Below, one piece after another: positions 1 to 64,000 of a DNA stretch of 64,000 bases. A program made the position numbers and the translations under genes. The notes beneath the pieces were generated by a model. The model did no database searches, was not told the origin of the DNA, and was given only the letters and a program-made list of their open reading frames with translations. Position 1 is the first letter of the stretch. Each line of letters opens with the position of its first letter. The stretch is from Medicago truncatula (taxonomy: Eukaryota > Streptophyta > Magnoliopsida > Fabales > Fabaceae), in NCBI RefSeq assembly GCF_003473485.1, contig NC_053047.1, positions 34,148,972 through 34,212,971 on the forward strand. The letters run 5' to 3'.

Positions 1-1735
1 GGATAATCACATCTATATTATCACAATATACACATGCATCCAACGTGTAACTTTAATGGGTAGAATGCATTTAATTGGACTAAGACCAACCACACAAGTG
101 AAATGGATATCAATCTTTCAATGAAAATCTTAAGACATTAGATATACGGACCACCTCACTATATGTTTCTCAATATTACTCTTGCATATAATGTGAAATT
201 TTTACTCACACTTGACACAGTATCTGTGTTCCCCCACCAAGAACTGCTCCCCCACAATTTTGAATCGGGATATCATATCATCGTTATACTTTTTGTTGGA
301 GCCAACATTTATGTGGATCGACACATTGGAGAAGGAACAACCACACAAGTGCGAATGCTACTACATCTTCATCCCAAATTTTAATGCTTACGTACGATTT
401 TTTTTCCACTTATTTGTTAATCAACCTCCACTATTTTATCCAATGTTTGGTTTTAACTGATGCTCAATACATCATAATATTCTCTCCCTACACTATAATG
501 TATTTTGTCAATTCAGCATAACAAATGACATCCAAAAGCTGACATAACACTTCATCCTAATTTTGAAACCTTCGAGGGATCATAGTCTAAGTTTGATCAC
601 CATATTCGACTAAGAAAAACCACACATGTCTGACTGATATCAAATTTTTGTCCTAAACCTTAAGGCATCAGATATATATGTCATCTCACTTATATGTTGT
701 TTAAAATTTACCATATATCCCATCCTAACATAGAACTTTGACTCACACTAGACACACTAATATTTCTTAACCAACTGGGCAACTATTTGTGTTCGTAATC
801 ACGTGACATAGTAAAATAAGGTCAAGCGGAGGAACACCATGTTCCAGAAGGTTGGTTGGTGATTGTTTCATGAAGAGAGTTTTATATTCCTTTCTTTTAT
901 GTGAAGAAAAAAAGGAAATTAGAAGGAAAAGTAACGGATTTGAAAAAGGAATTTGAACATGAGAGAAGATAAGGGAAAAATAATTATTGTGCGTTATGTT
1001 TGTGAGAGTATAGAGAGTAGTGTGAGTTATCGGTGATTTTAGGAGTTTGTTAAAGGAGTTGGAGATTTTTGGGTAATTATTTTACTAAAAAAATTGATTC
1101 AATTAAGAAATGCCACATAATTTTTAATGTCTAATAAACATGTATTTTGTGAACTCAACATAACACATCTGCAATTTTCCATTGCCACTTGCCGCCAAAG
1201 TCCAAAAGTTGATGAATTTAAATTAATAGAGGTTGAATGAAAAAATTCAGATGAAAAACAATGACATTTAAAAACTAAATTTTAAGATAAAAAATGCAAA
1301 CAAACGACATCAAAAAATTAAAAGACAAATTATTTGTGACTTTCGGGAGATTATGCATCGAGTTTGATAATCACATTAAACAAAGAGAACAATACACGTG
1401 AGTTTGAAAACACATCTTCACCCAAACCTTATGAAATTAGGTATATGGATCATAACACTTATATCTTACTCAACATCTATTCTTACATCCAATGTGACTT
1501 TAACTCACATTTGACACGTTAACATTTCTCCCTCAAGTACGAGACTCTCCGCATATGAGATCTACCACCATAAACCAATTCTGCTTTTCCACATAGTCGA
1601 TCTGAGCTATGATATCATTGTTAGGCCTTACGAGGGAGCCAACACTGGCATGGATTGACCCATTGCACAGAGAACAACCAGACAAATAAGAATGATATCA
1701 AATCTTTACTTAATATTTTAAATATCACGAAATTC
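1..1735. repeat. Degenerate repeat-rich segment, no gene
   Basis: No coding exon is supported here. Loosely similar phrases recur about every 300 to 700 bases, for example 'accacacaag' near 91 and 341 and 'gagccaacac' near 1645 with a variant near 299. They alternate with versions of 'ttgacac' around 212, 1512 and elsewhere. This suggests an old internally repeated element, ending at the Helitron-type terminus at 1739-1767. The element's left end is not recognised and may lie outside the window. Confidence 0.4.
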
Positions 1736-1738
1736 TAG

Positions 1739-1767
1739 CCCGTGCTTGGCACGGGTTTCTAAGCTAG
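1739..1767 (+). mobile_element. Helitron 3' terminus (hairpin plus CTAG)
   Basis: A 7 bp GC-rich stem (cccgtgc at 1739-1745, gcacggg at 1749-1755) with a 3 nt loop is followed 8 nt later by CTAG at 1764-1767 and then a T. Plant Helitrons end in a short hairpin 10 to 12 nt before a CTRR terminus and insert between A and T; this matches at every point. The 5' end (TC after a host A) was not located, so the element length is unknown. Confidence 0.7.
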
Positions 1768-1989
1768 TATATAACTAAATAACTATGGTTAGAATAATAA
1801 ACTTTCCTAATCAGACATAGTGTATATTAATTATTGGCGGAAGGATATCACATCTTCCATAGTAGCTCACCAGACCAATTCAGTTGTGTCATACTCCAAT
1901 TTTTGACCTAAGAACCTACATTCATACACCCTTTGATCCAGAATATTCACTGGCTTTTTAGAGAAAAATTCGGCAGAAAGGTATTTTAA

Positions 1990-3450
1990 AGTACCTCATC
2001 TTTGTACGGATTCCGACCTCTCTTCTCACTTTTTATTTTCTTAGTCTTTTAGTTTTATCTTGCCTTTTATTTTCCATCAATAAATTTTATTTTACTTTAC
2101 ATAATTTATTTTAATTTGTTTTTATTTTATTTTGTATTAGATTTATTTTATTTCTTTTTTAATTAATTAGTGTCCAAAAAAAACAAAGTGTCAATAGGTC
2201 CAAAAATAAAATGTCCAAGGTCTAAAAAAAATTTCAAGTCAAGTGTCAACTTTAACATTCATTTTTCAAAAGTCATCATAATTGTCCATCATTTCCATTA
2301 AACCAATTTTCCATTTTCATCAACCTCCTCACCTATAAATAGAGCCCTCATTCCTCACAATTTCACACACCAAAAGTTCTCTTGAGTTGTCAAAGAACTT
2401 TTCTCTCTTCTCCATGTTTAGCTTGTGTTGACGAGCTATTATTTTCTTCTCCCTCTTTTTTCTGTCCCTTCGGAAAAGTCTGTTCGAAATTTTGTCCCTT
2501 CGGTTGTCCCTTTCTTTTATTTTCTTGAATTTTATTTCTTTTTAGCATTTTAGCATTTTATTTTATTTCTATTTAGCATTTTAATTATTGTTATTTATTT
2601 TTCAGCAATTAGAATGTATTTAGATCCAATGTAAATATAAATGAGAAAAGTGTGCGTGTGTGTGTCCTTTTATTTCTTTACGGCCTTATATATATCCAAT
2701 AATGCAAAAAAAAAAATTAGATTGGGGATTTTGTGGTGATCCAATGTCACTACAAAAATCCACGCGCTTTAATTTTTATTGCTCCGTTAGTTTAATTTTC
2801 ATTTATTATTCCAAAAACAACAAAAACATGCAAATAATCAAAATCACAAAAATATTTTCATAATAAAACTTGATTCCAAAATCAGGTGATCTTTTTTTTT
2901 TTTTTTTTTTTAATCAAACTTTCAATCAATTTAATCATACCTTGAGTCCATTTTCTTTTAAATTAAAAAATACAAACCAAATCTTATTTTTCACTTGGCT
3001 TTTCTTTTAAAACCTTTTTCAAAACTAATAAAAATCACAAAACCAATCAAACGTTAATTTGTACCCCAAACTACGATGTTTTGTTCCCTCACGGGTACGT
3101 AGGCAAAGGACACTCGTCCTTCCAAATCATAAAAAATGTAGATAAATTAGGTCTCACTTTCTTTTTCTTTTAATCACCACTTTTAAATTCCTTCTTTTAA
3201 GCAAAAAAACAAGCATGTTAAAGTACGAAAAATAAATAAAATCAAGAGGTTCTCGTAGAGTACTACGAATATTTAGAGTGCTAATACCTTTCCTAAATAT
3301 AACCAACCCCCGAACCTTAAATCTCTCAATATGGGGTGTTTTGAACTTTTTCCCCTTTTTCTTAAAAAATCAAATGTTCAGTCGTGAAATTTAGTGAGTC
3401 AAAAGCTAATCAAATAGCCTTGATCTCCGAAAAATGACGCGGCAAGTTGA
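1990..3450 (+). repeat. Probable LTR-retrotransposon LTR relic (Ogre/Tat-like)
   Basis: The segment has a TATA-like box (ctataaatag, about 2333) followed by a pyrimidine-rich leader. Further on it carries phrases such as 'cacgggtacgtaggc' (about 3089) and 'gagtgctaatacc' (about 3277). From memory these phrases belong to long LTRs of legume Ogre-type Ty3/gypsy elements. No gag-pol open frame and no second LTR are visible. LTR boundaries were not defined; the assignment is by recollection of the family. Confidence 0.45.
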
Positions 3451-3654
3451 TATGATTTCCGGGTTTGATTCCCAGCTGAGGAATTGTTTTTTGCAATCTT
3501 TATTTTTTTATTATTTTAATACATACCCTTCTGTTCTATTATTTTTTCTTTGTGAGGAAATGTCCCTTATTTTTTTCTTGTGCGAGTACAATATCCCTTC
3601 TTTTTCCGTCAAAAATGAATCACCTTTTTTTTTTGTTGTTGAAAGGGACACTTA

Positions 3655-4740
3655 GGAGGTGTTTGGATGGAGGGTTTAGGATGGGAGGGTAGGGCTGGAC
3701 ATCGGTCGGTTTCGGCCGAAATTCGGTGCCAAAATCCGTAACCGACTCAACCGACGGTTGGAATATCTCAAGCCATTTCCGCCCATATGAGACTTTCAGT
3801 TTCGGCAGTCTCGGTTCAACAATTATCACGGGTGAAACAGTCGATAGTACCGGTTTGGCATTAAACAAAAGTTTGATATAAAAAGTTCACACTTCGAACA
3901 ATAAAATTCTCCAGAAACAAGAAACAGAACAAACGAAAAAATATCAAAAATTAGAGTCAAATCAGATCTATTCTTGAAGAAGGAAGAAGGAAGAAGTGAT
4001 ACAGATAGATATGGGTTGAGAATGATGAATATGAAGATCATCAAGTATAAACAATGGTTGGATTAAATTTTGTTTACTTTGTTGAAACAACAGTCATGTA
4101 AAAAAACATGTATGTGTGGAGAAGAAAGATTGTGGGAGATGGGAGAGTGAAGAGAGAGCAAGGAGTGTAAAACTACGGATGTAGAGATTGAAAGTATCCA
4201 TGGAGGTTGGATTGTTGAAAGTGTTGTGCGACAGAGAAAGAGGCTGCCCACGGCACAATATTGTTGCTGTGTTAGACTGCGAGGGAGAAAATGGAATGAA
4301 AATAAGGTTTTGTTCTAATTGTTGGGCTGAACTTAGCATTGAGCCTTAGTAAAAAAACATATAAACGGTCGGTCCAGTTTTCGACGAGTCTATCCACACA
4401 ACCCGAAATCGACCAACCCAAACCAATTAATTTGAACCGCTTAACCCGGTTTGACCGTGTAACCCAAACCGACATGCTTCGAGCCAAACGGGTCGGCCAA
4501 TTTGGGCCGGTTTGGTGTTTTATGTCCAGCCCTAGGGGAGAGATTGCTTTTCTTTTTTAAATTACAGACAATATAAGATGATTTTTAGAAAACTTAATTA
4601 ACAACATGATAAGTGATCATATAACACTTCAAAAACACTTGATTTATTTTAAAAAAACATTTTACATTGTTCGTAATTTAAAAAATAAAAGTGAGCCCTC
4701 CCCTTCCTTGCCCTCCTAAATCCTCAATTCAAACGCACCC
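3655..4740. mobile_element. Tourist-like MITE, interrupted by a second element
   Basis: Imperfect terminal inverted repeats (ggaggtgtttggatgg at 3655; complement of the sequence ending in cgcaccc at 4740) are flanked by TTA on both sides (3652-3654 and 4741-4743). A 3 bp TTA duplication points to PIF/Harbinger Tourist elements. The body is split by the GGGCTGGACAT element at 3692-4532, leaving only short outer arms. Confidence 0.6.
3692..4532. mobile_element. Nested MITE with GGGCTGGACAT terminal repeats
   Basis: An exact 11 bp inverted terminal repeat, GGGCTGGACAT at 3692 and its complement ending at 4532, is flanked by TA on both sides. Subterminal copies of 'cggtttcgg' and 'gggccggtttgg' resemble other plant elements of this type. 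It sits inside the Tourist-like element and is therefore the younger insertion. If TA is counted in the termini the flanks show no clean 8 bp duplication, so Tc1/mariner versus hAT stays open. Confidence 0.6.
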
Positions 4741-4743
4741 TTA

Positions 4744-5133
4744 GGTTTTGTGAGTTTGGAGGGGAGGAGAATGAAAGACTTTGAGGGGTAGAAAATATGA
4801 GGGAGAATTGAGAAATCTTTTAAATTTTTTAAAAGAGTAGTTTTTTTAGAGAATGATAAATTAATGCATATGATTACTATATTTTTAATTTTAAAAATAA
4901 TATAACAACATATATTAAATTTGAAGAATTCATATAAACCCTCCAAAATCTCTCAAAACCCTCATTCAATACAATTTTTTTAGTTCCCCAAATGATGAGG
5001 GTTTAGCATTATGAATATAAGTTAACCCCCCAAAGTCCTCTTCTTCCATTTTCCTCGATTTCTTCCACTTGCTCATTCATTTTTTTTTCCAAGTCTTTCC
5101 TTTCTTTCCCCTCCAAACTTGCAAACAAAGCCC
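4744..5133. mobile_element. Tourist-like MITE
   Basis: The left terminus (gttttgtgagtttggagggg, from 4745) is complementary to the right terminus (cccctccaaacttgcaaac, about 5108-5126). TTA lies on the left and TTG on the right. It shares TTA 4741-4743 with the preceding Tourist-like element, so the two lie directly side by side. The same family occurs at 30422-30768 and from 60928. Confidence 0.6.
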
Positions 5134-5915
5134 TTGGTCACTAATGCCTCTATATACTCTTGAAAAGTGAAAATTTAAATATTTGACAATTATTAATATG
5201 AAACTTTAAAAGATTGTTAGCACAACCATCATATCTTCCTCTCTTCACAAACTTTTATCAATGGACTAGTAACTTCTTCGTTTATTTTGTCATTAACTCT
5301 ATCACATATCATAATCAAATATGGGGTGATTTATCTTTCAAAATAGTCTATATCCATTGAAAGCAAGACCAAAGTGCTAGTTACAGTCTATCTTCCAAGT
5401 AATGATGATATTGATGATGATTTTTCTAAGTTGATCAACCTTTTGATTTGGAGTTAGGTAAGTTGTTTCCCACTATGGGAAAACTAATTTTGACTGTTAG
5501 ATAACATACTTCTACCATAGACACTCAACACCAGATTTTTTCTCGCACTCACTACTCAACAACATACGACTGCTCCAACTCTCTTTCTTCCTCTTCTTCA
5601 AGCCTTGTCATCACATAAAATTGATTTTCTAAAAACCATTCCATTGTCTCCGTCACTGCAATTTCACAATTAAAATGAGTATGAGGTAGTAGATCCCCTT
5701 TTCTAGAGGAACAAAATTTCCTTGGACACGTGATTCTCTACTTCAGCCTACATTCACATAGTGGTCTTCAACGACAAAAGTGTATGAAGTCCTTTAAATT
5801 GAGATCACCTTATTGCATAAACACCTTGTGTAAAGTCCTCTAATTGAAATTATAAAATGTAGAGAAAAAAAATAGCATAAAGGTCAAAAGGATTGTAATA
5901 CTACCATTTAAGGAT
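5134..5915. other. Intergenic, nothing recognised
   Basis: AT-rich sequence with no open frame resembling a known protein and no clear repeat structure. I see nothing to annotate. Confidence 0.5.
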
Positions 5916-6344
5916 TGATACATATTTATATCTTGAACAATGTTGTTATCTACACTAAAAAGCCAATTGCCTATGAACGAGGCTTCATTATTTTTCCCAT
6001 TTCCTATCTAAAACGATGCTATCGTTTGATAAATTGTTGTTGTAATGGACGTGCAAAGCATATAAATGGATGTGACAGATCTAATTTCTCTTTATTTTGC
6101 GATTCGTTTTGGGATTTTGGGGCATTTTGTGATACATATTTATATTTTGAACAATGTTGTTATCTACACTAAAAAAGCCAATTGCCTATGAATGAGGCTT
6201 CATTATTTTTCCCATTTCATATCTAAAACGATGCAACCGTTTAATAAATTGTTGTTGTAATGGACGTGCAAAGCATATAAATGGATGTGACAGATCTAAT
6301 TTCTCTTTATTTTGCGATTCGTTTTGGGATTTTGGGGCATTTTG
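5916..6344. repeat. Tandem duplication, two copies of 214 bp
   Basis: Copy 1 (5916-6129) and copy 2 (6130-6344) start with tgatacatatttatat and end with ggggcattttg. They differ by a few substitutions and one added A. Short poly-T and AT tracts follow. The high identity indicates a fairly recent duplication. Confidence 0.9.
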
Positions 6345-6505
6345 TTATTTTTATTTATTTGGTTTATTCTTAAACAAAGCACTGTTGCCCTAATTCCACC
6401 TAATATTTAACCTAAAAAATTGTAGCCACTTTTGCAACTATTCCTTATGAACACTTCAAGATAGGAGGGCGTTGGAAAAGGTTTGTGGAAGCTCGCAAAC
6501 TCGCA

Positions 6506-6749
6506 AGATTTCATCCACATCTCTAAAATATGTTTTGGGTGGAAACAAACTAAAATCCTAATCTTAATTTCTCTCATTCAAGTAACTAAGAGATTTCATC
6601 CACATCTCTAAAGTATCTTTTGGGTGGAAACAAACTAAAATCCTTATTTCTCTCATTTAAATAAGTAAGAGATTTCATCTACATCTCTAAAATATATTTT
6701 GGGTGGAAACAAACTAAAAATCCTAATTCCTGTCATTCAAATAACTACT
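6506..6749. repeat. Three-copy tandem repeat, about 79-85 bp
   Basis: Units starting with agatttcatc at 6506, 6591 and 6670 (spacing 85 and 79 bp) share 'acatctctaaa' and 'ttttgggtggaaacaaac'. The third copy is the most divergent. No coding potential is seen. Confidence 0.85.
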
Positions 6750-7074
6750 ACATTTCACCCGAGTCAACTATCGTAATCATTTGTTTTGCGCCCCCTCCCT
6801 ATTTACATGCCAATTCTTAAGTCAAACAAAGTGCCCCATCAACAATATTAATTTCATTTGATTCATATTAATCTTTATCCTAAAATGTTGGTCATTTCCT
6901 AATTTTGTTCCACTATTTTGTGCTTATCGTGATAAGTAATACTCTTTATTACTCAACCATCATATCCTACTCACACGTATTGCACTTTTTTCCTATAAAT
7001 ACATCATAACCTATTAGCCAGACCATCTCAATCTAAATAAGCATCCTCTTTCTTGGAAAGAAAAAAATCGGCCA

Positions 7075-7450
7075 ATGATGTCTGCCAAATACACTCCAAT
7101 CTCAGCTGTTTCTGGAGGAAGAAAAAACCTTAAGATGCGTGTGCGAGTTGCTCACATTTTGTTGATTTGAGAGAAGAAGGTCCCCACTAGCATCATTTTC
7201 ATGAACATGTTACTGGTCGATGAAAAGGTTTCTACATGTTTGCACTCTTAACTTTAAAATTAAACTAATGTCATTGTTGTTTTTTAGTTATGTAATTTAA
7301 CCAGCTGTTTACTGATGTTGTTGTCGTCAATAGGGTGGACGTATTCACGCCACAGCTAGAAAAGATTTGGTGGCAAAGTTCAGGTCCATGGGTGAAGAGG
7401 GGGGTACATATCAGCTTGAAAATGCAATCATAGGGAAATCAAATGTGTAG
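7075..7450 (+). pseudogene. RPA1-like (DUF223/OB-fold) gene fragment, broken
   Basis: Exon 1 runs from ATG 7075 to 7227 and exon 2 from 7334 to a TAG ending at 7450, with GT..AG borders. Readable pieces include YTPISAVSGGRKNLK, MRVRVAHI, MNMLLVDEK and GGRIHATARKDLVAKFRS, which match the N-terminal OB-fold of replication protein A 70 kDa-like proteins that are very numerous in Medicago and are also carried by plant Helitrons. An in-frame TGA at 7168-7170 follows HILLI where the family usually has Arg, consistent with CGA to TGA. Only the first about 120 residues are present. A TATA-like box (ctataaat, about 6993) lies upstream. The fragment ends 230 bp before a Helitron 3' terminus, which may have carried it. 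Confidence 0.7.
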
Positions 7451-7685
7451 GAGTTTTTTGTGTACTATTCATTTTCTTACTTATTGAAACTATTTGCATG
7501 TCAACGAACTTCAGTTTCCCTTTTAAAATTAAATGTTATGTTAAAGTAACAGGAACTACGTACTAGAATTATGGAACAATAACAAAGTCTATGGTAATTG
7601 ACATTATGCTTTGATTCACAACAATTTTTACATTCAAGCGAACTACATTGTTTTATTTTGCCAGTGAATATTAACTTCTTAAAAT

Positions 7686-7717
7686 GACCCGTGCGTTAGC
7701 ACGGGTCAATTGTCTAG
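7686..7717 (+). mobile_element. Helitron 3' terminus (second copy)
   Basis: A 9 bp stem (gacccgtgc 7686-7694, gcacgggtc 7699-7707) with a 4 nt loop is followed 6 nt later by CTAG (7714-7717) and then T. This is the same architecture and nearly the same stem as at 1739-1767. The element body should lie to the left and may include the RPA1-like fragment; the 5' end was not found. Confidence 0.7.
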
Positions 7718-7721
7718 TTTA

Positions 7722-7806
7722 AGTGTGGAGAAGTGAGGTGTCCAAAGTTCGAACCCCGATCCATGTATATAATATGTCATATCTCTACCAGCTAAGCTCA
7801 CGGGAA
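7722..7806 (-). repeat. tRNA-derived SINE relic
   Basis: Read on the minus strand, an A box (tagct, then tggtagagatatg) and a B box (gttcgaac) appear in the spacing of a tRNA-derived RNA polymerase III promoter. It is the same family as 20523-20660 and 42617-42722. It directly abuts the Helitron terminus. No functional tRNA fold is intact. Confidence 0.6.
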
Positions 7807-8025
7807 TGAAAACATTTAATTTTTTGATAATTTTTTTAATCCCAAACAAACATTAAAAAAAGTAGATTTGTTTTTTTTTTTAAAGAAAAAAAACCTACAT
7901 TGGGTTTTTACTTTATACCACCCACATCGTTGCACTATTTGTTGTAGTTGATTAGAAATTACGACTGCGCGATTCCCAAACGAAACGACAACCCATCTCT
8001 CTGCAACTTCTCTTCACACTCCGCC

Positions 8026-10861
8026 ATGTATGTATCTAAGCTTCTCTATTTCTTTCATTTTTCATCTCTTTCATCCACTATTTATATTCGATTCGAATGC
8101 AAATACTTCTTATTCCCCTAATTTTTAAATCTAGGGTTTTGAAACCTTGCTCCGATTAGATGTTGTTTAAATCTAGAAATTGATGATCTGAATCTGTCTG
8201 ATTATGTGCTTGTTGTTGATTTAGTGAATATTAATCTAGGAAAAAATTATTATGAATTTCATTTAATCATTTTGACACCCCTTGTTTAACGTGTATATGC
8301 TTTTATTTTATTTTATTTTATTATTATTCTTTGTATTAAGGTATGTTTGGATTTTATTGTGAATTCAGGGCTGACGAGGAACCTGTTGATCAGAAGAGAT
8401 TTTTTGAAGACTCTTGCAAACCAAAATGTGTCAGGCCGTTGATTGAATATCAGGTTTCTAAATTTTTATTCACTAATATATCATCACTTTTACATTCGTA
8501 AAATTTATTAAGATATGGTTTATTCAAAGAAAAATATGATCGGAGAAATAGTAGCATTAAGGTCAAACAAAGAAATTCAATGTAGCGAAGGTAATGTTTT
8601 AGGAATCATCTGGCTAGATAGTGATGAAACTAAACTTTTATTACAGTCTAACTTCTTACTGCCTTTCCTTAAGATTAAAGACCCAATTTTGTTGCGGCCC
8701 AATTTACTCAGACAAAAAATAATACCAAACTAGTCCCTGACGTTTTCAAATTCGGGATAAAAATTAGTCCTTTTGTCCGGGGCTAAATTGAACCTTGAGA
8801 AAATATTGAGGGAATAAATTGAAAATGCAGGTAGATTGATTATGTCCGTGTGAGAGTGTTTTCTATATTCTGTTGGAAATCTGACTTAATGGATCGTGAT
8901 ATAAACAAGGCTAGTATGACTACAAATTTGTTATTATTTGTTGAATATAATTCAAACCAGTATTCTAAAATCTGAGCCGTTTATCAACCCAGATAAAGTA
9001 CAAGATAATTGATCGAACAACTAGGTCATTGAACCTAATGACTGAATTAAATGACTCTACTTCAATAAACAGATGTATAGGTATTAAATCGAATTGAATC
9101 AAACAAATGAGTAAAAAAAAAAGTTAAAATAAAACTCATGACATATATAGTAATGTAAAAAAAATCATTACATAAGAAAATATACTTATAATCAAGTACA
9201 ATAATGAAATATATTTTAATTTAATAAAGAATATAGTATTTTTTTACCTAAAAAATAGTGTTTATACAATTAAATATTTTAATGATATCATGTTTTTTAA
9301 GGATATTTTAACATTTATGTTATATTTTATGCGTTATAAAAGATAGTTGAGGTCCTCTTTTATATAAAAAATATGTTATGTGTTTTAAAAGAGAATTTTT
9401 TTGACAAAAAAAGAGTTGAAGTCCCTTTGTATAAAAAAAAAGAGTAAGGAGACAGTTGTACCCAAGAATAAGAGTAAGGAAGATTATATTAAATTGAATA
9501 AAGGAGTTATGTTTTATTAAAGAAAGAAGGATGATTTTAACAATTATGAATTATGTTTTTTTTTTTTTTTTTTTTTATACAAAAGAAAATAAAAGACTAA
9601 ATGAAAATGACTTTAGCAGGAGTTGAACCTAGCACATAAGACTTGGCAAAAAGGCTCTTAACCACTACAGCATGCTACAAAACATTGTAATATTACAAAA
9701 CATAATATATAATAAGAATTTGTTTTTTGGGGGTGGGCCATGGCCCATGAGGGGCTCCGCCTCTGAATGTGGCCTTCCCTCCATTGCACATGCGTTCTCC
9801 AAACATCCCACACTGCCTCACCTTCTCTGTCTGTCCTAGTCCCATGCAACCACGCTTTTTACAACTTAGTTGTTCTATTCTGTCTTGGATGGGTGGCTAT
9901 GGAAGTCACGGCTTGTGAGTAGCAGAAAGTGGGTTTTTTGGGGGGCGGTGTTGTGGAAATTTGGCCTTTGGATGTCAGAGATTATGGTAGATTTTTATGG
10001 TCTCTCTCTCTATTTCTCTCTGGTTTGGGATAGATGCAGTAGAGAGGTTGAGTTATGGGGAAAAAATGCAATTCTCTTCTGTTTTTTCTTTAAAAGCTGA
10101 ACCGACCACCTAAACCTAATGAACCCGTATTTCATCAGGTTAGCTTGGTTCGGGTCCAGTCACATTAATAGTGTAAAACCGAACCAAACCAACATGTACA
10201 TATTTGATTTATTTGGGTTTCCTATGTATATGGATGGAGAGACGATGGTATCAGCTGTGTGTTGAATTGAAGTTAATTTTAGCAGGGGTTGCGTTTTACA
10301 TCCCCTTCCTTCTTTTGAGTTGAGAGAACCAACATTGTATGAAATTAGTGGGAAAACCGTAGGTTCTGACTTGTTTAGCTAAATTGATACCCTGAGTGAG
10401 TATTAATGGACAAAATATAGAGAAGCTCTATTGTGGGTCTGGGGAAGGGTAGGCCCAATGTGTGTCTATTGCAGGTTGTCTTATCTTACATTTTGGCTGA
10501 TTCCACTCAAACTCACAAGATAGCCACTCCAATTGTTATGCCTAGACAAATTTAAAATAAAGAATAAGTGTTGGCAAATATTTGTTCCGCCTTATTTTTG
10601 TTTATGAAAGAAGGTCTTGCAAAGAAAAGTAATTCTCTAAATTGCTACAGGCATGCATGAAAAGGATACATGGTGATGATTCTGGGCAGAAACACTGCAC
10701 TGGACAATATTTCGATTATTGGTATTGTGTTGACAAATGTGTAAGTATTGATGTTTAGTTTGTAAATAACCATTTAGCTACTTGATTTTCTTTTGTATTC
10801 CCTGATAAATTATAATCTTGCAATGCAGGTTGCACCAAAGCTATTCACCAAATTGAAGTAA
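8026..10861 (+). CDS. QCR6: Cytochrome b-c1 complex subunit 6 (QCR6, hinge protein)
   Basis: Small acidic/hinge subunit of mitochondrial respiratory complex III, which helps cytochrome c1 interact with cytochrome c at the inner membrane. Coding exons: 8026-8027 (only AT), 8369-8453, 10651-10740 and 10829-10861, giving 69 residues, the length I recall for plant QCR6. The protein starts MADEEPVDQKRFFEDSC and carries the paired-cysteine pattern of the hinge family: C17, C21, then ACMKR, HCTG and YCVDKC. It ends in KLFTKLK. The initiator codon is split AT^G by a 341 bp intron (gtatgt...ttcag), so no ATG for this frame exists in the genomic exon 2. Intron 2 is 2.2 kb and filled with repeat-like sequence. 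No frameshift or premature stop is seen. Confidence 0.9.
8454..10650. other. Intron 2 of QCR6
   Basis: A 2.2 kb intron without coding sequence. It contains poly-T and poly-A tracts (9559-9577 T run), a stretch at 9610-9675 resembling a decayed tRNA-like repeat ('ggagttgaacctagcac'), and an inverted-repeat-like 'gaaccgaaccaaacc' stretch near 10170. No functional element is supported. Confidence 0.5.
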
Positions 10862-11616
10862 TAGGGTAGAATGTTTTGGTATTATAATACCGTTCTGTTT
10901 TATCTTCATTCCCAAATAACTGCTCCTAAACATGTGATTTTGTAACCAAAACTCATGCCCTGTATGGTTATTTATTTTGCTCATTGGGAAATTTTGATCC
11001 CATGGAGACATTAGATGATTATGAATGAATAATTACATTATGCCAATTTGGCAGTCATTTCCTTCATGAGTACCGCTATTTATTACGAAACAAATCACAC
11101 ACGAAACACAAGAATGTGAAATTTGTTACTAGTATTGTTCATAATTTCATCTGCTTGTATTATACATGCACTCGTATTGCCGAATACAAAGCTTTATATT
11201 AGGTTTTTTTTTAATAGAAAATTAACAAATATTGTTCAGTGTAGCATTTGACACGATACAAGAGTAGTAGACAAGCAGTGGGTGAAATAGCATAATACAA
11301 AAGCAGGAGGTAATATGTTAACATAGAATCAATGTGTACATATCCTAAGTGAGCGTGTATTCTTTAAACTTTCATCCAATATAATTTCAGGTTCCATTGT
11401 ATTACATGCCACTTGTGATATGTATTGTAAATTTAGGAAATCATGAACCAGAAGGAAAATAAAGACTTCAAGTCTAAACCTTCCCAGCCCAGTAAATGTA
11501 TCCCAAATAATAATGCTTGAAAAATAATTAGTTATTCAATAGTAATACATTAAGCTAGTTTATTGCATGGAATTGATTAACATCATTAAGATTGGATATG
11601 AGCAATTTTTTTATAA

Positions 11617-11685
11617 TGGTGGGACCCCTTCCCGGATCCTGTGTATGCGGGAGCTTTTAGTGCACCGGATTGCCCTTTGTTTTTT
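11617..11685 (+). repeat. Probable Au-type SINE 3' fragment
   Basis: The stretch 'gtgggaccccttcccgga' (from 11619) followed by 'gcgggagctttt' and 'gtgcaccgg' matches, from memory, the conserved 3' part of Au SINEs described in grasses and legumes. It is followed by a short T-rich end. The 5' tRNA-related part is not evident. Confidence 0.45.
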
Positions 11686-11759
11686 GTGTACTTTGCGGCT
11701 GATCAACTAACGGTAAGCCAAACTCTTGTAAAAAAAACAAACTCCAAATAATTCAACAC

Positions 11760-12940
11760 TTATAACAGTCCTAAAAAACAATGTTGACAATTGATCTATT
11801 TCAAGACTATCGTTGAATTGTTTCTCACCTATTAAAATCAAAATAAAATAGTGAAAGGTAATGATTCTTTTTGTCACAAAAAGGAAATAAAATAGCTCAG
11901 ATCTTTTTCTCCCATCCTATTCTCATCATTATTACTATTTTTCAAGAATGGTTTTGAGAATGGTAAGAAGATCAAGAACAACTTTAGTTCTTACAATTTC
12001 ATCAAATTTTATTGTTGATTGCATTAGACCGTTCCCCTTCATCATGTTTTGTTATCATAGTTTAGGGTTTTATAGCTAATAGTTGGATATTTAGCTGCAC
12101 AGGAGAAAATAAGAGGAGAAGGTTAGTTATCACAATGATTTATATTAATTGCTCCTCGTGTTTTAGAGGTATAAATATTTGTCTACTAAATATCAATTTT
12201 GAAAATGCTTCATTTGTTTGAGTCATTATTTTCATCAGATAACGAGATCATCTTATTCATTAAACTTCTTTTGCTATTAACGTTCAAAATATTTATTTTC
12301 CCATATATTTGTTTGTGGAAGACCATATTGCTACTCAATGTTCCACAAATTTATGAAGAAATTATCGGATTTATACATTAAAGTATATCTCAGCTTTATC
12401 AACTTTAACACCTTCCAGTTTGTCTACTAAATATCATTTTTGTGCATTTATCTATTTATTTTATTTTTAAACTGAACCTCCACTAGATAGAACTAAAAAA
12501 TTAAGTGTAGAACATAGTGGCTAGATCTGTGGTTTTTTAGAATATACCTTTAACATATAACTTATGAATGAATTTGGTCATTCATTTGCATGTTTGAGGT
12601 TTCATGTGGGGTGAAAAAATTTTGAGTGGTGCGTGGAAATGCTTGATTAAGTTTGATGAATATCATAATTAGTGCAGCTCCATCCATATTATTATTTTTA
12701 TTATTCAATTTTTCTCTTTGATTTGTATTTTTTTGTTTGTTTCTGAGCATCGATTTCTCTCTATTATTAATTAATTTTTATTTGATTTCTTAAAGAAAAA
12801 TCAGTGTTATTATGTTAAAAAGAGATGCTTGATATGTGCATATTTTCTCAAGTGTTGAATATTAATGCTTGATATGCTCCAAATTTGTTGGTAAATGTTA
12901 AAGAGCATATTAATGCTCTTTCTTGATTAAAATTTGAAGA
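11760..12940. other. Intergenic, nothing recognised
   Basis: AT-rich DNA with short open frames only, none resembling a known protein. A small palindrome (aaagagcatattaatgctct, about 12900-12919) is the only local structure noted. Confidence 0.5.
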
Positions 12941-12948
12941 TTGGAGCA

Positions 12949-13030
12949 TACCTGGTTTGAAGATGGTACATTTCAACCGTATTGCATAGCATCAGATGTA
13001 GGTGAAAACAGTTGCCTATGTGCTCAGCAT
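12949..13030 (+). pseudogene. Detached 3' end of the serine decarboxylase gene
   Basis: About 80 bases are identical by eye to the complement of 22971-23050, the last coding exon of the serine decarboxylase pseudogene. They encode [12 protein letters not shown], then [15 protein letters not shown]. Similarity stops abruptly just before the stop codon on one side and after about 27 codons on the other. The identity suggests a recent copy or shared origin. Without introns or further exons nearby, it is a dead fragment. Confidence 0.85.
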
Positions 13031-13035
13031 ATTAT

Positions 13036-14045
13036 GCTTTCAATTCAATTATAAATTTGTTAACATTTTCAGTCATTTAAGTATATTAGTTTATATTAAT
13101 TTTTTGCATATTTAAATATATTACTATAGTATAATTGAAATATAATATCATATGAATTGTATTTTCTAAACTATCATTCAAAATGGAACTAGTTTTTTTT
13201 TTCGGTACAAAAAATGGATCGAGCTTAATCTCACTGATCAATTAGTTTGTTGTTCTATTTAATCATATGTTAGGATACTCATTTAAATACATTCATGAAA
13301 AATAAATCTTTAAATAAACTAACAAATCAAACTAAACTTTCAAAAAGGTCACACTTATGTTTAAAAATTAACATGTCCGGCTAAGTCTAGAACTTGAAAT
13401 TTTCAACCAAATCAGCTTTACAAAGTCTAGCTCGATCTGCAATTTTTTTTTATTAATCCTCTAATTCTTAGAGGAATCAGCTTTCCATAAGCAGATGCTT
13501 ATCGTAGCTGTCATTCATATTAAGCAAACGAAACTTGCTGCTATGGTCTAATCATAGTATTTATACTCATGGAGTTAAAGGTCCAGGGGTGGATACTTTT
13601 AAAAAAGTTCTATAACCATAGTGTGTTGAGAATCTCAACAAAATCACCATTTCTTGGGCCTCAATTTAGTCCTTCTGTAAAAGTTTTGATGTAATATATA
13701 TAGGTTATGTTTTTATTGGTGTACTTCTTGTATTTACTCCATATTTGCACATCTGTTTCATGTGGGTCTAGGCAATTCAATAAAATCCATTCTTTACTTT
13801 GCAAAAAAATTGATACGACAGAAAATGAATAATAAAAACTCTCTTTTAGCGATATTCCTTTCACATGCTTTGCACTTATTTAACTTTAGCTTTATTAAAA
13901 AAGAAGTTAATAAAAGAAAAAAAAAATCATTAAAAAATATTGAACCATATGAGGTATTCAATTTGAAAAGAAAGATTAGTCGGTATAAAGAGATAAATTA
14001 CCATCCAAATTAAAATCAAAGTATGAACGCATTAGATTCCAAATT
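13036..14045. other. Intergenic, nothing recognised
   Basis: No coding or repeat structure was identified beyond AT-rich tracts. Short open frames here lack family resemblance. Confidence 0.5.
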
Positions 14046-14219
14046 AAAAGTTATTAAAGTGGTCTAGAAGTCCTAGCTCAACTGGCAAATACCGAAATTG
14101 CAAGGCCGGACGTTGTGATCCGGGTTCGAACCCGGGACCTCACAGTTGTGTGTGAGTTTATTTTCAGTGGATTACCACTTCATCTAAGACCAAAAAAAAA
14201 AAAAAAAGTTATTAAAGTG
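14046..14219 (+). mobile_element. Complete tRNA-derived SINE with target-site duplications
   Basis: The body, about 14062-14203, has an A box (tcctagctcaactgg, about 14071) and a B box (gggttcgaaccc, about 14122). It ends in an A tract of about 15 (14192-14207). The 16 bp aaaagttattaaagtg occurs directly before it (14046-14061) and at its end (14204-14219, overlapping the A tail). This is the signature of LINE-mediated insertion. It lies about 40 bp upstream of the TATA box of the iron-transporter gene. Confidence 0.85.
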
Positions 14220-14261
14220 TATACGTTGAGTTTTCACGCGTGGCACCCACTAATTTAATTC

Positions 14262-14269
14262 TATAAATA
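14262..14269 (+). promoter_or_regulatory. TATA box of the VTL-like gene
   Basis: TATAAATA at 14262-14269 is placed so that transcription should begin near 14290-14300. The upstream in-frame ATG at 14287 would then be at or before the transcript start. This supports translation from the ATG at 14353. The SINE ends only about 43 bp upstream. Confidence 0.6.
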
Positions 14270-14352
14270 CCTTTATCCGAAGGCGTGTGTCTTCCACACT
14301 TCAATATCCAATATTCACAACTCATATAGTTTCATTTCACATATTTAGATCT

Positions 14353-14991
14353 ATGGCAGAAATTCAGCACCACCATGCAGCTACACTAGCACGTAGTGAA
14401 TCAAAAGTGTACAGCATGGATGTTGAAAAAAAAGGAGAAGAAGAAAATGATGAAAAAGATTATACACAAAGAGCACAATGGCTTAGGGCAGCTGTTTTAG
14501 GTGCTAATGATGGTTTACTCTCAACAGCATCCCTAATGATGGGTGTTGGTGCCGTTACAAAAGATGTTAAGACAATGATTCTAACTGGAATTGCTGGTCT
14601 TGTAGCTGGTGCATGTAGCATGGCAATTGGTGAATTTGTGTCTGTCTATTCACAATATGATATTGAATTTGCACAAATGAAAAGACAAGGAAACATTTCT
14701 CAAAAAGATAAATTGCCTAACCCTTATTATGCTGCTTTTGCTTCGGCCATCGCTTTTGCGGTCGGCGCCTTTGTGCCGCTACTCGGCGCGGCGTTTGTGA
14801 AAGATTATAAGGTGAGGTTGGGAGTAGTGGTTGGTGTTGTTAGCCTTGCTTTGTTTGGCTTTGGATTGTTGAGTGCTGTTCTTGGGAAAGCACCCTTGGT
14901 GAAGTCTTCTTTGAGGGTTTTGATTGGTGGATGGCTTGCTATGTCTCTTACTTTTGGTTTAACTAAGCTTGTAAACCATGTTGTAGTTTGA
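14353..14991 (+). CDS. Vacuolar iron transporter-like protein (nodulin-21/VTL type)
   Basis: Intronless gene for a 212-residue membrane protein of the CCC1/VIT family. Members move Fe2+ or Mn2+ from the cytosol into the vacuole; VTL proteins are the short plant branch and include nodulin-21 in legume nodules. An N-terminal His-rich, acidic region (1-40) is followed by about five membrane spans near residues 45-67, 80-103, 121-148, 154-178 and 185-208. Family motifs are RAAVLGANDGLLSTASLMMG, then CSMAIGEFVSV and PNPYYAA. The loop between spans 2 and 3 is only about 18 residues, so the cytosolic metal-binding domain of true VITs is absent, as in other VTLs. A 22-residue longer start at 14287 is open but sits too near the TATA box. 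The frame is intact; nodule expression cannot be judged from sequence. Confidence 0.92.
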   Translation: MAEIQHHHAATLARSESKVYSMDVEKKGEEENDEKDYTQRAQWLRAAVLGANDGLLSTASLMMGVGAVTKDVKTMILTGIAGLVAGACSMAIGEFVSVYSQYDIEFAQMKRQGNISQKDKLPNPYYAAFASAIAFAVGAFVPLLGAAFVKDYKVRLGVVVGVVSLALFGFGLLSAVLGKAPLVKSSLRVLIGGWLAMSLTFGLTKLVNHVVV

Positions 14992-15680
14992 TCATTTTGA
15001 TCAACTTTAAATCTTTCTTTCCATGGTACTTAATTTGTAATTTTATTCCACGTACATCTTCCTTTTGTTATAAGATAAGTTTAGTTTGATGATATGAACA
15101 TTTCTTATTTTTGTTAATTAGATCTAAAGTTTGATGTATCCTTTATGGTCTCAAGATTTCATTTTGAATAGTTAAAGGTATAATTTCATGAATTAATAGT
15201 CTTCCAATTTACTAAATTATTTTATTTTGTTCCCAACTTAGTTCAGTTAGAAAATTGGTCTTTTTTTTAGTATAACTAAATTATAAGATAATTAATTTTA
15301 CTATTAAATTTCTGATCTATATATTCCTTTCGGTTCTAATACATAAGAGAAAGTTGTGTCAACAAAATTAGTTGACGTATCTGATTCAAAATTTAGATCA
15401 ATTCTAACGAGGCTAGAGGATGTTTAAAACTATAGATATTTCAAATTTAATTCCAATACAAAATTTATTCATTTTAAGTGTCCACTTTAGAGGTCTTGGA
15501 TTTGAATTTATCCTAAAAAATATAGTATTAAATCTCTTGAGGGAGAGTTTAGCCATCAATTATGGTATTTTCTAACTCGAGATAGTCATTACAATTGCAC
15601 GAAGATTATAACTGATTTACCCTAAAGAAATTATCTACCAAATACATTGATAAAAATAATATTCCTAATAATAATGTTTA

Positions 15681-16337
15681 GGCTTAAGTGCAATTTTGCC
15701 CCCCCTATTTTGACTGTATCGAAATTTTACCCCTCCAATTTAAATTTTTTCAGGAGTTGGCTGACGTGGCTTAAATAATATTAAAAAAAATATCCACCTA
15801 TTTAAAATATTTATATAAAGTATTCTAAATTAAAAAAAAAGATAAAAAATAATAAATAAAAAATGTAACTTAAAATAATAATAATAATTTTCCGTATATT
15901 TCCTTCAAAATATCATTTTCCTTATATTTGCGTACAAAAATCCTTTCCGATCCTTTCTTCCTTTTTAAAATAATAATAATAATTTTCTTTTATTCTAATT
16001 TTTTCCCTACATTTTATCTCTATTTTCTAGTATTTTTTTTGCATTTTATGGTATTTTTTTAATGTTTTTTCGTTTTTAAAAAAAAATTAATTTTGTAATT
16101 AAAAAATATTTAATTTAAATAATTAATTATGTGGATGATAAAATAATATTTTAAAATCCATATGATCATTGTCACATCAGCCAAAATGCATTTTAATGTG
16201 TTGGGGAGGCAAAATTCCAAAAAAACATTAAATTGGGGGGGGGGGGGGGGGGGCGCGGTGGGTAATATTCCGAATTTAAAAATTGGGGGGTAAAATCCAG
16301 ATTCAATCAAAATAGGGGACAAAACTGTACTTAAGCT
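15681..16337. mobile_element. Mutator-type MITE (GGCTTAAGTG termini)
   Basis: The left terminus ggcttaagtgcaattttg and the complement of the right terminus (agcttaagtacagttttg) match at most positions. The flanks are taatgttta (15672-15680) and taatattta (16338-16346), a 9 bp duplication with one mismatch. The interior is AT-rich and holds a run of about 19 G (16235-16253). No transposase is encoded. Confidence 0.7.
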
Positions 16338-16656
16338 TAATATTTAAAGGTATATAATAATTCCTGAATTGTGATTTTAAACTTTGAAACAAACACATCT
16401 TTAATATTTATTTTGAATATATCAAATTTAAACTTTGCAAAAATCATGGGAGACTCGCACAAACACAATCTATTCCACCTTTATATAGGAGACAAAGCCA
16501 CAAAGGGAGTAATTCTTTTCACATCATACATGAATGCATATATTTATTTCAAGTAAAAAATCGTAAATGCAGCTGACTTTATTGAACTATATATTTAGCT
16601 AGTCAATACAAATATTGTGTAACATAAAGTCCCTCTCAAAATATATAAAGTAAAAA

Positions 16657-17029
16657 GGCTAAATATATGATTTTGGTCCATGTAAATATGTCTCGTTTTG
16701 GTTTTGGTTTTAGTCTTTGTATATTCTTTTTTGTTGTTTTTGGTCCCTGCAAAATATGTTGTTTTTGAAAATAGTCATTTTAGAGACTATTTTCAAAATT
16801 AAAATATTTTGCAGAGACCTTTTTAAAAATCAAAAGATTTTGCAGGGACTATTTTTCTAATAAATGGGTTCAGTCATCATGTGCCACATGTGCAAATCAT
16901 CACAAAAGTGGAGTCAGGGACCAAAACCAAAATGAGACATATTTGCAGTGACAAAAAACAACTAAAAAAATTACAGGGACTAAAACCAAAACGAGATATA
17001 TTTGCAGGGACCAAAATCATATTTTAGCC
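16657..17029. mobile_element. Mutator-type MITE with perfect 9 bp duplication
   Basis: Termini begin ggctaaatatatgattttgg and end with its near-perfect complement (tcatattttagcc). The 9 bp aagtaaaaa occurs immediately on both sides (16648-16656 and 17030-17038). The arms include 'gggactaaaaccaaaacgag'-type sequence typical of these legume elements. Non-coding. Confidence 0.8.
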
Positions 17030-17782
17030 AAGTAAAAAATACTCTCAAACAAAGATTAAAAATATTCATGAAATATAATACGTATTACGATGGAATATTA
17101 CAAGTATACAACTCTCTTTTTTCTATAAAAGTGAAAATTACAACGAATGTGAGAAAAAGACATCCTTCATCCCCTCAAAAAAGAAAAAAAGGTATACTTC
17201 TTTTTTTCGGTTACGAGTTAGATATAGGTTGGCTAACTTGTGAGCACACACACCGTGGTCTTGTCTTTGACAATCAAAGTTAGGCACTAAAACAAATCTT
17301 ACATCATACATAAATAATTATTTATTTTATAAGATTTCCCTTCAATTATTGTGATTCATATTTTTTTTTTCACTGAATAAATTATTGTCCTAAGTTTTAA
17401 ATAATTAATTTTTTCCTAAAAAAATAAATAAAATTTGTAAATCAACACTTGTTGGATTAGGGATCGGAACTTTTATAGTAGGACAGACAACGCTAAAAGC
17501 TGCGTCAAACAAAATGGCCAAACATGAGAAAACATGTTCTGACAATAAACATGTTTTTATACTTTTTTTTTTTTGAAGAAGTGTTTTTATGCCATTTTTT
17601 TTTACACTTTTGGTTTCCTAGCACCAAGGTTATTGACTTTCTACATAGAGTTCAAAGGGTCATGCATAGTAATATCATGTTTCCTGTGTCTATGAATTTT
17701 TTGTTTATGAGAATTGATTTTATAATCCAAAAAGGTCTAAAGATGCAGCTTGTTGTTTGTTTACCTTCCATTCATGTGAAAG

Positions 17783-17816
<34 letters not shown>
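17030..17816. other. Intergenic with TA microsatellite
   Basis: No gene recognised. A (TA)n run at about 17790-17816 marks the insertion site of the next element. Confidence 0.5.
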
Positions 17817-17819
<3 letters not shown>

Positions 17820-18397
17820 GAGGGATATTTTGACTCCAAGAGTAAGTTTGTTATGTTACTCCACATCTTGGCCTTTAATTCTAATATCAATTAATGGTTA
17901 AGATTGATTAATAATAATTGTTATAGTGAGTTTAATACTTGTCCGTACTAGAAAATATGAAAACATCAAAAAACGCTAATCACGCACAAACACCCAAAAC
18001 CCTTTTCACGATCAAACTCAGATTGGCAATTGGTTTGATAATTGGAAGAATACAAGTAATTCAGATTGGCTATTGAAGAATTACCAAGAATATATAAGAA
18101 GCATAGAAAATGAAAATGATAAAGAATCGTGTCAAATTAATGGTAGTTGTATTAAAAAAAACAATTATAGGTAGCAAAGGGAAGTAATCAATCAATGGAG
18201 TTTGATGTATCCTCCTTCAGTTTTTGCCGTGATAAGTGTTTTCATTGTTTCTGTATTTTTTCCGGTAAAGAGAAGAATTAAACCTCATTATAACAATTAT
18301 TATTAATCAATCCTAGCCATTAATTCATATTAGAATTAAAGGCCAAGATGTGGAGTAACATAACAAACTTACTCTTAGAGTGAAAATATCTCTCCCC
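17817..18397. mobile_element. Foldback element inserted in a TA microsatellite
   Basis: Terminal inverted repeats extend about 115 bp: ggggagggatattttgactc at 17817 pairs with the sequence ending ...atctctcccc at 18397, and 'ttactccacatcttggcc' pairs with 'ggccaagatgtggagtaa'. (TA)n lies on both sides, so the duplicated target is TA repeat of undefined length. The centre (about 17940-18270) is unique, non-coding and A-rich. Confidence 0.8.
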
Positions 18398-18417
18398 ATA
18401 TATATATATATATATAT

Positions 18418-19000
18418 GGGCAATGCTACAACACATCCACCAATTTTGGTGAAGATGTGTTTTAACATTGAACACCTTCTTTATTTGGACAAAACACACC
18501 AACTTTCCTTTATTAAAATAAGTGAAACTAAAGGGCAAATATGTAAAACACAATTTATAATTAATATTTTTTTATTCTAGCTCTTCTTTCCCTTCAGAAC
18601 AAAAAAAAATCTTTCCTCCCTAATCAAATACATTATGCAGAATTGGGGTTTCTAATCCATAGATATTGGCGATGTGTTCAATGCTAAAACACACCTTCAT
18701 CAAAATTGATGGGTATAGGGATTTGATAGAACACACCAACTAGTTTTTATATGGAAGTGTTTTAGCAAGTTATAACTAAAAAGTTAATAAATACATCTTA
18801 AGATGTATGTTGTTATAACACACCTTCTAAAAAAAACAAGTGGGTGTGTTCTAGCAAATTCTATAGGCATTTGTTAGAATACACCCACTTATTTTTTAGA
18901 AGGAGTATTTTAGTAAGTGTATAACTAAAAAAGAGAAATAATTTAAGAAGAAAAAAAGAGAGACTTGCAAATCCTATAGGCATTTGTTAAAATACACCCA
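18418..19000. repeat. Repeated 'aacacacc' inverted-repeat relics
   Basis: Near-palindromic segments built on 'acacaccttc' and its complement recur at about 18420-18470, 18675-18745, 18805-18860 and 18875-18910. This suggests overlapping or nested MITE remains. No boundaries or target duplications could be fixed. Confidence 0.5.
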
Positions 19001-19916
19001 CTTATATATATTAACATTAATACATCACATTTAATAATTAAGAGGAACAATTTAAGAAAAAAAGAGAGAGACTAATAATAGGAGAGGTGGAAATATATTT
19101 TATTCGGTGGTGGACAAGGAACCTATATTCTTCTTTAGTGTTCTTTAGTGAGCTCACAATAAAGCCATTAATTTTTAACATTTTCTTTTTTAAAGCAACA
19201 ATGCTAACTTTTAAGCTAGGTAGGTTAGTGCGTATAAAGTATAAACTGCTCAATATCTATTTTTGCTTCATCAATGTCGGCTAGCTAATAGCTTATGCAT
19301 ATTTATGCTAATAAGATATGTCTCAAAAACTCAATCTTAATTAAAGTGGGAGAGTAGTGGAATGATTGATTTCTTACTATAAAAAAGAGAATAATTTAAA
19401 GAGAAATGATATTTGTACAATCATTTTGCTATAATTTTTTGATAATTTTCTCTCTTATACTCACATCATGTTATTATCCTCTCTCTTCCTTTTTCTCTTT
19501 TTATTATTTTTGATCAATCAAAAGAGAGGAAAACAAAGTTGTCTAATTCAAAACTTTGGTTAAAATTTCTACTTAATTTTTCAATTATACATGTACTAAT
19601 ATCTTGGATGTTGGGGAGATAATCAACTAAATTAATTGGATGGACTCAAATTCAAAGCTTTAGCTAAACTAAGTGGAACCAACCATTAAAGTATTGGTAT
19701 GTTCTGTCACTAATCCAACTATAGATAGATAATGGAGATTAAATAAACTATTGTCCTGTTCGTTATGACCAAACCATTACACATGCATAAAACAATGAAT
19801 GGGAAATTAAATTGTGATTTCTAAACTGAGCCGACGATTTGGAAAGCAAATAAGCAAAGTAAAGGAGTGTGTCCTCCACACGAATCAACTAAGCCATTCA
19901 TGTATTTCAAACGGTA

Positions 19917-20197
19917 TTCCCTCCGTTTTAAAATGAGTGTCGCTTTAGGCTTTAGCACAAAGATTAAGAAATATAATGAAATAATTATTGGATATAACGT
20001 TTTTACTAAATTGCCCTTACTTTATAAGAAAAAGACAAAATTAAAGTTGCATTGAAAATTATGTGAGAGAAAAGTTGGAGATTTTATTGAGGATAAAGTT
20101 GGATGACAAAAATTAAAGTTGTATTGGAAATATAAAGTGACATTCATTTTGACTTTTTTTGTTTGTTAAAGCGACACTCATTTTAAAACGGATGGAG
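19917..20197. mobile_element. Stowaway MITE
   Basis: Termini ttccctccgttttaaaatga at 19917 and its complement ending gatggag at 20197 have TA on both sides. The 'ctccctccgt' type terminus with TA duplication is diagnostic of Stowaway elements (Tc1/mariner-related). The 281 bp body carries no gene. Confidence 0.9.
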
Positions 20198-20305
20198 TAA
20201 ATTTTTAATGAAAAGTTATGTATTAAATACAGTGAAAATTGTAATAGTTGACTTTTTAAAAGAATAATTATTAAATATGAAGTGCTTAAAGAGTGTCCTA
20301 AACAC

Positions 20306-20399
20306 CCGTTAACAAAACCCATTTTATTATTATCTTGAATCTTTGATATAAGCCGTTAACAAGACCCATTTTATTATTATCTTGAATCTTTGATATAAG
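20306..20399. repeat. Tandem duplication, 2 x 47 bp
   Basis: Copies 20306-20352 and 20353-20399, beginning ccgttaaca, differ at a single position (aaaaccc versus aagaccc). This is a recent local duplication in non-coding DNA. Confidence 0.9.
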
Positions 20400-20522
20400 T
20401 AAATATAAGATAACCACAAAGATAATATTTTACACCACTTGTATTGATCTCCATCTCAATTGAGAGGAGATATCACACTTTTAGTCCCATAATTTGGACT
20501 ATTAAATTTTGTGGTTCCTCAA

Positions 20523-20660
20523 TTTTTTTTTTTTTTTTTGTCAAGTAGTTTAGTGGCTAGAATTCACCTTTTTCAAGGTGAATAAGTGGGGTGTCTGGGG
20601 TTCGAACCCCAGCCCCTACATATAATTATGCATGTCCCTACCAACTGAGCTATGCTCACG
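20523..20660 (-). mobile_element. tRNA-derived SINE (minus strand)
   Basis: On the minus strand the element reads A box tagctcagttggtaggg, B box ggttcgaacccc and a tail ending in a run of A (the T run at 20523-20539 on the plus strand). 'ctcaa' followed by T-rich sequence on both sides is compatible with a target duplication. It is the best preserved member of the family also seen at 7722 and 42617. Confidence 0.75.
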
Positions 20661-21534
20661 GGGACTCAACTTTTTTTATTTTTCCAGATAATTAATGGTA
20701 AAGTGCTCTACTAAAAATTAAGCAAATATATGGGTCGTTACAATAGACTTGAGTTAGTACAGTACAGTTGACCCACCATGGTTAGATCCCTAAAACAAGT
20801 TTTACAATATTTTTTTAAAAGAGCGGTGATATATGTACCACCTCATGTGGCAATACACCCTTTACACCCACACAAAATTCTGACACGTGGCAACCTGGAC
20901 TCCACACAAATAGAAGATAAAGTGTGGTTGTGAGATGAACTTACCAAAATATCCCTAATACATGAGGTGTACAATGAGGTGTAGGAATAAAGGGTGTTCA
21001 TGTAACATTTTCCTTTTTAAAATTAGAAGAAAAAAAATTAACACACGTATAAAACCAGAGGAGAGCTAAATATCGCGACAAAGTGTATCGCGAAGCACCC
21101 ATGAATTCTATTCTATGTAACTTAATTGAATAAGTTTATGGCCGAAAAACACACTAGAGGATGTCGTTCTCATGCCTTCGTGATCAATTTCCTATCCCAT
21201 TTGTTGTTATATGTATATATTTATATCATTTTCCATATAACTTATAAAGTCAGGTTTTGTTGAGTTTAAGGTTTGAATTTGGATCATTTGATGTTCAACA
21301 TTTTTATGTGCAACGTCGGCTTAGTTTAGTGTCCATTGTATGTATTTAGTACTCCTATTAAAGAATGTAGATTATATTATATCAATAAATAAAGATTTCT
21401 ACATAAATCACTCCAAATAGTTATTTTGCAATTTGGGTAAGTGTTGTAAACTTTTAAATATCATGTTTTTTAATATCCGACCTGTTTAATGTTACTCCTC
21501 ACCCCTAGTAACCTATTAGCTAATGAGAAAATTA

Positions 21535-22489
21535 CACTCACCTCCCTTGAGGTTTATTAAAATGACACACACCCCTTCTAGTTTCAAAACTAACGGTAAC
21601 CTCCCTAATGTTCTAATGAAATAGACAAACACCTCCCTTCTTTATTAACACCGTTAACTTTCAATCAATTTTCTTTTTTCGATCGGTTTCATGGATCCCT
21701 CGGTCACGGTAAAATAGAAAACAACCACCATCGAAGACAACGAACAACAAACCTCAATCATTGCTCACCATTTCGTCCTCTTTCCATTCCATCAACAAGG
21801 TGGTCTTGTTCTTGTTCATTGTTGACAAGGTATTTCTAGATCAACCTCTTTTGTCATTGCTTATCTCTGTAGAGAAAAGGACAAATATTTGAAGATGCTT
21901 TTCAATTTCAATATTATGTGAAGAATGCTCGTGTTACAAATCCTAACATGGATTTTGCTTGTCAAATTTTACAAGTGTCAGAAAAGAGTTGTAAATGTAA
22001 ATTCAAATGCAAATGTTAATGCTAGCCTTCAAGTCCTATTTATGTTCTTGGGATGTTATAAAATGGCTCCTCATTCACCTAATGGCCCTCTTAATTTGGT
22101 GCCTAAAATGGTGATAAGCCAATAAAACATCAAATGCAAAGCGTTTGTTTCTCGTGGTTCTTTTACTGTTCATGTTTCTTCTGCTACATACGTAAGTTTG
22201 TATTGTAAAAATTGTAGTTCTGTTATGCAAGATCAGCAGCTACGTTGATCGTTCATTATGAGAAATAAATGCTTCAAATCACAACATATGTGTAAATGAT
22301 GAGCCAGTTGACTTTTTGGTTGCTCGCTCTAAAAACAAACAATTTGACGGAGAATCAAGGGTGTTAATATAAAAGAGAGGTATTTTGTTTATTTGATAGA
22401 AATTTAAGGGGGTTAGTGTTGGTTTTAAAACTAGAGGGGGTCTAACTGTCATTTTAATAAACTTTAGGGGAGGTAAATGTAATTTTCCC
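21535..22489. mobile_element. Mutator-like non-autonomous element with possible captured sequence
   Basis: Long terminal inverted repeats (gagaaaattacactcacctc at 21535 against the complement of the sequence ending gtaattttccc at 22489) extend about 75 bp. The flanks are ttagctaat (21526-21534) and ttaaccaat (22490-22498), 7 of 9 matching. The interior at about 21850-22190 is less AT-rich and has a 66-codon frame (21925-22125), unlike the usual filler. It may be captured host sequence, but I do not recognise it. Confidence 0.65.
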
Positions 22490-22962
22490 TTAACCAATTT
22501 GCGAGATTGTCTTTTACATGAGTTGGGACCACTATCAAGATTGGTAGTCGAGTTCAGCTCCCACATAAGGTGGCGAGCATTACAATGAGTAGGTTCAACT
22601 CCTGGTTTTGAATCTCTTCTCACTTTTTCTTTGACTCAGAAACCAATGAAAGATAAAAATCATAGTGACTCTAAGAAAGCTTTCTTTTCCACAAGTTTTC
22701 ATCCATCCGTTTTTTTAACTAACTTGGTAATTGCAGCTTTCGCTGTGGAAACTGAACAATATATGATCAATAACAAGCCAAGTAATGGCTATTTGACCAA
22801 ATTTATAAGTACTAACAATATAAGGCCAAGTAAGTACGATAGCAAAGACGATTCTAAATCTTATATAAGTGCATCACAGTGCTGATAAAACACAGCACAT
22901 AAAAAACTCGAAACAAACAACTACCGTTGTAAACTCTAGCTAGGTTCTATTAGATGCTACAA

Positions 22963-25900
22963 TTACTTATGCTGAGCACATAGGCAACTGTTTTCACCTA
23001 CATCTGATGCTATGCAATACGGTTGAAATGTACCATCTTCAAACCAGGTAGCACGCTTCTGCACAAGCTCGTTTAGAAAATCATCAAGCTTCTCAATAGT
23101 GACGTTTGGCATCACCACCACATGAGCGATGTTCCCCTTGCATGCTAACTGCCACTTGCGTATAAATTCTTCATCATGTGGTCGCTCAAATACAACCGTG
23201 CTGCTAAGCTCATTAAGCATTGCACCAATCCCAGCCTCGATAAGGCGGTCTTTGAAGTAGTATGCATTCCGCAAGCATTTCTGCACTTCTTTCTGAAAGC
23301 CTCTGTATCCTTTCCGGTTCAAGGTATACCAAAGGAATATGGGAGCATGGCCATTTCGACTACCCATGATCGATAGTCGCATCCCTAGAAGCAAGGTATT
23401 CCACATTCCTGGAAAGACCATTAATATGCTCCAATCTTGTTATCTGCACACCACAAGGCATTGGGCACCCCACAAATTTGTGGCCAGAAACACTGACACT
23501 GCCAATAGGCTTCTTAAAAGTAACTTTTGGAGCCTGACAAAGCACAATTTATTTTTTATTAAATAAAATATTATAAATATCAACTCTGTCGATGCATATG
23601 AAATGGATACAAAATAACAGAATATGGCACGATCCAAGAAACTACAGGAATAGTTCTCATTTTATAAAGCTAGCAGCCAAACAATCACATATCGTCCAAC
23701 ATAGATGTATTGACAAAGAAGCAACAAACTTAATATTCTCTATTTTTTAAATATAACCAGGTCAGAATAAAGACAAAATTCTCAGACTTAAATTTGAAAT
23801 AAGGGGTGCCATTTCTTCTGAATGTAAATAGTCACCAATAGTAATGATCATATTTGTATAAATTAGGCTAATCAATAAGCATTAGAAAAGCAACTCAACT
23901 ATCATATATGAACAAAGTTTGATCATATAATAATTGGAATAAGGTCTACGAATATGACCTTATTGCTAAAGTGAAAATGCAGAACAAGCTGGGTAAGATA
24001 GAAAGGGCATGCATGGAAGAACCAAAATGCAGTGTGCAAATATCAAATATGCAAACAACCAAAACAAATGGCAATGACACATAAGCATTCCCTATCAGAA
24101 CATATGGAGATAGCAGATGGAGGTTTCAGCATTATATCTCACATGTTACATGATTTATTCATGGTAACATTAGCACTTACTCGTTTCACAAAAGGCATCA
24201 TGAGACCAAACAAAGCTCCATCAACGTGGATGTAGAACCTGTCCTGTGAAAATCCAGCTTCTTCAAGTTTTTGTATGACCAGATCAAGATCATCCACAGC
24301 TCCTTTCACAGTTGTACCTGCAAAATTTCAGTTCTATGAGCCAGAACCAAAAGAATGAAGATGAGGGGAGGCATGGGACTATTGGAGAGACAGTGTGGAG
24401 AAACTTACCGATGTTCACATTTATAATTGCTGGTTTGTCCTGGTGGCGAAGAAGTTTGGCCTTGAAATCATCACAATCAATCTCGCCAGAACTAAGAGTC
24501 TCAACCTTTTCACATTCCATTCTGTACATACGGGCAGCTTTAAAAATTGAAAGGATCTCCAAGGTTGTTTATGGAAAAGTGCTGAAGTTGAGAGAGTGCG
24601 CCATAATCGAAATCCAAATTGTAGGGGTAGCCTGCAATAGATTTTTCATAAATTAAATGAGATGCTAGGCCGAATTAACTACAGAGATTAGTTGAAGAAA
24701 TGAGCTTCAACGGATACACAAACAACAACCAAGTCATATCTCACCATGTACATGGATCAAATGCCGCCATAATGTTCTATAATATAGCATATCCCTATCC
24801 AACTCATTAATTAATCTCTAGATCTTTCTCAATGGTTACACAAAATCCTAGTAAAATAAAGTTACTTCAAAAATGGAAATGGAAATAAAAATCATTTAAA
24901 TGCACTGTTAGAGATTCCAAAAATATATGCAAGACTACAATTTTTTTTAAATTCCCTCTTGTATATAGAACATCTTATGTGTCTTTTCGAATGTTTTTGT
25001 ATTGTATAAATCTACTTTCTCACATGCACAACTTTCAAAGGGGTCTTTTTGTGAATCAAGGCAACATCCACTGAAATTGTAATAGCGCCGACGCAGTTGC
25101 AAATTCATTCTGAACACAAGATAACATAATAAAACACTCAAGCGAAGTCTGGATGGAAAAAGGATTCAAATTATTTTCTTGATGTCAGCATGGAAAATAT
25201 CAAAACTATATTTACTTTTTTTCCTAAGTAAAATGAGGTGCTATTCACCTCCAGGATAAGCCATAATACTTGGTAATAAAAGAACAAATAATCTGATAGA
25301 CTCTGGTTCATAGCCCATACACTTGAGAAAGAATGAAAGAAACAAGATGATTTTATCAATAAGATCTTTCTTAGCTCTAGATCAATGACTAACCTGGTAT
25401 CACTCCCCCTAAGACCAATTTCCAACCATACAATACACTACTTTACCCTGTCTTCCTAGTTCCTACATCTTAATATCCTATTTCTGACAGATTTTACAGA
25501 ATTCTAATTAACAATGAAAACTGTAACTCCCTTTACGAACAGAAAGTAACCCGTTGAGTTATCTAGAACTTAAGCTGTCATTTCCTACAGACACAATTGA
25601 GCTTACTTCCTAATATGGGAATAAAGATTTGAAATAGAATGATCAAGGGAAATAAAGAACAAGAATGGAATACCCCACCAAAATGGTTATGGGTCCATTT
25701 ACTGAAAAAATAATAAGAACTCCTCATGTCAAAATCTCCAAAATATAAAAATAAAAAAACAGGATTCTACATGATGTTCATTCACTAAAAGCTTCTTAAG
25801 GGTGTACATGGTTAACCAAATCAAGTGAACCAAACCACTTTATAATTCGGTTTTGATAAACCAAACCAAACCAAACCGTTTGTCACAAACCTTCTTCAGG

Positions 25901-27540
25901 GCATTGCATTTGCTGTTAGTAGTGCAAATCAGGTTTGCACAATCCTATATTGCCTACGGTGTTGCAACTGTCTACTGTGATGCGTTGCTTGTTTGGTCTC
26001 TTTTGTGCAGGGATTTTTTTTTTAGGGCTTGTAATTGGCTCGTTAGAATGAACATGAATACTTAAGTTTTAATAAATATTTCCTATGAGTAAACACTATT
26101 TTCTTCTATATCCAGAACTAGCACCTACAATACCCCCAGATACAACAATGACATCCATGTAATGTAATCAGCAAAGTAAAAGGATCAAGAGAGCAAGCAT
26201 TGTCAAACCTAAATGATACTTTGTCCTTTCAGTTAAGGATTTTCTGTATCTGGCCAGCACACTTGCCATATGAGCATCACGATCGCCAGTAATTTCATCA
26301 TCTGCTTCTGGCTCCGTGACTTCTAGACACGTGGTGTGAATATTTCTACCCAGAACTATTTCTCTTTTCTCTTTTCCTCCATTGATCTTTGCCTCCTCCT
26401 TGTCAATGCCGTTGTCTGCAACTACAGGAGGCACTGGATCTTTGATGATGGCTGACACATCAAAATCATCAGGCAATAGTTCGACTGCTCCATTAGTGCT
26501 CAAACCATTGACCAAAACATCAGCACTTCCAACCATTTTGTTATCCACAACAGAGGAACAGCTGACAAAAATTGGATTACACAATTAAGGGTAAATCATA
26601 AAAAATGGGAACCAAATCCAATTTTTTTTAAAGATATCCCAAAACGTCAGCAAAAGGAAAATGTTTCACTTCCACTATATATAGAGCCTGTTTGTAACAA
26701 CTTTTTTCAAACAAAATAATCAATTATAAAAAATTCCATCCATTTGTTACGTATTTTCAAAAAATTGGGGAAAAAAATCTAAAAATTGCTTCAAACAAGA
26801 AGCTGTTTTGATCGATTTTTCTGAAAATCAATTTTTTTATACCTGACTTTATTTTTTAAAAAGTGATTTTCATTTTTATAAATAAACACAAAAACCTAGC
26901 CATTTCTATTCATTGTGTTAAGAAGAACATGACATAAAAATGCATAAATGCAAGCAAGAACACATAAAAGGAAGTGAAACAATACATCACACAAAATCTA
27001 CGTAAATCTCCTTTAAATTCATAATAACTGTAAGTATGTTCAAGTGCATCTTTGGTTCCCCTTTTGGAGGAGATTTTGACATGTTTGATTACTCTGGATT
27101 AGAACTAGTTTTGCCTCTACTTGAAGCTAGAAATTGCTGCTTCTGATTCTATAATTGTAAGTAAAAATTCGTAGCTTCTGATTATTGAATTGATTTTTAC
27201 AGTCAAGTTTATTGTTCAACTTGTATGTTTGGTTCCACTGTAACAAAAACTGATTATGTTTGAATTGATAATGTAAATCTGATTTAGGCAAATCTAAATA
27301 GAGTGTAAAAATGAATTATAGAATTAAAAGCTACAATTTATAGCTAGCATGCAAAATCAATTAGAATCAATTACATTCATATATTGTATCGAAACACAAT
27401 AAATTCAATAAAAATGCATTAAAGTATATATAAAAATCAGATAAGCATAATGAAAATGCAAGAAGATGATAGAGATCTGAAAGAAACTTACAGAAGAATG
27501 AGATTTGGAAGAGAACAGTGGCAAAAGACGCGGAAACTTT
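22963..27540 (-). pseudogene. SDC: Serine decarboxylase (SDC) pseudogene
   Basis: Relative of plant serine decarboxylase, a PLP enzyme of group II decarboxylases that makes ethanolamine from serine for phosphatidylethanolamine, choline and betaine synthesis. Exons on the minus strand: probable 5' UTR about 27494-27540; 26209-26536 (ATG at 26536, MVGSADVLVNG); 24419-24631; 24181-24317; 22963-23533. Homologous blocks are [45 protein letters not shown], the PLP-lysine segment [14 protein letters not shown], and [10 protein letters not shown]. Lesion 1: GDPF is fused to FKAAR, removing about 70 codons and shifting frame; TAA follows at 24540-24542. Lesion 2: a 4 bp insertion near 23368-23372 after ASRDATI shifts frame, with TAG at 23360-23362. 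Splice sites remain good, so inactivation looks recent. An intact paralogue elsewhere is expected. Confidence 0.88.
24632..26208. other. Intron of the SDC pseudogene
   Basis: A 1.6 kb intron between the first two coding exons. It includes a 'aaaccaaaccaaaccaaacc'-type repeat near 25860 and otherwise no recognised structure or gene. Confidence 0.6.
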
Positions 27541-27765
27541 ATTTTTATTACATTCAAATTTGTACCCAAATACTTTTTTATCCTCTCTCTCTATTAATTC
27601 AAGATTCTTTTTAATACTTTTTTCCTATTCATTCACCAACTCATGTTAATCTTTCAATGATTTTTTGGTTACAATAATTTTTCAATGATTTGAATCTACT
27701 AATATATAACTCTCCTATCTTAAATGTAATAAATAAAAATGATAAAATTGTTAATAAAATAAAGG

Positions 27766-27994
27766 TGTTATGAATATTACAAGTGGATGTCCATGTAGCA
27801 ATTGAGTTTTTTGATCATACTGTTAGTTTATTGGGCCTTATTGTGCTTGCTCCCAAGTCATTGTATTTCTCTATAAATAGAGCTCATATGTAACCTAATT
27901 ATACATCACAAGAGAATAACATAATCCTCTTTCTTCTATCTCTATTCTCTCTGCTTCTCTTTATTCTTATTCTTATTCTAATAGTTTCATAACA
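27766..27994 (+). mobile_element. Short LTR of a retrotransposon
   Basis: The segment starts tgttatgaa and ends ttcataaca, a 9 bp perfect inverted terminus with TG..CA ends. A TATA box (ctataaatag 27871-27880) and a pyrimidine-rich leader lie in the expected order. 'cgttattagcacgagc' follows at once, the common post-LTR sequence of a plant retroelement group. Flanks do not form a 5 bp duplication (aaagg versus cgtta), so it is a 5' LTR with internal sequence, not a solo LTR. No second LTR or polyprotein is visible. Confidence 0.75.
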
Positions 27995-28053
27995 CGTTAT
28001 TAGCACGAGCTTACCAACTGAGGTATGCAATTCTTCTTAATCTATTTTTTATG

Positions 28054-28171
28054 TAAATAAGTTTTAATTTTGTATCAATGATTACAGGATATACTGTTAC
28101 AATTCCATCAATTAAATAAGTTTTAATTTTGTATCAATGATTATAGGCTATACTGTTACAATTCCATCAAT
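28054..28171. repeat. Tandem duplication, 2 x 59 bp, in the retroelement leader
   Basis: Copies starting taaataagttttaattttg at 28054 and 28113 differ at a few sites (ggatatact versus ggctatact). They lie 60 bp downstream of the LTR. Confidence 0.85.
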
Positions 28172-28311
28172 TGAAATCAGTGCCTTATAGATACATTAAA
28201 TCATTGTTATGTGAATTGTAATATATTATTGTGTTTATTTATTCCATATGCAATCATGAAGTATTGCATAAGAATTAATCTCATATTATAAAATCAAAGA
28301 GATCTATTATA

Positions 28312-28535
28312 TGGTTCCTGAAAAACTCAATATTACTCTATGTGAATTTTGGAAGAATTCAAAAGCGTGGTTCCTGAAGAACTCACTATTATTCTTTGTG
28401 AATTCCTGAAGAATTCAAAACCGTAGTTCCTGAAGAACTAAATATTATTCTATGTGAATTTCTAAAGAATTCAACAACGTAGTTCCTGAAGAACTTAATA
28501 TTTTTCTCTTTGAATTCCTGAAAAATTCAAAATCG
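28312..28535. repeat. Minisatellite, 4 x 56 bp
   Basis: Units start at 28312, 28368, 28424 and 28480, each exactly 56 bp. The pattern is ttcctgaagaact, AT-rich filler, gaattcctgaagaattcaa, ending in cg. Diverged longer units (with 'agttcttgaagaactta' and 'gaattcctgaagaattca') continue to about 28860. The repeated cctgaagaa core is found twice per unit. Confidence 0.9.
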
Positions 28536-29603
28536 TTAATCTATGAAGGAATGATTGCTTGGAGAATTATTTTATGGTTTAAATTTATTACATAGTTCTT
28601 GAAGAACTTAAAAATCAATCTTTATCCTCCACGAATTCCTGAAGAATTCAGTAGTGATACATCCATGAAGGATCGTACAAATAACATATTAGATCTGTTA
28701 TATAGTTCTTGAAAAGCTTAAAAAAACTTAAAAATCAACCAATTTTATTCTCCATGAATTCCTGAAGAATTCAATAGTGATGCATGGATTGCACAAATAA
28801 TTGATTTGATTGTGAGTAGTTCGTGAAAAAGTTCTTGAAAAAACTCATTTTTCTTTTGTGAATTGGTGTGTATTTTTTTTCCACCAAATTTCCATGTTTT
28901 ATTGATTTAAGATTCAGTTGAAATTATCCCTTGATTTAATTATTATTTTATCTTTTTAATTTAATTTTAAAAATTAAGATTGTTTCCTTTAATTGTGGAT
29001 TATTTCTAAAATTTTTGTTGAAACCAGTTTTGTTGGTTTAAAATAAACCAACTAGTTTTTATTTGGATCTAAGTTAAATATATATATATATATATATATT
29101 ATAATTGATCTTAAATCTAAAATCAAATATATGTTTGACTAATTAAAACCAAACACATCATTAATCATATCATTAAAACCAAACACATCATTAATTATAT
29201 CATCATAAATTATGATTTGTGGTTTTTGCTTTTTGTCTGCATTAATTTGAAGATTTTAAATGTAAAACCACATTAATCATTGATGATCTCGTCATACATG
29301 AACCTCCGTATCTCATGGTTAGGCAAATGTAAAATAAATTAATATGTAAAATGCTACCATATAGTATACTTTTCACTAAAAAAATATAATAATTTAATAT
29401 GCCTAATCTATAAGTACTTTTCGGCTTAATCATAGCTTTAGCATGAGCCTATGCTTGCTACCATTCAAATTCAAATGGGATTTTATCTTTAGGATGAATT
29501 TGATCATTTTCTGGGGTATGAGGTATGAATATTTATGCTAGCCTGCACATGGGTCAGAATTAAAAGGAGTGTAATGAAAATTGGCCAACAAATCGATGTA
29601 AAA

Positions 29604-29725
29604 CGCCAAATAATCACTAGAGTCTAGTTCCACTTGGAAAAGTTTACCACCGCCACACATAGTTTTATATAAAAAAAATGTATCTTGACATAGGAACATG
29701 ATTGAACTTGCAATTTTTTCTTTTT
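29604..29725. repeat. Direct repeat A flanking the MULE region
   Basis: It shares 'taatcacta', 'agtctagt'-like, 'aagttt.ccaccgccacacat' and 'acatgattgaacttg' with 32634-32820 in the same order and orientation. Copy B has about 70 extra bases. Together they bracket the MULE relic. Confidence 0.6.
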
Positions 29726-29878
29726 TCTTTACAAAATGATTGAACTTGCAATTTGTTTCATCATTTCATGCTCTCAAATAAGCTCAAAGGCTTATTATTG
29801 GTGTTTAATCTTCAATTTCCTTTCAAATTCACATCAATGTTCCATCATATGTATTGATAGAACAATCATTTAAAATTA

Positions 29879-30377
29879 GGGTTAAATATGTTTTTGGTCC
29901 CTATAAATATACCAACTTTTCGTTTTAGTCCCTCTAAAATTTTCCTTCAAGTTTTAGTCCCTATAAAATTTTCAATCACTACTTTTGATCCCTATTTTTA
30001 AGTAAACTTTTGTATTTTTTAATGAAATTGTGCAGAAATGTATGGAATATTGTAAAAATCACTCCCAACAAAAAATTCATTTTTTAACAAAAACATGAAT
30101 TAAATATAAATTGTTTACCTCCAAACATATAAAAATTCATATTTAATTCATGTTTTGGTAAAAAATTCTAATTTTTTTGGGAGAGATACTTATAATATTA
30201 TGCATTTTTCTGCAAAATTTTATTTAAAAATATGAATTCTACATATGAGTTTACTTTAAACGGGGGACCAAAAATAAAAATTGAAAATTTTATAGGGACT
30301 AAAACTTGAAGGAAAATTTTAGAGGGACTAAAACAAAAAGTTGTTATATTTATAGGGACCAAAAACATATTTAACCC
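29879..30377. mobile_element. Mutator-type MITE with perfect 9 bp duplication
   Basis: Termini gggttaaatatgtttttggt and its complement ending catatttaaccc are flanked by ttaaaatta on both sides (29870-29878 and 30378-30386). The arms repeat 'ttttagtccctctaaaattt' type sequence and pair over about 110 bp. Non-coding. Confidence 0.85.
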
Positions 30378-30421
30378 TTAAAATTATGACAAAGTTGTGT
30401 AGGACTTTGTAGTTTCCCTTA

Positions 30422-30768
30422 GGCTTTGTTTACGAGTTTGAAGAGAAAGGAAAGAGAGGTTTGAAAAAAAAAAAAAAAAAAAAAGGAGTAAGTGGAAGAA
30501 ATAGATGACGGAGGAGGCTTTAGGGGGTCTTTTTTTTTTTTTTTTTTTCCATAATACAGAGGAGTGTTTTAGAGGGTTTACATGAATTCTTCAAATTTAA
30601 TTTATATAATTATAAAATTCTTAAAATTAAAAATATATTAATCACAAGCATTAATTTATCATTCTCAAAAAATTACTCTTTCAAAAAATATGAAAGATTT
30701 ATCATTTTCTCCTATATTTTCAACCCTCTAAAACTTTATCTTCCTCTCCCTCCAAAAAAAAAAAAGCC
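30422..30768. mobile_element. Tourist-like MITE
   Basis: Termini ggctttgtttacgagtttg and the complement ending aaaagcc are flanked by TTA on both sides (30419-30421 and 30769-30771). It is the same family as 4744-5133. It contains long A and T homopolymers. Confidence 0.7.
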
Positions 30769-30984
30769 TTAGTAGTTAAACAACTTGAAGCACTTGGAAT
30801 AATAAATTATCTCTTTCACCTATCTAAAATTTATGAGGGTTCCTGAATACCACTTCACTCCTCTGAGATTGAAAACAATTATTCATTACTTTCTTCTTCA
30901 CCCATATATAACTTATGTCAATGCTGCTATATCTCAGCCAATCGAATAGGCTTGTTGTGACGGATTCTCATAGCAATGAAGCAT

Positions 30985-32545
30985 GCATAAGGTAGGTCAT
31001 ACAATATCCTTTGAACACAATTGCAAGTTTTCTTGTGCATGCACAAGGTTTTCCTAGCACGCTCTTCTTCCAAAAAAATATTGTTCATGTCTTCTCTACG
31101 CATATTACCCTCAACCCAGAGTACAAAATGACATTTTTGTATCTATGTTCCAAGACAGCAACGCTCCTACCAAATGATGATTGTATCTCTCCAAACTCGA
31201 TTACCAATATCTCATCTATTTTTTTTCCAACAAGTACCCAAATCACCCTTGGAGGTGGTCAAATATTCCTTCACTCTACCATGAGCCCCTTCAACTCTGT
31301 TCGTGGTCCTGCACCCAAGATGTAACACAAGGTCTGTCCATGCCCTCATTATTTTGTCCTTAACAGTGTCCAAAATGGTAGTTTGAACATAGTGAAGAAA
31401 CTTTGGAAAAATACTTACAAGCATCTTGGAATTCCATAACATTACTTGCATATAACTCTTGAGTAGGAGATTCAACCACTTTTTCCCATGTATCAAATAT
31501 GGTATCAACTATCTCACTAGGCTTCATCCCGTCGACAAGCTTTTCTTTCCCATCCACTCTATGACAACCTTTGCTTTCACTCTACAATCGTTGATGATTT
31601 TTGCTCTAACATTTTTACCAACATGGAAATAACAAAGTATTGCACTACTATCAGGGAGAACAGTTGCTACGACATTCATCAAAGTCGTGTCTCTGTCAGT
31701 CATTACCACCTTAGACATATCACTATTTGGTTTAAGAAGTTTAAGCAACATTTGTAAAGTCCAAGTAAAGTTATTCTCCTTCTCCGTCGTCATAAATGCA
31801 AAACCAACCTAATATGTCATATCGGTTGAGGTGACTCCAACTATTTCAAACAATGACATCTTGTACAAGTTGATTTTGTAAGTGGAATCCATTATCAAAA
31901 CAGTCGGGAAATTGTTGAACAACTTTACCGATTGTGGATGAGTATAAAATATGTCTTGAATAGTATGATTGTCACATTTTTTTCTTATGAAATAAACATA
32001 TTTATTCCCTTCCAACTTTGAGATTAGAAACTACATCTCCATCAAATCGTCCCTTTTTGCCTTTTTGAGTTTATGACGTTCATTGTAAACTTGTTTTATA
32101 TTTGTCATGGACTCTTGTCTTTTCTTCTTCAAATTTGTCAAAATATTTTTTGGTTTTCAGAACTATTGATCAAGTCATGTACAATCGTCTTGTCGTCCTC
32201 CATTAATCTTCCCGCAAGAAGGTGCCCTGCTACATATGACAACATATCATGGTTGTGAACACCATTAAGAATAGCCAACTTCCAAGCATTTCCTTCTTTA
32301 ACAACATATCCTCGCAACTTGAACAAATACCCACATTTTCTTGACCCCGTTGCTTCGTGCTTCAATTTTTTCATCGGTACTTTGTGATCGCCGCTCCTTT
32401 CATAAACCAACTCCAACATTGGATTTCTTATTGCACAAGATCTTTTTATGATAAACGTAAATTCAGCCATATTTACTTGTCGACGTATCCAACCAAACAA
32501 TTCGTCTTTATCTTTCCATGTCTCTCGGCTCAAAAAAAATGAGAT
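30985..32545 (-). pseudogene. MULE transposase relic (FAR1/MuDR-like)
   Basis: Minus-strand pieces in order: a FAR1-like DNA-binding part (WKDKDELFGWIRRQ...CGYLFKLRGYV, about 32140-32530), then VLIMDSTYKINLYKMSLFEI and VVMTDRDTTLMNVV with CYFHVGKNV, then a part with TTNRVEGAHGRVKEYL. The two Asp (MDSTYK, TDRD) and Glu (RVEGAH) fit the DDE catalytic triad of MULE transposases. Stops and frameshifts separate the blocks (for example near 32137, 31808 and 31523), so no transposase is made. Terminal inverted repeats were not recognised. Confidence 0.8.
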
Positions 32546-32633
32546 GTGTCCACTTCGCTGTCACAAAGTTTGGACACATCGAAATTGACGCTCGAAGAAA
32601 CCGAAGTCAATAAAAGCAATTTTCTTCATGTTA

Positions 32634-32820
32634 ATGCTAAATAATCACTAAATTCTAGTCCCCTGGCCATAGGTGTGGCTATGTGAGTTTAAAAAAATTA
32701 TATGAAAGTGAGTCTGAATCTGAACTGACATTAGTTAAAAATATATTGAAAAAGTTTTCCACCACCACATATAGTTGTATGTCAAAATGTAACTTGACAT
32801 AGTAACATGATTGAACTTGA
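32634..32820. repeat. Direct repeat B flanking the MULE region
   Basis: Partner of 29604-29725, same strand, about 3.0 kb apart. It ends in the shared 'aacatgattgaacttg' near 32815. Confidence 0.6.
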
Positions 32821-33256
32821 CTAGTGGAACATGGGACTTGAAAATATTGATTTGGCTTCTTATAAAGGTAACTCCCAAATAGACTTCAATGAAAGTGACG
32901 TAGATTCAAAGTATACTACATATTACTATATTTGGAAAAATAGTCTAATCAAATTCTAAATTCAATAATCCATCCAATTTCATTTAAGCAAAAAAAAAAG
33001 TCTTGAGAAAAATAGAGACGTTTTAATTTTGAAAGGACCGAACCAAACTTGGAACTATTTTGAACAAAAACAAATATTTGAAGGACTAATTAAAATGAAA
33101 AAACATGGTTTGGTCATAAAAAAAAATATTAAGCAATTAAATAACAGGAATGATTAAACTATTCATAATTTTTTAAATAAAATAGTATATATATAGGGCA
33201 AGGATTCTCTAACATTAAAGAGGAAAAATCACCTACATTTCTTTCTATCATTCACC

Positions 33257-33438
33257 TCATATTTTCTCTCTCATCTTTTTCTCCATATTTCTTTACATTT
33301 TTTCACATTATCTTTTCATTTTTAACCTAAAGTAACTCTCATATTTTCTCTCTCATCTTTTTCTCCATATTTCTCTAAAAATTTCCACATTATCTTTTCA
33401 TTTTTAACTTAAACTCACTCGTAGTTAGAGAATCTAAA
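33257..33438. repeat. Tandem duplication, 2 x about 91 bp, pyrimidine-rich
   Basis: 'ctcatattttctctctcatc' begins at 33257 and again at 33348. Copies extend through 'cattatcttttcatttttaac'. They lie in the region upstream of the 5-phosphatase gene. Confidence 0.85.
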
Positions 33439-34083
33439 TATATTGAATAATTGAATGCTATGTCAAATAATAACACATTGTCATTCCATAGTTTATACTA
33501 TCACGTCATAATTATTTCACTTTGATAAAAGCATAGTAGTGTAAAATAATTTTACACAAAACAAGAAATATTGAAACAAGCTAAGCATATGACAAAAATA
33601 TTCCTCCATAGACCAAACAAGCATATGAAAAAGACATCAGGTTTTTTCTGTTTGTCCCTAGCTAGATAGCTAGACCTATAACTTGTCATAAAAAATTGTC
33701 AATCAATTCAAATTCAATCATGATACTCATTTGCATGTGCCTATAAGTCCCTTTCCTCCTCCATTGATCCATTCCTCTTGATATCTTGTTCAAGTCTCTT
33801 TCTTCCTAGCCATTCTTTAGTTTGGTATATACATTTATTTATTAGTACTATAGTAGAAAATCACTGGTGAGAGAGTAAAGATTGCTATTAACAACAAGTA
33901 AGTATCTCTTTTCTTCTATTAGTCTCATTTAGGTAGTCTTTACATGATTCAGATCTTCTTCTACGATACAGCGATGTAGGAAAAAGAAAGTGGATGCATC
34001 GCTGCAGCGTAAAAGAAGATTTGAATCCGTCTTTTTAGTGTTAATTACTTCTTCCTCTTTCTATTTTGATTTTTATTTATATA

Positions 34084-34362
34084 TCAATGTTTATAAAAAC
34101 TAGACTGAACCGGCCAGTTCAACCGTTTGAACAAGTAACTCACTAGTCCAACAGTTGATTTGATCTTTGTTACATACGATCTATAGTTGAACCAAATTGG
34201 ACCAAAGTTGAATCAGATTAAACCGGTTCAACTTGCTTCAACCGGTTTCATTTTTTACATTCTTTTTGTTTATTAATACGCATTTATTTATTTGTCATCT
34301 GGTTGAATCGTGATTGAACCATGAGTCGGAGGTCTCATCAGTTCGGTCTAACATTACTATTA
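34084..34362. repeat. MITE relic in the 5' intron of the 5-phosphatase
   Basis: 'aaaactagactgaaccggcc' near the left end and 'gttcggtctaac' near the right are imperfect complements. The interior is rich in 'accggttcaac' motifs. The same sequence type occurs at 35684-35827 and about 36972-37215. Confidence 0.5.
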
Positions 34363-34396
34363 AATGCATCATGAGTGTATATTTTGTCCAAAGATC

Positions 34397-37300
34397 ATGC
34401 AGGGCATCAAGCTTAGTGAGAGCAAGATCCTAAGGAAGATACTAAGCAGGAACTCATCAGAGACCAAGCAGGAAACTACTAGTTTGAATCAAGCATCTGA
34501 AAACTCAACAAGACAATTCTATCATCAAACCAAAAAGTATGAGATCATATAATATCATACATTCTTTTGAACAATTGTTTATGTAACTTTTTGTAATATA
34601 TTTTTATTACCTTGAAAGTAACTTTGATATGGATATTATTTTGAATTAGGATCTTTGTTGGTTCCTGGAATATTGGAGGCATTGCACCACCTCATAATTT
34701 GGACATTGAAGATTGGCTTGACACACAAAATGATTCTGCAGATATTTATGTTTTGGGGTAAAATTTTCTCTTATTACTTTACATTATTTGTAAGAATCAA
34801 CTTCATAGACACTAAATTGTTGTAAGATTGATTCCTTTGGCGATTAGATCCTATACAAGTGCTTCTGCATCTCCGACAAAATCCTAACCCTTAGATTAAT
34901 CTAATATCTCAAACAGTTAGACTAACGGTTGAGAGATCAACACACTCATCAGATCCCAATAAATCTCAACGGTTAGATTAATCTGGTGATTAAGATTTGG
35001 TTTGAGGATCAAAGAGGATCAAAGCCTATAAAGTCCCTCCTTTTCACTACAATCATTGACTAGGGATTTAGATTTGATGTAGTCACAAATCTCACCGTTT
35101 ACATAGTCAACACATCGATGACCGTAGGATTAAGATCAAATGATCCATATTTCAAGTTCAGTATTTTAGAGTTTTAAAAAAAAATCAAAATTAGTTTATT
35201 TTATACATCATCCGATCTCGATTCATCGATGTTTTGACTTCATGAATTTGTGACCACAGAAAATCCAAATGCATTGATTAGTTTAGTAGTATTTGATGTG
35301 ATAAACTTGTAGCAGGTTCCAAGAAATTGTACCTCTAAATGCAGCAAATGTATTAGGTCCTCAAAACAAGAAAATTTCCATGAAGTGGAATTCCCTCATT
35401 GGGGCAACCCTTAACAATAAAAGACCTATGAAGGTAGTTGAAGAAGACAAAAAGGCAGAACCTCAAAAGATATATCCATTGAAGGAACAAACTTGTGAAG
35501 AGGTTGAAAATGTTGATGATTTTCAATGCATCATAAGTAGGCAATTGGTAGGAATGTTCATTACTATTTGGGCAAGATGTGACCTTTATCAATCTATCAA
35601 GCACTTGAATGTCTCATCTGTTGGATGTGGAGTCCTGGGTTGCTTGGCGAACAAGGTCAGTTTCGGCATAGCATATAGAAATTAATGTTTTAAAAACTGA
35701 ATCGCCGATTAGATCGTGAATTTGGTACCGTCAACGATTTGGTTATTTGAGCAGTTCGATCGCAGTTTCATTCCGGTTCGATCATGATTTAGAAGTCTCG
35801 CAAGCTCGATTAAGTTTTTAAAACATTGAGAGAAATAGAAAGCATATTTTTTTTTAAAAAATAAGTTAAGGTTTGAGAATTTAGTTGCTAGTTTTAAAAT
35901 TTGAAAAGAATTATTAAATATTTTGTTGATCTTAAAATGCAGGGTTCAATATCAATTAGATTTTTCTTGCATGAAACAAGCTTCTGCTTTATATGCAGCC
36001 ATCTAGCTTCAGGTGGGAAAGAAGAAGACAAGAGACAAAGAAATGCTAATGCAGCTGATATTTTGTCCCAAACAAACTTCCCTGTTGGTCCTCTGCATGA
36101 TCTGCCTCAGAAAATTATTGATCATGAGTAAGATATATATTTCAATTATATGTACAACTTTAATCATGCACAATTTCATATATTGAGTTATACAAAATTA
36201 AAAGATATCATTTAGAAATTAAGGAATAAGCCACTAACTAGAAGATATGTGTTTGATTACAATTACAATGAAAACCTAACACTTCCCTTAATCCCCCTAG
36301 TTGTTGGATTTAAGATCATGGTTTCAAAGTTTTTTTGGAATAACAAATTCTTAAAAGTTGTGAGTTTTTTTTTATTTATTTAATACGACTTGCATACTAA
36401 AATAACTTGGTGAATATTTGGATTGACGGTAAGTTTGGTCAAATCACATTCTGTCGCCAAAATTTTGACAAAAGCTACACTTTAGAGTCTTAACAATTTT
36501 GCGTCATTGTGGTTTTGTTAAACTCACCGACAATTTATACATGCACTTAGACCATTATATAAGTTTGGTAAATTTCATTTCATTGAACTTCATCTGAAAT
36601 GGGTACTTGGTAAAACATGCAGCCGAGTTGTGTGGCTAGGAGACTTGAACTACAGGATAGATATGTCACATTCTGCAACACAGTCCTTGATCAAGAAAAG
36701 AGAATGGGAAACCTTATTGAAACATGATCAAGTAAGGTTTATAAGTTTTGTTTTTGCATAGCAATATTTTTAGATGTATTTGCACTTTTATTCCCTCTTA
36801 TTAGTACGATGAAGGCTCAACGGTATTATCATATCCAGATTCAACATTGTGGAAGAGAAGAAGCGGTTCTTACTGTGGACCATAGACACATAGAGTGATT
36901 TTGGTCTCTCAAGATTTTTGAACAAATTAATCTCTATTTTTAAAGTATAAGTCGGTCGCATATCCAAATACAATGTTTTAAAATAAGATTGAATCGGTCA
37001 ATTCAACCTTTAAAATGAGTAATTCACCATTTGATTTGATTTCAGTTGTATTTTAATTTGATTGAGCTGAATTACGTAGTGTTAAACTGGTTGAACCAAT
37101 TATTATTTACTTTTTATATTTATTTATTTGTAATCCGATTCAACCATGTTTAAATCTATTGAACCATTACTTGGAGGCCACACTGGTTCGATCTCTGGTC
37201 CAAATTCATTTTTTAAAAATATTTAGAGGGACTAAGGGGGAATCAATATTATTTTATTTACCACAATTGTATTCATAATTTGAAACTCTTTCCAAATTAT

Positions 37301-38261
37301 ATAGCTAAAGATGGAGCTGAAAGAGGGTCGTGTATTCCAAGGTTGGCATGAAGGATCTATAGAATTTCCACCTACATACAAATACCATCCAAATTCTGAT
37401 GATTATATAGGTTGTAATCAGCAACACATGAGCAAAAAGAGACGTTCCCCAGCATGGTAATCAACTAATCATAGTAACATATTTTCAATATATGCATTTT
37501 TTTTTTCTCAGCTTTAGTCTAACTTAGGTTTGAAGGCATCATCATTTGCCTAGCAGTAATTGTTCCTGAAATATCAAGGTTTGAGTAAAGGTTCAGAAGC
37601 TCTCCTTAAAATCTCCAACAGGTTGATCTACTTACAAAGACGCATAGCCTGTTTGGAGTCACAGTAGGAATGTGGCCTGACGAACGGTAGCTTCCAAGTG
37701 AAAGTGAATTGTCACCATAGTTTGTTACTTTTCCGAAGTATGTTTGATTCTGAGTTCTCTCTCAGCCAAAAAATCGAAGCTAAATACATGTTTTGTAACT
37801 TAAATACTTGCAAATTTTCTCATACAATTTTTTTCATGTACGAATTGGATTGTCTTCAGTATATACACCACTAACAATCCATTGAAAGCTTGAAGAAGAG
37901 CTTTTTCACCTTTACTCAAACTTGTGTTTCAGGAAGAAACAATAATCAAACATTTGTATTTTTATTTTAATCATGTCTAACTAGGGAAAAATAAAATATA
38001 TTATCCTCCACCGTGAAACCAACCAAACACACATATAATGAACAAATTCATGCTTCAAATGCTTTCTTTTCAACTATTAACACACAATGATATACTCTAA
38101 CCACAAGAAAGTACTACTGCAGGTGTGATAGAATAATATGGTTTGGAAAGGGAATGAGGCAAATTCAATACAACAGGAGTGAGTCAAAACTTTCCGATCA
38201 TAGACCAGTACAAGCAATGTTCACAGCTGATATCAAGGTGGCAGCAACGAATTATAAATGA
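34397..38261 (+). CDS. Type I inositol polyphosphate 5-phosphatase
   Basis: Hydrolyses the 5-phosphate of inositol phosphates (for example Ins(1,4,5)P3) and possibly phosphoinositides, damping signalling. Coding exons: 34397-34536, 34650-34757, 35316-35655, 35943-36127, 36623-36731, 37305-37456 and 38123-38261, 390 residues. The fold's conserved blocks are all present: VGSWNIGG (about 50-57), FQEIVPLNA (84-92), SHLASGG, the catalytic VVWLGDLNYRID (260-271), PPTYKYH, KRRSPAWCDRIIW (to 351) and SDHRPV (369-374). A likely non-coding first exon ends at about 33898 before gtaagta. The start at 34397 assumes splicing at ..ccaaag; an in-frame ATG at 34364 would add 11 residues. There is no plant-type N-terminal WD40 region, so it is the short class. 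No lesion is seen. Confidence 0.9.
35684..35827. mobile_element. Small MITE in intron 3 of the 5-phosphatase
   Basis: Inverted termini aatgttttaaaaactgaatcg-type at 35684 and its complement ending agtttttaaaacatt at 35827 pair over about 20 bp. The 144 bp body is non-coding. Confidence 0.65.
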
Positions 38262-39097
38262 TTCAAAGTACTACAAAGGCATTTCATCCAAGAGATTTTA
38301 GTTCTCATTGTATACCATTCTTGAAAGAGGTTTTAGAATCTAAGAAAGGCATGTATATGGCTGAAATCTTTGAGTGATGTGATTCTTTTGCCTTTAAGGA
38401 TAAACATTACTATTTGTGTTTTCCCGCTTCTTGTAATAGAGAATACATAGGGGAGCAGCAGAAAGAATGATTTTCTCTATTTTTTGAGAGGGTTGTTGTG
38501 ATTTATGAAACATTCCCCTCAAATTGTTACTTGGTGATGCATGTGTTTTACTCAAATGTAATAAGTTATGGTATCAGAACAAACTCATCAAAATTTAATA
38601 TCCTTTATGTAGTTAGTATTAAAATGTAAGAAGTTCTGGTATCAGAACAATAAAGAACATATTAAAAAAGTTAGTAGTAATGCTCAGAAAGTGCAGACAC
38701 CTATATGAAAGTTGTTTGGCCGAGCAAGCTAAATCAGACTTCAATGCGAATTGTTAAACACCACAAACAGAAATAAGATAGATATCAGTAGCTCCTCTGC
38801 TGTTGCAAAAGCAAAGCGTGTCGTTTCAATATCACATTGCGGAAAATCTTAACATGTCATTGGAAAAGTGAAAATATGATTTGTGTGAACATCAAGGGAT
38901 TGCGATTGTCGATAACCACAACGAGTGAAAAGTTATCTTCATCATATCTTTCATGTAACAGGAGAATGTTGTCAATCTAACCTATAACAAAATAAATACA
39001 AGTCTTCCTATTTAATAACTAATACTGGTGGTGGGGAAAATCCAGGCCAGCTTACTACTTACAACATACGATGGCTGCATGCAACAGTACTAGGTGG
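38262..39097. other. 3' region between convergent genes
   Basis: It holds the presumed 3' UTR of the 5-phosphatase, then AT-rich DNA. 'tggtatcagaac' occurs twice (about 38569 and 38637). It resembles a retrotransposon primer-binding site, but no LTR structure surrounds it. Confidence 0.5.
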
Positions 39098-42000
39098 CTA
39101 AGAAGTAGGTTCAAATGCAGCTTGTTGATGCCAAACACCGTTGAGATTAGACTGCCATAATCGGACCATTCCATCGTTACCTGTAGTAGCCAACGTCATT
39201 CCACTCATATCCCACTCCATTTGCCACACCTGAACAACATTTAATGAAACTTTAATTCAAGCATCTATATGATGTTTGAAAGAAGACAACGTGAAAAGTA
39301 GACTTGAACCAAAAAATATAGTCAAAATCATACCGCGCCTTCATGACCAGATAACACTGCAACTCTATCTACTGGAAGTCTCCCATTATGATCAGGATTC
39401 AATCCTAGTTGCCATATTCCAATTCCCTTGTGAGTTGCAACAGCTATGATCTCATAGGGTCTACAAGAAATTCATATTAGTAAGTAACAACTCATCTTTC
39501 TTTGACTACATAAGAAAATAGTGCTAGAGTTAATTACAGCCTATGCAGTGCATAACCGCATACTTCCTTGTGTTGATGTGTAATTGGTTTTACAATATGA
39601 CAAAAATTTATTTAAACAGAATTGATTTTGTAAAATAGATTTTGGCAAAAAGTGAGTTGAATATAAACTGGTTTATGTGTAGATACATTCATATAAACGT
39701 GGGTGAAACAATAAATTTGAGGGTAAAAATTAATTGATTGTAAAGCTCAAATTAGAATAAATCCTGGAGGCAAGATTAAATTTACACCCCTAGAATCCAT
39801 TTTGCCTCCACTTAACTGACACGAAATCATGTCTACACAGCAGTGCAACATTTTGATGCCGGCAGCAATGCTATATAAGGAAGTGAAACTAATAGATATG
39901 ACAGAAATGTTTCTAACTTTATGCAACTTTTACCTGCCAATATTTGGTGCCCATGCGACGGCATAAACCTGATCACCCTTGTCCTCGGGCAGTGATAATT
40001 CTGCCACGGGAAGCCATCTTTGATGAGCTTGATCAAACTCCCATACCTGCGCAAAAAACATACTATACGTCAGAGATGTGGAAATAGCCCAAACCTAGAA
40101 AGAGAAGGTTGGGGAGAACATTCTTTGGTGATTTGTTCAGACTATTTGCAAGTTCAGACTTAAACATAGATGGCGAGACGATAGCCATACCAAGGAAATT
40201 TAAGATATGCGGCTCAAATAAAATTGAAATAAACAGTGTTATCAATCACAGATCGCAGAAAATAGCGATTTGTTCGGGACTCTGCTACACTATAGTGCTA
40301 TAATGCTGCTATTGTTGTTATGAAACAACACTTTGTACTAAATAGCATATTATGGAACAATAGCGATTTGTTTAAATTCCCCTACGACGAAGGCACTATT
40401 TGACAACACTGGAAATAACAGAGACAAAATTCGGACTAGGGTTTACCTTGGAAGAATTAAGCTCGGGTGTATTTGAGTTGAAACCTACAAGGAAGCAGGA
40501 TTCCTGGCTTCCACCCTTCTGTGGATTCAAGGTTATGGACGCAGAGAGACACAAAGCCTTTCCAAATGAAGATACTGATTCAATAACATTTTGAAATTCA
40601 GCCTAACAGAAAGAAAAGTAATAATATGTTAGTTTATTGTAAGAAGAACATTAAGTATCACATTTCATGAATTGGAGAGAGAAGGTAGAAGAAGCCAGTT
40701 TCACCTGAAGCTGCCAGTTTGTCAGTTCCAAAGGATCCAAGAGTTCAAAAACTCGCATATGACCATCTGAATATGCAGCAACCTATGGTGTTCATAAAAA
40801 TGTAAACCAGTGTAAATCAATAGTATTTACTTTCAAGCATTCTTACAGGATTTAATGTGAAAAGTATGGCACATAGATGTAAAATGTTACGATCAATCAA
40901 ATATATGTTATTACTAATGGTCATTGGCTACATTTGAAATTTGTTTTTTTTTTTTAAATAAAAACTTAAAAAACTAACCATTTTCAAACGAGTCGAAGAG
41001 ATTCCAAATTGAACATCAAGGACTTTGCTCGCACTGCTTCCTAAGGTTTTGCGAACTTTCCACTGAAGAGGCTGTGAATCTATTTAAACAAATTTAAAAT
41101 TTAGGTTTTCAGCATTGACGGAATAAAATTTATGAAAAGCTGAGAGCTTTTTAACTGAAATGTTAATGAAGAAAATGTGACACAAGACAAGTAAATGAAG
41201 AAACCGAATCAATGATACCTTCCACAATCTCTTCCAACAATGAGACAATTCCATCAGCGGAAACACATGCAACTGCATCACCATACTCTGGTGGAAACCA
41301 AACTATCTTCACAATGTTTCCTTCATGAACCTTGACAGTTTAAGAAGAAAAAAATATAAATGTAAAAATCACTGAGAGAAGCACAAGAGCTGAGCAACTT
41401 AGGCACTGTTTGGATAAACAGTTTAATTAAGCGCTTACAGAATAATCCTATATCATATAAGACCTGTTTGATACAGCTCTTTCTTAAAAATAAAAAAAGA
41501 AAAAAAAAAAAAAAAAACACTCAAAAAAAATATGCTCACTTTAGAAAGTTTTCATCTCTTTGTTAAGGCTTTTTGAAAAGATGATAAACTGAAAGAAATA
41601 AATCTAAAAGGTGCTTCAAATGAGAAGTTGCTTTTAGAAGCATTTCATGAAAATCATTTCTGTGAAGTGTTTTTTTTTTTTAAAAGAAGTGATTTTCACT
41701 ACGGTAGACAAACACGAAACAGCTTCTGCTTTTCCTAAAAATATCTTATGAATAATTTCTAAATAATTATTGAATATCAATAGATAAGCTCAAATAAGTT
41801 CATCCAAGCATGAGCTGAGCAGCTCAAATAAAGACTTAGGCATTGCTTTGAATCTTGATAGACAATTTAAGTAAACACTTATAGCATAAACACTTATCAT
41901 ATGAGTCGTTAGGTGAGCTATTTTTATAACAAAACATAAAATAAAGACCGTGTATGGATAAACAGCTTATTTGCAGCTTAGCACAAACATTTATCATGAT

Positions 42001-42357
42001 AATTCCTCAGTATATCAACTGTTTCTATAGCATAAGATAAAAAAAAAAAGTTAAATTGTTTCCGTATATGTTATAAATTGTTTTCATAAACTATCTTGAA
42101 GAACTTATGAAAATAAGCTGAAAACTGTTTATTATCATGAAAATAAAAAAAATAAAAAAAAATAGAATTGAATTGAATATGAAAGTGACCTTAGATTTGA
42201 AAGAAGAGCGAAGAGAGTTAGAAGAAGAAGAAGGAGGATCCTTAAAATCGAATATTTGAAAAGTGGCATCAGTGGAACCAGTAGCGAGTCTCGTAGAAGA
42301 GTAATTCCATGATGAACAAGTTGTGCCGTTATCAAGACTCAACAATTCCTTCGCCAT
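39098..42357 (-). CDS. SEH1: Nucleoporin SEH1 (WD40 protein)
   Basis: WD40 subunit of the nuclear pore Nup107-160 (Y) complex, also part of SEA/GATOR-type complexes in other eukaryotes. Exons on the minus strand: 42190-42357, 41219-41330, 40979-41079, 40705-40782, 40447-40602, 39934-40046, 39334-39460 and 39098-39229, 328 residues, close to Arabidopsis SEH1 as I recall it. It starts MAKELLSLDNGTTCSSWN. Recognisable SEH1 segments are IVKIVWFPPEYGDAVACVS, VAAYSDGHMRVFELLDPLEL, YAVAWAPNIGRPYEIIAVAT, LSGHEGAVWQMEWDMSGMTL and GNDGMVRLWQSNLNG, which supply the WD-type blades. All joins keep frame. The introns hold MITE remains and homopolymers (41490-41520). An intact housekeeping gene. Confidence 0.93.
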
Positions 42358-42616
42358 AGTTAAGAAGTTAAGAACAAATTTCAAATCAAGTTATTGGTTG
42401 CAACACATTTATGACAAAATTAGAGTGGTGGTTGAAGAGGGTTCGCACTTCGCAGGTTGGAGGCTGAACGGTGCAGATTTTGAAAAGGGGTTTTGGGTTT
42501 GAACGAACACTTGAACTCAGTTAGGATTTTTTGTTAGAGTTTTTTTCTAACAAATGGGTCAACCCGGCCCGAGAATATTTTATTGGAGTTTCCTTTTACA
42601 TTTTTTATATATATAT

Positions 42617-42722
42617 GTTGGTTAGAGCTCACACATTTTAAACGAAGAGAAGTGGAGTGCCCGGAATTCGTACCCCTACCCCATATAATATGTAATATCC
42701 TACCAACTGAACTAAATTCAAG
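42617..42722 (-). repeat. Degraded tRNA-derived SINE
   Basis: The minus strand shows decayed A box (agttggtagg) and B box (ggtacgaat) versions of the family at 20523-20660. It is the most diverged of the three copies. Confidence 0.5.
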
Positions 42723-44636
42723 GAAATATATATTTTTTTAATTAAATAAATCATCCAATAAATATTTATAATTTCGTTTTTAGTCTCTGAAAAAATTGCT
42801 CTTTTTAATTGGTAACATTTTTCTTTAGCATTTTAAGGATAAAAAAATGTTCAGGGTGATATTTACAGGGATTAAAAATATTAATGGAAAATTTTACATG
42901 AATTAAAAAGTATGATTTTGTTGGAACTAAGAACAAAATTTTAATAATTCTTTTATCATACTATGGATTCTTGAAAATAACTTTTTATGAATTTATCTAT
43001 TAAGACCGTTTGTTTTGTCCTGATTTTACCAATTTGAAGTGTTTTTCTCGATCTAGATTGGTAAATCTTAAGAGGAGTAATTTAAGTTCGATTAATATGT
43101 GAAAGTGTCTTAGAAAATATAAGTTAAAAGTGTGTTGACCACACTCCACTATAGAGTAAGTCATACTTATTATAGATAAGTGATCAAATATCTCAAGGCA
43201 TAATCATGATTGAAATCATTATAGAGAAAGTCAAACAACTCTTGTAGAAACAATAGCAGTATTTTAAGTCTTTTAAGCAAAAATATGTGTTTTTGGGAAA
43301 ATCCAAATGATTAATTACATAAATAGTATAATTCAAGTTATCTAGAGCGATGTACTATATCAAAAAGCTCAATATCAAAAGACCCACACTCTTCAACATC
43401 CCAAGCTTCTTACAATTATTGACTTTGGTACTGAACTTACACACTGCCTCAATAACTTGTGAGGAAAGTCACAATTTACAAGTTAAAACCATGACTTCCA
43501 ATTCACAATGTTAGGAAAGCAGATGTTCCTCAAATGTAGTTCTCTGTTACAAACAATATAAATGCTCAAAATTGGCATAGCTGCTGAAACTATACTTGAT
43601 GCTAGTTATACCAAAACGAAAATGAGAGCAATAAGATAACATCAGAAGACGATTTTTGCTTCTTCCATTTGTAACTTGTAAACAGCTTCCAAAAATCTCG
43701 TGATTGGTTGTCTAAGTTTCCACAGCGGATAGATAGTCTGTAAATTCTTCAAGTCTGCAAATCAAATTGAGAATAATGAAGTAAGATGCAAAAAATATTG
43801 CGAAAAATTCTGTTGATTCACAATTTGACAGCAAGACAGACATAGACAACTAACTGGCTAAAGTCAACTGCTTAATGTCGAATGTGTTATGTTATGTGTG
43901 GACATCAGGAAGAAATTCCAGAGAAAGCAATGACTAGGTTGCAAACAAAATAAGCTTCTAGAAACACCCCTAGTATAGGAACAAAACAAAATGCAAAGGG
44001 AATCATAAAATTATTCCAATGAAGTTCAAACTTAAACCATACAATCATGACAATAGCATATGAACATAAAATTGGGATCACATACTTCTGGTACGATGAA
44101 TGCATTGCTGATTTTGTTCTTGTTCTGATAAGTTTAAACTCTCGTCATCAATTTCTGTCAAGTTAAGAATTTAACATCTTGGATCGAACAAACGGTGGCA
44201 CATTCTTGACCAGACACCACCAACCCAATCATTACAATATTATGAACATCTCTTTCACTCCAAAACACTTGCCATTTCTGTAGGAATTGAGACATTGAGG
44301 AAAGAAACTAAATGGCCCTTGTCAGCATATATGCTGCCTTGACAAGTTTTTAATAGCTTTCTTCTTGGTGAGTACCTGCAAAAATGGACCTAATTAATTT
44401 TTTGTTCAATAACTACAATCAGGAATTTGGGCCAAAAGCTGAAATGATGGATTTTCACCTTTCCTCAATGCATTTCAGCTTCTTCCCTCTAATAAGGGCA
44501 TTGTTGCTCAAACTGCTTGGAAAGAGCATATTTCGTGGTAGTAAAAGACGTAAACATTAGATAACTTGAAAAAGAATAGGGCAAAGATAAAATAAACATT
44601 GTCAATTTCTACTGGCTTGTTGGGCTATTAATTATT
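42723..44636. other. Intergenic, nothing recognised
   Basis: AT-rich, no coding exon supported. The part nearest the PPR gene could hold distal 3' UTR exons of that gene, but no exon can be fixed from sequence alone. Confidence 0.4.
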
Positions 44637-44817
44637 GAATTATGCTAGCAACACACTCTTATTAACATACACGCTCTCTAATTGGTTGAAAATCAAATGA
44701 GACCCGCTAAATCTATGTGGGGCCAACATGATTTAGTGGGACCCATTTAAATTTCAATCAATTAGAGAGTGTGTGTTGAAAAGAGCTGTGTTAGAGAGTG
44801 TGTTGTTACCACTCCTC
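44637..44817. mobile_element. Small MITE with perfect 9 bp duplication
   Basis: Inverted repeats around gcaacacactc and its complement gagtgtgttgttacc, and around ctctctaattggttgaaa and tttcaatcaattagagag, give nearly full pairing. ttaattatt flanks both ends (44628-44636 and 44818-44826). 181 bp, non-coding. Confidence 0.8.
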
Positions 44818-44826
44818 TTAATTATT

Positions 44827-46304
44827 TATTCGACCAAATAACAAAAGGTTACTTGCATCCTATTCATATAGCAGAAACACTAATCGTGGGTCTGTTAGTA
44901 ATACAGTGGAAATGAATAAGGATCAAAGTTGTGTCAAGGTTAAAAATATTAACGGCAAACATTAACAAAAAGTCAAAAACACACTTCAACAATATAAAGG
45001 TCATTGCAGTCCAACTTTTCTGACAGACGGAAAAGAAGCATTTGCCAAACATTCTAACTAGTTCAACATTAACCACTATATTTGAAATCAAAACAAAAGT
45101 AATTGGACCTCATTGTATCTTCTTACATTACCTCTAGAGACCAATTCATGAATAAGTTTCTCTACTTAATATTCTTATTTTGTTTTCAGAAGAGCTAGAA
45201 TTACTTTCTTGAAATTTTTTAGCATTTCAGAAGCAGACATTTTACAACCTTTTAAAGCATGGCCATTGCTTCATTGGTCGTGGTGTCATATCTTGACGGT
45301 CAGGGATTTATAAAAACCTAGTTCCTTTGGAACACAACAAACACAATGACAAATCCATTGAACAATTGTTACTGTCATTATACTGACATATATTGGTTAA
45401 AAATTGCAATTATTTAGCTCAACCATTTAATATTTCTTAAAATGTCCTGGGTCTCTTTTCTCGATTGAATGGTGGATACACTACTATAGATTGCCCATAA
45501 GTGTAAAGTGAGACCCAGATCTTCGTAAGCAAGTATATGAGCACAGTAAGATGAAGCTGAAATCAATCTTAAACTTTGATTTGCATTATATCACTACAGA
45601 AAAAGGAAATAGCAGCCATGGGGAGCTGATACTGATAGCTCATGTAACATGGTATTTACGTATGCTACTAAGCTTAATATCATAGATACAGTCCCTGCCT
45701 TTCCCTCTTCCCTGATCTATAAGGCCCATTACATAATAAAAGGAAAAGGATACAATAGTTTTAATACTATGTATTTTGAATTCTAAAGTAAGAACCAAAA
45801 AGTACCTTTCATCCGAAAAAAATTGCATATGCTGCACTAGTACTTCGTTCCTGGCAGTCCGTTGCACGAAGGTGATAATCATAAAGGCCGAACTGGGTGA
45901 ATAGCCAGACAGTGCATATACATCATTTCCATTGTTGCTTTTCTGCATTTGTCAAACAGATAATTATAAATATGAAGCTATTATAAAAGGTTAAGCAGTG
46001 TCAAAAGAAATGACGATCTGAAATTAGATGTAGTATGTCGAACCCCAAGCATGTGTTGACTAACTGATGTCTGCAGAGATCCTGCGTAAGATGCGAACTC
46101 CTTCAGAAAACTTTCATCATTTCAATAATGGAAGACTTTAACAGCTCAAATAGATAACAAAATATTAAGTTTTGCCTTGTGTTCAATTTGTGCTGCATTC
46201 TTCACAGTTATCTAGATCTGGAAAAGTCACCTACATTCAATAACAGGTTGCTGTCAGAATTGAACACAGCAAAAAAGCAGGATGCTTGAATCATACCAGA
46301 AAGA

Positions 46305-46335
<31 letters not shown>

Positions 46336-46856
46336 TTATAGAGCCAAATTAATAATAAAAAAATGATTTGAGAAAGTAGGAAGGACGCAGTGGCAAGGCA
46401 TATAGCATGTAGCTTAAACATAATATAAAAAACAGTCATTGGATCCTATCAAGAAATGTATAGTTTTGTTACAAAAGATAAATCAAATGCAAGGGAGGGA
46501 CTTATAATTTCAATCTACAATTGACGAAGTGCGCAATTTTCCTATCAAAATGGTTCATTTCAAAAAAATGGTTGCAGGTCTTTAAGTTACATTACATTTA
46601 AGGCCAAACTTGATGGTGCCAAACTTTATGTGCAGAGATGGACCACTCATTTGACATCAACTATAACTGGAATAAACTTATGTGTCCCTACATGTTTGTT
46701 AACTGCATTAAGCATGTATGAAAAATCTCAGTACGGTATTTAGTATGACAAGTTGACAACATCCTTCAATCAGAAGATGCATAGAAAATCATGTGCACTT
46801 TATATTCCAACTTCATACATAAAATCAGTAAGTACTTACAATAACAAATTCCTCTG
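44827..46856. other. Downstream region of the PPR gene, possible spliced 3' UTR
   Basis: No protein-coding exon recognised. A strong splice donor (gtaagtac, complement of 46832-46839) lies about 18 nt after the PPR stop. This implies that the 3' UTR continues through at least one intron into this region. A 30-base A run (46302-46331) is present. Confidence 0.4.
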
Positions 46857-48758
46857 CTAACAATTGGCTGAAGCAAGGCACTTGTAGTCAAGATGCTCAC
46901 TTTTGCAAAGTGCGGCTAGGTATTTGAGAACACGAGGAGGTGGATTAATGTCACGAATCACATTAACAAACTTCCATTCATACGAGTTGCTCCCAGATTT
47001 GAACACAGCATTGAAAAGTATTGTGTAAGTTACAATATCAGGAACCAAATTTTTCATATGCATTTCTCTGAAAAGGTTTATTGCTTCATCTATCCTCTCA
47101 CTCTTGCAATATCCATCAATCATGATAGTATAACACATAACGTCAGGTTCCAAACCCCTTTTAATCATTTGGTTAAATAAGAAAACTGCCTCGTCAAGAT
47201 GTTGCTTTTTCCATAAAGCATCTAACAAGATACTGTAAGTTATAGTATCTGGGAGTGGACCTTTAACATGCATCTCGTTAAGAAGCCTCCATGCATTTGA
47301 GATTCTCCCAGATCTGCACAAGCCATCAATAAGACAACTATAAGTTACAATATGAGGAACCAAATTCTTAAGATGCATATCTCTCAATAAATTCATGGCC
47401 TCACCCATTCTTCGACTCGTACAACACCCATGAATCAAAATGGTATAACTCCAAACATCAGGTGTCAAGCCACTTTCAACCAGTTGATTAAATAACAAAA
47501 TCGCTTGGTCAAGACGCTTGCTTTTACACAAACCATCTAACAAGATACAACAAGTAACAATATCTGGCGTCAAACCGCTCCTATGCATTGTCTTTACGAT
47601 CTCCCAAGCACCTGAGACTTCCCCAGCTTTACACAAGCAGTCAATCAAAGAATTATAAGTAACAATGTTCGGAACCACACCCTCACGACACATTTCATCA
47701 AAAACTCTCACAGCATCACGCACTCTCCCAACCTTACAATATCCATGAATAAAAACATTATACGTCCAAACATCACGCTTAAAACCCCACTCACCAATCG
47801 CATCAAACAACTCCCTCGCCATATCCACATTCCCCTTCAAACAATACCCACCCATCAAAGCGGTACACGTTACAATATTCGGCTCATAACCTCTGTTCAC
47901 CATTTCATCAAACATCTCACGAGCTTCCACCAACATCCCATTTTTACACAACCCGTCAATCAAAACAGTAAAAACATAAACACTAACATCCAAACCCCTT
48001 CGAATCATCTCATCCACCAATCCAAAACCCTCCAAAAATTTCCCAACACCACACAATCCACGTATCAACGAACCATACGTAAATTCGTTCGGACAAACCC
48101 CATTTCCCATCATCTCATTATAAAACTCAAAACCCTCATCAACAAATCCATTTCTACACAAACAATCAATCACAATACTATACATAACAACATTTCCTTT
48201 CACAAAAAAACCATCCTTTTCCTTCTCCTTCTCCTTCTCAATCATTCTCAACAAATTCACAGCTTCATTCACCCTCCCGTTTTCACATAACCCATTAATC
48301 AAAATCCCATAACTAACCTCATTCAAACTAAACCCATTATTCACAATCTCATCATGAAACTCCAATGCTTTCAAAACACCACCATTAACACATAAACCTT
48401 TAAGAACAGTGTTTAATGCCACAGTATCTAAACCATAACCGCGTTTAAGTATCTTACCGAATATCGAAAAAGAAAAAGAGACATGACCCAGATGGAAAAA
48501 ACATGTGATAATAATAGTGAGAGTGATAATACAAGGTGTAATGAAGTTATTGTATTCATTCTGGTTGAAAAGTGCAATGGCGGTTGAATGTTGATTGGTT
48601 TTCATTAAGCATGTAAGGTGTTTGTTGAAATGAGCGAGTGAAGAATGAGAATGGAATGAATTTATGAAGCGAGGGAGAGAAGAGGTTTTTGCAGCGGTTG
48701 ATCGATGGAAGAGTGTTGTGTGGCGTAATAACATTCTCTTCATGTTTTGGTGAAACAT
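46857..48758 (-). CDS. P-class pentatricopeptide repeat protein (Rf-like)
   Basis: A single uninterrupted 633-codon frame. P-class PPR proteins bind organellar RNA, one nucleotide per repeat, and act in processing, stabilising or translating transcripts; the Rf-like branch is rich in repeats of this kind. About 14 tandem 35-residue repeats run from about residue 93 to the C-terminus, with canonical forms such as VTYNSLIDCLCKAGEVSGAW, VVPNI and LTPDV ends. The first 50 residues are basic and Ser/His-rich without acidic residues, fitting a mitochondrial presequence. Repeat 2 carries a KEKEKEKD insertion from a GAR microsatellite. No E or DYW domain. Two in-frame ATGs (48758, and residue 6 at 48743) lie in opposite arms of a 16 bp hairpin. 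Organelle and RNA target are unknown. Confidence 0.92.
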   Translation of the reverse strand: MFHQNMKRMLLRHTTLFHRSTAAKTSSLPRFINSFHSHSSLAHFNKHLTCLMKTNQHSTAIALFNQNEYNNFITPCIITLTIIITCFFHLGHVSFSFSIFGKILKRGYGLDTVALNTVLKGLCVNGGVLKALEFHDEIVNNGFSLNEVSYGILINGLCENGRVNEAVNLLRMIEKEKEKEKDGFFVKGNVVMYSIVIDCLCRNGFVDEGFEFYNEMMGNGVCPNEFTYGSLIRGLCGVGKFLEGFGLVDEMIRRGLDVSVYVFTVLIDGLCKNGMLVEAREMFDEMVNRGYEPNIVTCTALMGGYCLKGNVDMARELFDAIGEWGFKRDVWTYNVFIHGYCKVGRVRDAVRVFDEMCREGVVPNIVTYNSLIDCLCKAGEVSGAWEIVKTMHRSGLTPDIVTCCILLDGLCKSKRLDQAILLFNQLVESGLTPDVWSYTILIHGCCTSRRMGEAMNLLRDMHLKNLVPHIVTYSCLIDGLCRSGRISNAWRLLNEMHVKGPLPDTITYSILLDALWKKQHLDEAVFLFNQMIKRGLEPDVMCYTIMIDGYCKSERIDEAINLFREMHMKNLVPDIVTYTILFNAVFKSGSNSYEWKFVNVIRDINPPPRVLKYLAALCKSEHLDYKCLASANC

Positions 48759-48768
48759 GAAGAGAATG
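48732..48768 (-). other. Perfect 16 bp hairpin across the PPR start codons
   Basis: Arms 48732-48747 and 48753-48768 are exact complements with a 5 nt loop (tggtg). Each arm contains a CAT, so the candidate ATGs at 48758 and 48743 sit in the two arms. In RNA it would form a strong stem at the initiation site. Confidence 0.85.
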
Positions 48769-48988
48769 GAGAATGGAGAACGGTTTTATGTTATGTGTTA
48801 TTGAAGAAGGAAGTGGATGAAGATGAGTTTGAATGATTCGGCGGCGGGGTGGGGACTTGGAAGGTTTCCATGGCTGGTTTGGGGTTTTTTTACAGCTTAT
48901 TTTCAACTTAGCCACTCAAGTATTACAACTTTTTTTTTTTTTTTTTTTTTTTAAATAATTTACCCATTTTTTCTAGAGGAAATTTGAT

Positions 48989-49981
48989 GTTGACACATTT
49001 CATTAGGCTGAGGCACACAAATAAAATATGATTTTGCCCACTCGACAGTTAACTCTCGAGGAAAACCTCGTTAGTTAACTGCCGAAAATTATGTTTCATC
49101 AGATGAAACAGTCACCTGCTCCCCTACACAATATTTCATCATCAACTTTCATACCACTTTCATCCAAACCCCAAATCCAAAAAAAAAATTCATCAAATCT
49201 TGCTCCAAAATCATTCAAGCATCAAGCATAGGAGGTATCAACACACTTTTGACGTAAAAAACAGGTATTGAGCATTTTAATCTGTTCATTTTTTGGCTTT
49301 GTTATGGGTTTTTACGTCAATTTACGTAGAACTCTGTCATGGAAATCCTCGGTAGCCTACTACCGAAGTAAATTTCGGTAGTTTACTGCCGAGGAAAACT
49401 TGTGAAAAATTTTCACAACGAAAAAATGGCAGCATGCCATTTTTTTCCAATTTTTTTTTTTAATTCATTATGACATTGATGTTTATGCATTAGTTAGTTG
49501 TTAATTCATATTTTTGTGTTGTTTAATTATAGTAATGGTAGAGAACGCGGAAGATGTTCCGGGAGAGACAAAACAAAATTTTGTCGAAATTTTCGGAGAT
49601 GTAAAACCGCCTAAGGTTGAAGCGGAAGATGTCATATTTTTGTGTTGTTTAATTATGGACACTTTGTAACGTTTTGATGAATTTCAAACTTTTGTGTAAT
49701 TTGAACCAAATGTCGGTTTATTTAATTATGGACAATTGTAAAAGATATTGTATTTTTCTTGTTTATGACCGAATTTCTATGTTGTATGATTTATACTGCC
49801 TTTGGAAATGCTCTGATTTAATTACATGTAAAAATTGGTCGAAAAATGGGCTTTAGAATTATGCAGAACCCACTGTCTGCATAATTGTTTTCCTCAGTTA
49901 ACTATCGAGGTTTTTCTCGGCATGTCGATGGGATAAAAGCGTATTTTACTCGTGTGACACAGCCTTATGCAATGTGTCAAC
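48989..49981. mobile_element. Large foldback element with GTTAAC palindromic modules
   Basis: Termini gttgacacatttcat at 48989 and the complement ending aatgtgtcaac at 49981 match over about 45 bp with gaps, including 'ggctg.g.cacac.a.taaaata'. Self-complementary modules such as cagttaactctcgagg, gttagttaactgccga and ggtagtttactgccgagg recur near both ends. The middle has a short possible coding scrap (ATG 49536, MVENAEDVPGETKQNFVEIF) with no known domain. No clear target duplication. Related to 59186-59545. Confidence 0.65.
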
Positions 49982-50848
49982 AACAATTTTCTTTTTAGAG
50001 TGAATATTTTACCCTTTCTTTCTGATATTTTTAAAAGAGATTAATTTATTTATTTTTTTACAATAAAGTTAGTTTCATTCAAATGTTGAAATAACAAGAG
50101 TAGAATTAAATTAATCGTGTTCCCTAAAAAAAACTGACGTGAGTTTGGATATTCCTCATCCATATTTCAAAGTCAAGGACATGTTATCAATACACATGGA
50201 AATTTCATAAGTCAAAAGTGCGTTAACAAATCAAACTCTTTCGGGTCTTGTTAACAAGTGTCTCAGGACACTTTGTAAGCATTGATTACACGTTTTTTCA
50301 TAAATGCTTACTACTTATGGTCATTAAACCATGTTCGGGGAGACATTCGTTAACATTTCTCAAATTTTAATTCTAACGACCAAACTTAATTCTTCCAACT
50401 ATGGACAATGGTGAAAAATAATGAAAGATACATCGTCTTTGATTGCATTCATCCTCGGAGAAAAAAAATGTTATTGGTGATCATTGATTCCGACTATATG
50501 TTGTTTTGAAATGACTGATTCAATCACATATTGACAATTTGTATGGCTGAGATAATGTTAAATTTGATGATAATCAGAATAAGCTCTTTATTTAAAATAT
50601 GGTATCGAAAAAAGAGTCATTCATAAATATTTCATCAAACACAGGTAGTATAAACTTGAAGTCGATTAAAAATAACAATAGAACACAAATGAAGAAACAA
50701 AACAAGAAAATAATAAAAAACTTCAACACAATTATTAGACCTCAAACCATAAAGCGATGGAGTGATCAAAACACAATTTTCATGGTGGCTTTCTAAGAGG
50801 GCACTTAGAGGTTCTTTCTTTAATTGAAGTTGTGATCACATAAATCTA

Positions 50849-51131
50849 GGCCCCGTTTGGATAAACAGCTTATATAGGTGCTTATAGCATTAGTGCTTAT
50901 AACATTAGAGCTTATATGATAAGCTCTTATACTTGATAAGCTATTTATGTTTGGATATGTACACTAAAAAGTACTTACATAAATTGAAGTGTTTGGATGT
51001 GATATTACATAAGCAATTATCGAAATTTTAAATATTTTTAATTTAACAAAAAAATTAAAGAATTGAACCACAATTATCAAGATTTTTTTTGATAAATTAA
51101 TCAAGGCGTAAAAAAACAATATTATAATATA

Positions 51132-51180
<49 letters not shown>

Positions 51181-51740
51181 TAGTATAATCAATATTTGTC
51201 CTTAAAAAATATCAATATTCATATAAGACAAAATTAACATTAGAGGTGTAAATAAACATATCATATATATATATATTAGTGTGCAGTTTGTTACAAAAAA
51301 AAACAAGTTAAATTTGTTTTTTTATTCAGTTTCATTTTGTTACGTAACAAAAAAATAATAAAAATCTTCTTAAAAAAAAATTAATAAAAATCTTAGTTAC
51401 GTGTGTTACTTCAATAAGATAAGTATATAACAATTTTGTTACTCATGCACCGCCAAAGATAACTAACATTATAATTAAAATATTCCTTAAAAAAAATTAT
51501 AATTTAAATATATGTTTTGGAAAAGTGGATCCAGAGAGAATCGAAGGAGGTTACATAAATTCATAAGCTCCTTGTTAAGCCAGAGGGTAAGCTGAAAATT
51601 TAGGCTTATTAAAATATGGCATAAGCAGCTTATGAAACTATGATAAGCTATTTTTATTTATTTACCCAAACACCTTTAAAAAGGCTTATAGGAGTAGATA
51701 AGCCCACGTAAGCTCAAAATAAACCAATCCAAACGGGGCC
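50849..51740. mobile_element. MITE with GGCCCCGTTTGG termini
   Basis: ggccccgtttggataaacag at 50849 pairs with ...ccaatccaaacggggcc ending 51740. CTA occurs on both sides (50846-50848 and 51741-51743), a 3 bp duplication. The arms contain many 'cttataagct' units, and a (TA)n run lies near 51138-51174. Decayed 'gtttggataaacag' copies occur at 41410 and 41950. Confidence 0.75.
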
Positions 51741-52235
51741 CTAGTATTGATGGGACACAATGACTGTCGTCACAAACCAGGTGAAACAAATTAACATCAT
51801 TTATTTGGAGATAAACGAAGTGACAATAGTCATTGAAAACTAATACATGTAAGTGAAGAAGCCAAACTTCAAAACTCAAACACGACGTTCGACCTAACAA
51901 TTTTAACATTTTTAGCAGTTAAGCTATAATTTGTGGATAAATTAACACAATTTGGGTAACTGCTACAAACGATTTTATCACAAAAATCATTACAAGCTAC
52001 TTGATGCGATATATGAGATAAAACTCATGTTTCAAAAAATAGCATGTAAAGAACAAATCGAAATATATCATTTTATTTTTATATCTATAATAAGCTAAAG
52101 CATGTGTTCCATTATTATTTTTTATTTTTTTGAAAGAAGCATGTGTTCCATTATTTTGATACCCTGATTTAATGGAATTGAATTTTAGTCACTTAGTTGT
52201 TCGCTCAATAAAGATCAGACAATCAATTATAAATT

Positions 52236-52506
52236 GGGAGATTATTCACTTTAGTCCATGAATAAAAAAGAAGTTGTCACTTTAGTCAATTTAGTCCCTG
52301 AATGCAGATTTCGTTAATCAATTTAGTCCCTGAATATAGAATCCGTTAGTCAATTTAGTCCCTGAATGTAGAACCCGTTAGTCACTTTAGTCCCTGAAAT
52401 TGACCAACAACGTCTACATTCAGGGACTGTTTTGCAATTTCTCTACATTCAGGGACTAAAGTGACTACTCTTTTTCCATTCAGGAACTAAAGTGACTAAT
52501 TCCCCA
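52236..52506. mobile_element. Mutator-type MITE with perfect 9 bp duplication
   Basis: Inverted ends around gggagattattcactttag and its complement (ctaaagtgactaattcccc) are flanked by ttataaatt at 52227-52235 and 52507-52515. The interior repeats 'tttagtccctgaatgtag' several times. Confidence 0.8.
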
Positions 52507-52515
52507 TTATAAATT

Positions 52516-53775
52516 TGATTCAGTTAGGTCATTTCTTTATGATAAGGAAAACACAAATAGAAAAGTAGAGAGACATGGATGATAGTTTGAGACACTAAAA
52601 TTCAGACAACAAATTTTTTTATCCCTCCTCTTAATTTCTATCTTTTAGTTATGCAATTAGGAGCAAATATTTTCAGAAAAAACCACACATGATTCCAGAA
52701 ATGTCCTTCCGGAAAAAAAATGTGTAATTGTGTTTTCGTCCGAAAATACACATCCAAACGGCAAAAAAAAATTGTACCTTGTTTGGACGTGTACTTCCAA
52801 ACGAACTTGGTGTGGCAAAAGTGGCTTCCATAAATTTTAGTCTCATGCCCACGCCCCAGTCTGGAGATCAATTACTAACGTATTGTCATTTTGTTTCATG
52901 TTCTTATCAATGCAACCTATATTGCAAGCACATTCAACAAAAGCAACATGAGGCTACTAAGCATATTTTCGATTGCATGACAGCTTTATCATTCTTATGT
53001 CCCGATGCAGTTAACATGAGAAGCTACAATTTACAGTTTTAGCTCGAACTTGCAGTAGTTAGGTTAACAGTTAACATACAAAGCATGAGAAATTGACTTG
53101 TGTACACCAAGTTTAAGTTGAAAGTCGAGATAGAATTCCACCAGGTATAAATTTTGATAGGAAACTCTAAAAGAACCATCTTATCTACACAAGAAACACC
53201 TCAGTAGATATGATAGACTTAAATTGCGCATGGAGGAGAGTAAAATCAAACAGTTATGCCATTAAACAACTTAATTTCCTTTCTTTATTGCTTTATTTTT
53301 TATTTTAATTTCCTTTCTTTGTTGCTTTTTTTATCTAAGCTCATTAAAAAAATTGTAAATAAAAACAGTTACACCACAATCTGGTATGATATCCATTACT
53401 GTGAATCTAAATAAAAATTGTAATCAAGAGCTTTTTCTCTCAGTCACCTACAAACAGTTACAATCAGATGAGTTTAATTGAAATAGACAACGCCTCATCC
53501 CGCAAAAAGTAGAAGAAAAATGATTTCTTTCATTTAACAACCATCATCATGTTCACATTGGACATATATAATTGGAAATATAATCATCAGAGAGAAATCG
53601 CGATAATTCCAATATAAGAAAGATAGTAGATTTTGCAAGGAGAAGATCCTTAAGTATTGATAAGAAGGGCCAACAAGAATGCGGGTAATCCAACAGTTAT
53701 AGATTAATGGAGATTAAAAATTAACTGGTTCATTTTCAAACTTAGTACATCCAAGATATCATTTGTTGTTACAAT
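52516..53775. other. Intergenic, nothing recognised
   Basis: No gene or repeat of note. A 104-codon frame at 52728-53042 has no family resemblance. The last part is the presumed 3' UTR of NAA40. Confidence 0.45.
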
Positions 53776-56700
53776 CTAATGGTGCAGTGAGTGGTTTACC
53801 TCAAAAATAGTTTTAGCTTCATCATTAAATGTTCTGCAAAGAATTTCATAACTCTTCTCCATCTGCATATGAGAACAGAAAAATTAACTTGTGCATAGAA
53901 ATTTATAACACTTATGATTTTGGAGGAGGGTACATACCATTGGATAAACTTTAGAAGGTGACGTGGCTGATATGATATATCTGTAACAGAAATATTTCAT
54001 CCGTCAACAAAATGAAGACTAAACATAAAAAGGGAGGGGAAAAGTAATATAACAGAAAAATCTAGAAAGTAATTAGGATGATATCTTGATAGATAACCTG
54101 GGCTAAAACCAAATATTATGAGAATTATGAAAGTAGAAAATAGAAACGGTTACAAGACCTGCAAAGATCCTTAACTTTTTATTTTGAGAATCAAGATACA
54201 GCAATAGCTCTAACGATAATATTGTTCTTACTTCAAGTTCATGTATAATCATCACATATACCAACTAACATTATCATTACAAATTTATAAAGTGAAATTA
54301 GAATTGCAACAATGATTGACATGTCGAGGATTTGTGGAAATAACTACGTGATGCTAGGGTGAACATACCCTTGTATATAAGTGTAATACACATAGAATAT
54401 AGTTCTATATGTGGATTTCATAATGAAACTAATGAATCATTCTCTTTTTGTAGACATATGCGGTTCAGGAATGCCTGCTAAAAAGCAGACACAAATATTT
54501 TCTGGAATGCATTAAGGTTGAAATACAATTAATTAAAAGGCTTATGCGAGCAGTTAGGGATATAACATACTTTTTTTTTGCCTTTCATTCATATCAAACT
54601 TGACATGTACTTTTCGTAAGCGATAAAAAAATCAATGATGGCATACATCTCTGAAAATGTCACCTTAGTTTACTTGTGTAAAAATTCATAGCTGATAGGT
54701 TCATCTTTTGAACGGTTAGCACAACAGCACCCATGCAGTTCTACAAGAAATGTTAAAAAAATATGAGAGACCATATTAGATGCGTCATTAAACTCAAAAG
54801 CAGAAAATAAATCAATAAATTGAACAGTATAAATCAATCAATAAATAAATAAACTCAAGCCTGTAAATAGATCAATAAATTGAACAGTATAAATCAATCA
54901 ATAAATAAAATTAGTTTCTTCAAAGATAACAAATCACACAATTCATCATCTTTTCCTAGACTACAAGCTGTGTCCTTTGTAACATAGCAATAATTCTCTA
55001 TTATTATCAAAAGTCAGAGTAAGTTTAGAAAACACTTCAGAACCTTTTGGGCGATAAGCTCAATAAGTTCCATTAGAAGCTTTCCCAATCCTTTTCCCTG
55101 GACACGAGACTCGAGCTGTAGTTCATACACATAAAGTACCGGTACCTCTTCTTCCAAAACAAAGCGGTAATGTACAAACCCAACCAAGGGACCACTATCT
55201 TCTTGACGACTAGTTGAAGGGTCTTCCTCAGTGAACAATGTTGTCTTCTCATCAGCATTTGAGTTATCAACCTCATGCACAAATATGTAGAGTGCTTCGG
55301 GATCAACCATTTCTATACGCTTCACCTTTTCTTCCTCTTGCCACTCAGCCCCATATGGCCCTTCCATGTTAAGCTGTAGATTTAGACAAGATAAGTTTTT
55401 TTTTGTCAGCCCACCCATTTCAATGAATAAGCTAACACGGGCATATCATTAACATAAAAAAGGGAACAGCTGTTCTGATTTATGATAGTATAAACAAAAA
55501 TAAGGCGGCAAAGTGTGATCCACGAGGTTTCAAGGCAAAAACCTTGCTATTGGGCCAATACTCGCCCTCATGATAAAAACAAAATTAAAAGCTTTGATTA
55601 ACTAATTGTCTGATTCTTCTTTCTCTTACAAGTTACAATGAAGGTGAATTTTTGGAACAGAGCACAAACCAAATAGGGAAAAATGATAAATATCTCTCAT
55701 GACTCATGACTATACAGGAAACCCAACTCTACACAAACAGATAAATAAACGCAGACAAGAACAGACAATGGAATTCAGCCAATTGTGCCTACATCTCAAA
55801 CAACAGAATGACTGTTGTAGTTTTCCAATAATGCAATGCTGGAAGGTACAGAGCACAAAGCTGTGTTTAAAATTTAAATACTACACTCTAAATTACAAGT
55901 TTACCCCTAAACTGTACCATGGGGGGGTTTTCCCCCGCACTCTCAACCCTCCTAGACCGTAGTCATAACCCTAGGAATGAGCCAAGCTCAAAGGTATGAC
56001 TTCTTAATCCACTACGCTGCGCTTACAGATCTACTCACTATGCTCGAGTGTCTGGCCACTTATCCGTGAATTTGAGCCATACTCAACACGTATAATTGTA
56101 ATTTGTTTAAACATATATACATTTCAGTTAACTCTAGTATTGTTTGGCTTCTTAAAAAAAAAAAAAAAAAGTAACTCTAGTATTATTTTTACCTTAAGAA
56201 GTCTCTGTATATATTGTTTAACAGGAGAGGAAAGTTTAGTGCCATGTCCTGACTTTAAGCACACTGATAGACCTGGAAATAAGGTCAAAATTAGGCACTT
56301 ACTTAGAAGCAACAAACAAGAATTTCAAACATATGAACATCAATATCATCACATTACCATAATTATGTTGAAATATTAATGATTATTATAGTCTTATAAA
56401 CTATAGGTTACTATCACTGTTCACTCCTGTAATTAGTAATGTAGTTAGTACAAGTTGGGTGTAGCTTAAATTTTGAGGGAAAACTTGATAATAAGCTTGT
56501 ATCAGATACAAATTTAGATAAGTTATAAGTAGATAGAAAATTAGTTAAGTTTGTTCGTTGAATTAGCAGTTTGTTACAGTTCAGTTAGAAAGTCAGACAG
56601 TCGTCATTTTAGGCTTTGGTTGGCAAGGCCAAACTGCTAACTTATAGCGGATAGTTTCTATCATATGAGCTTGTATCTTTGGTAATGGTCATTGTCTCAC

Positions 56701-57392
56701 GATCTTATAGTATTTATTCTCAGAAAAATAGCTTACAACATGTTTAGAATTTGTTTCCAGCTTATTTTCATAAGCTCCTCATGACATCTTAGGAAATTCA
56801 AGTTCAATGCTAATTTTACCAAACACTTCAAGTTCAATAAGCTAGTTTATCCACTATCAGCTAGTGTATCCCCTATACGTTAGCTTATGAGTTATCTGTT
56901 GTTTTTCTATCAAACAGTAACAAAAATTCTTAGGAGGTGTTTGGATTCGCCTAGTTGAGTCTATAGCACTTGTGATACTATTTTGAAGAACTTGTGAAAA
57001 CAGCTTATGACATGTTTATAATTTATTTTTATTTTCATAGGCTCCTAATGATATCATATGAAAACAGCTTATAGATTACAATATCTAACTGCATTACTAA
57101 TCTAACTGCATTCAACAAACTCAAAAGCGGTTACCGTTAATTTCGAAGCGGCGATAATCGGGAAAAGAATCGAGGTGATCCTTTTTGGTATAAGCTGCTT
57201 TGATGAGCTGTTGATTGGCGTTCTTCTTTGCGAGTATCTGCAAAACGGAAAGGTTTTGTTCGAATTAAAAAACACTCGTGAATGAGGAAAAAGTTTTGAG
57301 GATTTTTAATTTGAACTTACTTCGCTGCGTGTTAACCTTCTCTCTGTTGAGACGGCGTTGTTGTGAGTTGCATTGAGGGTCTCGGAGTTCAT
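53776..57392 (-). CDS. NAA40: N-alpha-acetyltransferase 40 (NatD), histone H4/H2A specific
   Basis: GNAT acetyltransferase that transfers acetyl from acetyl-CoA to the N-terminal Ser of histones H4 and H2A. Minus-strand exons: 57321-57392, 57135-57237, 56193-56272, 55044-55373, 54664-54740, 53938-53980 and 53776-53862, 263 residues. Key blocks: an N-terminal KKDHLDSFPDYRRFEINGLSV-type region, GPYGAEWQEEEK with a Trp typical of NatD, and the acetyl-CoA motif A RVQGKGLGKLLMELIELIA (175-193) with R/QxxGxG. Then come VLTVQKMNLSAMNFYTSKL and the C-terminal YEILCR. An acidic, Ser/Thr-rich loop (DEKTTLFTEEDPSTSRQEDS) interrupts the GNAT sheet. The last 28 residues end VNHSLHH; a possible donor (gag^gtaaac) leaves another C-terminus possible. 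No lesion is seen. Confidence 0.9.
54791..54910. repeat. Tandem duplication, 2 x 60 bp, in an NAA40 intron
   Basis: 'atcaataaattgaacagtat' recurs at 54811 and 54871. The copies 54791-54850 and 54851-54910 differ mainly in the segment after aactcaa. Located in the intron between exons 4 and 5 of NAA40. Confidence 0.85.
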
Positions 57393-57500
57393 TGCTGGTT
57401 TTCCGAGCTCACTAAGATCACTTTTTCATTTTTTTAGAACACTAAACTCTTTCTTTACTTAAATAGTTAAAAGGTAATAGCCATTTATTTATTTTTTTTA

Positions 57501-57804
57501 GGCTAAAGTGCACTTTTCACTTTCTATATTTCGAAATGTTGCAATTTTGGCCTCTTATTAAAAAAAATGGCAATTTCGGCCCCTTCATCCCAAAATTACT
57601 GAGAAGATGCCACGTGTCCCAAAAAAGGGGCCATAATCGCAACTTTTTGTAAAGATAAGGGGTCAAAAAACATATTTTCCTTATGTTAGGAGGTCAAAAG
57701 AGCATATTTCCCTAAACATAGGGGGTCGCTTTTGCCATTTTTTTTAATAGGGGGCCAAAATCGCAACATTTTGAAACTTAGAGGGCGAAAAGTGAAGTTT
57801 AGCC
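57501..57804. mobile_element. Mutator-type MITE upstream of NAA40
   Basis: ggctaaagtgcacttttcac at 57501 pairs with ...gtgaagtttagcc ending 57804. Flanks tttttttta and attttttta form an 8 of 9 duplication. It lies about 110 bp upstream of the NAA40 start codon. A fragment of the same type follows the cysteinyl-tRNA synthetase copy (about 63755-63878). Confidence 0.7.
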
Positions 57805-57869
57805 ATTTTTTTAATAAAAAGAGTAATAGCCATTTTGATCCTTAACGTATAATAAATAGCTACAATAAT

Positions 57870-58935
57870 TCTTTTTTTTTTTTAACAAGGCAAAATGAGA
57901 TATATTAACAAAGAGTTTTGTTCCTTAGCACAAGGAGTGTCAAAGGAGACAAAACAAGGTTACAAAATAGTTCCAATCAAACCACAAAAGACATGAACGA
58001 TAAATACATCAGCCAATCCCTAAACAAGCAAGGGGACGCTGCCACCACAAATGATAACCAAAAGGAAAGCACACATTTTTTGCTTTCAACCATTTGAGAG
58101 ATGTAATCTTAACATTCTCAAGAAGTTGCTCTGTTGTTTTAGCTGTGTTGACAAACATTTTTTTATTTCTTTCATTCTAAAGAACCCAAATACCACAAAG
58201 GCAAATCAAATGAAGAAAATACATTCTTGGAGCATAACCACCTGAAGAATAAACAAACTGATAATAATGGTCCAAAACCTGATGAGGATCCACAGAAAAC
58301 ACACCAATCCAAGTTTTAATTTGTTGCCAGAGATCACCAAAAATAGGACAACGAATAATTAAGTGGTCTATTGTTTCATTTTGTCCACAACCTGTAATAC
58401 ATAATTGAGAATCATGAGAAATAACACTCGTCGCACCAAGTTATCCTTTGTTGGCCATCTATTGCGGAGAAGACGCCACACGCAAATAGAGACTTTCAAA
58501 GGAGCACTCTTATGCCACAAAGCATTCGAAACAACGTCATAGTTGTGCATCTCCTACCGCATGAGCATTTGATACACACCACGAACAGTATACCCATCAT
58601 CAATGTTGGGCCGCCAAAGCCAGACATCTAATTCAGTATCCTGCAAAGTAACATTAGTAAGTAAATTCCTAATCTCCATTACCAACTCCTACTCCCAAGC
58701 TAACAAACGTCGCCTCCACCACTCCAAGCCTCTACATTTTCACCCCAATCCAAAATGTTCATCTCTCCCACTGACAGGTCCTTATGAATCAATAAAACAT
58801 ACAACCTCCTAAATCTCTCCATGAACGACACTGTCCCTAACCAACAATCCGACCAAAAGAAAGTATTTAAGCCATTGCCTAAACATTTTGAGATACTTTC
58901 TTCGAACCAACTCCCACCTTCCACGCCTAACCAAT
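57870..58935 (-). mobile_element. LINE (L1-type) 3' fragment with zinc-binding RT C-terminus
   Basis: Minus-strand pieces SWFEESISKCLGNGLNTFFW, SDCWLG, then ALWHKSAPLKVSICVWRLLR with NRWPTKDNLVRR match the region after the reverse transcriptase of plant LINEs (zf-RVT domain). A further piece (about 58050-58370) has IKTWIGVF and LWNERNKK. A run of A on the minus strand (the T run at 57872-57884) is the poly(A) end. Frameshifts separate the blocks; the RT and endonuclease are missing, the usual 5' truncation. Confidence 0.8.
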
Positions 58936-59185
58936 AATACTTGGCTTTTTAAAGCTTATCGAAAGAAAAAAAAATGGCTTAAGAAGATCATACGTTTAAA
59001 AAAAGATAGTTATGAAATTTTGTTGGAGTACCATTTTTATGTTTTTATATTGTTAAGAAAAAAAGATACATTATGTATTTTTTTAAGAATCTTTCCAAAA
59101 AAAATGTATTTTTGAAGAATATATTGTTATATATAATTTTTTTTTTGTTAAGAATATATAGTTATGTAGATACATGAGAATTGCT

Positions 59186-59545
59186 GTTCCCACATATGGT
59201 AGGCTGTGCCAAACGAGTAAGTTACGGAAATGCCCTTCGGTAGTAAACTGCCGAAGTTTTTAGGAAATCGGCGGCAGTTAACTGCCGAGGAAAACCTCGG
59301 TAGTTAACTGCCGAGGAAAACTCAACATAACCAGAACCCATAACCACAGGTAGTTTTTAGAATGATGAAGATTTTCTCGGCAGTTAACTACCGAGGTTTT
59401 CTTCGGCAGTTTTCTTCGGTAGTTAACTACCGAGGTTTTCCTCGGCAGTTAACTGCCGCCGGTTTCCTAAAAACTTCGTTAGCAAACTGCCGAAGGGTAT
59501 TTTCATATTTTACTCGTGTGGCACAGCTAAACAACATGTGGGAAC
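59186..59545. mobile_element. 360 bp foldback element of repeated GTTAAC palindromes
   Basis: Inverted arms of about 135 bp (gttcccacat at 59186, complement ending atgtgggaac at 59545) leave a centre of about 60 to 80 bases. Five exact GTTAAC-centred modules of the form cggYagttaactRccgag occur, plus two decayed ones with taaac or gcaaac cores, joined by 'gaaaac' or 'gttttc' spacers. Each module is itself nearly self-complementary. Flanks share 'aatt.gct' but no clean duplication. It lies 208 bp before the ATG of the cysteinyl-tRNA synthetase copy. Confidence 0.8.
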
Positions 59546-59752
59546 ATCAATTCGCTAGATACATTGATTAATTTTTTTTTTGAAATTGTTTAAAATAAAA
59601 TTAAAAGTGAAAAAAGAGTATAAAAAGCGAAAGAAAACAAGTCGAGAGAGAACAGAACATCGAAACCTCTCTCTCTTCGCCGCCACAAAACCTATCGCAG
59701 AACTCGTTACTAAGAGCGATCGACTACAAAAACTTATTTTTTCCATTAAAGT

Positions 59753-60059
59753 ATGGAAAGTTTTCTCTCAAAAATTGATAAACCGCAACCCTTTGGTACT
59801 TCCGGCGCTAACAACGGCGGTAAGGGAAGTGAAACTCCTGGTAATGGTGTAGTCAAACAGAATAATGTCAAACCAAAAAGAAAAAAGAAACGAGTTGAAT
59901 CATTGCAGTTATACAATTCCAAGAATAACGAGATGGAGGTCTTTGAACCTGAAGTAAAAGGTAAGGTTTCCATGTATGTCTGTGGAGTCACATCTTATGA
60001 TTACAGTCATCTCGGGCACGCACGTGCCGCCATTTCTTTTGATATCCTCGTTAGGTATC

Positions 60060-60098
<39 letters not shown>

Positions 60099-63000
60099 TC
60101 TTCTTCTTCTTCTTCTTCTTTTCTCTTTGATTCTTAATTGGGTTTTGTTTTGAAGTTATCATGTTTGTTGCCTCCATCTGTATTTTGCATAATCTATTGG
60201 GGGCGCGGTTCTGTGAATTGTACTCCAAAACCCTCTAAAACCATTAGATGTACTTAATGGTTTATAGCACCCTGGCATAAGGATTTCCAGCACCATGCAT
60301 AAAATTATGCCAAAACCATTTTGATGTGGAAATGGTTTCTGGGAGCTGTACTCCAAAATCATTTCTGAATTTATATAGGGTGCATAAGGATTTCTTATGC
60401 ACCATAACCGCACCCATCTATTGGGGTTTCAGTGTTTTTGTCCAAATTACTACCATTGTCATTGAAGCATGAAGATTAAAAGGATGAAAAACATAATAAT
60501 AATAATTGCTTGCAGCACAAGTAATCTAGTTAGAGGGCTTTTAGGTCTTTTTGCTTCGCTGTTATAGATTGTTCTATGTTAGTTGGTTCATTATTGTATA
60601 ACTATAAATACATATTGTAGTTGTACACATTGAATCAATAATGAGAATTGTCCTCTTTCATTCATTCCATATTATGGTTTTTAATTTTGTTTTCTTTAAT
60701 TTTAGATATTTGAAACATAAATTATGTCGTTGTTTGTACTTTGCTTAGTTTATGTCGTTGTTTAATTGTGAAAACATGCAGGTACCTTAAACATTTGAAA
60801 TATGAGGTGACATATGTGCGGAATTTCACTGATATTATTATTATTTATTTATTTATTTATTTTTTTGAAGAAGCTAAACTAGCCCCCACTCAAACTGACA
60901 CCGAGGAGAATCGAACCTGATGCCTTAAGGCTTTGTTTGCGAGTTTGGAGGGGAAGGGAGGGGAGGGTTTTGGAATAAAGGAAGGAGCAAGTGGAAGAAA
61001 TAGAGTACATTGGGAGGGGAGGGCTTTGAGGGGTTAATTTTTCTTCATGATAAGAAAATCCTCCTCATTTGGGGAACTCAAAAATTGTATTGGAGGAGGG
61101 TTTTGGAGGGTTTATATGAATTCTTCAAATTTATTCTATGTTGTTATATTATTCTTAATATTAAAAATATATGAATCATAAGCATTAGTTTATCATTCTA
61201 TAAAAAAAAACACTCTTTTAAAAATATCAGTCCTTTTGAATTACAGTTTGAATGAGAAGCCGGTTTTTAACAATATCAGTGTTCCCGCTTGATACATGAA
61301 AACTCGTAACTGTCAATTAATGCTACAAGTTCATCTATCCCTTAAAACTTGTATGCTGAACTGGTACTGTTTTACATGAATTCCTCATATGATTCTTGTG
61401 TGCTTATTTGAAACTGCTAATATCGCTATTGCTGCAGATAATTAAGCGAGCAAATGAGAAAGGTGTGGATCCTTTGGAGTTAAGCAGACATTTTTGCGAT
61501 GAATATAATGTTGATATGTCTGATCTTCTGTGTGAGAGACCGACTAAGGAGCCTCGTGTTTCTGACCACATTGACCAGATAAAGGACATGATAACCAAGG
61601 TTTTACTCTTCCATTTTGATTGCCTTCTTTTGCTTTTGTTCGAAAATTTAGAGGAATTGCCGAAGTGAAAATATTTTTTTCTGCATGACTTTCATTTCAA
61701 TAGAATGCCAATGTTGACAGTGCATTTATAATTTGTTAATTACCTGATGACTGCGACAGATAAATGTGAAGGCCACTTTTTTTATGAAATGATATGTATC
61801 TTTTATGTTGTGTCATGTACTCTGCTCATTGCTCTAGTGATATTTAATTTAGATTTTCTGTCTTCCACCTCAACCCCCTTAAATTATTGATGCTTTTTGC
61901 CCTAATGTGGCATGTTTTCCTTTAGTTTGAAGGAATTAATTAAGCATTTGATAGGAGGTTAATCATTAAGGTACTTTTCAGATTATCAACAATGACTTTG
62001 CTTACGAGGTTGACGGAGATGTTTTCTATTCTGTTGAGAAATTCCCAAATTACGGTGCGCTGTCTGGGCAAAGGCTAGAACATAATATAGCTGGGCAATG
62101 AGTGGCTGTCGACTCAAGAAAGCGTCACCCAGCTGATTTTGCACTATGGAAGGTGCGAGAACCCTTGCCAGTTTTGCTAACATATTCTTAGTTATAATTG
62201 GGATATTACTCATTTCATTTTCATGATAATAATTGCAGGCTGCTAAGCCAGGAGAGCCCAGCTGGGACAGTCCATGGGGTCCCGGAAGGCCTGGATGGCA
62301 CATTGAATGCAGTGCAATGAGTGCGTGTTATTTATCTCATAAATTTGATATTCATGGTGGTGGAATTGATTTGATCTTTCCTCATCATGAAAATGAGATT
62401 GCTCAAAACCGGGCTGCTGACAAAGAGAGTCGCATCAAGTATTGGTTGCACAACGGGCATGTGACTAACAACAATGAGAAGATGTCGAAATCCTTGGGGA
62501 ATTTTTTCACTGTTCGCGAGGTTACACCTTGAACAACCTTTTGATATTCATGTTTTAACAAGTGTTGTCAAATTTTCACGCGATTTTGTTTCTATTGCAG
62601 ATCACTGAACGTTACCATCCACTTGCTTTGAGACATTTCTTGATTAGTGCTCATTATAGAGCTCCACTAAATTACTCCATCGCACAGCTGGAGACTTCGT
62701 CTGATGCTATTTATTATATATTTCAGGTATGCAGCCTCTTATAATTTGTTTCACAAATTCTGCTTCGTTGGTTATGTGTTGACAGACAAGTTCATCTCTC
62801 AAGGTTAACAGTCTCATCACATAACCTGAAATTGATTTGTTTTTATATGGAGATGTGTTCATCGAAATGTTAACAGCTGGAGACTTTAAAGTTTAGCATC
62901 CCTAGAGAAATTGTTTTTAGCTATTATGATGTACTTTGAATTTAAGAAGGATTTTGTTATTTGGTTGTTAGACTCTTGAAGATTGTAGAGATGCTTTATC

Positions 63001-63725
63001 GTCATTTCTACAAGAAGACTCTGAGAAGAAAGATCAAATTAATGCTGCCGAAAAGTGTATTAATAAGTTGAAAGAGGAGTTTCAAACAGAAATGAATGAT
63101 GATTTGCAGACACATGTAATACTAAAAGGTGCTCTCCTAGAGGCCTTGAAATTCATGAACAGATCTTTGCAATTCAAACAATCCCTATTGAAAGTAGAGC
63201 AAGAAGTTAGAGAAGTTTTGAAAGTACTAGGATTATTGTCCTCTTTGTCCTATGCCGAGGTAACACGTTTTACTTAAGTGAACTTGTCTGTTGTGCATTT
63301 AATCTTTACAGATGCCTATACTTTCGGAAAGCCATCACGAAAAGGAAGGATGATAATTTTTATTGGTGCATCAGGTTCTGCAGCAGTTGAAAGATAAGGC
63401 GTTGAAGAGAGCAGGTTTGACGGAAAAGGAAGTGCTAAAACTGATTGAAGAAAGAAAGCAAGCTAGGATTAATAAGGATTTTGCTAAGAGCGATAATATT
63501 AGAACTGATCTAACTGCAAAGGGCATTGCACTTGAGGATGTCGACAATGAAATGATTTGGAGGCCATGCATCCCGAGTAAACCACTTGTTGCACAAGCTG
63601 TTTCGACAGACAACAAGGTACCTGAAGTAGAAGAAAAGCTATCAACACTTGCGGTGAGTCAAAAGGTAGAGGAAATACCTGCTGATCGAGAAGGGAAGGG
63701 ATCGCATGCATCATCATCAACATGA
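59753..63725 (+). pseudogene. Cysteinyl-tRNA synthetase copy, probably inactive
   Basis: Class I aminoacyl-tRNA synthetase that charges tRNA-Cys; without an obvious transit peptide it resembles the cytosolic form. Exons: 59753-60054, from 60782 (no end found), 61438-61599, 61982-62152, 62239-62520, 62601-62726, 62972-63259 and 63375-63725. Motifs: VCGVTSYDYSHLGHARAA with the zinc Cys77 and the HIGH-type HLGH (86-89), [20 protein letters not shown], and the KMSKS loop [12 protein letters not shown]. Lesion 1: exon 2 runs YLKHLKYEVTYVRNFTDI into an ATT microsatellite and Tourist-like DNA; the expected DDK and splice donor are missing. Lesion 2: TGA at 62099-62101 in [18 protein letters not shown], where the family has Arg. 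Other exons are well preserved, so decay is recent; an active paralogue must exist. Confidence 0.85.
60836..61225. mobile_element. Insertion truncating exon 2 of the CysRS copy
   Basis: Directly after FTDI comes an (ATT)n/(ATTT)n tract, then a short tRNA-like scrap (gagaatcgaacctgatgcc, about 60905). From 60928 a Tourist-like MITE starts aggctttgtttgcgagtttg, the same family as 4744-5133. The MITE's right terminus is not recognisable, so it is truncated or rearranged. Confidence 0.65.
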
Positions 63726-64000
63726 AGGTTGCATTAATACCCCTGTATAGCTATATGGACTGGGGGTCCAAAACTGCCAAAAAATCAAAACATAGGGGGC
63801 TGTTTTGTATTTAAGTTAGTTAGGGGGCCATAACCGCAACTTTTGGAAAGATAGGGGTCCAAAAGTGCAATTAAGCCTAAAATAAAATAAAATCCAATTT
63901 TTTTTCTTTCAAAAACAATATTAAGATCCTTTTCACAAATTTAAAGGCAAAACAGCTATTTTTGCAACTTCACTAAAAGAATCTCAAATTTTCATTAACA
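63726..64000. repeat. 3' flank with MITE fragment
   Basis: The 3' flank of the CysRS copy runs into 'ggggtccaaaactgcc' and 'gggggccataaccgcaac' repeats ending 'gcaattaagcct' (about 63755-63878), one arm of a Mutator-type MITE like that at 57501-57804. The rest is AT-rich up to the window end. Confidence 0.6.

Follow-up and report, generated by a model that had tools for sequence, protein, structure and literature searches.

The 64,000-nucleotide stretch of Medicago truncatula DNA analyzed here (the window) contains a 380-bp element at positions 59176–59555, consisting of two terminal inverted repeats (TIRs) of about 145 bp and a short centre. Arm complementarity and end alignment place the left TIR, with three internal modules, at 59176–59322 (+ strand) and the right TIR at 59408–59555 (− strand). 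Identical 9-mers (TAGATACAT) flank the element at 59167–59175 and, as a perfect copy, at 59556–59564, and because they lie exactly there, 59176 and 59555 are taken as the true borders. The main arms (59203–59322 and 59408–59527; 120 nt) are 88% complementary and the outer arms (59178–59200 and 59531–59553) 87% complementary; end-to-end alignment of the outer 150 bp of the left and right arms gives 83% identity (126 of 151 columns). Folded as DNA, the single strand reaches −138.5 kcal/mol compared to a mean of −43.0 in 100 shuffles (z −22.9). The right end of the window copy reads GCGAATTG, and the usual ends in its relatives are GAGAATTG...CAATTCTC. The element has the features of a MITE or foldback element in being short, non-coding, multi-copy and mostly inverted repeat. 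Nine-bp duplications and long TIRs are the hallmark of MULEs, and the element, having both, is therefore a short non-autonomous foldback MULE that is little more than two ends, with 11 further near-full-length relatives. The next gene, whose ATG is at 59753, starts 197 bp beyond its right border and encodes a class I (C) tRNA synthetase domain of the cysteinyl type (tRNA-synt_1e; E 3.4e-12 and 8.6e-50 in two exons).

Sequence matches define an array of modules within the element, in which the core CGGYAGTTAACTRCCG is present exactly five times: as modules 2 and 3 of the left TIR (59272–59287 and 59298–59313), as an inner module in the right half (59378–59393), and as modules 3 and 2 of the right TIR (59417–59432 and 59443–59458). 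Two diverged cores correspond to module 1 of the left TIR (59238–59253; variant CGGTAGTAAACTGCCG), located 62 bp in from the terminus, and to the variant module 1 of the right TIR (59477–59492); a third, partial core (CGGCAGTTTTCTTCGG) is at 59404–59419. With up to two mismatches allowed there are eight module matches in the window and none in 100 dinucleotide shuffles; six are in the 380-bp element and two (49069 and 49376) in a related second element. The original prediction of five exact and two diverged cores inside a larger inverted repeat is thus borne out. It had described the two outer modules as decayed; they are diverged, but look like subfamily variants, since CGGCAGTTTGCTACCG and CGGTAGTAAACTGCCG are found repeatedly across many copies. 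The proximity to a gene start also stands, although the distance proposed (208 bp) had been counted from the prediction's own end coordinate and is replaced by 197 bp.

The second member of the group (48979–49991, + strand) is longer (1,013 bp) and more decayed, with TIRs, a duplication matching at eight of nine positions (TTTCTAGAG/TTTTTAGAG) and diverged modules at 49043, 49069, 49376 and 49892. Within it, 49535–49654 (+ strand) includes the beginning of the transposase frame, to judge from its likeness to the frame of a coding element at locus L037 (24 of 34 residues identical, E 1e-14 in a single comparison); by itself this stretch has no Pfam match.

The genome from which the window derives (430 Mb in 42 contigs) was searched for related elements. 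The 380-bp element as query gives 85 matches (40 of 1,309 candidates scored), a number that differs from a copy count, both strands of one palindromic place being counted separately. Among the scored hits, 11 of 11 other near-full-length copies have a perfect 9-bp duplication by a final script demanding nine matches of nine (an earlier pass tolerated one mismatch), in keeping with the 9–11 bp duplications of the MULE superfamily, as are the long (~145-bp) TIRs. Identity of aligned bases, gaps excluded, has a median of 96.8% among the 12 short copies (range 84.7–99.7%) and is 90.6–96.6% between the window copy and the others. At one locus (L007:1502–1919) the target duplication of one element is directly followed by the terminus of another, so that two members seem to have inserted next to each other.

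Related elements encode a transposase, which also places the group in the MULE superfamily. The 4.6-kb element at L037:4002–8626 resembles the short copies in its termini and has a perfect 9-bp duplication (TTCTTCCTT); its transposase frame contains a MULE domain (PF10551; E 8.1e-27) and an AFT match (E 5.9e-8), with a sub-threshold match to FAR1 (E 2.6e-5; bit score 25.3, cut-off 28.1). The MULE domain is similarly found in the frame at L110 (E 6.8e-27). Genome-wide the frame has at least 91 matches, the query's own place included; the best 14 of these, again with the query, have 98–100% protein identity, protein identity is 95–99% for the 15 coding copies that match best apart from the query, and five of the first 16 contain a 995-residue open frame without stops. 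A module-bearing terminus is present upstream of the frame in all 16 coding loci fetched, which are the best 16 of the at least 91 matches rather than a random sample. Several coding copies fall short of three terminal modules (e.g. one at one end of the L037 element). In 15 of the 16 loci (L108–L123) there are one to three extra modules (with up to four mismatches) ~160–210 bp before the frame; these follow at 26-bp spacing when multiple, and lie ~345–460 bp from the terminus and outside the TIR array. The C-terminal part of the transposase has a weak match to OTU cysteine proteases, beyond the usual FAR1-MULE-SWIM plan (L037:5096–6571 and L110:1–2895, both − strand; E 0.032–0.033, under the curated cut-off); comparison with the PDB gives OTUD3 at E 0.033.

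Foldback MULEs with modular TIRs have been published, and MuTAnT of M. truncatula is the closest published kind. The available excerpts of its description present a 292-bp element, the first described, with 144-bp modular TIRs, 9-bp duplications, TA-microsatellite targets and frequent location near genes, together with AutoMuTAnT, a putative autonomous partner encoding a mudrA-like transposase (PMC4486113). To the extent of those excerpts, the window element shares with MuTAnT the short foldback plan, modular TIRs of like length, 9-bp duplications, a transposase-encoding partner and a place near a gene. Unlike MuTAnT, which has the terminus GGGGTTTGCTAGAACA and inserts into TA repeats, it has the terminus GAGAATTG and a target (TAGATACAT) that is not a TA repeat. 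The exact MuTAnT terminus is present at 71 places in the genome (reversed control, 0), and the module was found in none of the 10 fetched; with terminus and target differing as well, membership of MuTAnT is rejected. FARE1 of Arabidopsis, a foldback element bounded on both sides by long palindromic repeats, is now classed as a MULE according to the same excerpts (cited in PMC4486113), and its likeness to the window element is in this plan, by description and not by sequence. As far as the accessible portions of the sources extend, maize Mutator/MuDR has TIRs containing a transposase site and promoters (PMC3310237), shares with the window element its MULE nature, 9-bp duplications and long (~215-bp) TIRs (PMC2774946), and has a MURA site that is a conserved ~32-bp motif, with no palindromic array mentioned there (PMC3310237).

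Literature searches with the module strings returned no match, and those with terminus and TIR strings returned, in the text accessible to the search, only an unrelated match to a 13-base string. The module-bearing TIR is likewise not described in the accessible parts of the literature that concerns genes derived from FAR1 or MULEs carrying OTU or Ulp1 domains, in those of PMC8599713, or in those on Drosophila Foldback4 (PMC2955051). Within the texts searched, the present module and terminus are without a relevant match. The dispersed copies with terminal repeats and target duplications that the original prediction called for do exist, but its suggestion of a nameless, novel design does not survive, because the kind is published, as MuTAnT and FARE1 in the excerpts cited above (PMC4486113), and related copies encode a transposase.

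The exact module occurs at 2,273 places in the genome (reversed control, 0), and two samples relate these to the TIR. The first comprises 38 exact modules at 24 loci of contig C1, taken from the first 50 places listed with 12 omitted (three in L036, six in L037 and three at 8.54 Mb). A terminus-like sequence (up to 6 mismatches of 20) lies within 260 bp outward of 35 of the 38, and an inner TIR block (up to 5 mismatches of 19) accompanies 26; shuffled controls give 0 of 38 for each. Three of the 38 lack a terminus-like sequence nearby, and for most of this sample a spread of the module independent of the transposon is rejected. Because these loci had been picked for holding the module, a second sample was chosen by terminus with modules disregarded, consisting of 40 consecutive entries of the 100 listed from 725 exact genomic places of a 20-base terminus pattern, some of them both ends of one element. 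At least one module (up to four mismatches) is present in 38 of these 40 termini compared to 1 of 40 in the shuffled control, and the two module-less termini (L087 and L088) have a remnant of module 1 only. Of 105 instances scored with up to five mismatches, 36 begin after 61–64 bp (33 of these after 63 or 64 bp), 38 after 87–97 bp and 31 further in, the usual offsets from the terminus being 63–64 bp for the first module and then mostly 93–97, 119–124 and ~150 bp. Judging by these samples, the 2,273 places are mostly parts of TIRs at fixed distances from the terminus, such that one transposon group accounts for most of these exact palindromes.

Conservation was measured on the 40 terminus-chosen ends; an earlier profile of 29 ends was dropped, its loci having been selected for an exact module. 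Identity is 0.847 in module columns and 0.761 in the remaining TIR columns (p 0.0017 by permutation), and the difference is pronounced for A/T columns (0.899 compared to 0.742, p 0.0003), with C/G columns in modules not significantly above C/G columns elsewhere (p 0.30); these p values are optimistic because the columns depend on one another and the copies are related by descent. By position, modules 1, 2 and 3 have identities of 0.888, 0.875 and 0.778, the last alone barely exceeding the background of 0.761. C>T or G>A changes make up 102 of 200 substitutions in 109 module instances, a share that fits decay by methylation and may mask constraint on C/G columns. A TIR block at ~28–46 bp (GGCTG...CAC.AGTAA) has columns conserved as well as those of the modules.

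The two arms of the module show little sign of changing together. In the 105 modules of terminus-chosen copies, paired cells are at chance for nearly all core pairs, including the Y/R pair (63 paired, 67.9 expected). Pairing is in excess at pair −2/17, outside the core (values reached by 4 of 2,000 shuffles for module 1 and by 76 of 2,000 for module 3 and those further in). Module 2 shows a weak excess at pair 7/8 (21 of 2,000) and, in 23 of its 38 copies, a persistent T.C mismatch. Since the arms show almost no compensation, the dyad sequence appears to be conserved rather than a hairpin. Genome-wide, the 2,273 places comprise 1,195 CAG..CTG, 344 TAG..CTA and 734 mixed variants where simple arithmetic under independence gives ~1,073, 222 and 977; symmetric forms are in excess, which can result from a mixture of subfamilies and module positions. 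A conserved dyad without covarying arms is the pattern expected of a putative dimer-bound site.

Judged from sequence and by analogy, the somewhat favoured interpretation is that the module array offers putative dyad sites to the transposase, or to a partner of it, and thereby aids recognition and pairing of the ends. The FAR1/MULE-type transposase of the coding copies would presumably mobilise the group in trans, it or a partner would bind the arrayed dyads in the TIRs, and binding would help the ends to be recognized and paired, comparable to the THAP-domain sites in the TIRs of Galileo. The TIRs of this P-superfamily element of Drosophila are long and repetitive within, and the portions available of its description give several sites there for the DNA-binding domain of its transposase, the first footprinted at TIR positions +63 to +80 and others located in the repeats (PMC3688188). 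On that partial description, the first MULE module, usually at approximately bases 64–80, overlaps the position of the footprint, although Galileo is of another superfamily with another DNA-binding domain and the analogy is functional only. The conserved block at ~28–46 bp could compete as the main transposase site. Given the extra modules before the frame in coding copies, the protein that binds the ends, or else a host factor, may also act on the transposase promoter. An extension in which one dyad has two jobs, transposase assembly at the ends and self-regulation before the frame, is possible but doubtful; since the same protein would bind the dyad in both places, the thousands of TIR modules would titrate the transposase.

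Other roles for the modules account for parts of the same evidence. They may be host transcription-factor sites by which each TIR serves as promoter of the transposase gene, with the short copies merely inheriting them. The palindrome CAGTTAACTG contains two overlapping TAACTG motifs, putative sites of, for instance, the MYB type. That one to three modules precede the frame by ~160–210 bp in all but one of the 16 coding copies fetched agrees with a promoter function, as does the presence of promoters and cell-cycle enhancer motifs in maize Mu TIRs according to the accessible part of one source (PMC3310237). However, modules are present at both ends, and copies without a gene still have them as far from the terminus as usual, such that a promoter role is rather unlikely to be the explanation. 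Alternatively, the array could have arisen when modules expanded in tandem within an ancestral TIR, and now be without function and kept by recent common descent. Many copies do look young, to judge from the median identity of the 12 short copies (96.8%) and the 95–99% protein identity of coding copies, but modules and their spacing survive in L040, L048, L053 and L090 despite diverged termini and TIR interiors, and modules are overall better conserved than adjoining columns; this explanation is less probable still. Least probable is a cruciform or hairpin in DNA or RNA for which the palindrome itself is conserved. Of the two roles put forward in the original prediction, transposase recognition sites and a cruciform, the former is the better supported as a putative function and the latter is weakened because module arms show almost no compensatory change. 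Such a structure would fit the high folding stability of the complete element (z −22.9) and the excess of symmetric variants, yet core pairs of the 105 modules are at chance, the T.C mismatch persists in most module 2 copies, and the excess can stem from subfamily mixing.

To our knowledge, the recognition of long TIRs by MULE transposases is poorly understood beyond maize. Transposase binding to the array offers a testable hypothesis for the reading of plant MULE ends, with defined dyads at defined distances and near-identical coding copies to supply the protein.

In the element at L036, which belongs to the same MULE group by its module-bearing TIRs and has an 8-of-9 target duplication, a plant mobile domain (PF10536, E 4.4e-26; L036:1375–2256, − strand) is present where other copies have the transposase frame, and probably represents a host-type gene riding in a MULE; a similar frame is at L035:1422–2252, PF10536 having been scored for L036 only. 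At L039 and L048 the same module core has other flanks (e.g. AGCGGTAGTTAACTACCGCT) and is 65 bp in from terminus-like sequences that are very diverged (6 and 5 mismatches of 20, respectively), hinting at a more distant subfamily.
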